64,000 nt of DNA from Rhabditophanes sp. KR3021 (lineage: Eukaryota; Nematoda; Chromadorea; Rhabditida; Alloionematidae), in assembly GCA_963281155.1 (NCBI GenBank), contig CAUJLY010000002.1:868001-932000 (forward strand), in the 5' to 3' direction. Position 1 is the first letter of the stretch; each line of letters starts with the position of its first letter. Below the pieces are notes generated by a model. That model did not search any database. It saw only the letters and a list, made by a program, of their open reading frames with translations, and was not told the origin of the DNA. This document shows positions 1 to 64,000 of this stretch, one piece after another. A program made the translations under genes and the position numbers.

Positions 1-2056
1 TTTTGTTTCAATAAGCGAGGTGAATATAAAAAAGTTAAAAATATATCTTAAAAGTTAGTCTTATAAGGATGGAGGATAAAGAGTGTTTGAATATGTTTGA
101 CGGGTATGTAGTCGCCAAAGACAAGAACTGTCAATTGCAATTACGGTGAATTATTAATGCCAAAAAGTGGTCTGGCCATGGTGTAGAAGTTAGATATGTT
201 TAGTACCCCACGAAACAACACATCAAATGTATATTCATTGGGATGATATATTGTAAGAAGGAAGAAACGTTAATAGACGCCCCAACCACAAAAACTTTGC
301 CCCTTCTTATTTGAATTTTTGGCGTTTGATGCTCATCTATGACAACTATGGAATAATCTAAGATAAAGCTCTAATGTTGTGTCGTTGTAGCTTAGAATGG
401 GATAGATATTAAAGGAGATATATAAAGAAAAGTTTCGAAGATGAACATTTGAGGCAATGCTTCTTTCTACTATATTTCGTACAAAAAAGCTCTTGAACAT
501 TTTATAGGGGTTTGGATTGAGAGAAATGAATGTAAAAGTAGTGACCTTGTTGCTTGATAGGGTTTCAACAAATGGATATGTATGCTTTTTTGTTTAAATT
601 ATATATAGTTGGCAAAAGCCATTCAAAAAGTATTATATCAAAAAGTGTGCACATTTTAGGAAAAGCAAAATATGTAAAAAAGTTTAAACCATTGAATATC
701 CATTTAAAAAGGACTTAGGTATGCGTTAAATTTGATAGAATTAACGACAGAAGTCAAGCCTTAAACTGGGTACCTAATAGTTAGTAAATATTTTAGTTTA
801 AAAATATGGGTGAAATTGGAGCAACAACAATTAAACATCAACTCCACAATATAAAGGTTTGTGGTAATAGGTGATGTCAAGAAGAGGAAAAGTCAACAAT
901 GGACCACGTTCAGGGGGCATTTTTTGGCTTTCAAGATTAGCACAGTGCCAGTCTTGGGTATTTACATCTATGTGGTGTCAAAAAAGGTTTCCACTGATAA
1001 ATGAGTTCTTTCGATATTAATGACTTTTCCACACAACTAGTCATCAAGTTCTGATTAGTTTAGACAAAAATGTCTATAAAAAATACACCTGTAAGCAAGT
1101 GATATCAATTTATTCTGCCGTTAACGGCATTTATATCTAACAATTTTAACCATTTTCTATTCGAATATGTTTACGGAAACATACATCTACACTCTTTCTT
1201 CCGATTAAGGCAATAATGAGATTAATTACACAAATTAAATTTGCCTCTCCATATCAAAGTGCAACATTACGCTTAATGAATTTTCTGGGCTTTGGTATAT
1301 GCCTAATTTAATGATATCATTAACATCCATTAAAACTTCATTTTTTCTTGATACTAACAAGTCATTTTGTACTAGCAATTATATCCATTTAAAGAACCTT
1401 TTAGGTTTATAACAGGAAATATTAAAATGCACTTTTGTGGATATATACTTTACATATCTTCTATATATTAATAATTTCCAAGCAAAGTCCACAATTATTA
1501 TCATATAAAGTTTCAAGAGGGGGCAAAATAATTATTCTATTTTAAGCTCTTTCTCCCACTAAATAAACATCGAAAATTTGTTTGCAAGTAATTTATAACT
1601 TTTAAAAGTATTAATAATAATCAACTTCTGTTATTTCATATCATTCAAATTTAATGGTATGTGCATTTAAAACAAAATATTTGTATATATTTATTATCAC
1701 TCAATGGATTTAATAGAAAAGACAATATGTTTTTAATCAAAAAATATTAAATATGATTAATATATTATGATGGACATGCTGGTTTCGATATGGTTGAAAG
1801 TTAGTAGCTGAAAATAAATACATTTAGCAATGACGACAGAAGCAATTTCGAGATTCCCTTTCCTTTAGTCGACTAGTTCAGTTTCCAGCTTGATCAGATT
1901 CAGTTTCTATTGTTCATTTGTAGATTAAAGTGTAATTTCCGTAATAACTCCCCATTAAAATAGTATCATTTGCTTCGGCATCAATTACAACGTAGTGGAA
2001 GGGCTAATCCATTCGTGTGTTAAATTTACGCATATCAGTAATGCATGTATTTGCAG
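1..2056. other. AT-rich intergenic, no gene seen
   Basis: No open frame of convincing length or recognisable protein is visible on either strand, and no RNA gene signature was seen. The stretch is AT-rich with scattered homopolymers. Confidence 0.6.
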
Positions 2057-2900
2057 CTAGTTCCGTACTTTGGCCATGACTTTTAGGAATTGTTTGCACT
2101 CCGTTTCGGTCGACAATGATGGATGCAAAGTCAAACATGGCGTCAAGGGTGTGTCTGCTTGGAGTGAGTTAAAACCTCCTGACACGGCACACATTTCGAA
2201 TAGGCTTCCTCTTTTGAGGAAATGTGTCACTTGGAGAACGGGGTAATCGACGGTTAAGAAGCGAGGAATCATTACTAATGAATTGGCTGGTTTAGTCTCT
2301 TTCATGGCATTCACCACAACTTCTGTAACTTGTCCTATCTTTTCGAGTACATGCAAACATCTTGTTGAACCAGTCGGACGTATAAAGATAAATTTCATCT
2401 TTGTGTCAGTCAAAGTACATTGCAAAGGAAGTGACAACGTTTCAGTTCCCTCATTCGAAACATATTGAAAATCACTTTTTAAAGCAAGGTATTCTGTCAG
2501 GTCATGTGAACCCCCGATTTATAAACGGACACAAACCGAAGCTGCAACTTTCTTCAGCACTCCATTTTGTGTCCAGGTAACTAATTTTAATAGTCATGCA
2601 TTTGACATGGGATTGTGAAAAGAAGGAAATTAATTTGCAGAGTGGTTCAAAGGCAATGTATTTTTGTAGCTTTTGTGGATCTTTTCTTTCATATAAACGC
2701 CGTTCATGGTAAATTGTCTTGAACTTCTCCTCCAGGTTTGCCTTTCTTGAAAAAGTAATGCTTTTGGAGATGGATGTACTTTTGAGATACTAAATTTTCA
2801 GCTTCTTTCATGTAAATATTTGCTTTGTCTCTTTTATCCATATTAAGGATTTGTTTAAAGAAGATGAGTTGAAAATTAATTGGATCAAGAGATTATTTCC
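2057..2900 (-). pseudogene. Decayed coding locus, family unknown
   Basis: An open frame of about 126 codons (2057-2437) with balanced, protein-like composition extends upstream in the same frame to about 2577, interrupted by a single TAA near 2520. Further upstream on the same strand (about 2600-2870) two other frames read as lysine/glutamate-rich protein for 20-60 codons, separated by stops and shifts. A Met codon near 2841 starts one of these segments (MDKRDKANIYMKEAENL). This is what a gene looks like after a few nonsense and indel mutations. I do not recognise the family. Very short introns might account for some of the frame changes, so a live multi-exon gene is not ruled out. Confidence 0.4.
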
Positions 2901-3564
2901 TGAAGCACAAATTAAGTGATGTCATGGAGACGACATAATTGGGAACAGATGTTAAAAGAATTAATCAGAATATCTGGGATTTAGATTAAACAACACTAGA
3001 CGGTCTAGTCTACTCTGTTTTTGGTCTATTTTTGTCTAGCCTGTAACAGGTCTAAGGAGGATTACCTTAAGAAGCCACTGACTTTGTAGGGGCTGCTTAC
3101 TTTGGTCAAAACAATTAAGGACCTCTTTTTGAGATTTATTTTATTGGAATAAAAATGATTGCAGTTCTTGAGGATTTGCTTATTATTGATGGATCTAAAT
3201 GCAGGAGAGCACAAGTTGCAGTCGACATTTGCTTTCGTTCTGGAAAGCTACAAGAAATGATGACATTTATTTTAATGATTTTTATTAAATTTGAAAAGGT
3301 AATTTATACTTGTCTCAACTGCAAAATTATGGGTTTGGAAATAATGATTGCCACATATTAAAAAAGCCATTTGACATATTGAAATTGAACGTGACTGCAA
3401 ATTATTTATGTTCACACAAGATTGTACATTTTTCAAAGAAATACAAAAGTAATCTCTCTTTTTTATAGACCGTATGAGGCACTACAATAATTTATGAAAA
3501 AATATTACACGACTCATTTACGGAATTTCAGAATTATATAAAAGGTAATAAAATTAAAATTTAC
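2901..3564. other. Intergenic, weak coding traces only
   Basis: A plus-strand open frame of 68 codons at 3155-3361 starts with protein-like sequence but ends in low-complexity AT-rich codons. It has no recognisable domain and is not called as a gene. Confidence 0.4.
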
Positions 3565-3855
3565 TTATACGTCCTCCATCAACAGAACAGCTGGATCATG
3601 CGAGTAACAAGCTAGTGATCTATAGGATCTGTTACCACCATCAAGACTGTAGTTTGCAAATGTAATGTGCTTGTCCTTTTCATTTACACAAAATTCTCCT
3701 GACCCGCCTGAGATAGTCTTCCTCGTAGATGCTAAGTGCAATTGCTTGGTACACGGAACAATTTTGTACTTATATTCATCCTAACTAACAATTACTAAAA
3801 CCAAATTTTGATCCGTCTCTCCATTATTAATATTTTGTGAGCAAAATTATTATAA
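3565..3855 (-). pseudogene. Exon-like fragment with in-frame TAG, family unknown
   Basis: A 72-codon open segment runs from 3780 to the stop TAA at 3565-3567. It reads as a normal folded-protein sequence (for example KTISGGSGEFCVNEKDKH). The preceding bases TTAGTTAG could be a splice acceptor. Alternatively, the same frame continues upstream for about 21 codons (to about 3846) through one TAG that replaces what could have been CAG. Either reading supports a coding origin. No other exon could be joined with confidence and I do not recognise the family. It could be part of the same decayed locus as the one at 2057-2900, since both lie on the minus strand. Confidence 0.4.
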
Positions 3856-6800
3856 ATAGACTAACATAAATCAGATTGATACTCTTGTTCTGAAAAAGAA
3901 AGATTGATACTGACTAGCTAATCACATTACCCTTAGACATCAGACCATTAATCAGATATCTAATTTTTTCAACGTGATGTCAAAAGATTAAAGGTGTCTC
4001 ACTTAAAATTAGTACAACTTTCTTGAAGAGCCTAGCCTCTTTATCATTTGCTTTATTAAAAAATGAGGATACACATTTTTAGTTCCTTGATATAAATAGA
4101 GAAGAGGTCAATATATTATAAATTTAAATATGATTTGATCAAACTCCAAGCCACGAATAAAAACTCTTCCTGGTGAAAACAATTACTCAACACACTCACT
4201 TTGAACATCTATTTATAATATTTCTTTCTAATTCCATCTTTATTTTATTTGGAAACGCAATAACCAACGAAAATAATAAAACTCTTATTTGTGGTATAAA
4301 TTTGGTTATTAAATTTGAAATTAAATTAAACGTACATGTGTAGAAATGTTCATTGTAATTGTATTAAGTTTATCTCTTTTAGTAACCATTGCTATTCGTT
4401 TGTTATAATGGTCTTGGTTGTGGCGGCACATAATTTGGGAAGTGAAACAAATTGCCTAATGTAGCAATATTTCATTTCGTGTAGACATATTTGTTATTGG
4501 TCTTTGTAAAAGGTTCGCAGGATACTTTGAAAGAGATGGTTGGAAGTAAATTGTTCGAAGGAGATGGTTTTCTTAGTCATTATTTGTTAACATATCTTTC
4601 ATTTAAATGAAAATACATACTTGAGAGCAACAACCTTTTTTTGTCATTAAAGATGCAAAGAATCGTCAAAACCAATTACTTTTAAAACATTTCTATTTTT
4701 AGTGAAAGTCCATCTAAAAGTATGTCTTTAGTATATTTTTGCCAAAAGCTATTTTCATTAACTTTTACATTCCCGACTATCATGCAAAGTACTTTTAAGA
4801 TTATATTTAAACATCATGATACTCTCCTTCCTAACAATTGCGTACTCTTCGTAGTCTTCTTGACGGAAATAGGCTCTTTTATTACAAAAATTGCAGTAGT
4901 ATAAGTATTTAGTGGATATTTGCCTTGATCGCTTCTATTTATTCTATTAGCAAATAAGAAGTATATGCATTTATTGTTTACTTTTTGTGCCTCCTAAATA
5001 ATTGAAGAAATGCCATATCACTTGGCAAAACAATTTGAGGAAGATACATTTTTGATATATTTTAGAGGACCCTTGTTTGGGTGGTTAACAAATAAATATT
5101 ATTCATCTTAGGGCAACTTTCGTCATCTCTATTTGTGGCACCCAATTTTGATCTTCGTGAATTATTTGGATGGCATGCCACCTTCTCATTTAAGTTATCT
5201 CTGTCTCATTTAAAAATGCAATAAAATATAAATATAATTTTTTGTTAATGAATACATTTTTCACCATCAACAATAAATACTATACCACTTTTATTCATCC
5301 CTTTTGGCATTCTAATTTGTGGTCTTAAATCAATTATTACTTTTTACAACAATATAACCATGCCATTTCTTAATTGAACATTGTTGCCTAACATTCTATT
5401 GTTACAAACATTTCCCTTATTCAAAGCTCCTTTGTTTGTTCAAACATCGAAATATATTTTTTCAAAATATTACTTTAATACACCCACCCGTCGACCATTA
5501 ACTTACTTTTTCTAAATATTATCATCATTTTTAACAACCAAATGAACAAGTGTTTACTACAGGCACAACTTATGCCCACAAATTAACATAATTCAATCTC
5601 CAAACAAGGAGATTAAAACATTGATAACAATTTTTTAAAGATTTTAAAAACTTTTAGATACAAACAACCGCCAACTTATTATCATGCCTTAATCTTTTTT
5701 CTTGCCCACATATAAACGTTCTACTCATATGGAGTGGACAAAAAAGAAGATAAAACCATTCATCTAGATATATTTTTGTGGTTTGTCAAATTTGATTATC
5801 AAACACAAGACTTTTACATCAATTTGGAGAAGTTAAGTTTTGTGGATGGTAGGATAAAGTTTGAATTAGGAGAAATGAATTGAGAATGGGACGCATTTGT
5901 TCTGATAGTGGGCAATCTCTTTACTAGCAGTAGTTTGTACTTCAAATCCTGGAAAGCGTGTCAAATGCGGGTCTTTTAATTTATCTGGCATTGTCTGTGG
6001 CACATCATCTCATTTTTGGTAGACAAAAAAATTGAATTCATTTAGAAAGACGCCGGAAATGTTCACTATTTCTTGTTTTCTTTGTCATCAGCAGGGAGAT
6101 TCTTCTTCTATCTTTCAACAAAACAACATCTCTCAGTCTGTAGATCTTAAAAGTTTCTTAATGAAATATGCATTTGTTCTTCCTACTCCCTGATGGCAAC
6201 TCTAATTGTAAGTAACATCCAAGATACTATTTAAGCGTAGAAAGATCCTTTTAATTAATAAGTGATTATCAAGTATAATTAAATGGTATGTGCCATTAAA
6301 ATATACGCAAAGTCACATCTTCCTTCATTATATATGATTATATATGCCCCTATAGCTGAGAACTATAAATTTTTATCTACTCATAAAATATTTATCAATT
6401 TAAACAAAAAATACAGCCAAATAATTATTATTGCCTCATATGTCTCTTGTACTTTCCAAAACATTTTAAAAGTTATTGGGTATATCCTTTAACCTAAAAG
6501 TCATTATGTTCATCAGTCACCAAAGAGACATCAAGTCAACTGATATCATAATTTTGACTTTTGACGGGCATCTACTATTTGTCACAATTTCTTTAAACTT
6601 CACTTTGAAGATTTATTGAAGTGAATGAAATATTACCTATCTAAAAAGGAAGTTGCTTTTAATTGTTTGAATGTTTATTTGATAACAAAAAATAAATAAG
6701 GCTCAACCATTCAAAAAAGGGTTCTTGTAAAAAATAAGCAAATTGTAGTTAATATTTTAGTCGAGGCATTTACTAATTTCAAAAACTCCAAAACTCTTTG

Positions 6801-7897
6801 AAGCAAAAAATAGTTTACATACATACGCGTATATATTTTGGTTATTTGGAAAGCTATATAAATGCTACTTCTCTTCTTCTTCACAAACATACTCACCATA
6901 TATCCCCTCTCTTTTAAGGGAAAACTAAATTTTTGTATAGTCAATCGAGAATATACATGTGCCTAGTGATAAGACAAGACACTCTACTATTTTTGTTATG
7001 TTAGAGATGGATAACAAAAAGTATATATACTCATATATGTATGTATAATGATAATACTTAAATTCTCAAGCTTAAACTTTTCTTATTTGGCAATACTTTT
7101 GATTTTCATGACACAAACATTCCGAGATTTATATTGTTTGTTGTGTTTCTAATTTTTAATCGTCTATTTATTATTATATTTTTAACCCATCTTATTGTTT
7201 ATCAATGGGGGTATAATATTATTATAGAGGGCTAAAAATAGAAAAATAAAGATTCGTGGATTTCATCAAACAAAAATGCATTTTTAAAATCTTTTTATGA
7301 TGTATTGTTTTGTTGTATAAGGCATCATATGTGTTTCATATAAATAACATTATTTATACTGCGTGGTTAGCTATATTTCACTTAATCTATTATTTAAATT
7401 AAACACTTCCAGAAACACATCTTTAGTCTTTGTGTAGTTGACAAAACAAAGCATCCTTATTTTGTTTAATTATGTCCTTGTTCGAGAAGAAATAGCTATT
7501 AAAAGGCAATTTATGTAATAAATCATTAAGGCTTAATAGTTTATGGTATTTTAGTATTCTTTAGATTAGTGTAATCCTTTTTTGAAGTTATTTAATTTGA
7601 ACACTTTGGCAAAGTTATTTATGTAAATTCATATTTTATGTGATTAAAGCTTTTTTGGAAATAAAGGTAATTGCCTGTTTCCATAAATTAAATATTTATT
7701 CATTCCGCAACACACAAAATCTACTCTTGGTTAATTTATTCTTTATTTCAGAAGACATTCCATCGACGGGTCCATTTTATTTAATATTGATACTACTTTA
7801 GACAAACCCAAACAAAATAAAGCTTCACTAAATTTGGTTGAAGACAGACTACTATATTATATTCATTCATTCTATTTTATTTAATTGTTTGCGGAAG
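3856..7897. other. AT-rich intergenic, no gene seen
   Basis: Four kilobases of AT-rich DNA with only short AT-biased open frames. No domain, RNA or transposon signal was recognised. A polypyrimidine-AG (TTTATTTCAG, ending 7751) lies 146 nt before the CDK5 activator ATG and could be the 3' end of a 5'UTR intron. Confidence 0.55.
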
Positions 7898-9430
7898 ATG
7901 GGTGCTTCACTTACTACGCCATCCATGACAACCTCTTCAGGCTCAACTCCAACATTTGGGGACACTTGTCGGGCCAGGAATAATACTAATAACAACAGCT
8001 TTCATTCAAGAAGGGAAAGTACATCTGCATATAATAGGTTATTTGTGACGCCACACCTTCCCAGACTTAAGAATACTCCGAGCCTTTATGGAGCCAAAAC
8101 AACTAAGAAACAACCAACCCCTTCTCTCTCAACTTCTTCCTCTATGTTTGGTTCAGCATGGAATTTTGCCAAGAAAAGCACTTCCAATTTACCGATGAGG
8201 ACGAAGAATTCACTAAATAGATTGTCTTCATCAAGTTCGGTGTCATCAGCTTTGTCTAGATCCCAAGACAGTGCAGCTTCACTTTCGTTTGTTTCGAATG
8301 CTTCGATTGATTCTAGTACGGATCAACTATCTGCTAGTTCGAGCGCCTCCTCTAATTGTTCTTCTGGTGATTCAGGAATAGTTAGTAGGAAAGGAATGTC
8401 TTCGAGTAAGAGTTCGATTGAACTAGTTGATAAGCAAAATAATTCAGTTAAAAATGCCCACTCCACTTCACAAAGATTCTCATTCTTTGAAAATAATAAA
8501 AATATCTTTGCTGGCCACAAGAAAGAACAAAGCCTGGGATCTCGAATCGTATCCGTTCCACTAAACAATCTCAAAAAATCTGGCTGCCGCGTCAAAGAAC
8601 ATCTCCTCTCCGTAACCCGCCCAGCCAAAGCCCTTTCCTACCAAAAAAGTGATCTCACCAACGGCAACATCGACACTGCGACCATTGAAAGCAAATTTCG
8701 CCGTGAAGTTCATATCACCAACAACAATCCTGACTTTACAAAAGAAAACCCATACGCATATTGCAGGCCAGCCACTACAAAACTAACTAACAATATCTTG
8801 TTAACCTCCGGCAACACTCCAATGACTTCTTCTTTCAGCTCAGCCATCTTTAACTTCGGTGTCAAGACGGATATCAGGCAACATGATTCTATCAAAAGAA
8901 CTATCATCCATGCTTCAACTGGAGAAATACTGAAAGGCATTGCTAGTCTAATCAACTACAAATGCAGCTGTCTAAGACATTTCGATACAGATCAACTGAC
9001 TATTTGGTTGCGAACTGTCGATAGATCTTTATTAGTCCAAGGATGGCAAGATATAGCTTTTCTGAATCCAGCTAACATGGTATTTTTCTTCATGCTCGTG
9101 AGGTCTGTGTTGAATGAGGAGGAAGATTTCCCTATCAAAAATATTGGGGATTTGCAGAGTGTGGTTTTGACGTGTCTGTATGTTAGTTATAGTTATATGG
9201 GAAATGAAATTAGTTATCCTCTGAAGCCTTTTATACTGCAACAGGTAATTTTTATATCTCATTAATTTTATTTATTTCTCATTTCAAAGAACCGCGACAA
9301 ATTCTGGGACCTTTGCCTAAAAATAATCAACAAATATTCAGAAGATATGCTTAAGCTAAACTCTTCGGCCAACTTCTTCAGCCAAGTCTTAACTGATCTC
9401 AAAAGGCTTTCTTCTTCTCAAACATTTTAA
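7898..9430 (+). CDS. CDK5R1-like: CDK5 activator, p35-like
   Basis: Regulatory subunit that binds and activates the cyclin-dependent kinase CDK5, mainly in neurons and at membranes. Two exons (7898-9244 and 9290-9430, phase 0) give 495 residues. The chosen Met begins MGASLT, which fits an N-myristoylation signal (Gly2, Thr6) as in vertebrate p35; an upstream in-frame extension lacks this logic. Residues about 20-330 are a Ser/Thr/Asn-rich, probably disordered region. From about 345 to the end lies the cyclin-like fold: a segment CSCLRHFDTDQLTIWLRTVD, then GWQDIAFLNPANMVFFFMLV, SYPLKPFILQ, and an exon-2 segment beginning NRDKFWDLCLKIIN that matches the p35 C-terminal helix. The 45-bp intron interrupts this fold. 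The protein is longer than human p35 (307 aa) because of the disordered N-terminus. Which paralogue it matches cannot be told. Confidence 0.93.
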
Positions 9431-10246
9431 CCAAATTGTACTCAACAAAAAACGGCAACTTTCGTGTGCTTTGTAATTAAAATGGTAAAAACAGTCAAAG
9501 AATGCTTGCTTCAATTTACGGTGGATAAATAATATATTTAAAACAAATTTTATACTAAATACTCTTTTTTTATATTTCATTTTATAAAAGCTTTTATTAA
9601 TGGAAATACTTTGCAATTAAAACGCACTATCTCCCATATACACCAACTGTTCTTTTCAAAAACTTTTTTGCTGTTGATTTGTCTTAAAGATAAAAATCAC
9701 ATATTATACAGAAGTCTGTGTTGATGATAACACAAAAGTCACCCTTTCTCCACCAATCTCAACTTCCTCTTTCCAACAAAGATGGGTACGAATTGTCTGG
9801 TAGGTAGCATAATCAAAGAAATTACCTATTCATGATGGTCCTAGATATTTTTACAAAATATGCATTCTTCATTACACACTTTTCTATTCATTTCTTTTTT
9901 TGATTTGATTGACCGAAAGGCATGATCTCATTCTATTCATCAAGTCTTAATATATGAAGGGGGTCTAGTGGTTAGATAAGTTAATTTTTGTAAGATAAAA
10001 ATTTGCCACCTCCACTCCCTTAGCAAGTGAATTGGAGTTGATGGGTGCATGTGTTGTATATACGTAGATAGGTCCAATGCCTTCAAAAGCGCCAAATCAT
10101 TTAACGACAGCTGACGCATTGGTTTAGATGAACGTGAGGAGAAATGTTCGTATCAAAGGACGTTCTTTTGTAAAGATTTATTCACTTCATTTGACTTTTA
10201 CTTACCTAAACATCTCCTTTATTTGTATTAATTTAATTTATTTCAG
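9431..10246. other. Intergenic, no gene seen
   Basis: Non-coding AT-rich sequence. A stretch near 9961-9980 resembles a tRNA A box but no B box follows within tRNA distance. The region ends in TTTATTTCAG (AG at 10245-10246), a convincing splice acceptor. Confidence 0.5.
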
Positions 10247-10254
10247 AATCAATC

Positions 10255-10407
10255 ATGAGAATGTGGCGTATGATTAGACTTTATCTCAGCAGAAGAGGAA
10301 ATCCTGACATTCCTGCTCCTACTTTCGCTGAGCTTTTGGATAAGCTTAATATGAATACTTCTAAGTTTTTGAATGGAAGTGTTGGATATGCTAATGATGG
10401 TTTCTAA
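10255..10407 (+). CDS. Small ORF, 50 aa, orphan
   Basis: Fifty codons from ATG 10255 to TAA 10405-10407, starting 8 nt after a strong acceptor (TTTATTTCAG). The peptide is mixed and not low-complexity (starts MRMWRMIRLYLSRRGN, ends GSVGYANDGF), without a signal peptide or membrane segment. It could be a complete small protein with a spliced leader, or the last exon of a gene whose upstream exons I could not find. No family is recognised. Confidence 0.45.
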   Translation: MRMWRMIRLYLSRRGNPDIPAPTFAELLDKLNMNTSKFLNGSVGYANDGF

Positions 10408-10899
10408 GACATAATTAAGTTCTAGACTATTTATTTCTAAATAACTTTTATCACTATCCGAATGCTGAGTCTAAATGTGGACTCAAATCATCTTTCTCTA
10501 TTACCATTAGTGGTCTTTAAAATATTATATATTTTTTCTTCGTGCAATAAACATATTATATTTTATTATCAAAGTGTTCCTATTCAAAAAGATTATTATT
10601 TGTTGTTTAAAGGTTGTTCTTATAAGCATCTTTCTACTTTTGTTTAAGTAACTTTTATAAACAAAGAAAGATCTTTAGAAAAAATATTTATTTTCATGAA
10701 TAGAACTTTATGTTTATACACGAACGTTATGTTTATGTTCTTTAACTTTGTTTTAAACAAAAACAATAAGAACATTAATTGTATCAAGAGTACTTTATGT
10801 AGGATTAGATAAGAGAACATATTTATTCAATCAAAAAATAACATAAAAAAGATTAATAAGATGAGAATAGATTGAAGTTGGTTAGAAGTCAGTTGAATA
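10408..10899. other. Intergenic, no gene seen
   Basis: AT-rich 3' flanking sequence between two convergent loci. Only a 61-codon AT-biased open frame (10462-10647, plus strand) is present, and it is not called. Confidence 0.5.
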
Positions 10900-11544
10900 T
10901 TACCTTCCATCAGCTGCTCTTACGATTTTGCTACTTAGAAGGTTTCCAGCAATTTGAGTTAAATCAGATAATCCATAACAATCTACGGCGGTGGTAAAAT
11001 CCAATTTTTCTCTCAGAGTCAATTCGAAAAGCTGGCGTTCGATTTGTCCAATCTTTGGTTGCATTTGTCTTGAAGGAGGGTAGTTTAGAAATTGAACGCT
11101 TGACACTCCTCGAGATATTTGATTTTTCTTTCATCTTCAGCTAAAGGGGCATTGGGAACTACAAGAGTTGATTGTTTTGAGGCATCGTAGGATTCTACAT
11201 CTATTTCTTCATTAATTTCCATCACTTCATCCAGTCCCATCTCATCATCCGCCATTTCAGCATCCGAGTTCTCTTCACTCCTCAATTCATTTTCCATATC
11301 CTCGTCATCATAATCTTCTCCAATCTCTTCGTCATCTTCGCAACTTTGAATTGGCATTTTTCCATGTAAGCATATCTATTTTCATTCCAAATCCTTCATC
11401 ATACACTATGAAGATAAATAAAAGACAAATGATTAGGTAAAATTTACAACTGAACAATTCACTAAAAATAGGACACGTCATCAAAGCTCCAACAGTAACT
11501 CTAATTTGTTTGTTGTCTTTGCACTTGATAAAGATTCCACTCAT
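10900..11544 (-). pseudogene. SKP1-like locus with frame breaks
   Basis: Three open segments in order resemble SKP1, the adaptor that links F-box proteins to cullin-1 in SCF ubiquitin ligases. 11544 down to about 11450 starts MSGIFIKCKDNKQIRVTVG and fits the N-terminal BTB/POZ strand. 11357-11085 is strongly acidic, like an enlarged version of SKP1's acidic loop. 11106-10900 contains LFELTLREKLDFTTAVDCYG, matching the conserved LFELILAANYLDIKGL region. A plausible short intron (GTAAAT...TTCATAG) follows the first segment, but the joined frame ends at a stop before the acidic segment, and the second and third segments are in different frames with no intron signal between them. I read it as a divergent SKP1 copy broken by at least two indels. 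Undetected micro-introns are the alternative. Confidence 0.55.
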
Positions 11545-12103
11545 AATTGGAGTTCGTTTTTGGAATAGATTTGTAACGCACAGCGATAACTGGGTACATT
11601 TTTAGATAGCTTGTTACATTTTCTAGATTACAATGTTTGGAGTATGATTCATTAATCTTTAAAAAACGCACTTTATTAGTCTAATCTCATAAACTAAATA
11701 CCATCATTCAAACAATTATTTGAATTGCTTAGTTATTAAACAAATTTTGATTCACATGCCTTTGACTTAATTACATAATTAATGTATCATCTTAAAAAGC
11801 GAAGACAAATAACAACGTCCAACAAACAGAATTTCAAAAAAATTCGTCATCATCACAACCTAAATCATATACGTAAATGATAACCTCAAAAAAGGTTGTT
11901 ATGACGTGGTATAAAGTTCAGATGTGTAATATTTATTAATAACCACCCAGTAACTTTCAACTTCTTTATATTCTCTTATCCGCATGAACGTCATCCCCTA
12001 TCTATATCAGCCACGAGAGTCTCTTTTCATTTTACTTTCTATGACCTAATATAGCAAACCTCCTGATTATGCAGTGATATGGTGGTAGAGGGGGATGCAT
12101 GTG

Positions 12104-12114
12104 TATATAAAAGG
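12104..12114 (+). promoter_or_regulatory. TATA box for LITAF-like gene
   Basis: TATATAAAAGG, a near-perfect TATA box, lies 108 nt upstream of the ATG at 12222. This would place transcription start near 12135-12145 with a leader of about 80 nt. The rest of the gap 11545-12221 holds nothing else recognisable. Confidence 0.6.
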
Positions 12115-12221
12115 TACCTCTCATTCTATGTATAGCCAACCAGCTTAAGGTGAAAGCTAGAAAGATTTATTTCAACATTTATTCATAAATATTTTATTTT
12201 AAATATAACTTCATTGACATT

Positions 12222-12809
12222 ATGTCCAAGCCTAATGCACCAGATCTTGAAAAGGGTAGAGAACCACCAAGATATGAAGAAGTCACTAATCAGGTAGCAC
12301 CTAATTTATATCCTGCACAAAATCCTGGCCAAATTCCAGTAGTTTACACACAAAATCCAATCCCAAATCCAAATCCAATCCCAAATCCAAATCCAATCCC
12401 AAATCCAAATCCAATCCCAAATCCAATCCCAAATCCATATCCTAATCCGATGGCTCCAATGCCAGTTGGTGCTATTCCAATGTCAGTTGGTGCTATTCCT
12501 ATATTGAACCCACCAGCCAGTTATTGCCACGGCAACAACATCCAGTTTGCTTCTTCCACCGTCCTATTCTGTAGTCATTGTCAAAAAAATATAATATCAA
12601 GAACTGAGGACGCGCTCAGTTTAGACTTTAAAATATGCCTTCCTTTCCTGATATTTATAATGATTCTCATTCCACCTTTACTCTGCATTTGCCTGATTCT
12701 CTTTTATAATGGTCAATTCGATGATGTCATTCACTTTTGTCCAGATTGTGGAGCTTCATTGGGTAAATATATTCGGAAAAATGAAAATATCACACATCAT
12801 CACCATTAA
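12222..12809 (+). CDS. LITAF/SIMPLE-domain protein with PNPIPN repeat
   Basis: LITAF-domain proteins are zinc-binding monotopic proteins on late endosomal membranes that bind trafficking and ubiquitin machinery. This single-exon gene encodes 195 residues. A PPRY motif (15-18) fits a WW-domain/NEDD4-type ligase ligand, as in mammalian LITAF. Residues about 45-77 are a tandem PNPIPN array from an 18-nt DNA repeat. The C-terminal domain has the diagnostic split zinc site: C117-x2-C120 (FCSHC), a hydrophobic membrane-inserting stretch (about 136-162), then C173-x2-C176 in HFCPDCGASLGKYI. The protein ends in four histidines. A TATA box lies upstream. The domain call is secure; the repeat number may vary between individuals. 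Confidence 0.9.
   Translation: MSKPNAPDLEKGREPPRYEEVTNQVAPNLYPAQNPGQIPVVYTQNPIPNPNPIPNPNPIPNPNPIPNPIPNPYPNPMAPMPVGAIPMSVGAIPILNPPASYCHGNNIQFASSTVLFCSHCQKNIISRTEDALSLDFKICLPFLIFIMILIPPLLCICLILFYNGQFDDVIHFCPDCGASLGKYIRKNENITHHHH
12362..12440 (+). repeat. 18-bp coding minisatellite
   Basis: Near-identical 18-nt units (AATCCCAAATCCAAATCC register) repeat about four times and then shorten, encoding the PNPIPN array. The units are almost identical at DNA level, which suggests recent expansion. Confidence 0.85.
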
Positions 12810-13557
12810 TTTGTGGCATTTAATCTATCGCTTTAATAAGGCTAAGGTGACTTCTAACTTGAATTTTGGATGTGTAATTATTTCATTTAAATAAAATGAA
12901 TTTAATATGTTGTTTAATTTTGTAATGTGTTGGGATTAGTTAAGAAATGTAGTTAGGCTTTATGGACATCATTTTATGTATTCTTTTTAATCATTTAGAT
13001 ATAATAAACAAGCTCCACATTAAATTTGTATTCTTTTTAACTGCTTCAAATTTGCTCAGTGGACATGCTTTATCGCGTCTTTGAAGGCACTAATTTGATA
13101 TAAAAAGATTTGGTGCATCAAAAGGGTGTTCAATTATATGAGTAATTTGGTTTTAAATGTATACAACTCACCTGGCAATAAGCGAGACCGGACACTTTCA
13201 TCGCCGTTTCATCGCACTCGCACTTCGGTAGATGGTTAATGAAAGTTTTTGTCTTTTTAAAATTTATTCTTTTGTTTATTTTAAATAAATAAGTTAAACA
13301 ATCATTTTAATAATCATGACAAATATTTGTTTCGCATCATAGAAATATATTATGAACGCATATATAATTTAATTTTCCCATTAAAAAATAATGCAATTTC
13401 TTGAAATAACTACATAAACAAACATTATGCAGTATGGACTTTATTAGATTAAGCTCATTCTAATTCCAAACTACGTGTTTATTCAATGAAAAATGAACCA
13501 CAAATAAAGTAACATCTAATCCACACTTTATTTACTGATACAAATAAAATATTTATT
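12810..13557. other. Intergenic with an exon-like islet on the minus strand
   Basis: Mostly AT-rich. Around 13170-13235 there is a GC-richer stretch which, on the minus strand, reads HLPKCECDETAMKVSGLAYC followed by a consensus donor (CAG|GTGAGT, exon end 13172). About 70 nt downstream on that strand, after TCAAATTAG, another 35-codon open segment follows in phase. No start or upstream exon could be found, so no gene is called. Confidence 0.35.
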
Positions 13558-14195
13558 CTAATAGGTGTATTCAGCTTTAAAATTCTTAGCCATAACTCCT
13601 CTATGATTATGTGTAACACATTGATAAATGCCCTGATCAGCCATCGTAGTTGGATCTATTTCCAATTTGGACCAAATATCGTAATTGTTTAGGACTCTTT
13701 CGTAGTACTTAACAAACGACAATTAGCACTTAATTAACACCAACTTACATGTACATTATTTTTTGGTTGCATCTCCGCACCTTCTTTAAACCACTTAATT
13801 GTTGGCTGGAAAGTAATTTAATTGGAGTTTGTTTATAAAAGTTACCCGTGGATCTCCTCTACTTGTACAAATCAGCACCAATTTATAACTGAATTGAAGC
13901 TTTAATTAATAAGTTAAATTCGAATTACCCTAATCTATATTGCTGACTGAAATGGCTTCCTGTAATAATACTTGCCGACTACAAATATATTTATTTCCCA
14001 ACAAATTATAAATCATAAACTTACCCGATTATCAGTCATTTCGTTTTTAATCAAAGAAAACTCTGCCACCTGAGCAAATTGCAAATTTGTCTTCCCTTTG
14101 CCCTTCCCAGACCTCCTGCCACCTCTACAATTAACTTTCCCCGCCAAACATAGACATAACAAAGCAATACAATATATCCTGCCATTAATATACAT
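13558..14195 (-). CDS. Secreted single Ig-domain protein
   Basis: Five exons (14195-14025, 13978-13929, 13888-13846, 13805-13749, 13707-13558) join in frame to 156 residues. The four introns are 46, 40, 40 and 41 bp. A signal peptide is visible (IYCIALLCLCLAGKVNC), then a basic linker (RGGRRSGKGKGK). One immunoglobulin domain follows: strand B Cys in KLVLICTSRGDPRPTIKWF, the core Trp six residues after the Pro, and the DxGxYxC motif as ADQGIYQCVTH. The two cysteines can form the canonical disulfide. There is no membrane anchor, so it is probably secreted. The layout resembles small Ig proteins such as insect ImpL2 or nematode zig proteins, but the specific orthologue is not certain. Confidence 0.82.
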
Positions 14196-14339
14196 ATTCG
14201 ATAAATAATTTATTTAAGATCAATAAATTGATGGCATAATATTGAGGAACAAAAAAGATAATGGTGTGGTCTTGTGACTTTGGGTGTAAGGCAAGAGTTA
14301 AAACAAAATAAGTTATTTGAATGCTTAGTAAAGATCCTT

Positions 14340-15896
14340 TTAGTGGGTTTCTTCTTGGCGGGTAATTTGATTTAGAATGTTTTCAACAATTTCATTTGCC
14401 GCCTGGTTAATTTCATCAGTTTGGGGTGTATTTTGTCGAATTGGGGTGAAATGTTCACCTTCAAATGTAATTTCTTCATTTTCTAATCTTTCGTAACTAG
14501 CATCATCGGCAATCTTTTTGTCTTTGACAACATAAAAAGTTGAGACCAGATAAAAAGCAGCTGAAAAGACTACAAAAAAGTTTGGCACAAAGAAAGCATA
14601 TTGAAGTGAGAAGAATTTGGTGGTAGGATCAATTGAATGCCACGACAAGGTATCGGAAATTAGTCCGATTATGTACGGTGAGATCGCATCTCCTAAGGCA
14701 TGGGCAACTAAGGTTTGACATGCTATGGCGGTTGCTCTTCTTTCTGGAACGACGGTGTAAAGTAGCATGTCTGTATTGACGCTCCAATTCATCGTCATTG
14801 TTGTGACGGAGAGGAAACAGAAGATCCATGCAAAGTCAATGGAGAATTGGAGGAAGACGAGAGTAAAGTAAAGGGAAGGAATCGCGACAAAACTGGCTAT
14901 TGCGCATACCAAGGGATCAGCATAAGCATTTCCTCTAAAACCCATTCTCCCATCACGCCAAGCTTCCGAAATCGAAGATCCAGATATGACTCCGCATATT
15001 CCCGCAACACACGTTATAATTCCGAATATCAATGAAATAGTCAACTTCTGATCATCCGTAATAATGTGTGTTTCCGATTGCATTTCATAAGCATATTCAA
15101 CAAATATAGGCGTCCAAAAAGAGATTGCGCCAACTGTAAAAATGATACAAGTCATTCCGAGAGTATTAAATACATAAGTCTTGATACTCATCAAGTATTT
15201 GATATCTTCTTTTATACTCGTTTTGACTACTCTCTTTCTTAAAATGGCAGCTTCTTTATCTTCGTGGATGAAGAAGCAAATAAGGATGAAACAAGTGATT
15301 CCAAGTAGTGGGGTAAATTTGAAGACAATGTTCCATTCACCGGACAAATAGAAGAGGGAAGATGAGGTCATGTAGCCGAGACCTGACCCAATTGGGATGA
15401 AAAAATAGTAGACCATTAAAGCCCACGAACGTTCAGAATTAAAAAAAGTTTCCCCTATTATTGTTGGCATGATGGTTGCAAAGGCAGCGTCGCTGATTCC
15501 TAGACATGCTCTACACATCACAAATAAAAAGAATTGATCAGGACCACAGAATGAGGATGCAAAGACTGCGATTGCCCAGATTGTGAGGCCTCCTAGCATG
15601 ATTTTCTTCTTGCTGTGTCTGTCACCAAGGAATCCGAAGACTGGAGCTGATATTGTGTAGAAGACAATGAAGGATGTTTGGATCAGGCCGCAGTATGAGT
15701 CATTAATCTTGTAATATTTTTTGAGTTGTGATAACACTCCAGAAACAGAGGATCTGTCCAGGAAGTTGAGGAGATGTAGAAAACATAGCAAAGAAAGTGT
15801 TATGTATTTAGGATCTGTAATGAATGAATAAATAGTTAGTTGCCTTTCTAACTTACTGCTACAACAATTAACAAAATTGGTCCATACCACCGCCAT
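14340..15896 (-). CDS. SPNS-like: Spinster-like MFS transporter (SPNS)
   Basis: Spinster proteins are 12-TM major-facilitator transporters of late endosomes, lysosomes or plasma membrane that move lysophospholipids or sphingosine-1-phosphate. The sequence shows the family core: LLNFLDRSSVSGVLSQLKKY in TM1, the MFS signature GFLGDRHSKKKIMLGG between TM2 and TM3, and CRACLGISDAAFATIMPTII in TM4, with further hydrophobic segments to residue about 460 and an acidic cytosolic tail. Although the frame is open throughout, a 42-bp intron (15815-15856, GTAAGT...CATTACAG) is almost certainly removed: exon 1 15896-15857, exon 2 15814-14340, giving 504 residues beginning MAVVWTNFVNCCSNPKYITL. The ligand cannot be predicted. 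Confidence 0.93.
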   Translation of the reverse strand: MAVVWTNFVNCCSSKLERQLTIYSFITDPKYITLSLLCFLHLLNFLDRSSVSGVLSQLKKYYKINDSYCGLIQTSFIVFYTISAPVFGFLGDRHSKKKIMLGGLTIWAIAVFASSFCGPDQFFLFVMCRACLGISDAAFATIMPTIIGETFFNSERSWALMVYYFFIPIGSGLGYMTSSSLFYLSGEWNIVFKFTPLLGITCFILICFFIHEDKEAAILRKRVVKTSIKEDIKYLMSIKTYVFNTLGMTCIIFTVGAISFWTPIFVEYAYEMQSETHIITDDQKLTISLIFGIITCVAGICGVISGSSISEAWRDGRMGFRGNAYADPLVCAIASFVAIPSLYFTLVFLQFSIDFAWIFCFLSVTTMTMNWSVNTDMLLYTVVPERRATAIACQTLVAHALGDAISPYIIGLISDTLSWHSIDPTTKFFSLQYAFFVPNFFVVFSAAFYLVSTFYVVKDKKIADDASYERLENEEITFEGEHFTPIRQNTPQTDEINQAANEIVENILNQITRQEETH

Positions 15897-16032
15897 TGAT
15901 CTATAAACTAATCAAAAAATATATTAAACAGTTGAGGCTAACATAAGCAAAAAAGATCACGCGAAAGAATCAATACTCCAGTACCAAAAACCAACTTTTA
16001 AAGAAACTCAACATTTTATTCCCAATAAAAAA

Positions 16033-16677
16033 TTACAATAAGTTAAATTTAACAGCCACTATTTTGACAACCAAATAAAGCAATGAAACAGCGGGAAAGA
16101 GCTTGGAAAGTGTGTTGATTGCATGTGTAAGTTTATCTAAAAAGGTAGAAAATTAACGGTCAGCATATAAAGTAGTTTGATGATTACCTTTCCATGTAGA
16201 GGATGGACTATTTAGTGATTTGAAACTATATAATGCAAAAATCAAGGTGAAGAGGGTGGTGAAGGAGATTCCACAGATTGTGGTTGATGTTATTAGGACA
16301 ATTAGAGCAACCAGGTAATAGTCTCCGGTTGAATCATAGCTTTTGACGTCTGAGACTGTTAATTTGTCTAGTTTGGCTAGTTCTTTTTGGAGGTCTTCGT
16401 TCGCGTATTCGTTCAATTCCGGAGGATCGGCCGTTACGGGAGTCGGAGCTTTGCAGTCCATCATGTCTTTGAGGTCTTTGTTTGAAATTCCTTCGACGGC
16501 GGGTGTGTTTTCAGTGGAAACTATAACTGACATCAATATACTAATTAATTAAATTAGTTTACCTCCAGCAACGCCATAAAGACGATTGACTCTTGATTCG
16601 GAATTTTTTAAAATCCTTTCTCTTCTTAGTGCCATCCTTTCAGCGGCAGTTAAAGGTGCTTTCACTACTGGTTCCAT
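16033..16677 (-). CDS. CAMLG-like: CAMLG/GET2-like tail-anchored protein receptor subunit
   Basis: CAMLG (GET2) and WRB/GET1 form the ER receptor for the GET/TRC40 pathway that inserts tail-anchored proteins. Three exons (16677-16563, 16526-16188, 16136-16033) give 185 residues. The N-terminus has the conserved basic motif that binds the TRC40/GET3 ATPase: RMALRRERILKNSESRVNRL, matching the RRRKLLMNSEQRINRI segment of human CAMLG. A variable acidic linker follows. Three hydrophobic segments sit at the end (YYLVALIVLITSTTICGISF; FTTLFTLIFALYSF; AVSLLYLVVKIVAV), as expected of the family. The first intron is only 36 bp (16527-16562) and the second is 51 bp. It is shorter than human CAMLG (296 aa). 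The identification rests on the N-terminal motif plus topology. Confidence 0.75.
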
Positions 16678-17048
16678 AATTAGGTAGCAGTACAAAAACA
16701 ATAAAATTTAATCAAACAAAAATGAACAACTATTAATACGAGCAACAGATAGTATTGTATGACCACGTCGCTATTAACCCCTTGATCAGATTAAACGTAA
16801 TGCGTACGTCTCTGATAAAGAGAGACAAAAGTCGGACACTAAGTCCTAACCAAATAAACAAATCCTTTTTTAAAATTTGTCTAATCAACTACCTTTATCT
16901 CAACCAACCGGCAATCCATATTTAGTCGGCAATGACTCATTTTCTCAAAACGATCTTGGGACATCCAACCAAAACAACAACTTAATCTAACCAAAAACCA
17001 CCTAAATAAAACTTATTTTAACTCATTTTATTCTCATCAAACCCAAAA

Positions 17049-20000
17049 ATGGCTTCATCGGCAATTTTTCTCCTGGACCTCAAAGGCAAAGTAAGTTCAA
17101 TTTTAATTATATTTATTCACGGAAAACGACACTGAGATAGAGGATGATTAAAAAGAAACTTAAAAGATTATTGCTTCATATTGAACATATTTTGATTTGC
17201 ATAGTAATTTTCGTTATTTTCAAACTCGACACCACACGGCATTTCCATCATTTTAGAATTATTTTGGAGTAGTTGTAGTTGTTCTTTGATTTGAATGTTG
17301 TTAGTTTTGAGGAGTTTGAGCTCTTTTAGTAGAGAAGCATTTTGTGATTCAGATAAAGCTAGTTTTTGTTTGACTTCAATTAGTTGGCTGTTAAGTTCGT
17401 TTTCACGCTCTTTGCGTTTGGAACGGGACAGTTTGGCAGCTTCGTTGTTTTTGTCTCTTCTTTCCCTGTATTTGGGGTCGTTTTCTTTTCCTAAGATCTT
17501 TCCACCACCGAGAGTTGGGGTTTCTGGGAAAGGCTGCATTCCCATGAAATGATTAGTCATTGGATAGCTGAATGTATCATAAGCCATATTATTTCCGCTG
17601 TATGTAGCCATTGGCGGGGATGCCTCTAACCCGTTTGGAGTGTAAAAATTTAATCCGGAAGACATTCCATAGAAATTTGGGTTGGGTTGAGTGTTATGCA
17701 ACATTTTAATCTAAATAAAGAAGCTTTTAGTATAAATAAATTTGAAAAAACTTAGGTCAACTCAGTCTTTAACTGATATCTTACAACTCCGGTAACTGAT
17801 TAAACAATAAGCAATATTTGTTTTGACAAAAAATTAGGCAAGCTTCTTGTAGTTATTACGTAACAGACAATGACATAAAGGAAGTATCTTTCCTTCCCAA
17901 ATTAGGAGGTCCTTCCTACCTCAGGATTGCCAGTGATGGGCAGTCACTTTGCCAATATTTTAAGTATGTATCATAAAAGTTGACAGGTGCCCACATGTTG
18001 CGAATGTAACAACATTTTTAATAATGCATAACACTCAAGTACCTTCCTGGCCAGGGACATTAAACTGAGGACCCAATCATGAGGTCACCACCACAACCAC
18101 GACATCGCCAGTTTAATAGGATTAAGATCTCGAATCATTTTTTTACTGCTCACTAAAATAAGATTAGCCACCATAATCAGATGTTTTTTATGTGTTAACC
18201 TATAAAAGTACTTGTTAAATGGGAAGAGATGATCAGATTGAGCAGATGTGTCTTGGATCGTTGATTTATAGTTATTAAAAAGTAAATTACAGGTCATGAT
18301 ATCGAGGAACTATCGAGGAGACGTCAACATGGCTATAATTGAGAAGTTTGTTCCTCTTTTGATTGATATGGAAGAGGAAGGTGATTTGAGTCCTATCATT
18401 GAACATGAAAATTGTACTTTCATCTATATCAAGACGAATAATGTTTATTTGGTTTCTGTGGCTAAGAAGAATGTTAATGTGGCACTTGTCTTGGCTTTCT
18501 TGTATAAGTGTGTCGAGGTTTTTGGCTCTTACTTTAAGGATGTTGAGGAAGAATCGGTTAGAGACAATTTCGTCATTATTTATGAATTGTTGGATGAAAT
18601 GATGGACAATGGATATCCACAGGTAACAAATTATGGTCAAAGTTTATTAAAAGGGTTTCAAAGTTATAAATACTGCAATCAAGTATAGTGATATAAAAGA
18701 ATTAATCAGTTGCTTTTCTCAAGTCAACACGATCATCACTATCCAAAAAGTCTTCAAAGATTAGATTACCTATCTCGTCGTTTCTTTGAGGGAATATCTG
18801 GTAGACAATTTCAAAAGACAGATTTTCAAAATTACTGTTGGTAGCCTTATCTCTGAAGTAGTCGATGAAGATTGATTCGATTTTTCACTAAGTTCTTTTG
18901 TGCCTTGAGACTTCTACAAACGAGAACTTCTTGACCCGAGGTGAAGACTTTATGCATAGCCTTCTCTTTGTCAGTCAACACCTTACCCAGTTCACTTCTT
19001 TCCCGTAGACTATCTCCTTCTTTCAGTAAACCCAATGGTCTTACTCGTATCATAAACACGTTTTTTGGCATCTTTAGCAAAAAGGAATTCAGATGGAGTA
19101 ATGTCTGGACAAATCATGCTATATACGTCACATTTGTCTTTACCAACATTCATACCATCAAGCTACTTCTTAATCTAATCAGCATCTCCTTTGCTATTGA
19201 ATTCCTCTGCTACTAACATCAAGCAACTGCCAAAATCCAACAATGCCATCCGATTGAGGTTCCAATAGCATAGCCATTGTTGTTATTGGACCTCCAAAAG
19301 TCACTTTATTTCCAAGTCTATACAAAAAGATTAATATATAATTGTTTTGTTAGCTTACCGATTTCAATCAAAACAGCTTCCTTCTCTTGAGTTTCATCAT
19401 TATCAACGCTAGGATACTCTAAAGGGAAATAATTGATAAGTTAATAAATCCTTTAACGCATACCTATCTCAACATAAGATCACTTCCACCAAATAGGATA
19501 CTCTTTTCAGCCTTTACCACTTTTTCAGACTTCTCTTCAATACTCATCTGAATTAACGGTCGGCTCAAAACTCGGTCAATCGTTTCTGCAACAGGCCTTC
19601 TTTTCTTGGATTCTCAGACATTTCAGCTTAAATTAACGCCAAATGAGAGTGCGATGTTGTGGAAGTAAAATAAATGAGTAATAACAATTAAATTTGATGT
19701 TAAGCATGACAACACGCAAAATGCATTGCATCTAATATTCTAAATGTACAAAGTATTAAAGAACAGGTTGATATACAGCAACTGTAGTTTGGGGAATTGT
19801 TAAAAAATATAAAAGTTTATTTTGTTTGATATTATTAATGTATTGAACTCAGGTTACGGAAGGCAAAATTTTGCAAGAATTCATTACTCAAGAGGGACAA
19901 AAGTGTGAAATCAAAAAAGTTATTCCAATGACTGTTACAAATGCTGTTTCCTGGAGATCCGAAGGAATCAAACATCGTAAAAATGAAGTCTTCCTAGACG

Positions 20001-20749
20001 TAATTGAGTCTGTTAATCTCTTATCAAATGCAAATGGAACTGTCCTGTCAAGTGAAATCGTAGGTAACGTCAAGATGCGTGTATTTCTCAGTGGAATGCC
20101 TGAACTCCGTCTCGGTCTAAATGACAAAGTTCTTTTTGAACATAATGGGCGTGGCAAAAATAAGTCCGTTGAATTGGAAGATGTCAAATTTAATCAGTGT
20201 GTTAGACTTTCTCGGTTTGAATCTGATCGTACTATCAGTTTCATTCCACCAGATGGCGAATTTGAGTTGATGAGTTATAGATTATCGGCTGTTGTTAAAC
20301 CTTTGATTTGGGTTGAATGTAAAGTTGAAAAGTTTTCGCATTCTCGGGTTGAATTTGTTGTAAAAGCTAAATCTCAATTCAAGAGACGATCTACTGCTAA
20401 TAATGTTGAAATTATTGTTCCTGTACCAATTGATGCCGACTCCCCTAAGTTCAAAACAGCTTCGGGAACTGGGAGGTATGCTCCAGAACTAGGAGCTTTC
20501 ATCTGGACCATTAAGTCTTTCCCAGGTGGCAAAGATTTCCTTATGCGAGCTCATTTCAACCTTCCATCAATTCAATCGGACCAAGCCGAAGGAAGAAGGC
20601 CAATCAAAGTCAAATTCGAGATCCCTTACTTCACAACGAGCGGAATCCAAGTCCGTTACCTTAAAATCATGGAGAAATCAAATTACCCAGCCCTGCCATG
20701 GGTCAGATACATAACTCAAAACGGAGACTACCAAATCCGCATGGCTTGA
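17049..20749 (+). CDS. AP1M1-like: AP-1 complex subunit mu
   Basis: Medium chain of the AP-1 clathrin adaptor, which sorts cargo between trans-Golgi and endosomes and binds YxxPhi signals. Three exons join in phase 0: 17049-17090 (MASSAIFLLDLKGK), 18293-18622 and 19853-20749, giving 422 residues against 423 in human AP1M1. The N-terminal longin-like domain carries SRNYRGDVN and ESVRDNFVIIYELLDEMMDN. The C-terminal mu-homology domain has TNAVSWRSEGIKHRKNEVFL, SGMPELRLGLNDKVLF, ISFIPPDGEFELMSYRL and the terminal ALPWVRYITQNGDYQIR. Both introns are about 1.2 kb, far larger than others here, and each contains an antisense locus: a bZIP gene in the first and a pseudogene in the second. The gamma subunit of the same complex lies at 37-39.6 kb. 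Confidence 0.97.
17168..17704 (-). CDS. bZIP transcription factor, PAR/CES-2-like
   Basis: Single-exon gene of 178 residues lying wholly inside intron 1 of the AP-1 mu gene on the opposite strand. The N-terminus is Asn/Met/Pro-rich. The basic region (about 76-101) reads DPKYRERRDKNNEAAKLSRS, with the invariant N-x2-A-A-x2-S-R pattern at residues 86-94, followed directly by a leucine zipper (about 102-145, with LKELKLLKTNN and LQLLQ heptads). The form DPKY-x4-R-x-KNNEAAKLSR is closest to the PAR and CES-2/NFIL3 group of bZIP proteins, which act on circadian, metabolic or cell-death genes. Subfamily is inference; DNA-binding and dimerisation functions are secure. Confidence 0.9.
   Translation of the reverse strand: MLHNTQPNPNFYGMSSGLNFYTPNGLEASPPMATYSGNNMAYDTFSYPMTNHFMGMQPFPETPTLGGGKILGKENDPKYRERRDKNNEAAKLSRSKRKERENELNSQLIEVKQKLALSESQNASLLKELKLLKTNNIQIKEQLQLLQNNSKMMEMPCGVEFENNENYYANQNMFNMKQ
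18700..19630 (-). pseudogene. Multi-exon pseudogene in AP-1 mu intron 2
   Basis: On the minus strand, segments of protein-like reading (MSIEEKSEKVVKAEKSILFG; EYPSVDNDETQEKEAVLIEI; KDKCDVYSMICPDITPSEFL; LLKEGDSLRERSELGKVLTD; near the end LIFEDFLDSDDRVDLRKATD) follow one another collinearly but change frame at least four times. Two typical short introns survive between the first segments (GTATGC...CCCTTTAG and GTAAGC...TTGTATAG), so the source was an ordinary spliced gene of this genome and not a retrocopy. I do not recognise the family. Its only undamaged neighbours are the exons of AP-1 mu on the other strand. Confidence 0.55.
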
Positions 20750-20960
20750 CATTAATTACCACTACACTTATTTACTACCTAATTCATAATATAACATAAT
20801 TGACTGTAATGCATTTAGCCAGTATAATACAAACACATGATTAAATAAATTTACTCATCCATTAAAGGTGTTATCTGTTTCCATCATGATTTTATCTTGG
20901 TGTCTATCTCGAAAAGTTGGTGATTGGAGTGACGTGTCTGTTAATTTGATATCGTTAAAG

Positions 20961-22034
20961 ATGTTGCGATTTTTTAAATTACGGTCTATTCAAATAGGAA
21001 ATGGAGTCAGAGTTTGTTCGACAACTACTCAGGTCAAGCTAAAGCCTGAAGAATCAACGGGCCTACCTTTTCTGAACAAAATAATCAAGGAACTGGCCAA
21101 AAAGAACGTCCAATTCATTTTACCTGTTCATGACACAATAGCAATAAACAAGATAGTTGAACCTTTTGATGAGTTGCGTAAGATCGGTAAGCTATAAATG
21201 TATTATAATATGAATAAACATTATTTTATAGGTGTGCTTCCTGAATTCGTCTTAGATACTTGCTTAACTGATCCATCATTCCTCAAGTTAATGGCTAGGG
21301 ATGGAGCAAAGGTAGTTAAAATATTAGATGTAGTTTCACAAGTTACTGCCATGACATTTGAAAATGCTATTAGATTATTTTGTGCTTACAAAGATGATTT
21401 GATGGCTGTTGAAGTTAAATGTATAGAAGAAAGAATTCAGGTTTATATAAATAATGGAATTTCCGAAGGTGAGGAGTTGAGGAAAGTTGTTTGCAAGTGT
21501 CCGGTAATACTTTTTGCAAATGATCCACCAAAGATGGCTGTTTTGGCGGAAAGTTTAATTAATTTTTTTACGAGGGGACAAGTTAAAGCTATATTAGCTA
21601 ATAGTCCACAGATTTTGTTGTCGAATTTTGAGGAGATTGAAGAAAAGTATGAATATATTTACTTCCATATGAGAATTGAATCGGAGGAGTTTAGGCTATG
21701 CAAGTCGTGGGTAGATAAATCCATTGATGATATCATGAAGAGGCACAAGTTTTTGTTACAAACAGGAAAGTATGTTACACCCGACCCAAAAAGACTACAA
21801 TTGCAGAAAGAAAATGCCCCTCTCTATAGAATTCTAGACTCAAATGACACGATCTTTGCGACTCAAATTGCTGGAGTGGTTCCTGAAGAATGGATAGTTT
21901 ACTCAGACTTGTTCGACAAACAAAAGGCATCCCAAAACAAAGACAGAGCTTTTGAAAGAGTCAAACCATCGGTCAGAAAAGCCTTCGAGAGGAGATTGAA
22001 ACATGCCCCAGCTCGTCAAGATTTTATTCTCTAA
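20961..22034 (+). CDS. MTERF4-like: Mitochondrial transcription termination factor 4-like
   Basis: MTERF4 (MTERFD2) works in mitochondria with the rRNA methyltransferase NSUN4 in large-subunit ribosome assembly. Two exons (20961-21186, 21232-22034; 45-bp intron) give 342 residues. I start at ATG 20961 because it gives a basic, amphipathic presequence (MLRFFKLRSIQIGNGVRVCS) suited to mitochondrial import; the frame is open a little further upstream without such a signal. The middle is built of helical mTERF repeats (for example LRKVVCKCPVILFANDPPKM, VKAILANSPQILLSNFEEIE). The C-terminus has the MTERF4-type block IMKRHKFLLQTGKYVTPDPK followed by LYRILDSNDTIFATQIAGV. The acidic tail of the human protein is missing. 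Confidence 0.85.
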
Positions 22035-22142
22035 ATAAAATTTTATCAAATGACTTGTTACATCCTAATTAAATTACTTGTTATATCTAAATTGAATTAG
22101 TTGTTAAATAAAATGTTATTAAATTGCTTGCTATATCCAAAT
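22035..22142 (+). repeat. Imperfect AT-rich tandem repeat
   Basis: Directly downstream of the MTERF4-like stop, the pattern AAATTACTTGTTATATCTAA recurs three to four times with substitutions and spacer changes (ACTTGTTACATC, ACTTGTTATATC, TAGTTGTTAAAT, GCTTGCTATATC). It probably lies in the 3'UTR. Confidence 0.55.
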
Positions 22143-22219
22143 TTCGTTAAAATTAACACCTATAAAGCCACCAAATTAAACACACATTCCTTCCCAAATA
22201 TTTGCTAAATTATCACAGC

Positions 22220-23171
22220 ATGTTTACGCGAAAGATCGCAGCAGTCAACTCAACTGCCATGGCCATTTCCTCGATTAAAGGAAGTCTTGGCAGTTTTGTT
22301 TCAAGCTGTTCTTTGATTAGTGAAGTATCTGAGACCAGTTGTTGCGACTATTCTACAGTTGTTGAGAGTATTGTTCAAGACTCATCTACTACAATTTGCC
22401 CGATTGATGATGTTAAGGTGGGTGAAGATCAGTTTTATGAATGTTCAGATCATTTAAACTTTGTTTGTGGGGGAGATAAAGTTGCCAAGGAAAGAGTTGA
22501 CACCTTCACAGTTGGGAAGAAGTTGAATTATCCGGCTTGTGTGCGTAAGTGTTGACCTCATCTGTTGCTTTTAATTTGTTTGTTTAGAATACTTATATGC
22601 TAGAAATGTTAATCAAGCAGATTGCTTGAAATGTGACATCTTGACAGCTTCTACCTTCATTCGTTTTAAAAAGGAGACTGCTGAATGGACAGTTCCGATT
22701 ATGGCACCTTTTGAGTCTGTCATTAGACTTGTTTGTGATAGGAAGGTTTATGAGGCTGAAGACAGAGGTCAGGAAATGGCTAGTTTGGAAGATGGACTTG
22801 ATGTGGAAAGCTTGAAAATTATTGAACGAGACTTTAGTAGTGGTAGTGAGGAAACGACCTTTTCAAGAAGTGTGACCAAAATTGAAAAGAAGAAGAGACA
22901 TTGGAAACGTTCCATCGCTGAAAAAGCAAATGACTTTGAAAAATGGTTAAACAATGGACAATCTTCGGTCAAGTATTCTTTTTACGAAGGTTCAGAACCT
23001 ACAGAGTTATCTGAATCAACCATTGTCTCAAGTACTGAGATATCTAAGTCTACCATTACATCATGCCAATCAAAAATGAACTTGCATGAAAGTGAGAATC
23101 TTCTCAAAGACATCAAAAACCGCCTTTTAGACCTTAGCATGGCCCTTAATCTACTAGACCATGAACATTAA
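22220..23171 (+). CDS. Orphan protein, 302 aa
   Basis: Two exons (22220-22544 and 22588-23171, 43-bp intron with GTAAGT and TTTAG) join cleanly to 302 residues, beginning MFTRKIAAVNSTAMAISSIK. Residues 1-130 are rich in Ser and Cys (CCDY, TICPID, YECSDHLNFVC, ADCLKCD), suggesting a folded zinc- or disulfide-containing part, and contain the segment RVDTFTVGKKLNYPACVQYL. The C-terminal half is charged and Ser/Thr-rich and ends in a short amphipathic helix (LLDLSMALNLLDHE). There is no signal peptide or membrane span. I do not recognise the family. Correct splicing and sustained open frame make it a real gene. The ATG chosen is the first in frame. Confidence 0.7.
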
Positions 23172-23701
23172 GCATGAAATGAAATTACTTTGTTATTACT
23201 ATATTATACATACACATTTATATACAACCTTACTATGAAAATATTAAACTAATATAAAATATTTAGTACCAATGCATTTTCTTTTAAAACAACAAAAGTC
23301 ATCTTTTAAAAATGATGTTTCCTTTACGTTAGCACAAAATGACAATCAACATAATAATATTTTTTTATCATACACAACACTAAAAGTATACACGTGTGTT
23401 GTGATTACTTTCCTTCACTTGTCATTCAAAGCAGCACTCTTATCACGAACAACCATTGGGCAAAAGCATCCATTAGTGCCTTATCATAAGATTTGTTTTA
23501 ATTTTTACAATTTTATCCTTTAACGACCCTTTCCATCCATTGATACGTCAATTAAATAAAATTGCGGTCCTATATAAATTTTGTCCCACTATTTATTCGT
23601 TAAGCCGTCGATGCTTTTATATTTTAAACACATTTAAAAAAACCAATCGAATATTCTAGTTATTTGTAGACAGAAACTTTTGTCTGTATAAATAGGAGAG
23701 G
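23172..23701. other. Intergenic/promoter of NOB1-like gene
   Basis: AT-rich DNA with one 83-codon AT-biased open frame at 23272-23523 that I do not believe. A stretch ending TGTATAAATAGGAG (about 23684-23698) just upstream of the NOB1-like ATG could serve as a TATA element, though it is very close to the start codon. Confidence 0.45.
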
Positions 23702-24953
23702 ATGAGAGCAGCACATGAAGTACCCGTCACACATTTGATTGTAGATGCCGCTGGATTTTTAAAGAAAGCTCGCCTGATTGTGAGTCAAGTTGTTCTATGT
23801 TTAAATAATTATCTTTTAAGGATATCGGGTCAAAGTTATACACGACACAAGGAGTGTTGATGGAAATTAAGGATAAAGCTACCAAGGATTATATCAAGTC
23901 TATCCCCTACTCTATTACTATTCAAGAACCTACTCCGGAATCTGTTAAGAAAAGTAAGTAATCTAATAAATAAATAAATATTATACTTTTTTAGTCATCG
24001 ATGTGTCAAAACAAACAGGTGATTATCCTTCTCTTTCTGCACCAGATTTGGGGATAATGGCTTTGACATTGGATTTGCATATTAGTAATCTTGGTGAGGA
24101 AACAGTAAAATATGATGTCAAGAAAATGTTTGATGTCAAACCTACTGAGAAGATACCTGCAACTGTTGAGGATGGTGATCTGGTTGGGTTCGTTGTACCG
24201 TCAAAATCAATGCCTGAGGAGGAAGTCGGGAGTGGAAAGAGTACTGTTGCATGCCCCCCTGAAGCCATAATCAATTCAGATGTGGATGACGCTAGTTGTT
24301 GCAGTGATTCAGATGAATGTACGGATGATGAAGATAGTAGTGACAGCTCCGGGGATGGCGGCTGGATTAAGAGAGAAAATTTCGATGAAGCGGTGTCAAA
24401 GATGGATAATCTTGGATTAGTTGACAATCACCAAGAAGTCGCCTGCCTATCAACGGATTTTGCCGTTCAGAATGTCTTGAAGCATATGGGCGTTGGACTT
24501 GTTTCGGTAGATGGATTTATGATCAAAAAATTGAGATCGTATGTTCTTAGGTGTCGTGGGTGCATGAATACTACATCTGTCATGGATAAGAAGTTTTGTC
24601 CTATTTGCGGGAATAAATCTTTACATCGAGTTGCCATATCCGTTGACGAGGAAGGAAAGACAATTGTCCATCTCAACTATCAACGCTTAGAATCAAAAAG
24701 AGGCCTCCGATATTCACTCCCAGCTACTAAAGGGGGCAAACACAACAGAGATCCAATTGTCGCCGAAGATCAAAGAATCGCTCATAATAGAATGGCCAGA
24801 GTCACAAATAATCCTGTTATGGACTCACCGTTTAATACCACCGATGTAACTTCAAGATCTGCTATGCTTGGTTTAAGAGATTATGGAAGAGAAGGGCGTG
24901 GAAATAGAAATGCTGGAGGAATCGGAAAGAAACGCGGTGGCAAGAAAAGATAA
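23702..24953 (+). CDS. NOB1: NOB1, 18S rRNA D-site endonuclease
   Basis: PIN-domain endonuclease that makes the final cut producing the 3' end of 18S rRNA in cytoplasmic pre-40S particles. Three exons (23702-23779, 23821-23953, 23995-24953) separated by two 41-bp introns encode 389 residues. The PIN domain is seen as THLIVDAAGFLKKARL (acidic residue D15), TTQGVLMEIKDKATKDYI, and the family block KQTGDYPSLSAPDLGIMALT carrying a further acidic residue. An acidic/Ser-rich linker follows. The zinc ribbon is CRGCMN...FCPICGNKSLHRVAI, and the tail has KRGLRYSLPATKGGKHNRDP and a Gly/Lys-rich end, all typical of NOB1. Length is close to that of human NOB1 (412 aa). Confidence 0.96.
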
Positions 24954-25164
24954 ATAGAAAGATGCCTTGCCCTTTTATTGTTACTAATTTCTTTTAATTG
25001 CACACATCTCATATGTTATATCTTGTTGTTTTGTTGAAATATGTTTTGTTATACCTATTATATAATGTGGTTTCTTTTGATCAGTTTAAAGACTGTATTA
25101 TATCTGTTATATTTCAAAATTCTTTTTAATAGTATTTTAAGCTTATTTTGTTTCAGTTAATCAA

Positions 25165-26475
25165 ATGGAATACTATTGCCACAGCTGTCAGAGAGCAGTG
25201 GCATTAAGCTCAACGGATATAGTTTGCGGAACCTGCAATGGAGGTTTCATCGAACCGTTAGAAGACTTGTCTAGAAATCAAAGCGCCGCACAGGCCAACA
25301 ACGCACAAGGAACCGGAATGCCTACAGCTACACATCAAACTACGGACGGGAATCACGTCGTATTTGGGTTTAGTGAAAGTAATGGCAGTCAACCCTCAAC
25401 CCAACAACTTTTAAATTTGCTTTCAGGTGCGCAGTTTTCATCCTTAGGTGGTGGGAGGCCAGTTGTGTCTGTAACAACTGCTAGAGCAGGCACTTTAATG
25501 CCTAGAAATTCATTTCCTGGGTCAGCTTTACTTTTGTCGTCACAACCTATTGGAGGCAGAAGGCAGAGACCAGACTCTCCTACGGCGGGTCACAACATTC
25601 GCCACTTCACTATTCCAAGAAGAGTCACCAGCAATCCAGAAGGATCATCAAGTAGTTCAGGTGGGGAAGGGAATGGAGGTAGTTTGCCAAATCACCTGAC
25701 CTCATTCCTTACGAATGTCGGGCGAATCCTTACAAATCAGTTCGGAGAACGTGAAGAACCAGCTCCAGGAACTACCCCAACTAATGGCACTGGCCAACCA
25801 ACTGAAAACCCCCAACAAAGAGTCAACCGCTTAATCATTAATCTCCATGGCTCCCCCGAAGGCATCGTAATGAATGTCGAACCAGGAGATGAGAATGAAA
25901 CCTACACTCACGAAACTATCATGCAAAGTTTTATGGATGCCATCCGCACCGGTGTCAACAATCCAGATTCTCAAGAAATGGAGGGAACGACTGAGCAAAG
26001 AGAACGTACAAGGGCTGACTATCAAAGCATCATTAATAGCCTCGAACAAGTCCTAATGAATCCGGACGCCATCAGCCAAACAGGCCAAGGTTTCCGCATC
26101 GGAATTAATCCAGGACAAGGGATCTTCGACTCCATTTTCAGATTAATTGAAAATTTCGATGAACAAAGTGCAGCTGCTATGAATAGACTAAGTGACGAAG
26201 AAATTGCAACAGTTCCAGAGATCCTAGTCAACGACCTTCAAGTCAAAAACGAGTCCCAATGCACAACTTGTATGGAAAACTTCAAATTAGATGAAAGGGT
26301 ACTCTGTTTAAGTTGCAAGCATATCTTCCACCCCGATTGCCTAACTCCATGGCTCAAAGCACACCGTACTTGTCCAGTGTGCAGAAGCGTCATTGATCCA
26401 AAAGAATTCAAGCCAAAGAAGGACAATGACGATAGAGAGCCCAGAAATTACGAGGATGACATCGAATTGGACTGA
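25165..26475 (+). CDS. RNF126-like: RING-H2 E3 ubiquitin ligase, RNF126/RNF115-like
   Basis: E3 ligase of the RNF126/RNF115 (BCA2) family, which ubiquitinates mislocalised hydrophobic proteins with BAG6 and other cargo. Single coding exon, 436 residues. The N-terminal zinc finger is YYCHSCQRAV...VCGTCNGGFIEPL (C5, C8, C21, C24). A long Gln/Ser/Gly-rich linker follows. The RING-H2 domain begins at C366: CTTC...CKHIFHPDCLTPWLKAH...CPVC with spacing C-x2-C-x14-C-x-H-x2-H-x2-C-x10-C-x2-C, complete. The tail is acidic. A strong acceptor (TTTTGTTTCAG) sits 8 nt before the ATG, implying a 5'UTR intron or trans-splice site. RNF126 and RNF115 cannot be separated by eye. Confidence 0.93.
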   Translation: MEYYCHSCQRAVALSSTDIVCGTCNGGFIEPLEDLSRNQSAAQANNAQGTGMPTATHQTTDGNHVVFGFSESNGSQPSTQQLLNLLSGAQFSSLGGGRPVVSVTTARAGTLMPRNSFPGSALLLSSQPIGGRRQRPDSPTAGHNIRHFTIPRRVTSNPEGSSSSSGGEGNGGSLPNHLTSFLTNVGRILTNQFGEREEPAPGTTPTNGTGQPTENPQQRVNRLIINLHGSPEGIVMNVEPGDENETYTHETIMQSFMDAIRTGVNNPDSQEMEGTTEQRERTRADYQSIINSLEQVLMNPDAISQTGQGFRIGINPGQGIFDSIFRLIENFDEQSAAAMNRLSDEEIATVPEILVNDLQVKNESQCTTCMENFKLDERVLCLSCKHIFHPDCLTPWLKAHRTCPVCRSVIDPKEFKPKKDNDDREPRNYEDDIELD

Positions 26476-27099
26476 AACTGGTTCTGGAAGGAGTATTTAT
26501 TTGAATATTTATTACTATTATGAGTTTTTTGATTTTTAATAATCAGTGAGGTAGTATCTTTTTTGGCTTAAATTCATAAGGTATTAAGTGTAAGGTTTGT
26601 ATAATATTTTTTATTGCCTGTGAAATAATAAAATTTTTTAATTATTTGGTGATTTGGTTTGTTTATGTTGCTTGTTTTGAACATTTGTATAAGACGTGGT
26701 ACGCAGTTTTTAAAATAATTTCATTTAGATGTTTTCTCAAAGATGAAAATGCTAGTAAAATGTATGGTATGCAATATATTTGGTGTAAATTCATAATTCG
26801 TATTAAATAAACTTTATCTTAGTTGTAACAATTTTTTGTTGTCTTTCGGAATGTGATGTCATTAATTGCAAACTTTGATTATCAATTTGAATAATGATGT
26901 TAAATACATGAGGATGATTGAAACGCCTTCTCACTTCGAAGGCAATTCTAATTTATCATCAGTGTAAATATAACATATTTAAATTAAATCGTATAATCTT
27001 TAGTTACAAGTAGCAATTTCAAATACAATATTTATGTGGTAGTAGTAATTAGATGAACACTTTATCATCAAATAATACTCATTAAGTTTGGGTTACATT
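26476..27099. other. Intergenic, no gene seen
   Basis: 3' flank of the RING gene with a polyadenylation-like AATAAAATTTT near 26625, then AT-rich DNA with no recognisable gene. Confidence 0.5.
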
Positions 27100-27958
27100 A
27101 TTTGAGCTGCTCAAACCTGAAGTATCGTTAAAAGCTGATACTAAATTATTTATTTTTGGAGGAGAAGAAACCAAAAAAATTGAAACGTAATTTATTTATA
27201 TAGTTCATAGTTTATTTAACTTTTAAGATTTGACATTGTAACAAAAAAAATAATTGTCTTGGATACTGAAATTGATAATATTAGCTATGCATTTTCTACT
27301 GCAAAATACAATAATCAAATTTGGGGGATGGATAAATGATAAGAGTACGAATGTTGTACAAAGGTAGGAGTATGAATATTATTCTTTTAAAATAATATTT
27401 TAGCTTTGATTTCGAAAAAATGATTTGGTTGAATCAAAAAACAATGCCTATTGATTGTTGGGATCATTCATCTGTAGTAATTGACAATGTAATATATGTC
27501 ACTCCAGGCAGTACTGGAAATAAAAATATGCTTAGGTAAATATTTTAATTATAAGTGATATTTCATTTTAGATATGATCCGCGAATTAAAAATTGGGAAA
27601 ACTTGCTGAAATTCCAATAAAACGACAATCTGCTGCGGTCTGTTTAAATGATAGTAATATTATGTACTGTGGTGGAACTTATCAAAAAGGTGGAAAATGG
27701 ATTAGTATGGATAATTGTGACATTTATGAAGTAAATGCTAACAAATGGCGATCAACAACATTTCTACCTGTTACTTGCTATGGTAACAGATCTGTTGAAT
27801 TATCTACAGAGATAATTAGTTTCGGAGGTCATTCAAATAATGCAAATATTTCAGATATTTATAGTTTTGATAAAAAAACCGAAATCTGGACAAAATCAAA
27901 TATTGCATTACCATCTTCTAATTGGTGTCCTTCATTGTCATATTATCAATTGTACTAA
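27100..27958 (+). pseudogene. Kelch-repeat protein pseudogene
   Basis: Kelch repeats are recognisable across several exons: LFIFGGEETKKIET (about 27145-27190), IIVLDTEIDNISYAFSTAKY, IKFGGWINDKSTNVVQRFDF, the segment DNVIYVTPGSTGNKNMLRYD, and the longest open part (27593-27958) with IMYCGGTYQKGG, DIYEVNANKWRST and ISFGGHSNNANISDIYSFDK. Short introns with good splice sites separate the pieces (for example GTAGGA...ATATTTTAG before 27402). Two single-base frame changes interrupt exons where the kelch pattern continues in the next frame: one near 27322-27330 within ATTTGGGGGATGG, and one near 27597-27603 in a GAAAAC run. No BTB domain is visible upstream. It is either a decayed KLHL-type gene or one hit by homopolymer sequence errors. 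Confidence 0.7.
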
Positions 27959-30674
27959 ACTCATTGTCTTCTAAAAATTGTTTTAATAAAATTATGTCTA
28001 TATCCGAATTTTCTAAATTATCTAAATATTTGTACTTCGTTATAAAATAAATCCAAAATTAAATTTTTATTAATGTAATGAATTGAAATCAGTTTAAATG
28101 TAGTAAATTACCAAAAATAACCTTTAAGTTGTTGGATTTAAGACCAAATATCAAGATTAGTATAAATGAATTCTTTGTACTGTAATATATCCCAAAAAGT
28201 ATTCAGTTTAATTTGATAGGTGCAGTATAATAGTATTTTGGACCAATTTATCATACGCTTATCCTCCGCAATAGTCTTCTAAAAGATGAATATAGAGCAT
28301 AGTCTACTTTAATATGTATCAATAAATATTAGATCGAGACCAGTTTGTGATGGACTTGTCTTTCTAACTTTAAATTATCCTAATTGATGGTACCTAATAA
28401 AGAGAATGAGATTTAAAGTATTCTTTGGTACATAATATTTTTGTTCATTTTATATTTAAAATTCAGTTTTGATTGTTTTGTTTTAAAAAATTTAAGTATT
28501 CACAATAACAAGGATATGCATTACATCAAAACACCTATCTATCGTCATTTATACCTTGTTTAAATTAACCTAACAATAATATGATATAAAGCATCTTGTC
28601 AAAAGAGTGTATTTAGTCTGGTTGCCGTATTTTTTTGTTAACATAAATAGTTTACAATATTAAATTGTCATTTGCATAATTATTAAGCTTCCCATTTCAT
28701 ATGTATAAAGGATGTGCATTCGGTACGATTATGTGTACATTTGCTAGAAAAATAACCTCACAATAATCAGAACATTTATTTTTAACAAGTTATTTTTTCT
28801 CATTTATCAAAGACAATGCCATAAATGTATACATATTTGTTTGTATTCAATTGGCTCACTTTTACCACTAATATGATGATGCTCAAAAATGCAAAGTATA
28901 ATAAATACAATAAAGGAGGGGTGATAATACAGATGTACTCTGGACAAATGATAAAATGTATATGCCTAATATCTAAATTTGGACTGAGCCAAAGTTTTAT
29001 TATTTATAGTACAGAGGAGAAACTTTTCCTACATAAATAACAGACATTGCCCTGATTTTGACTTCTTCATATTATTCTACATCCGGAAGTTGACTTAGTC
29101 ATCATACATTTTAACTTATATAACTTAAATTACTCCTACTATGCCGATCTTTACGAACTTAACCCATCTTTTGAACAATATAAGTTGTTCGTAAATAGAT
29201 GTGCCTTATTTATATTAGCCACAGATTTGACGAAAAAGTCTCACATAATTGCGGACCCCAAATTGTTTTGTGTCGTTTTCTTTTTTCACTACCACTTTTT
29301 GAATATATCCAATATACTCATTTTAATAGACATATACATTTTTTTATTCTTTTTCATGTCCTCACAAATTGTGGTGTTTCTTTTGGAAAATATGAATGAT
29401 GAAAGTCTATTTCATTAGTTTCAATTTTTGGGTCTTTTTGTTATTTCCAAAAGTATAAAAACTCACACGTGTATTTGTCTTATCGTCATCCGCATATTAT
29501 TAAAAAGTTTAAAGTCTATCAAAAATGTTCCCTTAAAATCAAATTGTTTTGAAACAGTACTGCATTAAAATGTAGACCCTCTTTCATTTACCCACATTCA
29601 AAATATGCCCGACTGAAGACGGAGCCAACCACACTCTCTTAAACACACTTACTTCCCTTCAAACAAATACTACTACGATGAACTAAAAAATTTATTTTAA
29701 TCTTTCACTTGGATTATTTATCATAAATATTTGTTGTTCAAAATTGGGCAAATTTAATATCAAAAGCCTCCATCTTATTTAGTACAATATGAAATATACA
29801 TTCACAAGATAAAAAATAACAAGTGTTCATTGTTACAAATTGTTACAAATGAAGTCATTTGTCAAGACTTCCTTGGAAACTATTTTCCTAACAAGTTATC
29901 ACGACAAAATATCATTACAAAGGTCATTTCCAAAGGAATGCCTACAGTTATGTCTAGGGACAGTTTTAAAGTAATGATCATTTCAATCCTTACATCCAAT
30001 TGTACTTTTATATCACACAGATAATTTATAAATTTATAAATACTTAAATATCTATTTTTAATTGATAATTTTAAAAGGATGTGCCTATACTTTTTAGGTT
30101 CCAATTATCCCTTTATAAACAGCTTTCTTTTATCATGTACATATAGTGAAGAGAAAATCATCATATGCTGTACCAACAATCCCTTTGTGTGCTTCTACAT
30201 ATCACTTCAAATTGAAAATAATATTTATCTATTTTTACTGCCAAAAATTATTGTGTGCATGTGTTATTATCATCATCACCATTTTCCTGCCAATATGATA
30301 CAAATATATTCATTGACAATCTTAAAAAGTGTTTAATTGGTAAAAGCCCCCAGCCAAACAATGTTTATAAAATAGCATTTGTGGAGAGGCAATTGCAATT
30401 ACAAGGATATTTGTTTAAGATCACCAATAATGTCACTAAGGAATTGGATGATGCCATATTTTAATGAACTTCTTATTTGCCTTTTAAATTATAAAACATA
30501 TTTCTCAAAAAGACTAACCATTTCTACCAAATTTAGGATAAAACAAATAAACTAAACATCTTGTACTATATATTTTTTGTACAAATTAGAACTAATGAAT
30601 CCGCATCACAATTTAATTGTTAATTGATACCAAAACACATACTAATCTATTTGTAAATAAATTCCGGGTAAAGG
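27959..30674. other. AT-rich intergenic, no gene seen
   Basis: 2.7 kb with several 60-85-codon open frames of AT-biased composition (for example 28825-29040, 29185-29418, 30079-30336). None has a domain, splice context or a convincing hydrophobic pattern. Confidence 0.5.
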
Positions 30675-32342
30675 ATGACTGATTCATTTGTTAATGTCAG
30701 TCTGGAGGAAAGCGGCGATCAGTGCGGTATGGATCCTCATGATTTTTTAATTGTAAGAAAAGCATGGGATGTTTTAGTTAATTGTATGTTTAGGTCAAGT
30801 TTATTATGATTAGCATTGTGGGAATGTTAATTACAGCTTTTGGAGTATTTGGAAACGTAATGACAGTCCTCATATTATCCAGACCAACGATGCTTTCAGC
30901 TTCCAACACCTTCTTAACGATGCTCGCCATCTTCGACACATCTCTCTTAATCACTGCTTTTTCAATCTACGGCATGGAATATATAATTGAGTATTTTGAA
31001 ATTCTAGACTTATACATCGCCTGGCTAACATACTTACGCTTTGCCTTTGTCTTGTCACACATTTCTCAAACAGGATCTGTCTTTACCACCTTAACCGTAA
31101 CCATTGAAAGATTCTGTGCTGTGTGTTACCCAAAAACGCATCGCAAATACTTTAGCTCAAAAACATCCATTATCTTCATTATCGGGGTGGTGACGTTTAG
31201 TGTACTATTTAATGTGACAAAGTTTTTTGAAGTTCAAATTGAAAAGAACGTTGAATGTTCAAATGGGGATGATATTTTGACGTGGCAGACTTACCATTTG
31301 ATGCCATCTGTTTTAGCTAGGAATCCTTTTTATTCCAAATTTTATTCATTATGGTTGACTAATTGTGTGATGGTATTCGTTCCTTTCCTGACTTTATCCA
31401 TTCTGAATTCGATGATGGCTTACAAGATTAGGAAACAGTTGATGGAGAAGATAAATGAACATAAGGCTATGTAAGTCAAATACATGTTGTACCTAAATTA
31501 TAATTAATATAATTATTTGTAGGGTTGAATCTGAACTTCGGGAGAAAAGTCGAGAGGCTAATATTGTCCTTGTCATCATAGTCTTCATCTTTTTAATTTG
31601 CAATTTGTGGGGCTTTGTACTAACGGCAGCGGAACAATTTATGGAAGAGAATTACCTGAAACGAGAACATGTGGTTTTTTATACCTTCTCTAGAGAAGCT
31701 GTTAATTTATTAGGTACTAATCGTTTATCTATCTCATCGCCAAATTGAATGAATTGTTTTTGTTTATTAGCACTGACGTATTTGAATAATCTTTTTACGT
31801 CACTTTAAAAAATAAGGAATAGTTTGTAGTTTTTATGTGAGAGAGACACAAATTTGACATATTCTTAGATGTGATCAAGATTTGAAAATTCAGCTAAGTT
31901 TGCTTCTAAAAAACAAACGAAGTCCTCATTATAACGTTTATTTAGTATTTCTGTTTACGTTAACAAACATTCTATGTATGGTGGTGAGATAAATAATAAA
32001 ATGAACTCCATTAATCTAATCGCCAACATTCTTTAAGCTATAATCAACAGCAGTGTAAACTTCGTAATATATCTAATCTTTGGTCGCGAATTCAGAAAAG
32101 AATTTCTCTCAATTTATAACTCACATTGCCTTCACTTTAATTATTTAATGCCTCGCCGATACTCAACCCCAGCTCTTCCTGGATCATGGAAAGTAAAAGA
32201 AAATAAACCTTGTTTTCTATATTCCTCATTCAAGCGTAAGAGAAACAAGGGCCAAAATAAATTTATGGTTACTGAAGAAGGACCAGATGGACCGTTGATG
32301 ATAGCTACCATTACACATGAAAAGGGAGATACTTTTTTGTAA
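30675..32342 (+). CDS. FMRFamide-type neuropeptide GPCR (class A)
   Basis: Rhodopsin-class receptor for a small amidated peptide. Four exons (30675-30752, 30794-31470, 31523-31713, 32038-32342) give 416 residues. TM1 has [19 protein letters not shown]2 has [18 protein letters not shown]3 ends [20 protein letters not shown] (E-R-F replaces D-R-Y). TM4 runs into [17 protein letters not shown], the hallmark of the FMRFamide-receptor group. TM6 has [20 protein letters not shown] and TM7 has [20 protein letters not shown]. An N-glycosylation site (NVS) lies in the short N-terminus. The introns are 41, 52 and 324 bp. The cytosolic tail is basic and then acidic. The ligand is unknown; Gq or Gi coupling cannot be told. 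Confidence 0.9.
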
Positions 32343-32684
32343 CAAAAAAAGAAATCTTCTTTTCAAAATTGCCTAATTGTTGTTTTCAAGTACAAACAAA
32401 TAAATTATATTACGTGTGTTTATTAAAGTGGAACTTTTTAGTGACGTAAATGCATTTTAAACATAGGCTTTGATATAAAAAATAAAGTGCAATGGATATG
32501 TTTTTTATTTGTCATCTAATTAAATTAAAATGAGTATATTGTACTTTATTATGCAAAGAATGAAATTAAATAATACAAATTTATTTATAACTTTTATTGT
32601 GGAGTAATTAAATTATATGGACACTTGATAATTATGGATTTTGCATATTTATAAATTAAATAATGGGATTCATAAAGTATTAGT
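32343..32684. other. Intergenic, no gene seen
   Basis: AT-rich 3' flank of the receptor gene with AATAAA-like elements and no coding signal. Confidence 0.5.
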
Positions 32685-33530
32685 TTAGACGATCATGGAA
32701 ATGTAGAAGATGCCTTCCCATAACTTGGTAGAAGCTAAGAGGAAGTTGTGTGATATATCTGGTAAAATTAAGGTTCGATGACGTTTTGGCAGTTGTCGGG
32801 GGTGTTTAGACCATGAACGGGATTGACGCACATGTCTGCGTGAGAATAAACCAAAAAGATTGGACAGGTTACCTGCTTGATGACTTTGACTATTGAAAAA
32901 GACTGATTGCTATCAGAATGGTTTCCTTCTCTCTTGGATCTTTTCAGGTTTGCAGGAGCGGCGACTAATACCAATCCTCCAATATTGTCGACTGTTTTAG
33001 CTAATGTACTACAGACAGAAGCTCCTACCCCATATCCCAGCAACACAATCTTCCCCATTGGAATTCCTCTGACTTTAACAAGATGTCGAATCAAAACATT
33101 CAGACCGTCAACCATATTTTCTTGAGTAGTATTTCCAGAACTAATTCCAAACCCATTATAATCGTATGTAACGACATTGGTATCCATAAAGCGAGAGATA
33201 TCCATCAGATTAGGGAATCCAATAATAGCATCAGACAAGTCCATTGTAATCGGATGAGAATAAATAATGGTGAATCCTGTTTGGACTCTTGATTTAGCTA
33301 AGGCACACGCAATTGAAGGATCTCCGTTAGTTTTCAGAAAGAAAAATTGAATGTTATCATCAAATTTGAAGCAGGGGTGATTGTACCCAAAAAAGAAGTT
33401 TCCTTGCTCGGCATTTTCGGGAGTTGACTTATGAACAATGTTATGTACATTTTCCTGCTTCTTCAGAACTTGTAAAACTTCTGGTAACTTTCTTAGAACC
33501 TTGAAGAAAGGCAATTTGTTCCGGGATCCA
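32685..33530 (-). pseudogene. ABHD17-like alpha/beta hydrolase relic
   Basis: ABHD17 proteins are serine hydrolases that depalmitoylate membrane proteins such as RAS. The frame from about 33514 to 32768 (about 248 codons, no ATG at its start) aligns along its length: TIIYSHPITMDLSDAI where the family has the oxyanion segment SHGNAVDL, VVTYDYNGFGISSGNTTQEN (matching SYDYSGYGxSSG), KIVLLGYGVGASVCSTLA, and PIFLVYSHADMCVNPVHGLN. The nucleophile elbow G-x-S-x-G is G-Y-G-V-G here, so the catalytic Ser is gone. The oxyanion Gly is also changed to Pro. After a stop at 32768 the family C-terminus continues in another frame to 32685 (ILPDISHNFLLA, with the would-be catalytic His). Lost nucleophile, frameshift and missing start together indicate a pseudogene. 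A dead paralogue kept for another role is less likely. Confidence 0.75.
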
Positions 33531-33640
33531 AAAAGTAGAGAAACTTTTCACTTCTTAGATGGACCACCCTACGCAAATGGAAATCCTCATGTTGGTCCAC
33601 TGTAAACAAAATATTAAAGGATTTCGTGGTCAAAGGTATA
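33490..33640 (+). pseudogene. Isoleucyl-tRNA synthetase fragment (mitochondrial type)
   Basis: A plus-strand segment reads FRDPKSRETFHFLDGPPYAN followed by GNPHVG, the HIGH-motif region that starts the catalytic domain of bacterial/mitochondrial-type IleRS. The frame breaks immediately after the HVG of the motif. A few bases on, another frame resumes NKILKDFVVKG, exactly what should follow. Nothing downstream matches the rest of the roughly 900-residue enzyme, so this is a short, broken relic. Its upstream end overlaps the start of the ABHD17-like relic on the other strand. A functional copy presumably lies elsewhere in the genome. Confidence 0.75.
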
Positions 33641-34195
33641 CAAATAGATACTGATATTAAAGAAGCAAATAATACAATCTTAAACCTGAATTTTTAAAGT
33701 TTAGAAGTTCTTACTTCTGGTTGTGTTAGAATGAACCACTTTTTGTTTCCCAATAGGACAAGAAAAAATCACATTGAATGCTGAAATAATTTTTCACATT
33801 ACAGAAAACCGAGAATTTTAAATATCGATGTTAAAGAAAGACAAGAATATTTCAGATTTTAAAAATCTCAAAGAATACAATGATCGTTTCTGTGACAAGC
33901 TGAAGGAATGATTTAAACATGCATATATCTGGAGTCGATATAATGATATTGCTAATTATATTTATTTCAATCCTTACCATACCCAATTGATATTTTTATA
34001 TCAAAAACGGATTATACGAGCTTATGAAGAATCATACCGATATGAAATCGAATTAGTTACCAATGAAACAGCTATTCTTCTTATATATTTAATGATGTAT
34101 CACATCATAATTGTTATCTATAATTTTTGGAAGTTTCAAGAATAAAATACGTTCAATATCACCATATTTATATAAACCTAATTAAATCAATCATT
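33641..34195. other. Degenerate sequence between IleRS relic and hAT element
   Basis: Plus-strand readings such as HAYIWSRYNDIANYIYFNPY near 33918-33977 look faintly protein-like, but stops and shifts are frequent and no family is recognised. No terminal repeat of the neighbouring transposon could be identified here. Confidence 0.35.
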
Positions 34196-36286
34196 TTAAT
34201 GTTCATTCATATTAAATACTCGTAAAAATATTTTTGCTTCCAAAAGTTTCTCAGCAGTTCTATTTTTCAGTTCGTTAGTTTCTAATTTTGAGACAGCAAA
34301 TAAGTTTCCAACTGCAGCTGATGAGGCAGGCGTTGATAAAAGCGACAAAGCAAATGATACAAAATATTCTTCTCTAAAATTAGTCCAATAAGCCTCCGAC
34401 GTTTCGTTAATTTCAAATTCATAAAAATAACTTAGCAATAAATCTTTTAATGGTGGATTCAAAAAGGATTGGCGTGGTGTAATGTCAAGTTTTCTTTTCT
34501 TAGCAAGTAACCCTTCGAAAGAATCGGAATCATCTTCTTCCTCACTACTAAACAAAGGTTCCGTTTTTTTGGAATTGAGGTTAAATTGAGATACTAAAAA
34601 ATCTGTAACTTTTGTTGCTATATCCATATCAAGATATTTTCTATAGGATGGTTCCAGAAACGTCGCTATGTAATACATTGGATTTTCATCAAAACAAAGA
34701 AATTTGCCAAATCTTTCCGTAAATTGAGTTTCCAGAATAGTTTGTATCTTTTCTTTTGTTACATTATTCTGAGATTTAATTCTCTTTATTTCAAACTCCA
34801 TTCTTTTTAAACAAGGAACAACGTCAGCTAAGTAAAAACAGTCTGACTCCGCTTTGTCAATTGCAAATTTCACACAGCTAAGAAGTTCACTGCATCCAGT
34901 AACAACATTCCAATCACAATTCCCAAAAGATGGTAAGTCTGAACTTCTACGCAATATGGAGTCAATTTCTTCTCTTAACTCTATGGCCCTATCAATTGTA
35001 TTCACTACGTGATACCATCTAGACTGTGAAGGTAAAAGAATTCTTTTATTGCTTTTCAAATAGATTTCGTTATCGAGATATCTCCTTCCTTTAATCCTAA
35101 CCAAAATCGAAATAAGCTTGATAATTGAATTTAATTCATAGTTTTTGAAAATATCACAAAAAAATAAATTCAATTGGTGGGCAAAGCAATGAATTTTGAA
35201 CGGCCAATGTAATGGCGATTCTTCAAATATTAAACAGTCGTTTAAAATTGGCGTCTGTTCCAGAATACTCCGATAACTATTTTCCTCCATAACATCATCT
35301 TCACTCACATCCATTTCACATTCCAAAGGCAAATCACGGTGTAAATCAGAACCATATTTCTCTTCTTGTGCATAATTTTCAGCTTTAATTATAAACTCCT
35401 CCTCACCAGTGTCATCTTCAATAGTTTCGTGAATTCTGAGAACATTTGTTGCACCATCGATACATATTCCGCAAATGTTATCTTTCAAACTAAGATTGTA
35501 CTCTTTCAATACGTTATTTAAATGTCCTTGTATTACTTTGGTAGTTATTCTGCTTTCATTAATAACTTGTACGCTTATCAAATGTCGTTTTTTGTTAATA
35601 AACAAATTTACAGCTATAAAAAATAAATATTTACGCAAGAAAAGAAATAAAATACCTAGAAATTCACGATTGTGTGAACGCCACAAATTTAAAACTAAGT
35701 TAAATTTCTTGGTACTTTTGTAAGAATCAATAAGACATTTCAATTCTTTCTGTTTTTCGGTAGCAGCTACAAGGATGTTTGCTGTTAAATTTGTTTTGGA
35801 AAGAACGTTGATTGCTGGATCCAAAATACTAACTAAATTCTGAAAGTGTGTACTAGTGAAAGAATTAATTGATACTGATGGCAATAATGCCATATCAAAT
35901 AAAGCCTTGTCAAAATTTATTTGTTTCGCCTGCTTTTTGTCAGATTTGGTTGGCAGTACAGCAGTTACTAGATTATTAACTGAAACTTCCTGTTTATTAA
36001 TTGATGTGTCTATTTTATTTTTAGATGCTCCCAATATAATATTTGCACTATCTAACACACTATTTGACGTTTCCAATTTATTGTTTGAATTACTTTCTCT
36101 CTCTTCCCTGATTCTTTTAGAAACATCTAATTCTGGATGCTTCCTAACTAAGTGATTTTTGGCAACGGTGGTTGTTTTTGTTAGTTCATTATTGTTTGCG
36201 TTTTGAGGACAAACTGTGCATCTGATTTTTAAATTAGAAAGTATTTCAAACGATCTATATACATCTGCAGATGATACTTTGCCCAT
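34196..36286 (-). mobile_element. hAT-family transposase (BED finger)
   Basis: A 696-codon open frame starts at ATG 36286. The N-terminus has a BED-type zinc finger (IRCTVCPQNANN..., then KNHLVRKHPEL, giving C-x2-C and H-x4-H ligands). Central parts show hAT catalytic-region features: GICIDGATNV, the CFAHQLNLFFCDIF motif, and SRWYHVVNTIDRAIELREEI. The C-terminus carries the hAT dimerisation block STPASSAAVGNLFAVSKLET followed by NRTAEKLLEAKIFLRVF. The frame is uninterrupted, so it may encode a working transposase or a domesticated protein. I could not find matched terminal inverted repeats or an 8-bp target duplication by eye. A palindrome-rich tract lies 170 bp upstream of the start codon. 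Confidence 0.88.
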
Positions 36287-36459
36287 GTTAGGAAATAGGC
36301 CCTATTAAAATACAAATTAATACTATAATACTCAGAAGATTATATAAAATGAGAATTAAAAACTGATTTCATAGAAGTTAAAACCATCTATATAAATGAG
36401 TCAAATAAAGAAAGAATTACGAATTGTTTTCATAAATAACTTTAAAATATTTTATTAAT

Positions 36460-36583
36460 GATCAATATGATCAACGACATGATCGCGCGATCATTTCCAC
36501 AGTGAAATGAGCATTTTCGATCAAGATATATGACCGATCATTTTTGATCAGATGACATTTAATGATAATAATCAAATCTGATC
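36460..36583. repeat. GATC-rich palindromic tract beside hAT gene
   Basis: Eight GATC tetramers fall within 124 bp (36460, 36469, 36481, 36489, 36519, 36536, 36546, 36580). They include a perfect 16-bp palindrome ATGATCGCGCGATCAT (36479-36494). A hairpin follows with stem CATTTC/GAAATG and loop CACAGT. hAT elements often carry short subterminal repeats that bind the transposase BED finger, which is one explanation for this tract. Confidence 0.6.
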
Positions 36584-36713
36584 TAGATATTCAAAGTAAT
36601 GAAATAGATGTCGTCATAATGAAGTTATTTGCGAGACTGCATATTTTAAGAAAGAATATTCGATCAAATACAAAAGTCGCTCAAAGATGATAATAAAACT
36701 GTTAACTTTTAAT

Positions 36714-36743
36714 ACTGATAACGATTATCATTATCAGTTATCA
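36714..36743. repeat. Inverted repeat
   Basis: ACTGATAA (36714-36721) pairs with TTATCAGT (36731-36738), and overlapping TGATAAC (36717-36723) pairs with GTTATCA (36737-36743). This gives two alternative hairpins. It lies between the hAT gene and the 3' end of the AP-1 gamma gene; a role is not evident. Confidence 0.5.
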
Positions 36744-36974
36744 TTCTTCCAAAATAAACCAATAGATTGACAATAAACTCGGCACCAATGCAATCTGTAC
36801 TGGGCTTTTACTTTGAATTAACATGAATCAAATTGATATTAAGCAATTTTAAAAATCTTTTAATAATTATAATAGATAGTAATAAACTAGTGTTTTAATA
36901 GCGAATCAAGTGTATATAGCGTTGATAATTTCCCAAAGGTTAAATATGTATAAAGGTTCTTTGTGGTCCCATCC

Positions 36975-39587
<2,613 letters not shown>

Positions 39588-41332
39588 CGTTAAATTACCT
39601 GACGACGACAGTTTTGCAAATATAAACTAAAATCCAAACATACTAGTAATACACTATCACAAACAAAAAATACAAAAAATAAAAGAAATCAATGCGACAC
39701 GAAGACAATTTTAGTGTACCACTCTATGTTAAATAATACAGGTGTAAATAAAAATGACTCGTCCTAAAGCATCTTTATTAGACTAAAATATCTAAGATAT
39801 CAAAGTTAATTAATTAGTGAAAGTAACAAATATCAACCAGATAATGTTTGTAGGATGAAGACTAACACATACTTATTATGCAAATTTTGCCCTATTTGGA
39901 GATGGTGTAGTTATGATAAAATGTTGGTAAGGAGAACCTTGTTGGTGGTGTGGTTGGTTCGTTACAAGATGATGGGGTGTTTTTATGCAGAGACTTTTAA
40001 ATTTGAAGAATGAGAGTGTGTAGATGCAATGGATGGGTGCGCTTTAGCTGCTCGAGATTGTTATTGCAGGTATCAAACATTTAGAACCTTTAGTCGAAGG
40101 TCACCCACCGTTCGAGGGTCATTTTAATCGATGAATTTAATTTGGTTTCTTGAATAGTCCTTTATATTTGGACAACCGAACTTCTTGCATATCAATAAAT
40201 AGTCTGTTTAAAGAAAAGTCTGTCTCTGACTGACATATTAATTTTAAAAAAGCCTGTAATAATACACAAAGTGGCTGTATATTTTGCTTCAACAAAAATC
40301 TAATTAACAAATTGACGTAAGATTAATGAATTAAAGATATGTCACAGAACATTGATTTATTGCCATTTTGGCAGACATTAATGATGTAGTTAACTGGATT
40401 CGATGTTAATTCACGCATTAATATTTGGTTTCTTCAATTTATCTGACAAACCACATAATTAAAAAATGTATTACAACATCTTTTTCCGAAGAATGTTTCT
40501 AAGCTTTGATAATCCAAATTTCCTTAAAAACAACAAAACATTCAGAAACATAATCTTCCATTCAACTTATAAATTTTGTGCAGAGGTCTAAAAATGAAAA
40601 CAAAAACATTTGAGTATTGTTTTTGAATAAATATTTACATCCAAAAGAATGACAGTTATTTGTTTGTAAATAATTTCAAAATGAGTAATGCTTTATTATT
40701 GTTCGTGACTTCACGCATCTCTAAAGCGATGCAATTTCATTACACATAGAAAATTAAAAGGTAACCATGGCAACAACACACTCTGCTTCCTAATAAATGT
40801 CATGTTGATCGAAATCATATTTTCCTTTATAATATTCATACGTATGCACATATACGCACACATATTTACCTAATCTCAATTAGCTTACTTAGTCGGATCA
40901 CGATTTCCGTTAACATGACTTTAAAAACATCACATATAAATTAGACCGTACCATTCTTGTTGTCTTTAAAAATTAAAATAATCAAAACAATCTATTACTA
41001 ATCTAAGTATGATAACATAATGATATGACTTTCTTGAATAACAACAATCTAATAAAAATGGTGGTGTATATTTATTTTGTTATTATCATTTCATTGGTGG
41101 ATATATTTATTTGTTTTATTTGTACAATAAAGATATAGATTAGTACATGGTATTATAAATTTTTATATCCTTTTCGCTTTCATAAATAAGAAGATATTTT
41201 ATCTACATCATCTGCATTTAGTATGTCTTAATGTTCTTTAATGAAAGTTCAATTATATTTATTATTTTCAATGTGTAGGAATTTTTTAATTATACTATAT
41301 TTTCTTTGACATTGTTGTTTAAAATAACAATA

Positions 41333-41398
41333 TTGTGTATATTTAACAAGATTATGTATATTTAACAAGATTATGTATAATTAACGACATAATGTGTG
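41333..41398. repeat. About 21-bp tandem repeat, three units
   Basis: The unit TGTATATTTAACAAGATTA is present two to three times in a row (41334-41395); the last unit has diverged (TGTATAATTAACGACATAA). Confidence 0.7.
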
Positions 41399-44300
41399 TT
41401 TAAAAATATAAATATTTACAAAATCATTGCATATGTCTAGCAAAACAGAAAGCGATCATTGTTATAGCCAATTTAACAATAAAACAATATGACGTAAAAA
41501 TGAAACACTTACTTTTTTAATTTAAAAATTGCCAAGATTACATCGTTAAATTTGCTGCCACTCACTCTAAAACCTGTTTTGATATTTAAACATGATGTTT
41601 AGTATATGATTAACCTTTTCGTGTCATACACTCCATATATCTGCTTAAATCAGGTCTATTTTAGACGATAACTGCTTACTACATGTACCTACTTTTGCGT
41701 ATGACTATTTTTAGCTTAACTAATTCTTATCCAAAAAAAGAGTATGATATGATGAGTTGATAACCTTTTTCAAACCAGTCTATTGTTTTTGCTTTTCAAA
41801 CAAATATTTTAATATTCGTGTGTGTTTGGTACTTTCGACTAGATATTTGATTCAATTTTTGTACAAATTTGTGGTTTGTCTTTACAAACATTTACGCATT
41901 CTTGAGATGACGTATTTTTTGATTCAGCTTCCACACTTTTTTCAATTTGCACCACACTTATTTTTTCAATTTGTACCATACTTTTTTGTAGTTTGCACGT
42001 TTACATCAAATAGACATTTTTGATCATTTTTCAATTAATCATGTTATTTTGAATAAAAGTATACAAATCCTAACATAAATCATCAAACATCACCATGAAC
42101 CATGCTATAAATAATACTTTTTTTGTTGAATATTTTTATAATCAGTTAAAGACAGATGGCCATCTGAAATATCTACTATTAGACATTTTTCAATCATCGG
42201 TTTTTGTATTAAATGTTGTGTGTAGCTGTTGCGAGTATGCTCGTTTTGAAAAACTACGATATTTGTTGAGTCGGCACATACAAATACAAAAAAGTATTTT
42301 ATATTTGAAGTTGCTTGCATCAAGAGGATCATTTTGTATTTCACTAACTTTTATTATGCAATGTTTTTTGTTTTCAATATGTTGATGTTCACTCAAACAA
42401 ACATATTATCTAAAAGAGAGAACAGAAGACGTTCCAAACATTTTTAATAAAGTTTCCAAAATGTCTGTTGTTGTTGGATCGGCATGACATCATATCCTCA
42501 ATGGTAACAATTGTTTGTTTCTATTTTCTTATCATCCTTGATGCCATCGACTCGCCTGTTTACGGTTATTTACTTATTGTTTAACCAATTTTCCTTTCTT
42601 AAATACGTTTTGATGTCAAGAATTGTCTTTTAATGTTATTATTATGTGAAATTTGAGAGAAGGTTCCTTTCTCAAGCAATTCTTGTTCTTGGTATGACAA
42701 GCCTTTAATAAATATATGCGACTGCTTTTTAAAAAGGATTAATCATTTTTTTATGATATCCTTCAAACGTGCACACTTAACTAAGATTTGGAAAAGACAA
42801 ATTAGTAGGCAAACTATAAATATAAAACACACATTTGCGCTACTCTAAAACTATATAATTTATCATTTTCTAAAAGGGCAAACTACAAAGCATTTTATGC
42901 TAGTATTAAAGCAACAGTATTTCCGATTAATTCAACTTAAAAGTACATACTTGATATAACAGAAAAAAGAGTCACCGTAGTTCAGTGTAATGTTGTTTAA
43001 TCTTTAAAATAAAATTTTTCTTCTAAATATCATCTTTTTGTTAGGTACACAACTGGTCACAATAAAATATATTTCTTACTTCCTGTTAATGACAAAATCA
43101 ATTAAATTATCACCATCATCAGTTTGTGTTCCATCAAGACATAGCCAATTGCCTTATGATTATTTTAATTAGATACGGGCACATAGATATAACTATGTAT
43201 TACACACTTAGCCACTCTTATTATTGAAACATCTCTTATCAAAGTAATTTATTTTATTATGCTCTTTTTAAATATATCTAACACAAAACACTTTCAATCC
43301 ATTTACGTAAATTTTTTTGACGCTATTACTACTTGTCTCTTCCTCTCTATCTTTTATTTGGTAAAGAAACTTTTGAGACTAGATGAAAAGCACATGAAGC
43401 ACATAAAGGTGCTACTTATACCTTCGATATATTTTATATACATAAAAACAAGCTTTCCCCTTTACTAGGTTGAGAAAAAGGTAGTAGTAAAAGCAATGCT
43501 TCACTAAATCAACAATCATCTATACACGCTAAATAGAACTCTCTCCCACTTTTTTATGCGCTTCCTATGTAGTAGGTATTATTATGTTAATTTTGAGAAG
43601 GCTTGTTTGTTTAATAAGTTGCTCGTCTCTTTCAATTACTTTTTTCTGATTAAAAAGTCTGGTCGATTCGATTGACATACATTCATTAATACAAATAGCA
43701 TCTTTGGAACTTTAGAAATAGTTCAATATAATATGTTGTTCCCACTTTGTAGCACAATTTAAACAACATTTAATATTTTAAAGGCAATTTTATTTGCATT
43801 CTTATAAATATATTTACTACACCAATCGCATGAAATTGCAGCATGACCATAAACATTGCTGATGAATAAGCTTGTTTTTGGTTAGAAATGTTATTATTTG
43901 GTTGAGTGTTGTCTTATTATTATCATCATTTTGGTCCTTACCATTTGATTACTCCAAAATAAATGTTCAAGAGTTGGATGAATCTAGTTTAGTAAAAAAG
44001 ATTCATATTATATTTTCGGAGTATATGTACTATGGTGTATAGGACGATTTTTTTAACTAAAATCTATCTACATCCTATCATTTTGTCTTTTTAAAATCAA
44101 TAAAAGAGACAACATCTATAATATCTACGTTACCGTAAAAACTTCCCTCAGCCTAAACCTTGATTGTGTTGGAGCGTGGGCTAAATAGAAAAAAGCTTAA
44201 GTAAGAATTGGCGATTTAAGCATCACTTCCTTTTTTTAACTATCCAATATATCGAATTTGTGTGCGCACATACACATTCTGATAACGTTCATATTTTTTA

Positions 44301-46244
44301 CTAAATAAATACTTGTGTGATAATATATAAATATTTATTATTCTTTCCGCAGATAATATTTCAAAAGAAGTTTTTATACACTTTGCATTTATATTGGCAA
44401 AAAACATACCAGTCATAATAATCATACCAATTATGACCTCAAAAGATTAAATTATTCTAAAGGAAAAATTAGTGGGAATAATTCTAAATTAAATATTTTA
44501 CTTTGATTATATTTATTTGATAAACAAGACACGACAAAGACAGGTAATAACATACTACTTACAGTCTTTTGTGGTATATTTACCTTCTTGATGATAAAAT
44601 TAAATATGTATAGGCTATCTATAAAATCAATTGTTTGTCAAATATAATTTACAAATTAATTGTTAACTCTTCAACACATATACGTTATTGTTATTATCAA
44701 CCTGCTTCGATATATTATTATCATGTTAACAAAAACCTTTAATCATTCATTTTTGGGTTAGAAAGATTTTAGTTAGTGGTTGTGTGTGTAGAGTTATCAC
44801 ATGATTTGTGCAATTCTTTAAAATTACATCCTTTTTTTTGGTCTTTATCAGTGTGTAATATTAGTTGATAGTTATAATAGTTAGGATAATTCTTTTTTTA
44901 CACTAATCATCCTCTTGTCACTTGATATCACAAATTTCGGTTTTTATGAAACAATTAAAGAAGATCATAAGCTACCTAAGGACGGCCCTTTGTGTTATCA
45001 GCATCACCAGCTTTTCATCGGCAAATGGGGTGTCTTGTACTTATATTCTTTCATATGTTATAATGAATTTTTTGTGTCTTTAACAAAATAAATATAATGA
45101 GGCCAGCTGTCTAGATAATTTTTGTCTCCTAATTTATTCTATACACATTTATTTTATGGCAAGAAATTATTTTCACAATTACTGGTACATGGTGTAACTC
45201 CATTTTCAAGAAATATTGTGTAAAACCACCATTATTGCAGCTTCTACTATTTCATTCTCTTCCAATTAAAAGAATATGCAGCTGAACCCTTTTTAAGACA
45301 TGTATAGTTGTTGTTTTCTGATACACAAAGAAACGTATTTCATTTAGTTTTATTATAACTTCCTGTTACAATACATTAAAATACGTTAAATACGTTAAAT
45401 TACACACCTCAAGACACGTGAACCATCTTTGAACTTCACACATGGTAACCATACTTTTGATGTACTTTATTAATTACACTTTAGCTACCAAAAAATAATG
45501 GTTCTACTGAGAAGGCGTCCTTTATGCATTTATTAATCTTACTTAAGACTACAATATACTACATATTCAGTGCCTAGCTCCACATCTTGTCCTGAATATC
45601 AATTATACAAAAGATATAAAGTATATACGTAATTCCTATTTGACTCAAAGAACACTTGTCCTAAAAATAACCTTGTACAGAAGGAAGGGCTCTCTCGTTT
45701 TTAAAATATATTACATATAAATAGACTCCATCTTTGAAAAAGACATCCATTTCTTATGGTTTTTAAATTAATGTGATGCACAAAATATTTACATCATCAC
45801 TTAAAAAAATACTGATACTGAATATGTCCCTTGCTCTAAGAGTGTTATTTGTTTATACAAAAATTCATATAATACTTCAAATATATACTTTTATCATTTC
45901 TTTTCATCTAAAATACTACAATCTAAAATATAAACTTAAATATGAATGCGTATATCTACTATCCACAAAGACTTGGTTTAACATAGACATCTATTTATTT
46001 ATATTTCAAAACTACCACAATTACTCCATAGGCTGTCTTTTTACAAATATTTTATCCTTATGTGATAATAATAATTGACCATGAAAATATATTTGATGTA
46101 CTGCAAAATGCATTTCACTAACTTTACACTTTCTTTGTTTTTAAAGAGGAACTGGATTTTAATATTTAAATTAATGACATCTTTTAGTGCAAAATCAAAC
46201 TTTTCGTCATATTAAACTTCGATGTGATCAGATACGCTTTACTT

Positions 46245-46325
46245 GATGTGATAATACACTTATTCGCTTGATAATACCCTTATTTTTGTGGTAATACATT
46301 TATTTTGTGATAATCTACTTTATTT
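46245..46325. repeat. Imperfect 20-25-bp tandem repeat
   Basis: Successive variants of TGTGATAATACACTTATT occur four times (TGTGATAATACACTTATT, TTGATAATACCCTTATT, TGGTAATACATTTATT, TGTGATAATCTACTTTATT). Confidence 0.65.
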
Positions 46326-46746
46326 TGTCTGCATACCGACATTCAATCACATAACCAAGGGGTAATTGAGTGTTTTTGTGAACTATTTGAGGTCGTGCTA
46401 AGGTTGTTGTGGGAGAATTCAGATATTTATGAGTCATTTTGAGATATGTGTATGCTTTGATACTTTTATTAACTTTTTGTTAGACACACTGTGTATGGTG
46501 GTGAGAAGAGGTTGTTACATTTGGTGTTTAAAGACTTTTGTGTCCAATTAAATCGAAATGATGAAAAGTTTAGTCGTTGTGTGTGAGGACGATTGTTCGG
46601 TTTGGGATAGTGTCATTGATACATTTTGTTTTACATTCTAACTAAATTACTAGATAAGATTGTCATCGTTGGATTGTCATCCTTTTTGCATATATTTATC
46701 ATTCTTCAACTTGTGCTAAGTGTGTTTCGTTTATTTTAGATTAATT

Positions 46747-47538
46747 ATGAGTACTGGATCTTTTGCAACCACCGGTTCAACTCACACACACTATGCTGCT
46801 TCAGCCGTTAAGGCATTGGCTCTGGAGTACAAGAAGCTGACGAATGAGACTCCAGAAGGATTCACCGTCACCCCAAACGATGACAATTTGTTGCTTTGGA
46901 CAGTCGGTATTTTTGGGCCGCCACAGACCATCTATCAAGGAGGCTACTTCCGCGCCCAAATCAAATTCCCAAACAACTACCCCTACTCTCCACCTAACTT
47001 CAAGTTCTTAAACAAAATCTGGCACCCAAACGTGTATGAGAATGGAGACCTGTGCATTTCTATCCTCCACCCTCCAGTCAACGATCCTCAATCCGGCGAA
47101 CTTCCCTCAGAAAGATGGAACCCTACACAAAACGTTCGTACCATCATGATGTCTGTCATCTCTCTCCTAAATGAACCCAACACATCTAGTCCAGCCAATG
47201 TTGATGCTTCTGTCATGTACAAGAAATGGAAGGAATCAAAAGGCAAAGATGAGGAGTATGTAAAAATTATCAAAAAACAGGTTGAATTGTCTAAGGTGGA
47301 TGCCGATAAAGCCGGTGTTATTGTCCCTTTAACGGTTGAAGACTACATCGTCAAGAATAAAGTCCATGCGCCGGATGGTGATTCAATGAACTTTGAAGAG
47401 GAGGATGATTACTACAATGAATACGGGTCCTATTCAGACGGTACTTTTTTCTTCTAATTTAACTTGTACTCATTTTTCTTCTTTTCAGACGAAGATATTG
47501 AAGATAGCGATGAAGACAGTGGTCAAGGAGAAAACTAA
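46747..47538 (+). CDS. UBE2R2/CDC34-like: Ubiquitin-conjugating enzyme E2 R (CDC34)
   Basis: E2 enzyme that extends Lys48 ubiquitin chains on SCF substrates. Exons 46747-47440 and 47489-47538 (48-bp intron) give 247 residues. The UBC fold is complete: TIYQGGYFRAQIKFPNNYPY, SPPNFKFLNKIWHPNVYENG, catalytic C103 in GDLCISILHPP, then the CDC34-specific acidic insertion (VNDPQSGELPSERWNPTQN) next to the active site, and LNEPNTSSPANVDASVMYKK. The C-terminal tail is acidic (NFEEEDDYYNEY, then DEDIEDSDEDSGQG), the part that in CDC34 docks on cullin. A splice acceptor (TTTATTTTAG) ends 7 nt before the ATG. The start gives a 20-residue Ser/Thr-rich leader before the fold. Confidence 0.96.
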
Positions 47539-48124
47539 GCCGAACTTGAAGTACTTCCGGCAACTCTATTACCATTAACTATTAAATAACGTTAAACAAA
47601 CCAAATAGAACCACGGAACCAAAAGTAGACCTTAATATTATTTCTCTCTCCCTCAACACATCCACATTAATATCTGTCCGTCTTTTGCCTCTTTTAATTG
47701 TAAAAATGTCGTGTTTTTTGGTATTATAAACTTTCTTGGTGGTGAGTTTGTACATAATCATTTACCACAACCATCTCTTCGATCAAATAATTGTCTAAAA
47801 AGATCAAAAAGATGATGTCCTCACCATTTCCCCCACCAATTGTAAGTAATGTCTCTTTATAATCACTATTTCTGCTTTCAAAGAAACGGTACACCAATTA
47901 CAAAGCATATTGCATATAACTTTTTTGTTTCTCTATATTATCAAACAATCCTCTCTTTTCATTATTATATCTTTCTTTTTCGATATAAAATCATACTTAT
48001 TTAAATTTGCTTTATTTCGGATTATAAATGGTTTATTTCATAAAAAGGTCTTGCCTTTCTTCATTGTTCTCTTTAAATTTAAACAAATTATCATCATTAA
48101 TTGCCATCATTTTTATAGGTAAGC
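47539..48124. other. Intergenic with a possible LSM6 first exon
   Basis: 3' flank of UBE2R, then 47812-47841, a 30-nt open segment (MMSSPFPPPI) ending in a consensus donor GTAAGT. The acceptor TTTTATAG at 48111-48118 would splice it in frame onto the LSM6 start. Confidence 0.45.
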
Positions 48125-48361
48125 ATGTCAAAGAGAACTAACCCAACCGACTTTCTTAAAAATATAATTGGAAAACCTGTACTCGTAAAGCTAAATACGG
48201 GGACAGACTTTCGCGGAATTTTAACGATGCTGGATGGTTTTATGAATATCGCTTTAGAGCATTCAGAAGAGTATGAAGGTGGAGTGTTGAAAAGAAAATA
48301 CGGAGATGCTTTTATAAGAGGAAATAATGTTTTGTATTTAAGTGCTCAGAAGAAAGTATGA
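48125..48361 (+). CDS. LSM6: U6 snRNA-associated Sm-like protein LSm6
   Basis: LSm6 is part of the LSm1-7 ring (mRNA decay) and the LSm2-8 ring (U6 snRNA binding). The frame from ATG 48125 encodes 78 residues, close to the human 80. Sm1 motif: GKPVLVKLNTGTDFRGILTM with LDGFMNIALEHSEEY. Sm2 motif: KYGDAFIRGNNVLYLSAQ. An upstream splice join (47812-47841 to 48119) would add 12 residues in frame (MMSSPFPPPIVS), giving 90; the canonical family start is the one annotated. The gene is followed at once by the convergent secreted-protein gene on the minus strand. Confidence 0.95.
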   Translation: MSKRTNPTDFLKNIIGKPVLVKLNTGTDFRGILTMLDGFMNIALEHSEEYEGGVLKRKYGDAFIRGNNVLYLSAQKKV

Positions 48362-48492
48362 TTCGAAAGCTTTTTTGGCTTTAATTTAATTTATGTTGAT
48401 GCGATGATTAATAAAAGCTTTTTTTGGATTAAACTGTGTAAAGAAATTTATTGTTTCATTTTAAAAATAACCATTTGTACATCAGAACAAAG

Positions 48493-48756
48493 TTAAGCAT
48501 TATTATTAGTCAATTTAACATTATTTAGCGGGGCATTTCCAACGGGTCCCTTTCCTTGATTACTTCCATATCCCCAATAAGGTGAAGCAAAAGCACCGCT
48601 ATAGTATCCGGAATAAGCACCAGGATAATATCCGGCATATCCAGCTCCGAGATAACCGGCATAAGCAGATCCTGCGTAATAGGATGGGGCATAATATTGG
48701 GCTGAGACTGTACCAATCAAGAAAGCGATGAGAGCAGCAAAGGTAGTGAAGTTCAT
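48493..48756 (-). CDS. Small secreted Gly/Tyr/Ala-rich protein
   Basis: A single exon encodes 87 residues. A strong signal peptide is visible (MNFTTFAALIAFLIGTVSA, cleavage before QYY). The mature part is built of short Tyr/Gly/Ala motifs (YYAGSAY, AGYLGAGYAGYYPG, SGYYSGAFASP) and ends in a polar tail (NNVKLTNNN). Such composition is typical of extracellular structural proteins (cuticle, egg coat, adhesive, tube). A few YG-rich peptides are antimicrobial. A TATA box (48807-48812) sits 51 nt before the ATG, consistent with high expression. No orthologue can be assigned from such a sequence. Confidence 0.85.
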   Translation of the reverse strand: MNFTTFAALIAFLIGTVSAQYYAPSYYAGSAYAGYLGAGYAGYYPGAYSGYYSGAFASPYWGYGSNQGKGPVGNAPLNNVKLTNNNA

Positions 48757-48806
48757 GTTTGAAAGTGTAGGAGGAAGATGATGGATAAGTGACGAAGTTT
48801 GACACT

Positions 48807-48812
48807 TTTATA
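48807..48812 (-). promoter_or_regulatory. TATA box for secreted YG-rich gene
   Basis: TATAAA followed by AGTG on the minus strand, 51 nt upstream of the ATG at 48756. Confidence 0.6.
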
Positions 48813-49532
48813 GTACTTTTTTGTTTGCATTAGTACTAGGTAAAATATTGATAAAGCCAAAATACCTGTTTCATGATTTGTAACTTCACACAGTAGTATT
48901 AGCTTAACAAAAAGTATATTTATGCTTCTTTTAAAACAATTGCGCATGTATTATTTTAAGAATTGTCATAAATGTAAGATTGTATGTTCTCGCCTAAAGC
49001 ACATATTTGTTGAACTTTAACTATTTGCCAAAAGTTTCACCATTCTGAGATACAATTGTCCTTTAAGAAGATCAAATATTCAGAAAAATATTCAACATTA
49101 TTAAAAGAAAATTAAACATTTACTTACCTATAGTTAAAGCGAAAGTCCCATAAATTAATCTGCAACCATTTTTTGAGTTTTGTTGTGATGCATTCACCGG
49201 AAGACAGAAAGAGATATCTGAAATATTTTCGATGATTTTGATACATCATGGGTCTGTATTTTGAGCTAGAGGGACAAAATTGTAAGAAATATTATTTGGC
49301 CATGGCTACAGAGCTTACAACTCCAAGAGACCGGACTTTTCCTAGAGTATTCAATAAAATGATAAAATATTTGCAAAAGCTTTTATAAGTCTGCTATATG
49401 GATACTTTTCGTCATAAAAATAATGAGTTTTATGAAATAAATAAATGGATCACATCCATTGATATAATAACAAAACCAAAGATAGTCTACTTTATTCTAT
49501 TAATCACAAATATATATAATAAATAAATACAT
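48813..49532. other. Intergenic, one 28-codon open segment
   Basis: AT-rich DNA. At about 49303-49389 on the plus strand a short frame begins MATELTTPRDRTFPRVFNKM; its composition is protein-like but it is too short and isolated to call. Confidence 0.4.
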
Positions 49533-50070
49533 TCAAATCAGAATACAATACTTCACAATATCATGAATTGTATCAGAATGGTAAACTTCGATTGAAAAAC
49601 ATTTCCCATTTAAATCTGTCACTGTCAAATTCATTTTAGTGAAAATAGTGTCCTCTAGGCCAATTTCATCGCCATCATCCAAATTGTAATCAGCAATTCT
49701 TTTTCTATCATCCGCATGTTCTCCACCAATCACAATATCCATGTTGGATGTACTGATTTCACGATTGTCCATCTCTATCTTTAAATCACTAATCTTATTA
49801 TTGCTCTCAAATCCTAACACGTAAATTACTGAGTTGAAGGTTAGGCTTACAGACAACATCTCCATTGTTACTTATTTTTCCAATTTTTCATTTTCATCCG
49901 CATTTAGGTTCTCTAACTCACTTTCTTTGTCTTCTACCATCTGAAGGATTTCATCGCATTTGTCTGCTTCCATCTCTGTCGTACCCCAAACCCGAGCTCT
50001 AATCTCCCTCCAATTGACTATTTCTTTAAAAAGACGTCTTATTTCTGAGCGAATATGTCTATTTCAGATA
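49533..50070 (-). pseudogene. Ubiquitin-like-domain locus interrupted by in-frame TAA
   Basis: The downstream frame (49865-49533, about 110 residues) contains a ubiquitin-like fold: KISDLKIEMDNREISTSNMD then IVIGGEHADDRKRIADYNLD and DGDEIGLED, matching the ubiquitin pattern of helix, LIFAGKQLEDGRTLSDYN, and ESTLHL. A second Ubl appears to begin (MNLTVTDLNGKCFSIEVYHS, DTIHDIV) and is cut short by a stop. Upstream in the same frame, separated only by TAA GTA ACA, a further 60 codons read as a charged helical segment (for example FKEIVNWREIRARVWGTTEM; DEILQMVEDKESELENLNAD). The simplest view is one gene with a nonsense mutation and a truncated 3' end. A live shorter gene starting at ATG 49865, possibly with an unseen 3' exon, is the alternative. 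Confidence 0.5.
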
Positions 50071-50663
50071 GAGACGATACAATCAGTGGAATTCTTATCG
50101 AGTAACGCTTGATTTTTTCACTTAAAGAAGTAACCCAAGACGACGCACACAAGTTTAGTTATGACCGAAAGCGATAGGGTGCAGTACATTCAAATTAGTT
50201 GAATAAAAACTAACTAATTTAAATGTGGCAACTGTATTTCTTATAAAACAGCAAAATAAGTATATTAAAAAAATAACAAAATTTGAATATAATTATAAAA
50301 CGCAGTTTCTGGAAATTGGTGTGGTTTACAAACCCCCTCGAATTGTTTTATTTGGTGGTATCTAGCTGTGTTTAGGTAATATGACAAGTTAGAAATTTTA
50401 AACGGGTACTCTTCTAGTAATAAACATCACCATGTTCGACTAACTCTATTAAATAAGGACTTAAATAATACATCACAGTAATAGTATTATTTTAAACTAA
50501 TGTTTTAATTTAAAATATATTGCGTAAACTGATGTATACCAGCAATGTACCTTGAAATAACTGCAATTAGCTTACCATCAACACATTTTAGACAATGGCT
50601 GTAGGCTCGATAGTTGAAATCTAAACTGATCACAAACCTATTGTATTTTCAGTCAAATCGAAC
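50071..50663. other. Intergenic, no gene seen
   Basis: AT-rich sequence with no recognisable coding or RNA signal. Confidence 0.45.
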
Positions 50664-50900
50664 ATGTATTGCAATCTATTTCGTCATATTGATGTAAACA
50701 TAGAGTATGATGCCAAGACCAAGTATTTCCCTATAAAAGTGGATATTGTTGGCGATGCTCTAACAGACCTCATATTAGATCATTGGAAACTGAAAGTGAA
50801 GAAGAACACAATTTAGAGGGTGAAATAGATTTGAAGGAAGTTGTTGAATCACAAGTTGAAGAAATCACTGAACAAATACATGTAAGAAGTTATATCGGTT
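50664..50900 (+). other. Possible coding fragment in two frames
   Basis: A 50-codon frame from ATG about 50664 (MYCNLFRHIDVNIEYDAKTK) ends at TAG. It overlaps a second frame that continues as an acidic helix (SLETESEEEHNLEGEIDLKE, VVESQVEEITEQIH). The change of frame without intron signals suggests decay. No family is recognised. Confidence 0.35.
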
Positions 50901-51775
50901 GCCAAAGTTTTGTATTAAATACTCTTTATATTCAACATTAAATTATCATATCAAATGCCAACTCTATATGTATCTTATGTAATAAATAAGATTGCTTAAA
51001 TAAAATAAAATTTTCACAAGTTATTAGGAGAGCAATGAAATTGTTGTTTGATATGATCATAATGGTCAAGATATTATCTTGTATACTTGTACCAATTATT
51101 GTTTTGCCAATAAACTTTGTAACATATTATTTATGAAGCATGATAAAGTTTATTATATACTTATTCATCATGCTTTCTATAGTGCATAGAAAAGTACATT
51201 ACAATGTACATATTATACAAGGTTTCTTGAAAGTTTATATATTCTTGTTCATACTTTGCAGTACTTGTCAATTGTATTAAGCACCAAATATTCTACCTAT
51301 TTTTTATGACATCCTTTTTAATTGTTAAAAAAATATAATTCAAATTTATTAAGTGAGAAATGGGTGATTTAACAATAATTAAATATACAGTGATAAATCA
51401 TTTATTCCTAAATTGCAAAGCCATACTATCATTTTGACATCTCCTATTTTATATCTTCATTAACGGTCATCTTATTATCCTTTGAAAACTTTCCATTTTT
51501 CTTTAATCTCTTACAAATTATAAATAATTTATTTTCATTAGTTTCAGTCAAGTATGTGTGTTATGCTAATCGTAGTTTTTTCTATGATGATTTCTGCCTT
51601 GTTACAAAGTTATCCTTTAATTTGAATGACTAAGTCATCGATATTGTAGCTATATAAACGTCGAATGACCACACATTTATGACTCTTACTTTCCGCGTAG
51701 GCAGGCATATACTTAGTATCATCTTTTATATACCTGTTACAAATAAAGTCATTAAAAGTAACTAATTTCTATTTA
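50901..51775. other. Intergenic, no gene seen
   Basis: AT-rich sequence; nothing recognised. Confidence 0.45.
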
Positions 51776-51779
51776 TGGA

Positions 51780-52007
51780 ATGGAGGTAGCTTTATTTTGG
51801 GAGTTTTTTCAATCCGACACTCTTCCTGATGTTTGTGCAGCCCCTGGAGTCGGCGCCTCGGCTTTAAACCAGTTCCGAGCAAATTACTTGATGGAAGATA
51901 AGCAAACAATTTGGAATATCCAGCGATTTATCTTTGATGTAAATATATTGTACAAATTTACTGCACTTATTTCATACGGCAAAAGGAAAGATATGGAGAT
52001 GTACTGA
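51780..52007 (+). other. Possible exon, unknown
   Basis: A 75-codon frame starting MEVALFWEFFQSDTLPDVCA has a GC-richer, protein-like first half (about 53 codons), then a possible donor (GAT|GTAAATA, near 51939). It could be a first exon, but no continuation was found. No family is recognised. Confidence 0.3.
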
Positions 52008-52616
52008 AATTTGTTTTGCCAAATTTAATTACGTTTGCAGTTTATAAGTTGGAAGAGTGAGACTTATTGAACATCAACAATAGAAATCATTTAATGAAGT
52101 TAGAATACTTTCCACTACTGCAAATTATTCTTACATTAATTGTACAGATATTTTGGATTATTTATACGCTTGTACCATTTTTAATTGACAAATTTATATT
52201 TCCATCTAAACGCAAAAATTTTGAATGTATTGTATTATTAAAGACTATCTCCCCGAAGCTCAGATTGCAGACATCCGAGAAAAGATGAATATCTGTCTTG
52301 AACGTTTTTTACTGGAAAGATTGAGAACTATAATGAGTGTTTGGTATTGCCAATTAATCTCAAAATAAATCGAATTCCACCCAGTGAATTGGAAAGTTTT
52401 GTTTGCATCTATTTCAAAAATTACTCAATCACTATAAACTATAAATAAAAAATGCCTTGATTAATTTATCATCCATAAGTAAATGCTTTGAGCATCTTTT
52501 TATAACACATAAAAGTTTCTTTTTTCCACAATTTCAATAAACACTTAATTACCTCTTAATGATTCCAATAATCTAACATTTTTTGCCAAAAATAACATAT
52601 TCATTTAATACAGAAA
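52008..52616. other. Intergenic, no gene seen
   Basis: AT-rich; a 73-codon frame at 52067-52288 has a hydrophobic stretch but AT-driven composition and is not called. Confidence 0.4.
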
Positions 52617-52841
52617 CTAATATAAATAAATCATTCCATTAACATTGATTTCCTCATTATTTTCATAAAAACGTAGTTGTTGGACGATGATTTCGCTAGA
52701 ATCAAGTGTGAATCCTTTTAATTGGAGAGTTTTCAATTCTTCAGACAATTCATTCAACTTGTCGCCATTCTTTTTGTTCCGGACACCAAGAGGGGTTCGA
52801 ACAGAAAGAGACAAACAAGAGAATGTATTACAAGATAACAT
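52617..52841 (-). other. Small unknown ORF, 74 aa
   Basis: Frame starting MLSCNTFSCLSLSVRTPLGV, then KLNELSEELKTLQLKGFTLD and IIVQQLRFYENNEEINVNG. The composition is protein-like and the C-terminal half could be helical or a partial beta-grasp fold, but no family is certain. It lies downstream (minus-strand sense) of the nuclease gene with AT-rich spacer between. Confidence 0.35.
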
Positions 52842-53432
52842 GGTTTACTAGGTATAAATGACATATAAATAGTAAGTAGACATAATAAACAGAGCTTATA
52901 TTCATAATTAGGCGCTTCTTGACAGTTTTCAATTGCTTCTTGGAAGGAATTTGAGCAAGAGAAGGCAAAATAACATTAATTTGTTCAATGCCCAAACATA
53001 TTACTACCTTAACAGTGAATAATGTAGTTTAAAATATTTTAAATTTAGAAAACAACATAGCAAATAATTTTGATAAATTAAAAAGATTACAATACTTGAA
53101 ACAGTGGATAATCAATCTAACATAATCTTGCATATTTCACATTATTTAAAGAACTTGAAGTACTGAATATTCAATGTAATGGACCAAATGTTCATTTTGT
53201 TGTTCCAAAAACATTAACACTACTAATTATAACTGGGGCGATATGTTGATTTAATAAATACCAAAGAGCATTTTAATATGTTAATTCAAAAATGAATGTA
53301 AATTCTGTACTCTACTTAGTGGAAGTACCGTCATCGACAGATGATATAAAGAGAGACACGTAGAGTAAAATATAACACACAAGAATAACAGATTTATTCG
53401 CATGATAATAATATTATAGAATAAACAAATAA
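52842..53432. other. Intergenic; polyadenylation signal of the nuclease gene
   Basis: AT-rich spacer. AATAAA on the minus strand (53393-53398) lies about 35 nt downstream of the nuclease stop codon and is a good poly(A) signal. Confidence 0.5.
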
Positions 53433-53912
53433 TTATTGGTATTCTTCACCATAGAACTCAGCTAAGATTTCACCTTGGTTAAGCCCAGCATCCCATCTTC
53501 CGATGACGTCAGTCAGGATTGTAATAATTTCTTGAGTTCTTGAATAAGAAATTCTGATTAGGTGAAGACCATTGTCTCTACAATAATTGTTCTTCATTTG
53601 GTCGTAGCGTTGTTGCCTCTCAAATGCGGCTGCTCCATTTGGATAACCAGATGGTCTGAAGTGCTGTTCACCATCATATTCAATTAGCAAATTATCTTCA
53701 GCAAAAAAGTCGAATAACAAAGGCCATCTCCTTCCGTTCCCATCAGGATCTCCGACCAAACCAGGGTAAGTCATTCTTCTGGAGTAGGTCAAATTTTGCC
53801 CATTCAACAATATGTAGCTACCCAAGAAGGCATCAATCCTACGTTCTCCCGCTGAGTCCGCATTGCCATTGTATCCACCAATGATTGGTGGCATTTCTGG
53901 AGGAATATCCAT
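53433..53912 (-). CDS. Phage-like PD-(D/E)XK nuclease (Vsr/homing-endonuclease type)
   Basis: A single exon of 159 residues starts at ATG 53912. The core resembles small PD-(D/E)XK endonucleases found in phages, bacteria and large DNA viruses, related to Vsr and EDxHD homing nucleases: an N-terminal helix with Glu (SAGERRIDAF, E23), then PLLFDFFAEDNLLIEYDGEQ followed by HF (D68, E78, D80, E82, H84), the segment RQQRYDQMKNNYCRDNGLHL, and IRISYSRTQE. No other animal domain is fused. The coding stretch is visibly more GC-rich than its flanks. Host-like signals surround it: a splice acceptor (TTTTTTTAG) 10 nt before the ATG and AATAAA after the stop. I infer horizontal acquisition followed by adaptation. 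Active-site residue assignment and activity are inferred from the motif pattern only. Confidence 0.65.
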   Translation of the reverse strand: MDIPPEMPPIIGGYNGNADSAGERRIDAFLGSYILLNGQNLTYSRRMTYPGLVGDPDGNGRRWPLLFDFFAEDNLLIEYDGEQHFRPSGYPNGAAAFERQQRYDQMKNNYCRDNGLHLIRISYSRTQEIITILTDVIGRWDAGLNQGEILAEFYGEEYQ

Positions 53913-53921
53913 TGAATTGAT

Positions 53922-53930
53922 ACTAAAAAA
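53922..53930 (-). promoter_or_regulatory. Splice acceptor before nuclease ATG
   Basis: On the minus strand, TTTTTTTAG ends at 53923, so the exon would begin at 53922, 10 nt before the ATG. It may mark a 5'UTR intron or a spliced-leader acceptor. Confidence 0.5.
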
Positions 53931-54319
53931 ATTAACAAATTTAATTGCTTATTTTTATATTTAATAAAATTATTAAACACATACACGATCGAATAGTAAT
54001 TTTGAGGTAAACTTTAAATAAATTTGATTTGATACCGCGAGATCAAGTTATAAAATGATGTAAATGCATTTGCAAAATGTTATATATTAAAATAAATTAA
54101 ACGTAATAATAAAATGATGATATTGGTCTATGAAAGGCAACAACCTCAATCATCTGATACAAAAATAAAGAATGAATTGAGATGATGAAATAATATTAAA
54201 ATGTCACCAAATATCTCTTGAAACGATTAGTGGAGGAGGGTAGTAAGGCTTAACAATTTTTGACGTAGAAAATATTCTTTTTGTGGGCTATAGGTACTAT
54301 CTAATAAAGGAAGTCGCAG
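53931..54319. other. Intergenic, no gene seen
   Basis: AT-rich sequence between the nuclease gene and the retroelement remnant; no LTR or target duplication recognised. Confidence 0.4.
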
Positions 54320-55727
54320 TCAACTCAAAACAGATGAAAGCTGGCACTTATAATTGCTGTTCAATGAAAAGTAGCCTGGCAACAAGTCCTTCTCCACAAC
54401 GACTTCCTTTTTTACCAAATTGTCGTGTTTCGGGGTATTTTCCATTACTGCCACGGCATCCTCTACCGGTGTTTCATCAACCGCTTTAGATACTACAAAT
54501 GACTTAGTCCTTCCGTTCTGATGCATCAATTGAATCCTAGAAGCAGTAGCTGTTGTAGCTGCGATTGCCTGTGGCCTTAAACTAGAACCTTCCAGCTTTA
54601 TCCCGTTCTCTAACTCTTTAAGGGTTTCAGTCCCATCTTCCACACCTATCCAATCCAAAGAAATCTTTCTTTCTCTCCCAGTGGCTGCTCTCTTCTTTTG
54701 ACCAAATCAACACCAAGTCTTGACCTGCCTTCAGCGGGTAGGGTTTGAAGATTTTGTCTGGCGGCTTCGTTTCGTAATCAAATTTAACACGTATCTTCGG
54801 TTCCGGTATGCTACCATCAAAAATCTTGTGATGTACCATAAACGATTTAACCAACTCCGAATCTTTCCAATGATTACACCATTTTATCCCTTTCCGCTAA
54901 TGATTCACACACTTCCTGACCAATGTCTAGCCCCAATGCCATTACAATCTTACTTGTTACGACAGCTTCTACTCCTCTCCCAAAGAACACATCCGTGAAA
55001 ACTGACTTTGTTGTTTCTACACATGTTAATTGGATTTCGGCTTTACCAATCGCCTTGGTTTTGCCCGCTCCTTTGATGGTCACATTCAAGTCCTCGACTG
55101 GAACATTCATCCTCTGGAACTTCTCTTTCTCCTCCGCCGGTAAAACATTAATTTCCGACCCACTGTCGACTAACGCAGTGAAGATAAGTGGTCCAAACGC
55201 GATTGCCTTGAAGATCATTGAGGCCATATCCCAATCCATCGGTGCCATGCCTTCCCATGTTGTCACTCCCATGGTTATCGGTCTCAAGTCCCTTTGAGTG
55301 TATTCTCTCTTAGACAACACTTCCGCTTTTCCCCGGTTAGATTTGTTCTGGATGGACAACTGCTACTATAATGACCATCTTCCTTGCAATTGAAGCACGT
55401 CTTAGCCCCTCGGACTCTATCTTTCTGGTGTACCTCTGTCTTTTCTGGATGGACAACTGTTGCTGCCACGACATCCTTCTTGACTTCCACCGATTGTCCT
55501 CTTCTGATCGCTATCGCCTTCTTTGCTAATGAATCCTTTGCAAGTTCTCCCATCGCAGCTCCTAAATCTATCTTCTTTCCTGCTAGCTTATTTTTAACCG
55601 CATCCGGTAGCTCTCCGATCAACTTAGCCAAAATAAGATCGTCCACTGACTCTTTCTTCGCTAAATCACCTAACATGGACTTCAATGTCGCCACATAATT
55701 ACCAACACTTTGCTCCGGCGTCCTCAC
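54320..55727 (-). mobile_element. Retroelement remnant: gag zinc knuckle and aspartic protease
   Basis: Successive minus-strand frames carry retrotransposon parts. 55727-55284 is a gag-like segment ending in a CCHC knuckle, CFNCKEDGHYSSSC (C-x2-C-x4-H-x4-C). 55359-54874, in the -1 frame, contains a retropepsin-type motif TALVDSGSEINVLP and following strands. 54854-54627 and 54658-54320 hold further downstream sequence in other frames. The first two overlap by 76 nt as gag and pro often do, but no canonical slippery heptamer is in register, so the shift may just be damage. No reverse transcriptase, integrase or LTR is visible, so the element is truncated. It is GC-richer than its surroundings. 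A Ty3/gypsy-like origin is likely but not proven. Confidence 0.75.
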
Positions 55728-56046
55728 CCGCTTTCAAGTACTTTTTCCATAATATCATTATGTATTCCCCAATAACGGCACGATTTTCTAAAGATTTAAT
55801 TGTCAACAACCAATCAGTTTGTCTGTCTTGCAAGATACATTTTTCATTCTGAAGCTCAAGTATTAACTCCCTTTGCACATCTTTTCGTGCATTAAAGATT
55901 TGACAGCGATAATGGTCTTCTAAAATAATTTTTATTTAATTTTTAAATATACTAACTTACATTAGAACTACACAAAGGATTCTGAAGTTTATTCAACTCC
56001 ATTGTTAGTTGTTTAGATGTCAATGCTTTCTCGATTGTAGACTTTA
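55698..56046 (-). pseudogene. Coiled-coil gene fragment next to the retroelement
   Basis: Two exon-like segments: 56046-55961 (STIEKALTSKQLTMELNKLQ and a good GTAAGT donor) and 55919 downward, where one frame is open for about 74 codons (FNARKDVQRELILELQNEKC, then DWLLTIKSLENRAVIGEYIM). The latter is strongly helical, as in coiled-coil proteins of cilia or cytoskeleton. Joining them by the obvious 41-bp intron puts exon 2 in a frame with an early stop, and the open frame runs straight into the retroelement at about 55727. I read this as a gene broken by the insertion and then decayed. The family is unknown. Confidence 0.45.
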
Positions 56047-56659
56047 CTAGAATATAGAAAATAATTAAGAAAAGATAATAATTATTTCCTACTATATAAT
56101 TCTTAAATTCGTCTGTAACAAATTTTTTACAAAGTTTTTAAATGCCTTCCCTGCCCAGCAGAAATGAGATATTGAAATTTTTTTTAATGATTTCGGTATA
56201 AAAATACCATGGCTTTCAAACCGCATTAACAGAATTTTCATAAAACATTTATTTCTCCGGGGTTAAATGGTCGAAAACCTTGACTTTTCCAGACTTGCTT
56301 CAGGAATGAGCTTTAAACTGATGTTATGAAAAAACTGAGTCTAATAACATATTTATGAAATCAAGGGCTTAAGGGGTTCGCTTACTAGGATGACTAATAA
56401 GGTAGACCACAAATGGTAAAAAAATACTTCTTTTCTAATATGTTTATAAGTGTCAAAATAGATTTGCATATAAATTTACATATGATTTTTAGGATAATTT
56501 TTATTAAGATTAGCTATCAATAGTTTTTAAATTTTAATTAGTCAGACAGATTTGTAGTTTTATCAAAAAACAATTTATACAAGCTTAAAATACACTTTTT
56601 TACTGATTACAATGTTATACCAGCTTGAATATGTAAGATCAAATTATATCAATAATTAT
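56047..56659. other. Intergenic, no intact gene
   Basis: A possible further exon of the broken coiled-coil locus lies around 56098-56120 (minus strand, after TTTGTTACAG), but the phase does not fit. The remainder is AT-rich with no gene. Confidence 0.4.
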
Positions 56660-57001
56660 TTATATGACAAAAAATAAAGTAAAGATGAGTGCTACTATTA
56701 CAAATGTAATTACTGCTCCACTGATGACTCTTCTACGTCTATAATGGTCATGATGATGTCCTCCATGGCAAGGTTCAACAACGTGACATGGTTCAACAAC
56801 ATGACATGGTTCTACAATACAATGAGCATCCCGATTACTATAAGAAGGATAAACAGCAACTTGAGGATAGGTATTTGGAGGTAAATTTGAAGTGTAAATA
56901 ACATTGGGATTATATTGGTATGGTTGGCCATTTTTGTTAAAATTAACCTCTTGAAATGCTGGAGGGGGAACTCCTATTGAATCATTAGCATGATTTTCCA
57001 T
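56660..57001 (-). CDS. Tail-anchored protein with VEPCH repeats
   Basis: Single exon, 113 residues from ATG 57001. The N-terminal half is Pro/Asn/Tyr-rich and probably disordered (VPPPAFQEVNFNKNGQPYQY). Residues 63-79 are a perfect repeat, VEPCHV-VEPCHV-VEPCHG, from an 18-nt DNA unit, followed by GHHHDHY, so a dense Cys/His cluster suited to metal binding. RRRR then precedes one C-terminal membrane span (ISGAVITFVIVALIFTLFFV), the layout of a tail-anchored protein with its N-terminus in the cytosol. A TATA box lies upstream. The Pro-rich start plus Cys/His next to one hydrophobic segment recalls the LITAF-like protein at 12.2 kb, but the CxxC pairs are absent, so kinship is only a guess. Confidence 0.75.
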   Translation of the reverse strand: MENHANDSIGVPPPAFQEVNFNKNGQPYQYNPNVIYTSNLPPNTYPQVAVYPSYSNRDAHCIVEPCHVVEPCHVVEPCHGGHHHDHYRRRRVISGAVITFVIVALIFTLFFVI

Positions 57002-57061
57002 ATTTAGAAAATATTGGTTGAAAAATGAATGTGAATATGGGTGCACTGATTGAATAAAAAG

Positions 57062-57068
57062 CTTTATA
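57062..57068 (-). promoter_or_regulatory. TATA box for tail-anchored gene
   Basis: TATAAAG on the minus strand, 61 nt upstream of the ATG at 57001, within an AT-rich run that also contains TATATATA. Confidence 0.5.
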
Positions 57069-58713
57069 AGTATATATAAATGCAATTGTGAGTCACTGAA
57101 TCACATCAAAAGTACCATCCGCTTGATAAAAGTATTAAAGTATTGACATAATGATATGACGTTGGATCTTATCATTCCCACAAAATCAATTTTTTAAATG
57201 CTGATTCAATTATAATATATTTATATTCAAATAGATAGATTTTTAATGATCAAGTGTTAAGGTGCGAGTCGATAAATTTATAGTGGGAGTGATAAATAAA
57301 TATTCATTTTAAAATAGTTTATGAAAAAATTAAGACAGAGAATGTGAAAATTATAGTTGAAACTAAGCAGCAGGCCATAGATATAAAATGATTAATCGTT
57401 TTCTGCTGTTTTTAAAATCATTTTCAAGACTAAATTGTCTTGAGCGACTAGTAATGGTTTCTTCATCATATCTGTCATAACTATCTGGCAAACAAATAAA
57501 TCTACACTAAAAATCCAAACAATTACCAAAAACTGTCCGTTATGGAGTGTCCGTAATACTCAGATTGAAGAATGAAAATTAACACTAAAATCAACCGAAA
57601 AATTCATTTTGTTTGTTATAGACGGATGTCCGTTAAACTGGGGGTTCGTTATAGACAGATACAACTGTATTTATGATAATAACAATAAATCTATACTTGA
57701 AAAATATATTTAAAAGCCTACGTAAATTTCCAAGGGTTTAAACTGAAGTTATTCATGAATGTCCTTAGATATATTAATATAAATTGTGCCAAAAATGATT
57801 CTTTCATACATTTTATATTTCCACACTAACCTTTGATTAATAAATCAGCAGACTGTGAAAGAGATAATGTGTGCATATAAATATTAAGCTATTGTTTTAA
57901 TCGGCACACTAGAGATAGATCAAGCATTTGATTGATGTATAGATAGATTTTTATGATCTATCAGTCAAGTCCATACATAACAAAGTTTTACTCATTTGCT
58001 TAATTGTCGTGTCTTTCACTATGTGGTCTATCCTCTCTATACCTTGTTTGATAATAATTTACGTCGTTGTTATGTATATACAATCACTTTATTTCTAATT
58101 TCTATTCAATTCCAAAGTGGCAAGAATCTTGCATGATATCTCGGATTGACGGCAGATATTTACGATTGGCGAAAAACCTATGTTTATTAATGAAGTTTTA
58201 GAACAGACAATACTAATCGAATGACTGATTCAACAAAATGAATAAAGCTTTAAACGAATTTTTATCAAAACATATTTAAAATATTTAAAACATTGTATTA
58301 ATGTACATTTGATAGAAATAAAATCTTTTATTTGACAATTTTGGATAAGTTAAGCAAAAGTAATACCAATTTAGTTTCCAAGTATCTGTTTGTACGTTTG
58401 TCTTACTAAAAATAAATTATCATTAAATTAGTAAGAAGATCTAAATTCCGTAAATTAGTCATATAACAATTTTTTGTAAGTTTCTAAAATAACTCGCAAG
58501 CCACTAGTCTTGATGTATAAAATAAGTGTCTGATCAGTTTTGTAGAAGAGGACTAGCAATATTTATAATTTATTAATGTAATGCAAAATAAAGATATTTA
58601 AACTAGCTTAAATGGAATTCCATAAGATGGTAAATTTGAGGTGTTAAAATATGACCAAGATGTTATTTCCAGAATATTTTACAATAACACTTAATTTGAA
58701 GCAAAATTGTCAC
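57069..58713. other. AT-rich intergenic, no gene seen
   Basis: No coding or RNA structure recognised until the GC-rich SRP RNA gene begins near 58714. Confidence 0.5.
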
Positions 58714-59018
58714 TGGGTTCTGTGACGGGAGCTTGTAAGTCAGTGTCTTGACAGTTTAGTTTGGGGAATGCTTGCTATTCAGACCAACAGTTGACTACTA
58801 GGTGTTGTTGACCGAGCGTCCGTGCCAAGCGTTGTGTCGATAGGCTTATCTTAGAGGAATCTTCGATAAACCGGTCGTGGCTTCGGCCTCTAAAGAGAGA
58901 TGGATGGCTCAGGACCGAAAGGTAGCAGGCAAAAGTTTCCGCGCGATGACAGTGGTCGGATGGCGCACGCGAGGCATTTAGCACCAACTGCTGGATTTAT
59001 ATAGCATCACCCACATCT
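58714..59018 (+). ncRNA. 7SL/SRP RNA: Signal recognition particle RNA (7SL)
   Basis: A 300-nt GC-rich island in AT-rich DNA with the conserved SRP landmarks. The Alu domain begins near 58714 and has the UGUAAG turn (58734-58739). The S domain has helix 8 with GGCTCAGGACCGAAAGGTAG then CAGGCAAAAG (58906-58935), matching the human GGCCCAGG...GGAAAC...GAGCAGG...AAA pattern, that is a GNRA loop, the AGCAG asymmetric loop and the A-rich segment that bind SRP54. Helix 5 closes with CCAACAGTTG (58784-58793) against CAACTGCTGG (58985-58994), one mismatch in ten. A UUCG-capped stem GTGGCTTCGGCCTC fits helix 6. Transcription should end at the T-run TTTT at 59018-59021, typical of RNA polymerase III. 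The RNA scaffolds SRP for co-translational ER targeting. Exact ends are approximate. Confidence 0.88.
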
Positions 59019-59028
59019 TTTATTTTTT
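59018..59028 (+). terminator. Pol III T-run terminator of SRP RNA
   Basis: TTTTATTTTTT immediately follows the 3' end of the predicted 7SL RNA. Confidence 0.65.
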
Positions 59029-59164
59029 ATCATTTTTAAATTGCCATAAACTTCAGTTTAATGAATTACAAATAACAAGTTAAATTATGGTATAGACTTT
59101 ATTTATATCAAAGCTATAATGTGCCAAAATTGTTTCATATCCAAAAGAACATAACATGATGTAT

Positions 59165-60219
59165 TTACTTTAATGACTTAGATCTTCTATATTCGGCAAC
59201 CACTATTAATTTGTGATTGACTTTCCTTTTGTTTTTGAATAAAATATACATTGAGTTGATGGGAGAAGCAATGAAATATAGCATTATAATTAACGACCAA
59301 TTCGAACTGAAGAACAATTGGTATTCTGGAAATACATTTAGAAGAGCAAATATTATTTGAATGAAAAACGGCCCAAAGGTCATAGCAAATGGTAATACCA
59401 CGATTAAACGTAAAATGTATATATTTTTCCTGATTCTTTCAGCTGTTTTTGATTGAGATTCCTTCTCTGATTGACGCAATTTCCTCTCTATCGGTAAATA
59501 ATACCTGACAAAACCTATTATCATGTTAATTAACATAAAGGCAATTGTTAATACAGTCAAAATAACATAAAGATTTAATTTCTGGGTTTGAAAAATGACT
59601 AGTATATGGTGTGAATCGTCATAAGCCTTAATTATATCTAATTTCTAAATTCAGAATTAAATGAACTTCTTAAATAAACATACATTTAAATAAATTACCT
59701 CATATTGCTCTTTACTAATTCCCGAATCTTTGAATAAGATTAAAATAATTAAAGGCAACACAAATCCAAATGAAATAATAGCAATTTTTTCATATGATGT
59801 AGTAAAGTATATAGGTTTGTTTCGGACTATTTTGTTGAATCTGACAATATATGAGAAACAGATGTAGGCTATTATTTGGCAGGGCGAAAATACACTTATT
59901 AGGATGCCATACTTACATGCTAATTGAGAATTAAATACACTATAGCATAGCCCTAAAAATAGATTTTTGAATAATTGCATAATTAGTACAAACCATTACA
60001 AGCTCCACCAAGGACAGGCAACAAAAATTTGGCACCCGTAAAAGGCCCAACCATAAAGGGAACAATCATTTCAATGATCCTTCCATATTTAATAACTTGA
60101 AAAAATTTATTTCCATCAACTTTAGAAGCTTGAAAATGGAGAACAACGAAAGCAATTAAATTTAGTAAAATAGCTAGCACTGTTTCATTTAGTAATAGTA
60201 TATCATAAGTAGTGTACAT
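59165..60219 (-). CDS. Divergent seven-transmembrane receptor
   Basis: Three exons (60219-60000, 59952-59699, 59644-59165) with 47- and 54-bp introns join to 317 residues. I start at the ATG of MYTTYDILLLNETVLAILLN. Seven hydrophobic segments can be placed: NETVLAILLNLIAFVVLHF; IEMIVPFMVGPFTGAKFLLP; CKYGILISVFSPCQIIAYIC; KIAIISFGFVLPLIILILF; LYVILTVLTIAFMLINMIIG; LRLIVVLPFAMTFGPFFIQI; SLIIMLYFIASPINSMYILF. There is no DRY motif and no NPxxY; TM7 has SPINSMY instead. A basic third loop (KLRQSEKESQSKTAERIRKN) fits G-protein coupling. The style recalls nematode-type chemoreceptors, but the family is not established. It is clearly unlike the FMRFamide-type receptor at 30.7 kb. Confidence 0.7.
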
Positions 60220-60899
60220 GGACAAGGAGTTTATGAATAAGGAACTTATTTAAAAAATGAGTGGAAATAGCAATGAGTAATGGTAAAATAGTGTAACATA
60301 AAATGAGCTCAATTAAACAATTTTATAATTAAAGTAATTGCTAAAATTTTGTTAATTTTAAGTGTGTTGATGGTGATTACCATAATTAACACAATGTTAA
60401 ATTTCCTACTATATAATTGTTAAATTCCGTAAATTCGTATTGTTTAAGGGACAAATATAACTGAACAGAACTGAATTTATTAGATAGAAATGATTGCCGT
60501 ATATTATATGATACACTAAATAAACATATAAAACAACATTTTAATATTATAACATGTTAATTATATAACAGTCATGTACAATTTTTTGTAAGTTTGACGA
60601 TTTCTCAAAAGAATTAGATTTAACTCCCGGCTTTTCTAAAAAGGAATTAAAATTAACTTAAAAGAATCAAACACTTGCTTTTCCAAATTGTCGTATTCAT
60701 TTCTCTTACCATTTTCACCACGTACCTTTCTCTTGTGCTTGGTTTTTTGATGAGCAAAGAGTAAAGCTTATAGAGCACCTGTAGGTCTAGTCATCCGATT
60801 AGACGATGTTAGAAGAAAGAAAATGGACACTGAATTCTGCCACGTACCCATTGCTTTTAAAGAACGCACTTCTTTAATTAAATTTTTGACTATATTCAG
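60220..60899. other. Intergenic; possible unseen first exon of the next gene
   Basis: AT-rich to about 60650, then somewhat GC-richer. The region ends in CTATATTCAG (AG at 60898-60899), an acceptor for the next gene, so an upstream exon or spliced leader should exist in or before this stretch. It was not identified. Confidence 0.4.
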
Positions 60900-61374
60900 G
60901 TTTTGAATTCACCATCATCTCAGGAGGAAATAAGAAGCGTTTTACCACTACTAGCTATTCAAAATTATTTAGGCGCCTATCATCAAAAATGAACTCCATC
61001 GAATTAGAAACGGTAGCAGGTAAATTTAGCTAAATTAAAGATCCTTTTGATTATTTAAACATTTTTTAGATTCTAAACTGAACAGAAACTACTTGGTGCC
61101 CTTAAAAGAAAGACCAGTTCCACTAAAGCCCGATTTTTATAATGATGTGTTGGGAAGAAAAGAAAGGATATCACTTGAAGATATTTTTGCTACGAAAAAG
61201 GACATCCACACACCAAAAGGGCTAAATCTTAAGACATCGCAACCTCCTAGAGAAAAAGAAACTTGTAAAGGAAACCTCACAGCTATAGACTTTGACGAAA
61301 CCAAATTCCTTCAGGATGAAGAAAAAAAGAGAAGGCGTTCAACTGGAAACTCGTCTGGCATTCTTAAAAGATAA
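60900..61374 (+). CDS. Orphan protein with C-terminal SSGILKR motif (5' end uncertain)
   Basis: Exon 60900-61019 is open from a good acceptor through the ATG at 60989, and is joined by a 50-bp intron (61020-61069) to 61070-61374, ending at TAA. If translation starts at 60989 the product has 111 residues; if an upstream exon exists, about 30 more residues are added (TIISGGNKKRFTTTSYSKLF and so on). The protein is basic and probably disordered, with YLVPLKERPVPLKPDFYNDV, RISLEDIFATKKDIHTP and the tail RRRSTGNSSGILKR. The tail looks like short docking motifs of cell-cycle or phosphatase-binding proteins, but I do not assign a family. Confidence 0.55.
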
Positions 61375-61697
61375 TTTCTTTTAAATATGATTTGTACAAA
61401 CTCTAATTAAATCTGAATAAAGATATTTTGTACACTATTTTGCTTATATTTTTCAACTTGCATTTTTATATACCTTTAATTTGCATTCTTTTTACCATCA
61501 ATTCATTTTGCAGCTTTTTAATAAGTCCAATCTAAAAGACTGTGCCACTATGACTTTGTTGTTTAAAAGTATGTCTTTTTCCAAAGACATCTCCTACCAA
61601 TTTCCAACAAACACAAACGTTCTGAGATATTATTTTGAATGCATTCGACATTAACATCCTTATAAATAAGTTGTTCAATAATATCTAAAGGGAAAGC
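61375..61697. other. Intergenic, promoter side of CDC5L
   Basis: AT-rich spacer between tandem plus-strand genes; an AATAAAGATATTTTGT stretch near 61417 could be the poly(A) signal of the upstream gene. Nothing else recognised. Confidence 0.5.
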
Positions 61698-63911
<2,214 letters not shown>

Positions 63912-64000
63912 GTAAGTTAGTCCCTAAAAATGGATAGTTCCAAACAAGTAATTTCCCTTAAAAGATTAAGATTTTATTTATTACTCAAATCTGTTGAGAT
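63912..64000 (+). other. Start of the next CDC5L intron
   Basis: GTAAGT at 63912 opens an intron whose acceptor is not within the remaining 89 bases. Confidence 0.75.

Follow-up and report, generated by a model that had tools for sequence, protein, structure and literature searches.

The nuclease gene and its neighbourhood

The window, a 64,000-nucleotide stretch of the genome of Rhabditophanes diutinus KR3021, a parthenogenetic, free-living nematode (roundworm), carries a short nuclease ORF adjoined by a decayed piece of a retroelement (Table 1). The host assembly holds 44,845,725 bases in 6 scaffolds, here called C1 to C6; Table 1 of PMC10676810 gives R. diutinus KR3021 as 44.8 Mb, in six scaffolds of 11.2, 9.3, 7.8, 7.5, 6.5 and 2.3 Mb, and the methods described there are long reads and Hi-C. 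A search for tRNAs found none.

Table 1. The nuclease ORF and associated features of the window
Feature	Positions	Strand	Remarks
Nuclease ORF	53433..53912	minus	159 aa, ATG to TAA; stand-alone PD-(D/E)XK (Vsr/I-Bth0305I-like, predicted), lacking the N-terminal part and the zinc ribbons that full-length members have
Acceptor-like sequence 5' of the nuclease ATG (its AG)	53923..53924	minus	seen in sequence; putative
AATAAA, poly(A)-signal-like hexamer 3' of the nuclease stop	53393..53398	minus	seen in sequence; putative
Decayed retroelement piece adjoining the nuclease	54320..55727	minus	CCHC zinc-knuckle gag-like ORF and protease-like ORF
Block common to the window and locus L011 (second locus, scaffold C1)	53304..55253	minus	88% over 1884 alignment columns (53408-55253) and 90% over 132 columns (53304-53433)

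The length of the ORF is by itself weak evidence, an ATG ORF of at least 159 aa being present in 3 of 40 Markov-1 simulated windows; homology is decisive. The sequence-only reading had proposed a genuine PD-(D/E)XK endonuclease gene with kin among phages and giant viruses, and this much is borne out: the ORF by profile matches reaching E 2.7e-22 and a best protein match at E 2.7e-11, the kinship by the outside relatives of the nuclease, and the type by the profile matches to PHROG nuclease families 559 and 9084 (E 2.7e-22 and 1.4e-16) together with fold prediction. The predicted fold of the protein is PD-(D/E)XK, Vsr / I-Bth0305I type, with the alpha-beta-beta-beta-alpha-beta core of the Vsr-like superfamily. 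The PHROG 559/9084 profiles also match the family members at loci L027 (1.1e-23) and L028 (3.5e-18), while the curated Pfam cut-off for DUF2726, 24.7 bits, is missed by both the window protein (16.3) and the L027 member (20.3). Searches gave no match in PDB sequences, NCBIfam or models of bacterial defence systems, and a Foldseek search of PDB had no hit at E<=0.001.

Residues D68, E78, G81, H84 and D104 are unvarying across 70 aligned proteins, and within the nematode loci D68 is kept in 16 of 20, E78 in 24 of 26, H84 in 25 of 29 and D104 in 32 of 36; the assignment of catalytic roles among them is one that we infer. By our own reading, E23-D68-H84-D104 of the window protein fits the EDxHD motif name, E23 being scorable in only 2 of the 37 nematode loci. 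The window copy keeps a phage-like LIEYDGEQHF core, EYDGEQHF being replaced by EIDGGYHF in most of the approximately 25 copies that reach these positions.

An acceptor-like TTTTTTTAG lies 10 nt 5' of the ATG, and the putative poly(A) signal starts about 35 nt 3' of the stop. The ORF does exceed its 500-nt flanks in GC (0.419 vs 0.28 and 0.26), as had been remarked, but as a peculiarity this does not stand: five host coding ORFs in the window lie at 0.39-0.46, and a sixth, transposase-like ORF is at 0.32. Elsewhere in the window (34196-36286, minus strand) there is an open 696-aa frame, which we take to resemble a hAT-type transposase, with a BED zinc finger just below the Pfam cut-off.

The copy nearest to that in the window, at L011, is 88% identical and has a broken reading frame. 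The stretch common to these two is longer than that of other pairs and takes in the dead gag/protease piece. The protease-like ORF, which by its motif presumably resembles an aspartic protease, has no Pfam match, and its four genome matches are confined to the window and two places on C1. The sequence at 56137-56475 lies on the 5' side of the gag piece in the window and on the 3' side of the nuclease at L011. The reading of this arrangement as an LTR pair was rejected, for the sequence is a separate dispersed repeat, present on all six scaffolds. This repeat is about 370 bp long, with at least 40 matches among the 40 of 148 candidates scored, the others being 75-88% identical.

The family in the genome

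The window protein has 82 genome matches at E<=1, on five of the six scaffolds. Joining matches less than 1 kb apart on the same strand gives at least 72 loci, a lower bound: 8 on C1, 22 on C2, 22 on C3, 17 on C4, 3 on C5 and none on C6. Most of the fetched copies are 60-80% identical, i.e. old, and of the 37 fetched loci whose match was usable, 19 are interrupted by an in-frame stop within the aligned part. We found no description of the family among open-licence papers.

In full-length members the nuclease is preceded by a zinc-ribbon part (DUF4379-like, below the Pfam threshold) and, before that, an N-terminal part. One such member, elsewhere in the genome, is identical to P0008, which UniRef lists for Rhabditophanes sp. 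KR3021 as a 'DUF2726 domain-containing protein' and which is encoded in three exons (introns of 41 and 40 nt), so that the gene does belong, as proposed, to an animal genome. The alignment of the L020 ribbon part with P0008 spans 140 columns with 31% identity (E 3e-13). The window protein aligns with the nuclease end of P0008 (37% over 103) and is therefore a stand-alone derivative. A search with the L028 protein, of a type that misses distant relatives, had P0008 as its sole hit at E<=0.01, from 771 candidates.

Pairwise comparison reveals a common unit of about 1.3-1.5 kb, running from a TATA-like region just 5' of the first ATG to tens or hundreds of bases 3' of the stop. Its two ends are TATA-like and poly(A)-like. 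For 17 loci, 112 of the 136 pairs have the unit in common, and in none of the 112 is the outer flank on the same side and strand also common; this is the pattern of a mobile dispersed repeat, a discrete unit between unrelated flanks. Here the unit was taken as 1500 nt 5' to 250 nt 3' of the nuclease match and flanks extended up to about 4.5 kb per side; the window-L011 pair was scored as unit-only, its longer block ending within these limits. Bins of flank identity are poor evidence because a shuffled control reaches 0.55. The 5' and 3' ends of the unit vary by subgroup, and since the copies are mostly old (60-80% identical) they are uncertain by tens of bases. No consistent terminal inverted repeats were found in eight copies, which are old, and no convincing target-site duplication or inverted ends at L023 and L014.

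The protein tree was built from 131 of 252 rows (24 nematode, P0001-P0007 and 100 random, with P0008 in place of the L028 row; 113 columns). In it 22 nematode copies, that of the window included, form one clade (SH-aLRT 100), and in the free tree the P0008/L027 pair falls outside; a topology uniting all 24 nematode rows in one clade is statistically acceptable (p-AU 0.80), its likelihood being the higher. Used to seek the donor, this tree of 113 columns left half of its forks open. The DNA tree, of 34 copies, has a star-like shape, with window, L011 and L010 as a supported subclade (100/98). Chromosomes are mixed in it and not clearly clustered (20 of 200 shuffles as low; the test used 34 of 37 loci, with L027, L028 and L198 removed in advance).

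Of 32 loci compared with the window copy, 8 are saturated, 23 have dN/dS of 0.13-0.47, and L011 has 1.47. When pairs that include the window are set aside, the median dN/dS is 0.71 at dS <0.4 (6 pairs), then with rising dS 0.43 (31 pairs), 0.37 (57), 0.31 (48) and 0.28 (42), and finally 0.23 for 98 deep pairs at dS 1.2-2, a trend that sets a ratio against its own denominator and so partly falls by construction. Such a pattern would be expected if selection acts on multiplying lineages while resting copies decay. Since the split from L011 the window branch has gathered 13 replacement and 2 silent changes and the L011 branch 19 and 7, with 13 further changes unassigned between the two. Because neutral sites would give 3.8:1, the 13:2 of the window branch means that the window ORF carries no sign of being kept; on these counts it is likely one of the decaying copies, now drifting.

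The empty scaffold C6

C6 is the largest scaffold (11,207,000 bases, a quarter of the genome), and it holds none of the 72 loci where 18 would be expected (P ~1e-9); a second search, with the P0008-type protein, likewise placed none of its 73 listed matches there. Other mobile elements are common on it (reverse transcriptase 13 of 39 matches, hAT 10 of 23), as are gene families: Srsx receptors 6 of 26, C-type lectins 13 of 44, and kinases 38 of 128 among the matches listed (126 of 437 candidates scored). The 370-bp repeat of the window has 10 of 40 on C6, again among the matches listed (40 of 148 candidates scored), and the LEM-3-like GIY-YIG matches 2 of 12. Given that retroelements and hAT genes are present on C6, simple random insertion fails to explain its emptiness. 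A separate observation is that matches to the Pfam GIY-YIG family are missing from C6 just as those of the PD-(D/E)XK family are: of 52 at E<=1, 23 of them over the curated cut-off, none lies there.

PMC10676810 describes Chr6 of R. diutinus as syntenic with the X of Strongyloides ratti, autosomes as fused and rearranged, and X synteny as conserved. From the scaffold number we infer that C6 is Chr6, the X-syntenic chromosome. A quarter of a genome left empty, though other mobile elements are common there, offers a direct test of what permits spread, for which germline chromatin, recombination partners and chromosome rearrangement are candidate determinants.

Proposed origin and mode of spread

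The picture that best fits these data, and which we hold to be probable, is that the window ORF belongs to a phage/giant-virus-type nuclease family of at least 72 dispersed copies, predicted to be Vsr-like PD-(D/E)XK, and that this family likely multiplied across the autosomes as a selfish mobile gene; it is the occurrence at so many scattered places, with none on the largest chromosome, that makes selfish mobile spread probable. The family would have arisen in a nematode lineage by a single acquisition from a phage-like or giant-virus-like source. In the ancestral full-length protein (N-terminal part, zinc ribbons and nuclease) the ribbons would bind DNA and the Vsr-like domain cut it, and repair of the breaks so made may help to copy the unit to new places. 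The window copy, its zinc ribbons gone, would have been duplicated between two chromosomes along with the dead retroelement piece. Of the functions earlier suggested for the gene (selfish homing, defence or DNA repair), selfish spread is the best of the three, while the accompanying picture of one acquired host gene was too small.

The main rival, which we consider unlikely overall, is a host nuclease family for defence or repair, multiplied by birth-and-death duplication, with autosomal rearrangements scattering the copies and the conserved X left out. It accounts for the empty X more easily than selfish spread does, given the fused and rearranged autosomes and conserved X synteny reported in PMC10676810, and is in keeping with the low deep dN/dS against the window and with the three-exon UniRef protein. 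It does not account for the lost flanks, the outer flank being kept in none of the 112 pairs, and it sits poorly with the stops in 19 of the 37 loci, with the loss of most constraint in the 6 shallowest pairs and with receptors and lectins that are not depleted on C6.

A bolder form of selfish spread is rather doubtful: an autonomous one-gene selfish element of phage/giant-virus origin in an animal nucleus, at 72 or more autosomal sites without transposase or reverse transcriptase, copied into its own breaks, unable to establish on the X, and having a promoter module in common with a GIY-YIG-type nuclease element. No transposase or reverse transcriptase was found among those ORFs of L018, L020, L027 and L028 that were run against Pfam.

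We know of no self-mobilising eukaryotic element with such a nuclease alone, and this, with the gag-like piece that adjoins the window nuclease, speaks for a passenger captured and spread by some other element (Helitron-like, a non-autonomous DNA transposon or a retroelement). We think this improbable. In the 112 pairs the common sequence stops where the unit does, no consistent terminal repeats were found in the eight old copies compared, the protease-like ORF has 4 genome matches against the 82 of the nuclease, and the 10 kb to either side of each of those 82 hold neither RVT_1 nor hAT matches (of transposase types, hAT was covered).

The view of the sequence-only reading, one recent acquisition now serving and expressed in the host, is very improbable in spite of the intact ORF with its acceptor-like and poly(A)-like signals: it is refuted as to copy number, the nearest copy, on C1, is broken, and the window lineage shows no constraint. 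Viral or bacterial contamination is excluded in practice, for although the best outside matches include metagenomic and viral sequences, there are host genes in the same window, one copy has introns, and copies lie on five chromosome scaffolds of a long-read and Hi-C assembly (PMC10676810).

The phage and giant-virus proteins compared (Pfam DUF4379/DUF723 repeats with a DUF2726-like nuclease; PHROG 559, 9084 and 7140) resemble the nematode family in the nuclease core (FDF, LIEYDGEQHF, D..K, RI-Y) and in the ribbon part preceding the nuclease in full-length members. Unlike them, the nematode family resides in an animal nuclear genome, at no fewer than 72 dispersed loci; a full-length member has introns, the unit is bounded by TATA-like and poly(A)-like sequence, and the window copy is without ribbons. 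From EDxHD homing endonucleases (I-Bth0305I) and the Vsr repair endonuclease the family differs in having no intron or intein host and no known target site. Homing-type nucleases have been described from phages, microbes and organelles (PMC3943268); a nuclear homing-type family at dozens of animal sites, if true, would show in nature what gene drives are built to mimic.

The LEM-3-like GIY-YIG genes of this genome differ from the PD-(D/E)XK family in nuclease fold, but at L027 and L028, where genes of both kinds occur in the same arrays, their 5' flanks resemble each other as far as the first exon, as though one promoter module had been set in front of different nucleases. The similar segments are 1470-1635 and 3526-3675 of L027 and, in reverse, 5931-6612 and 8833-9476 of L028, with 78% and 89% identity.
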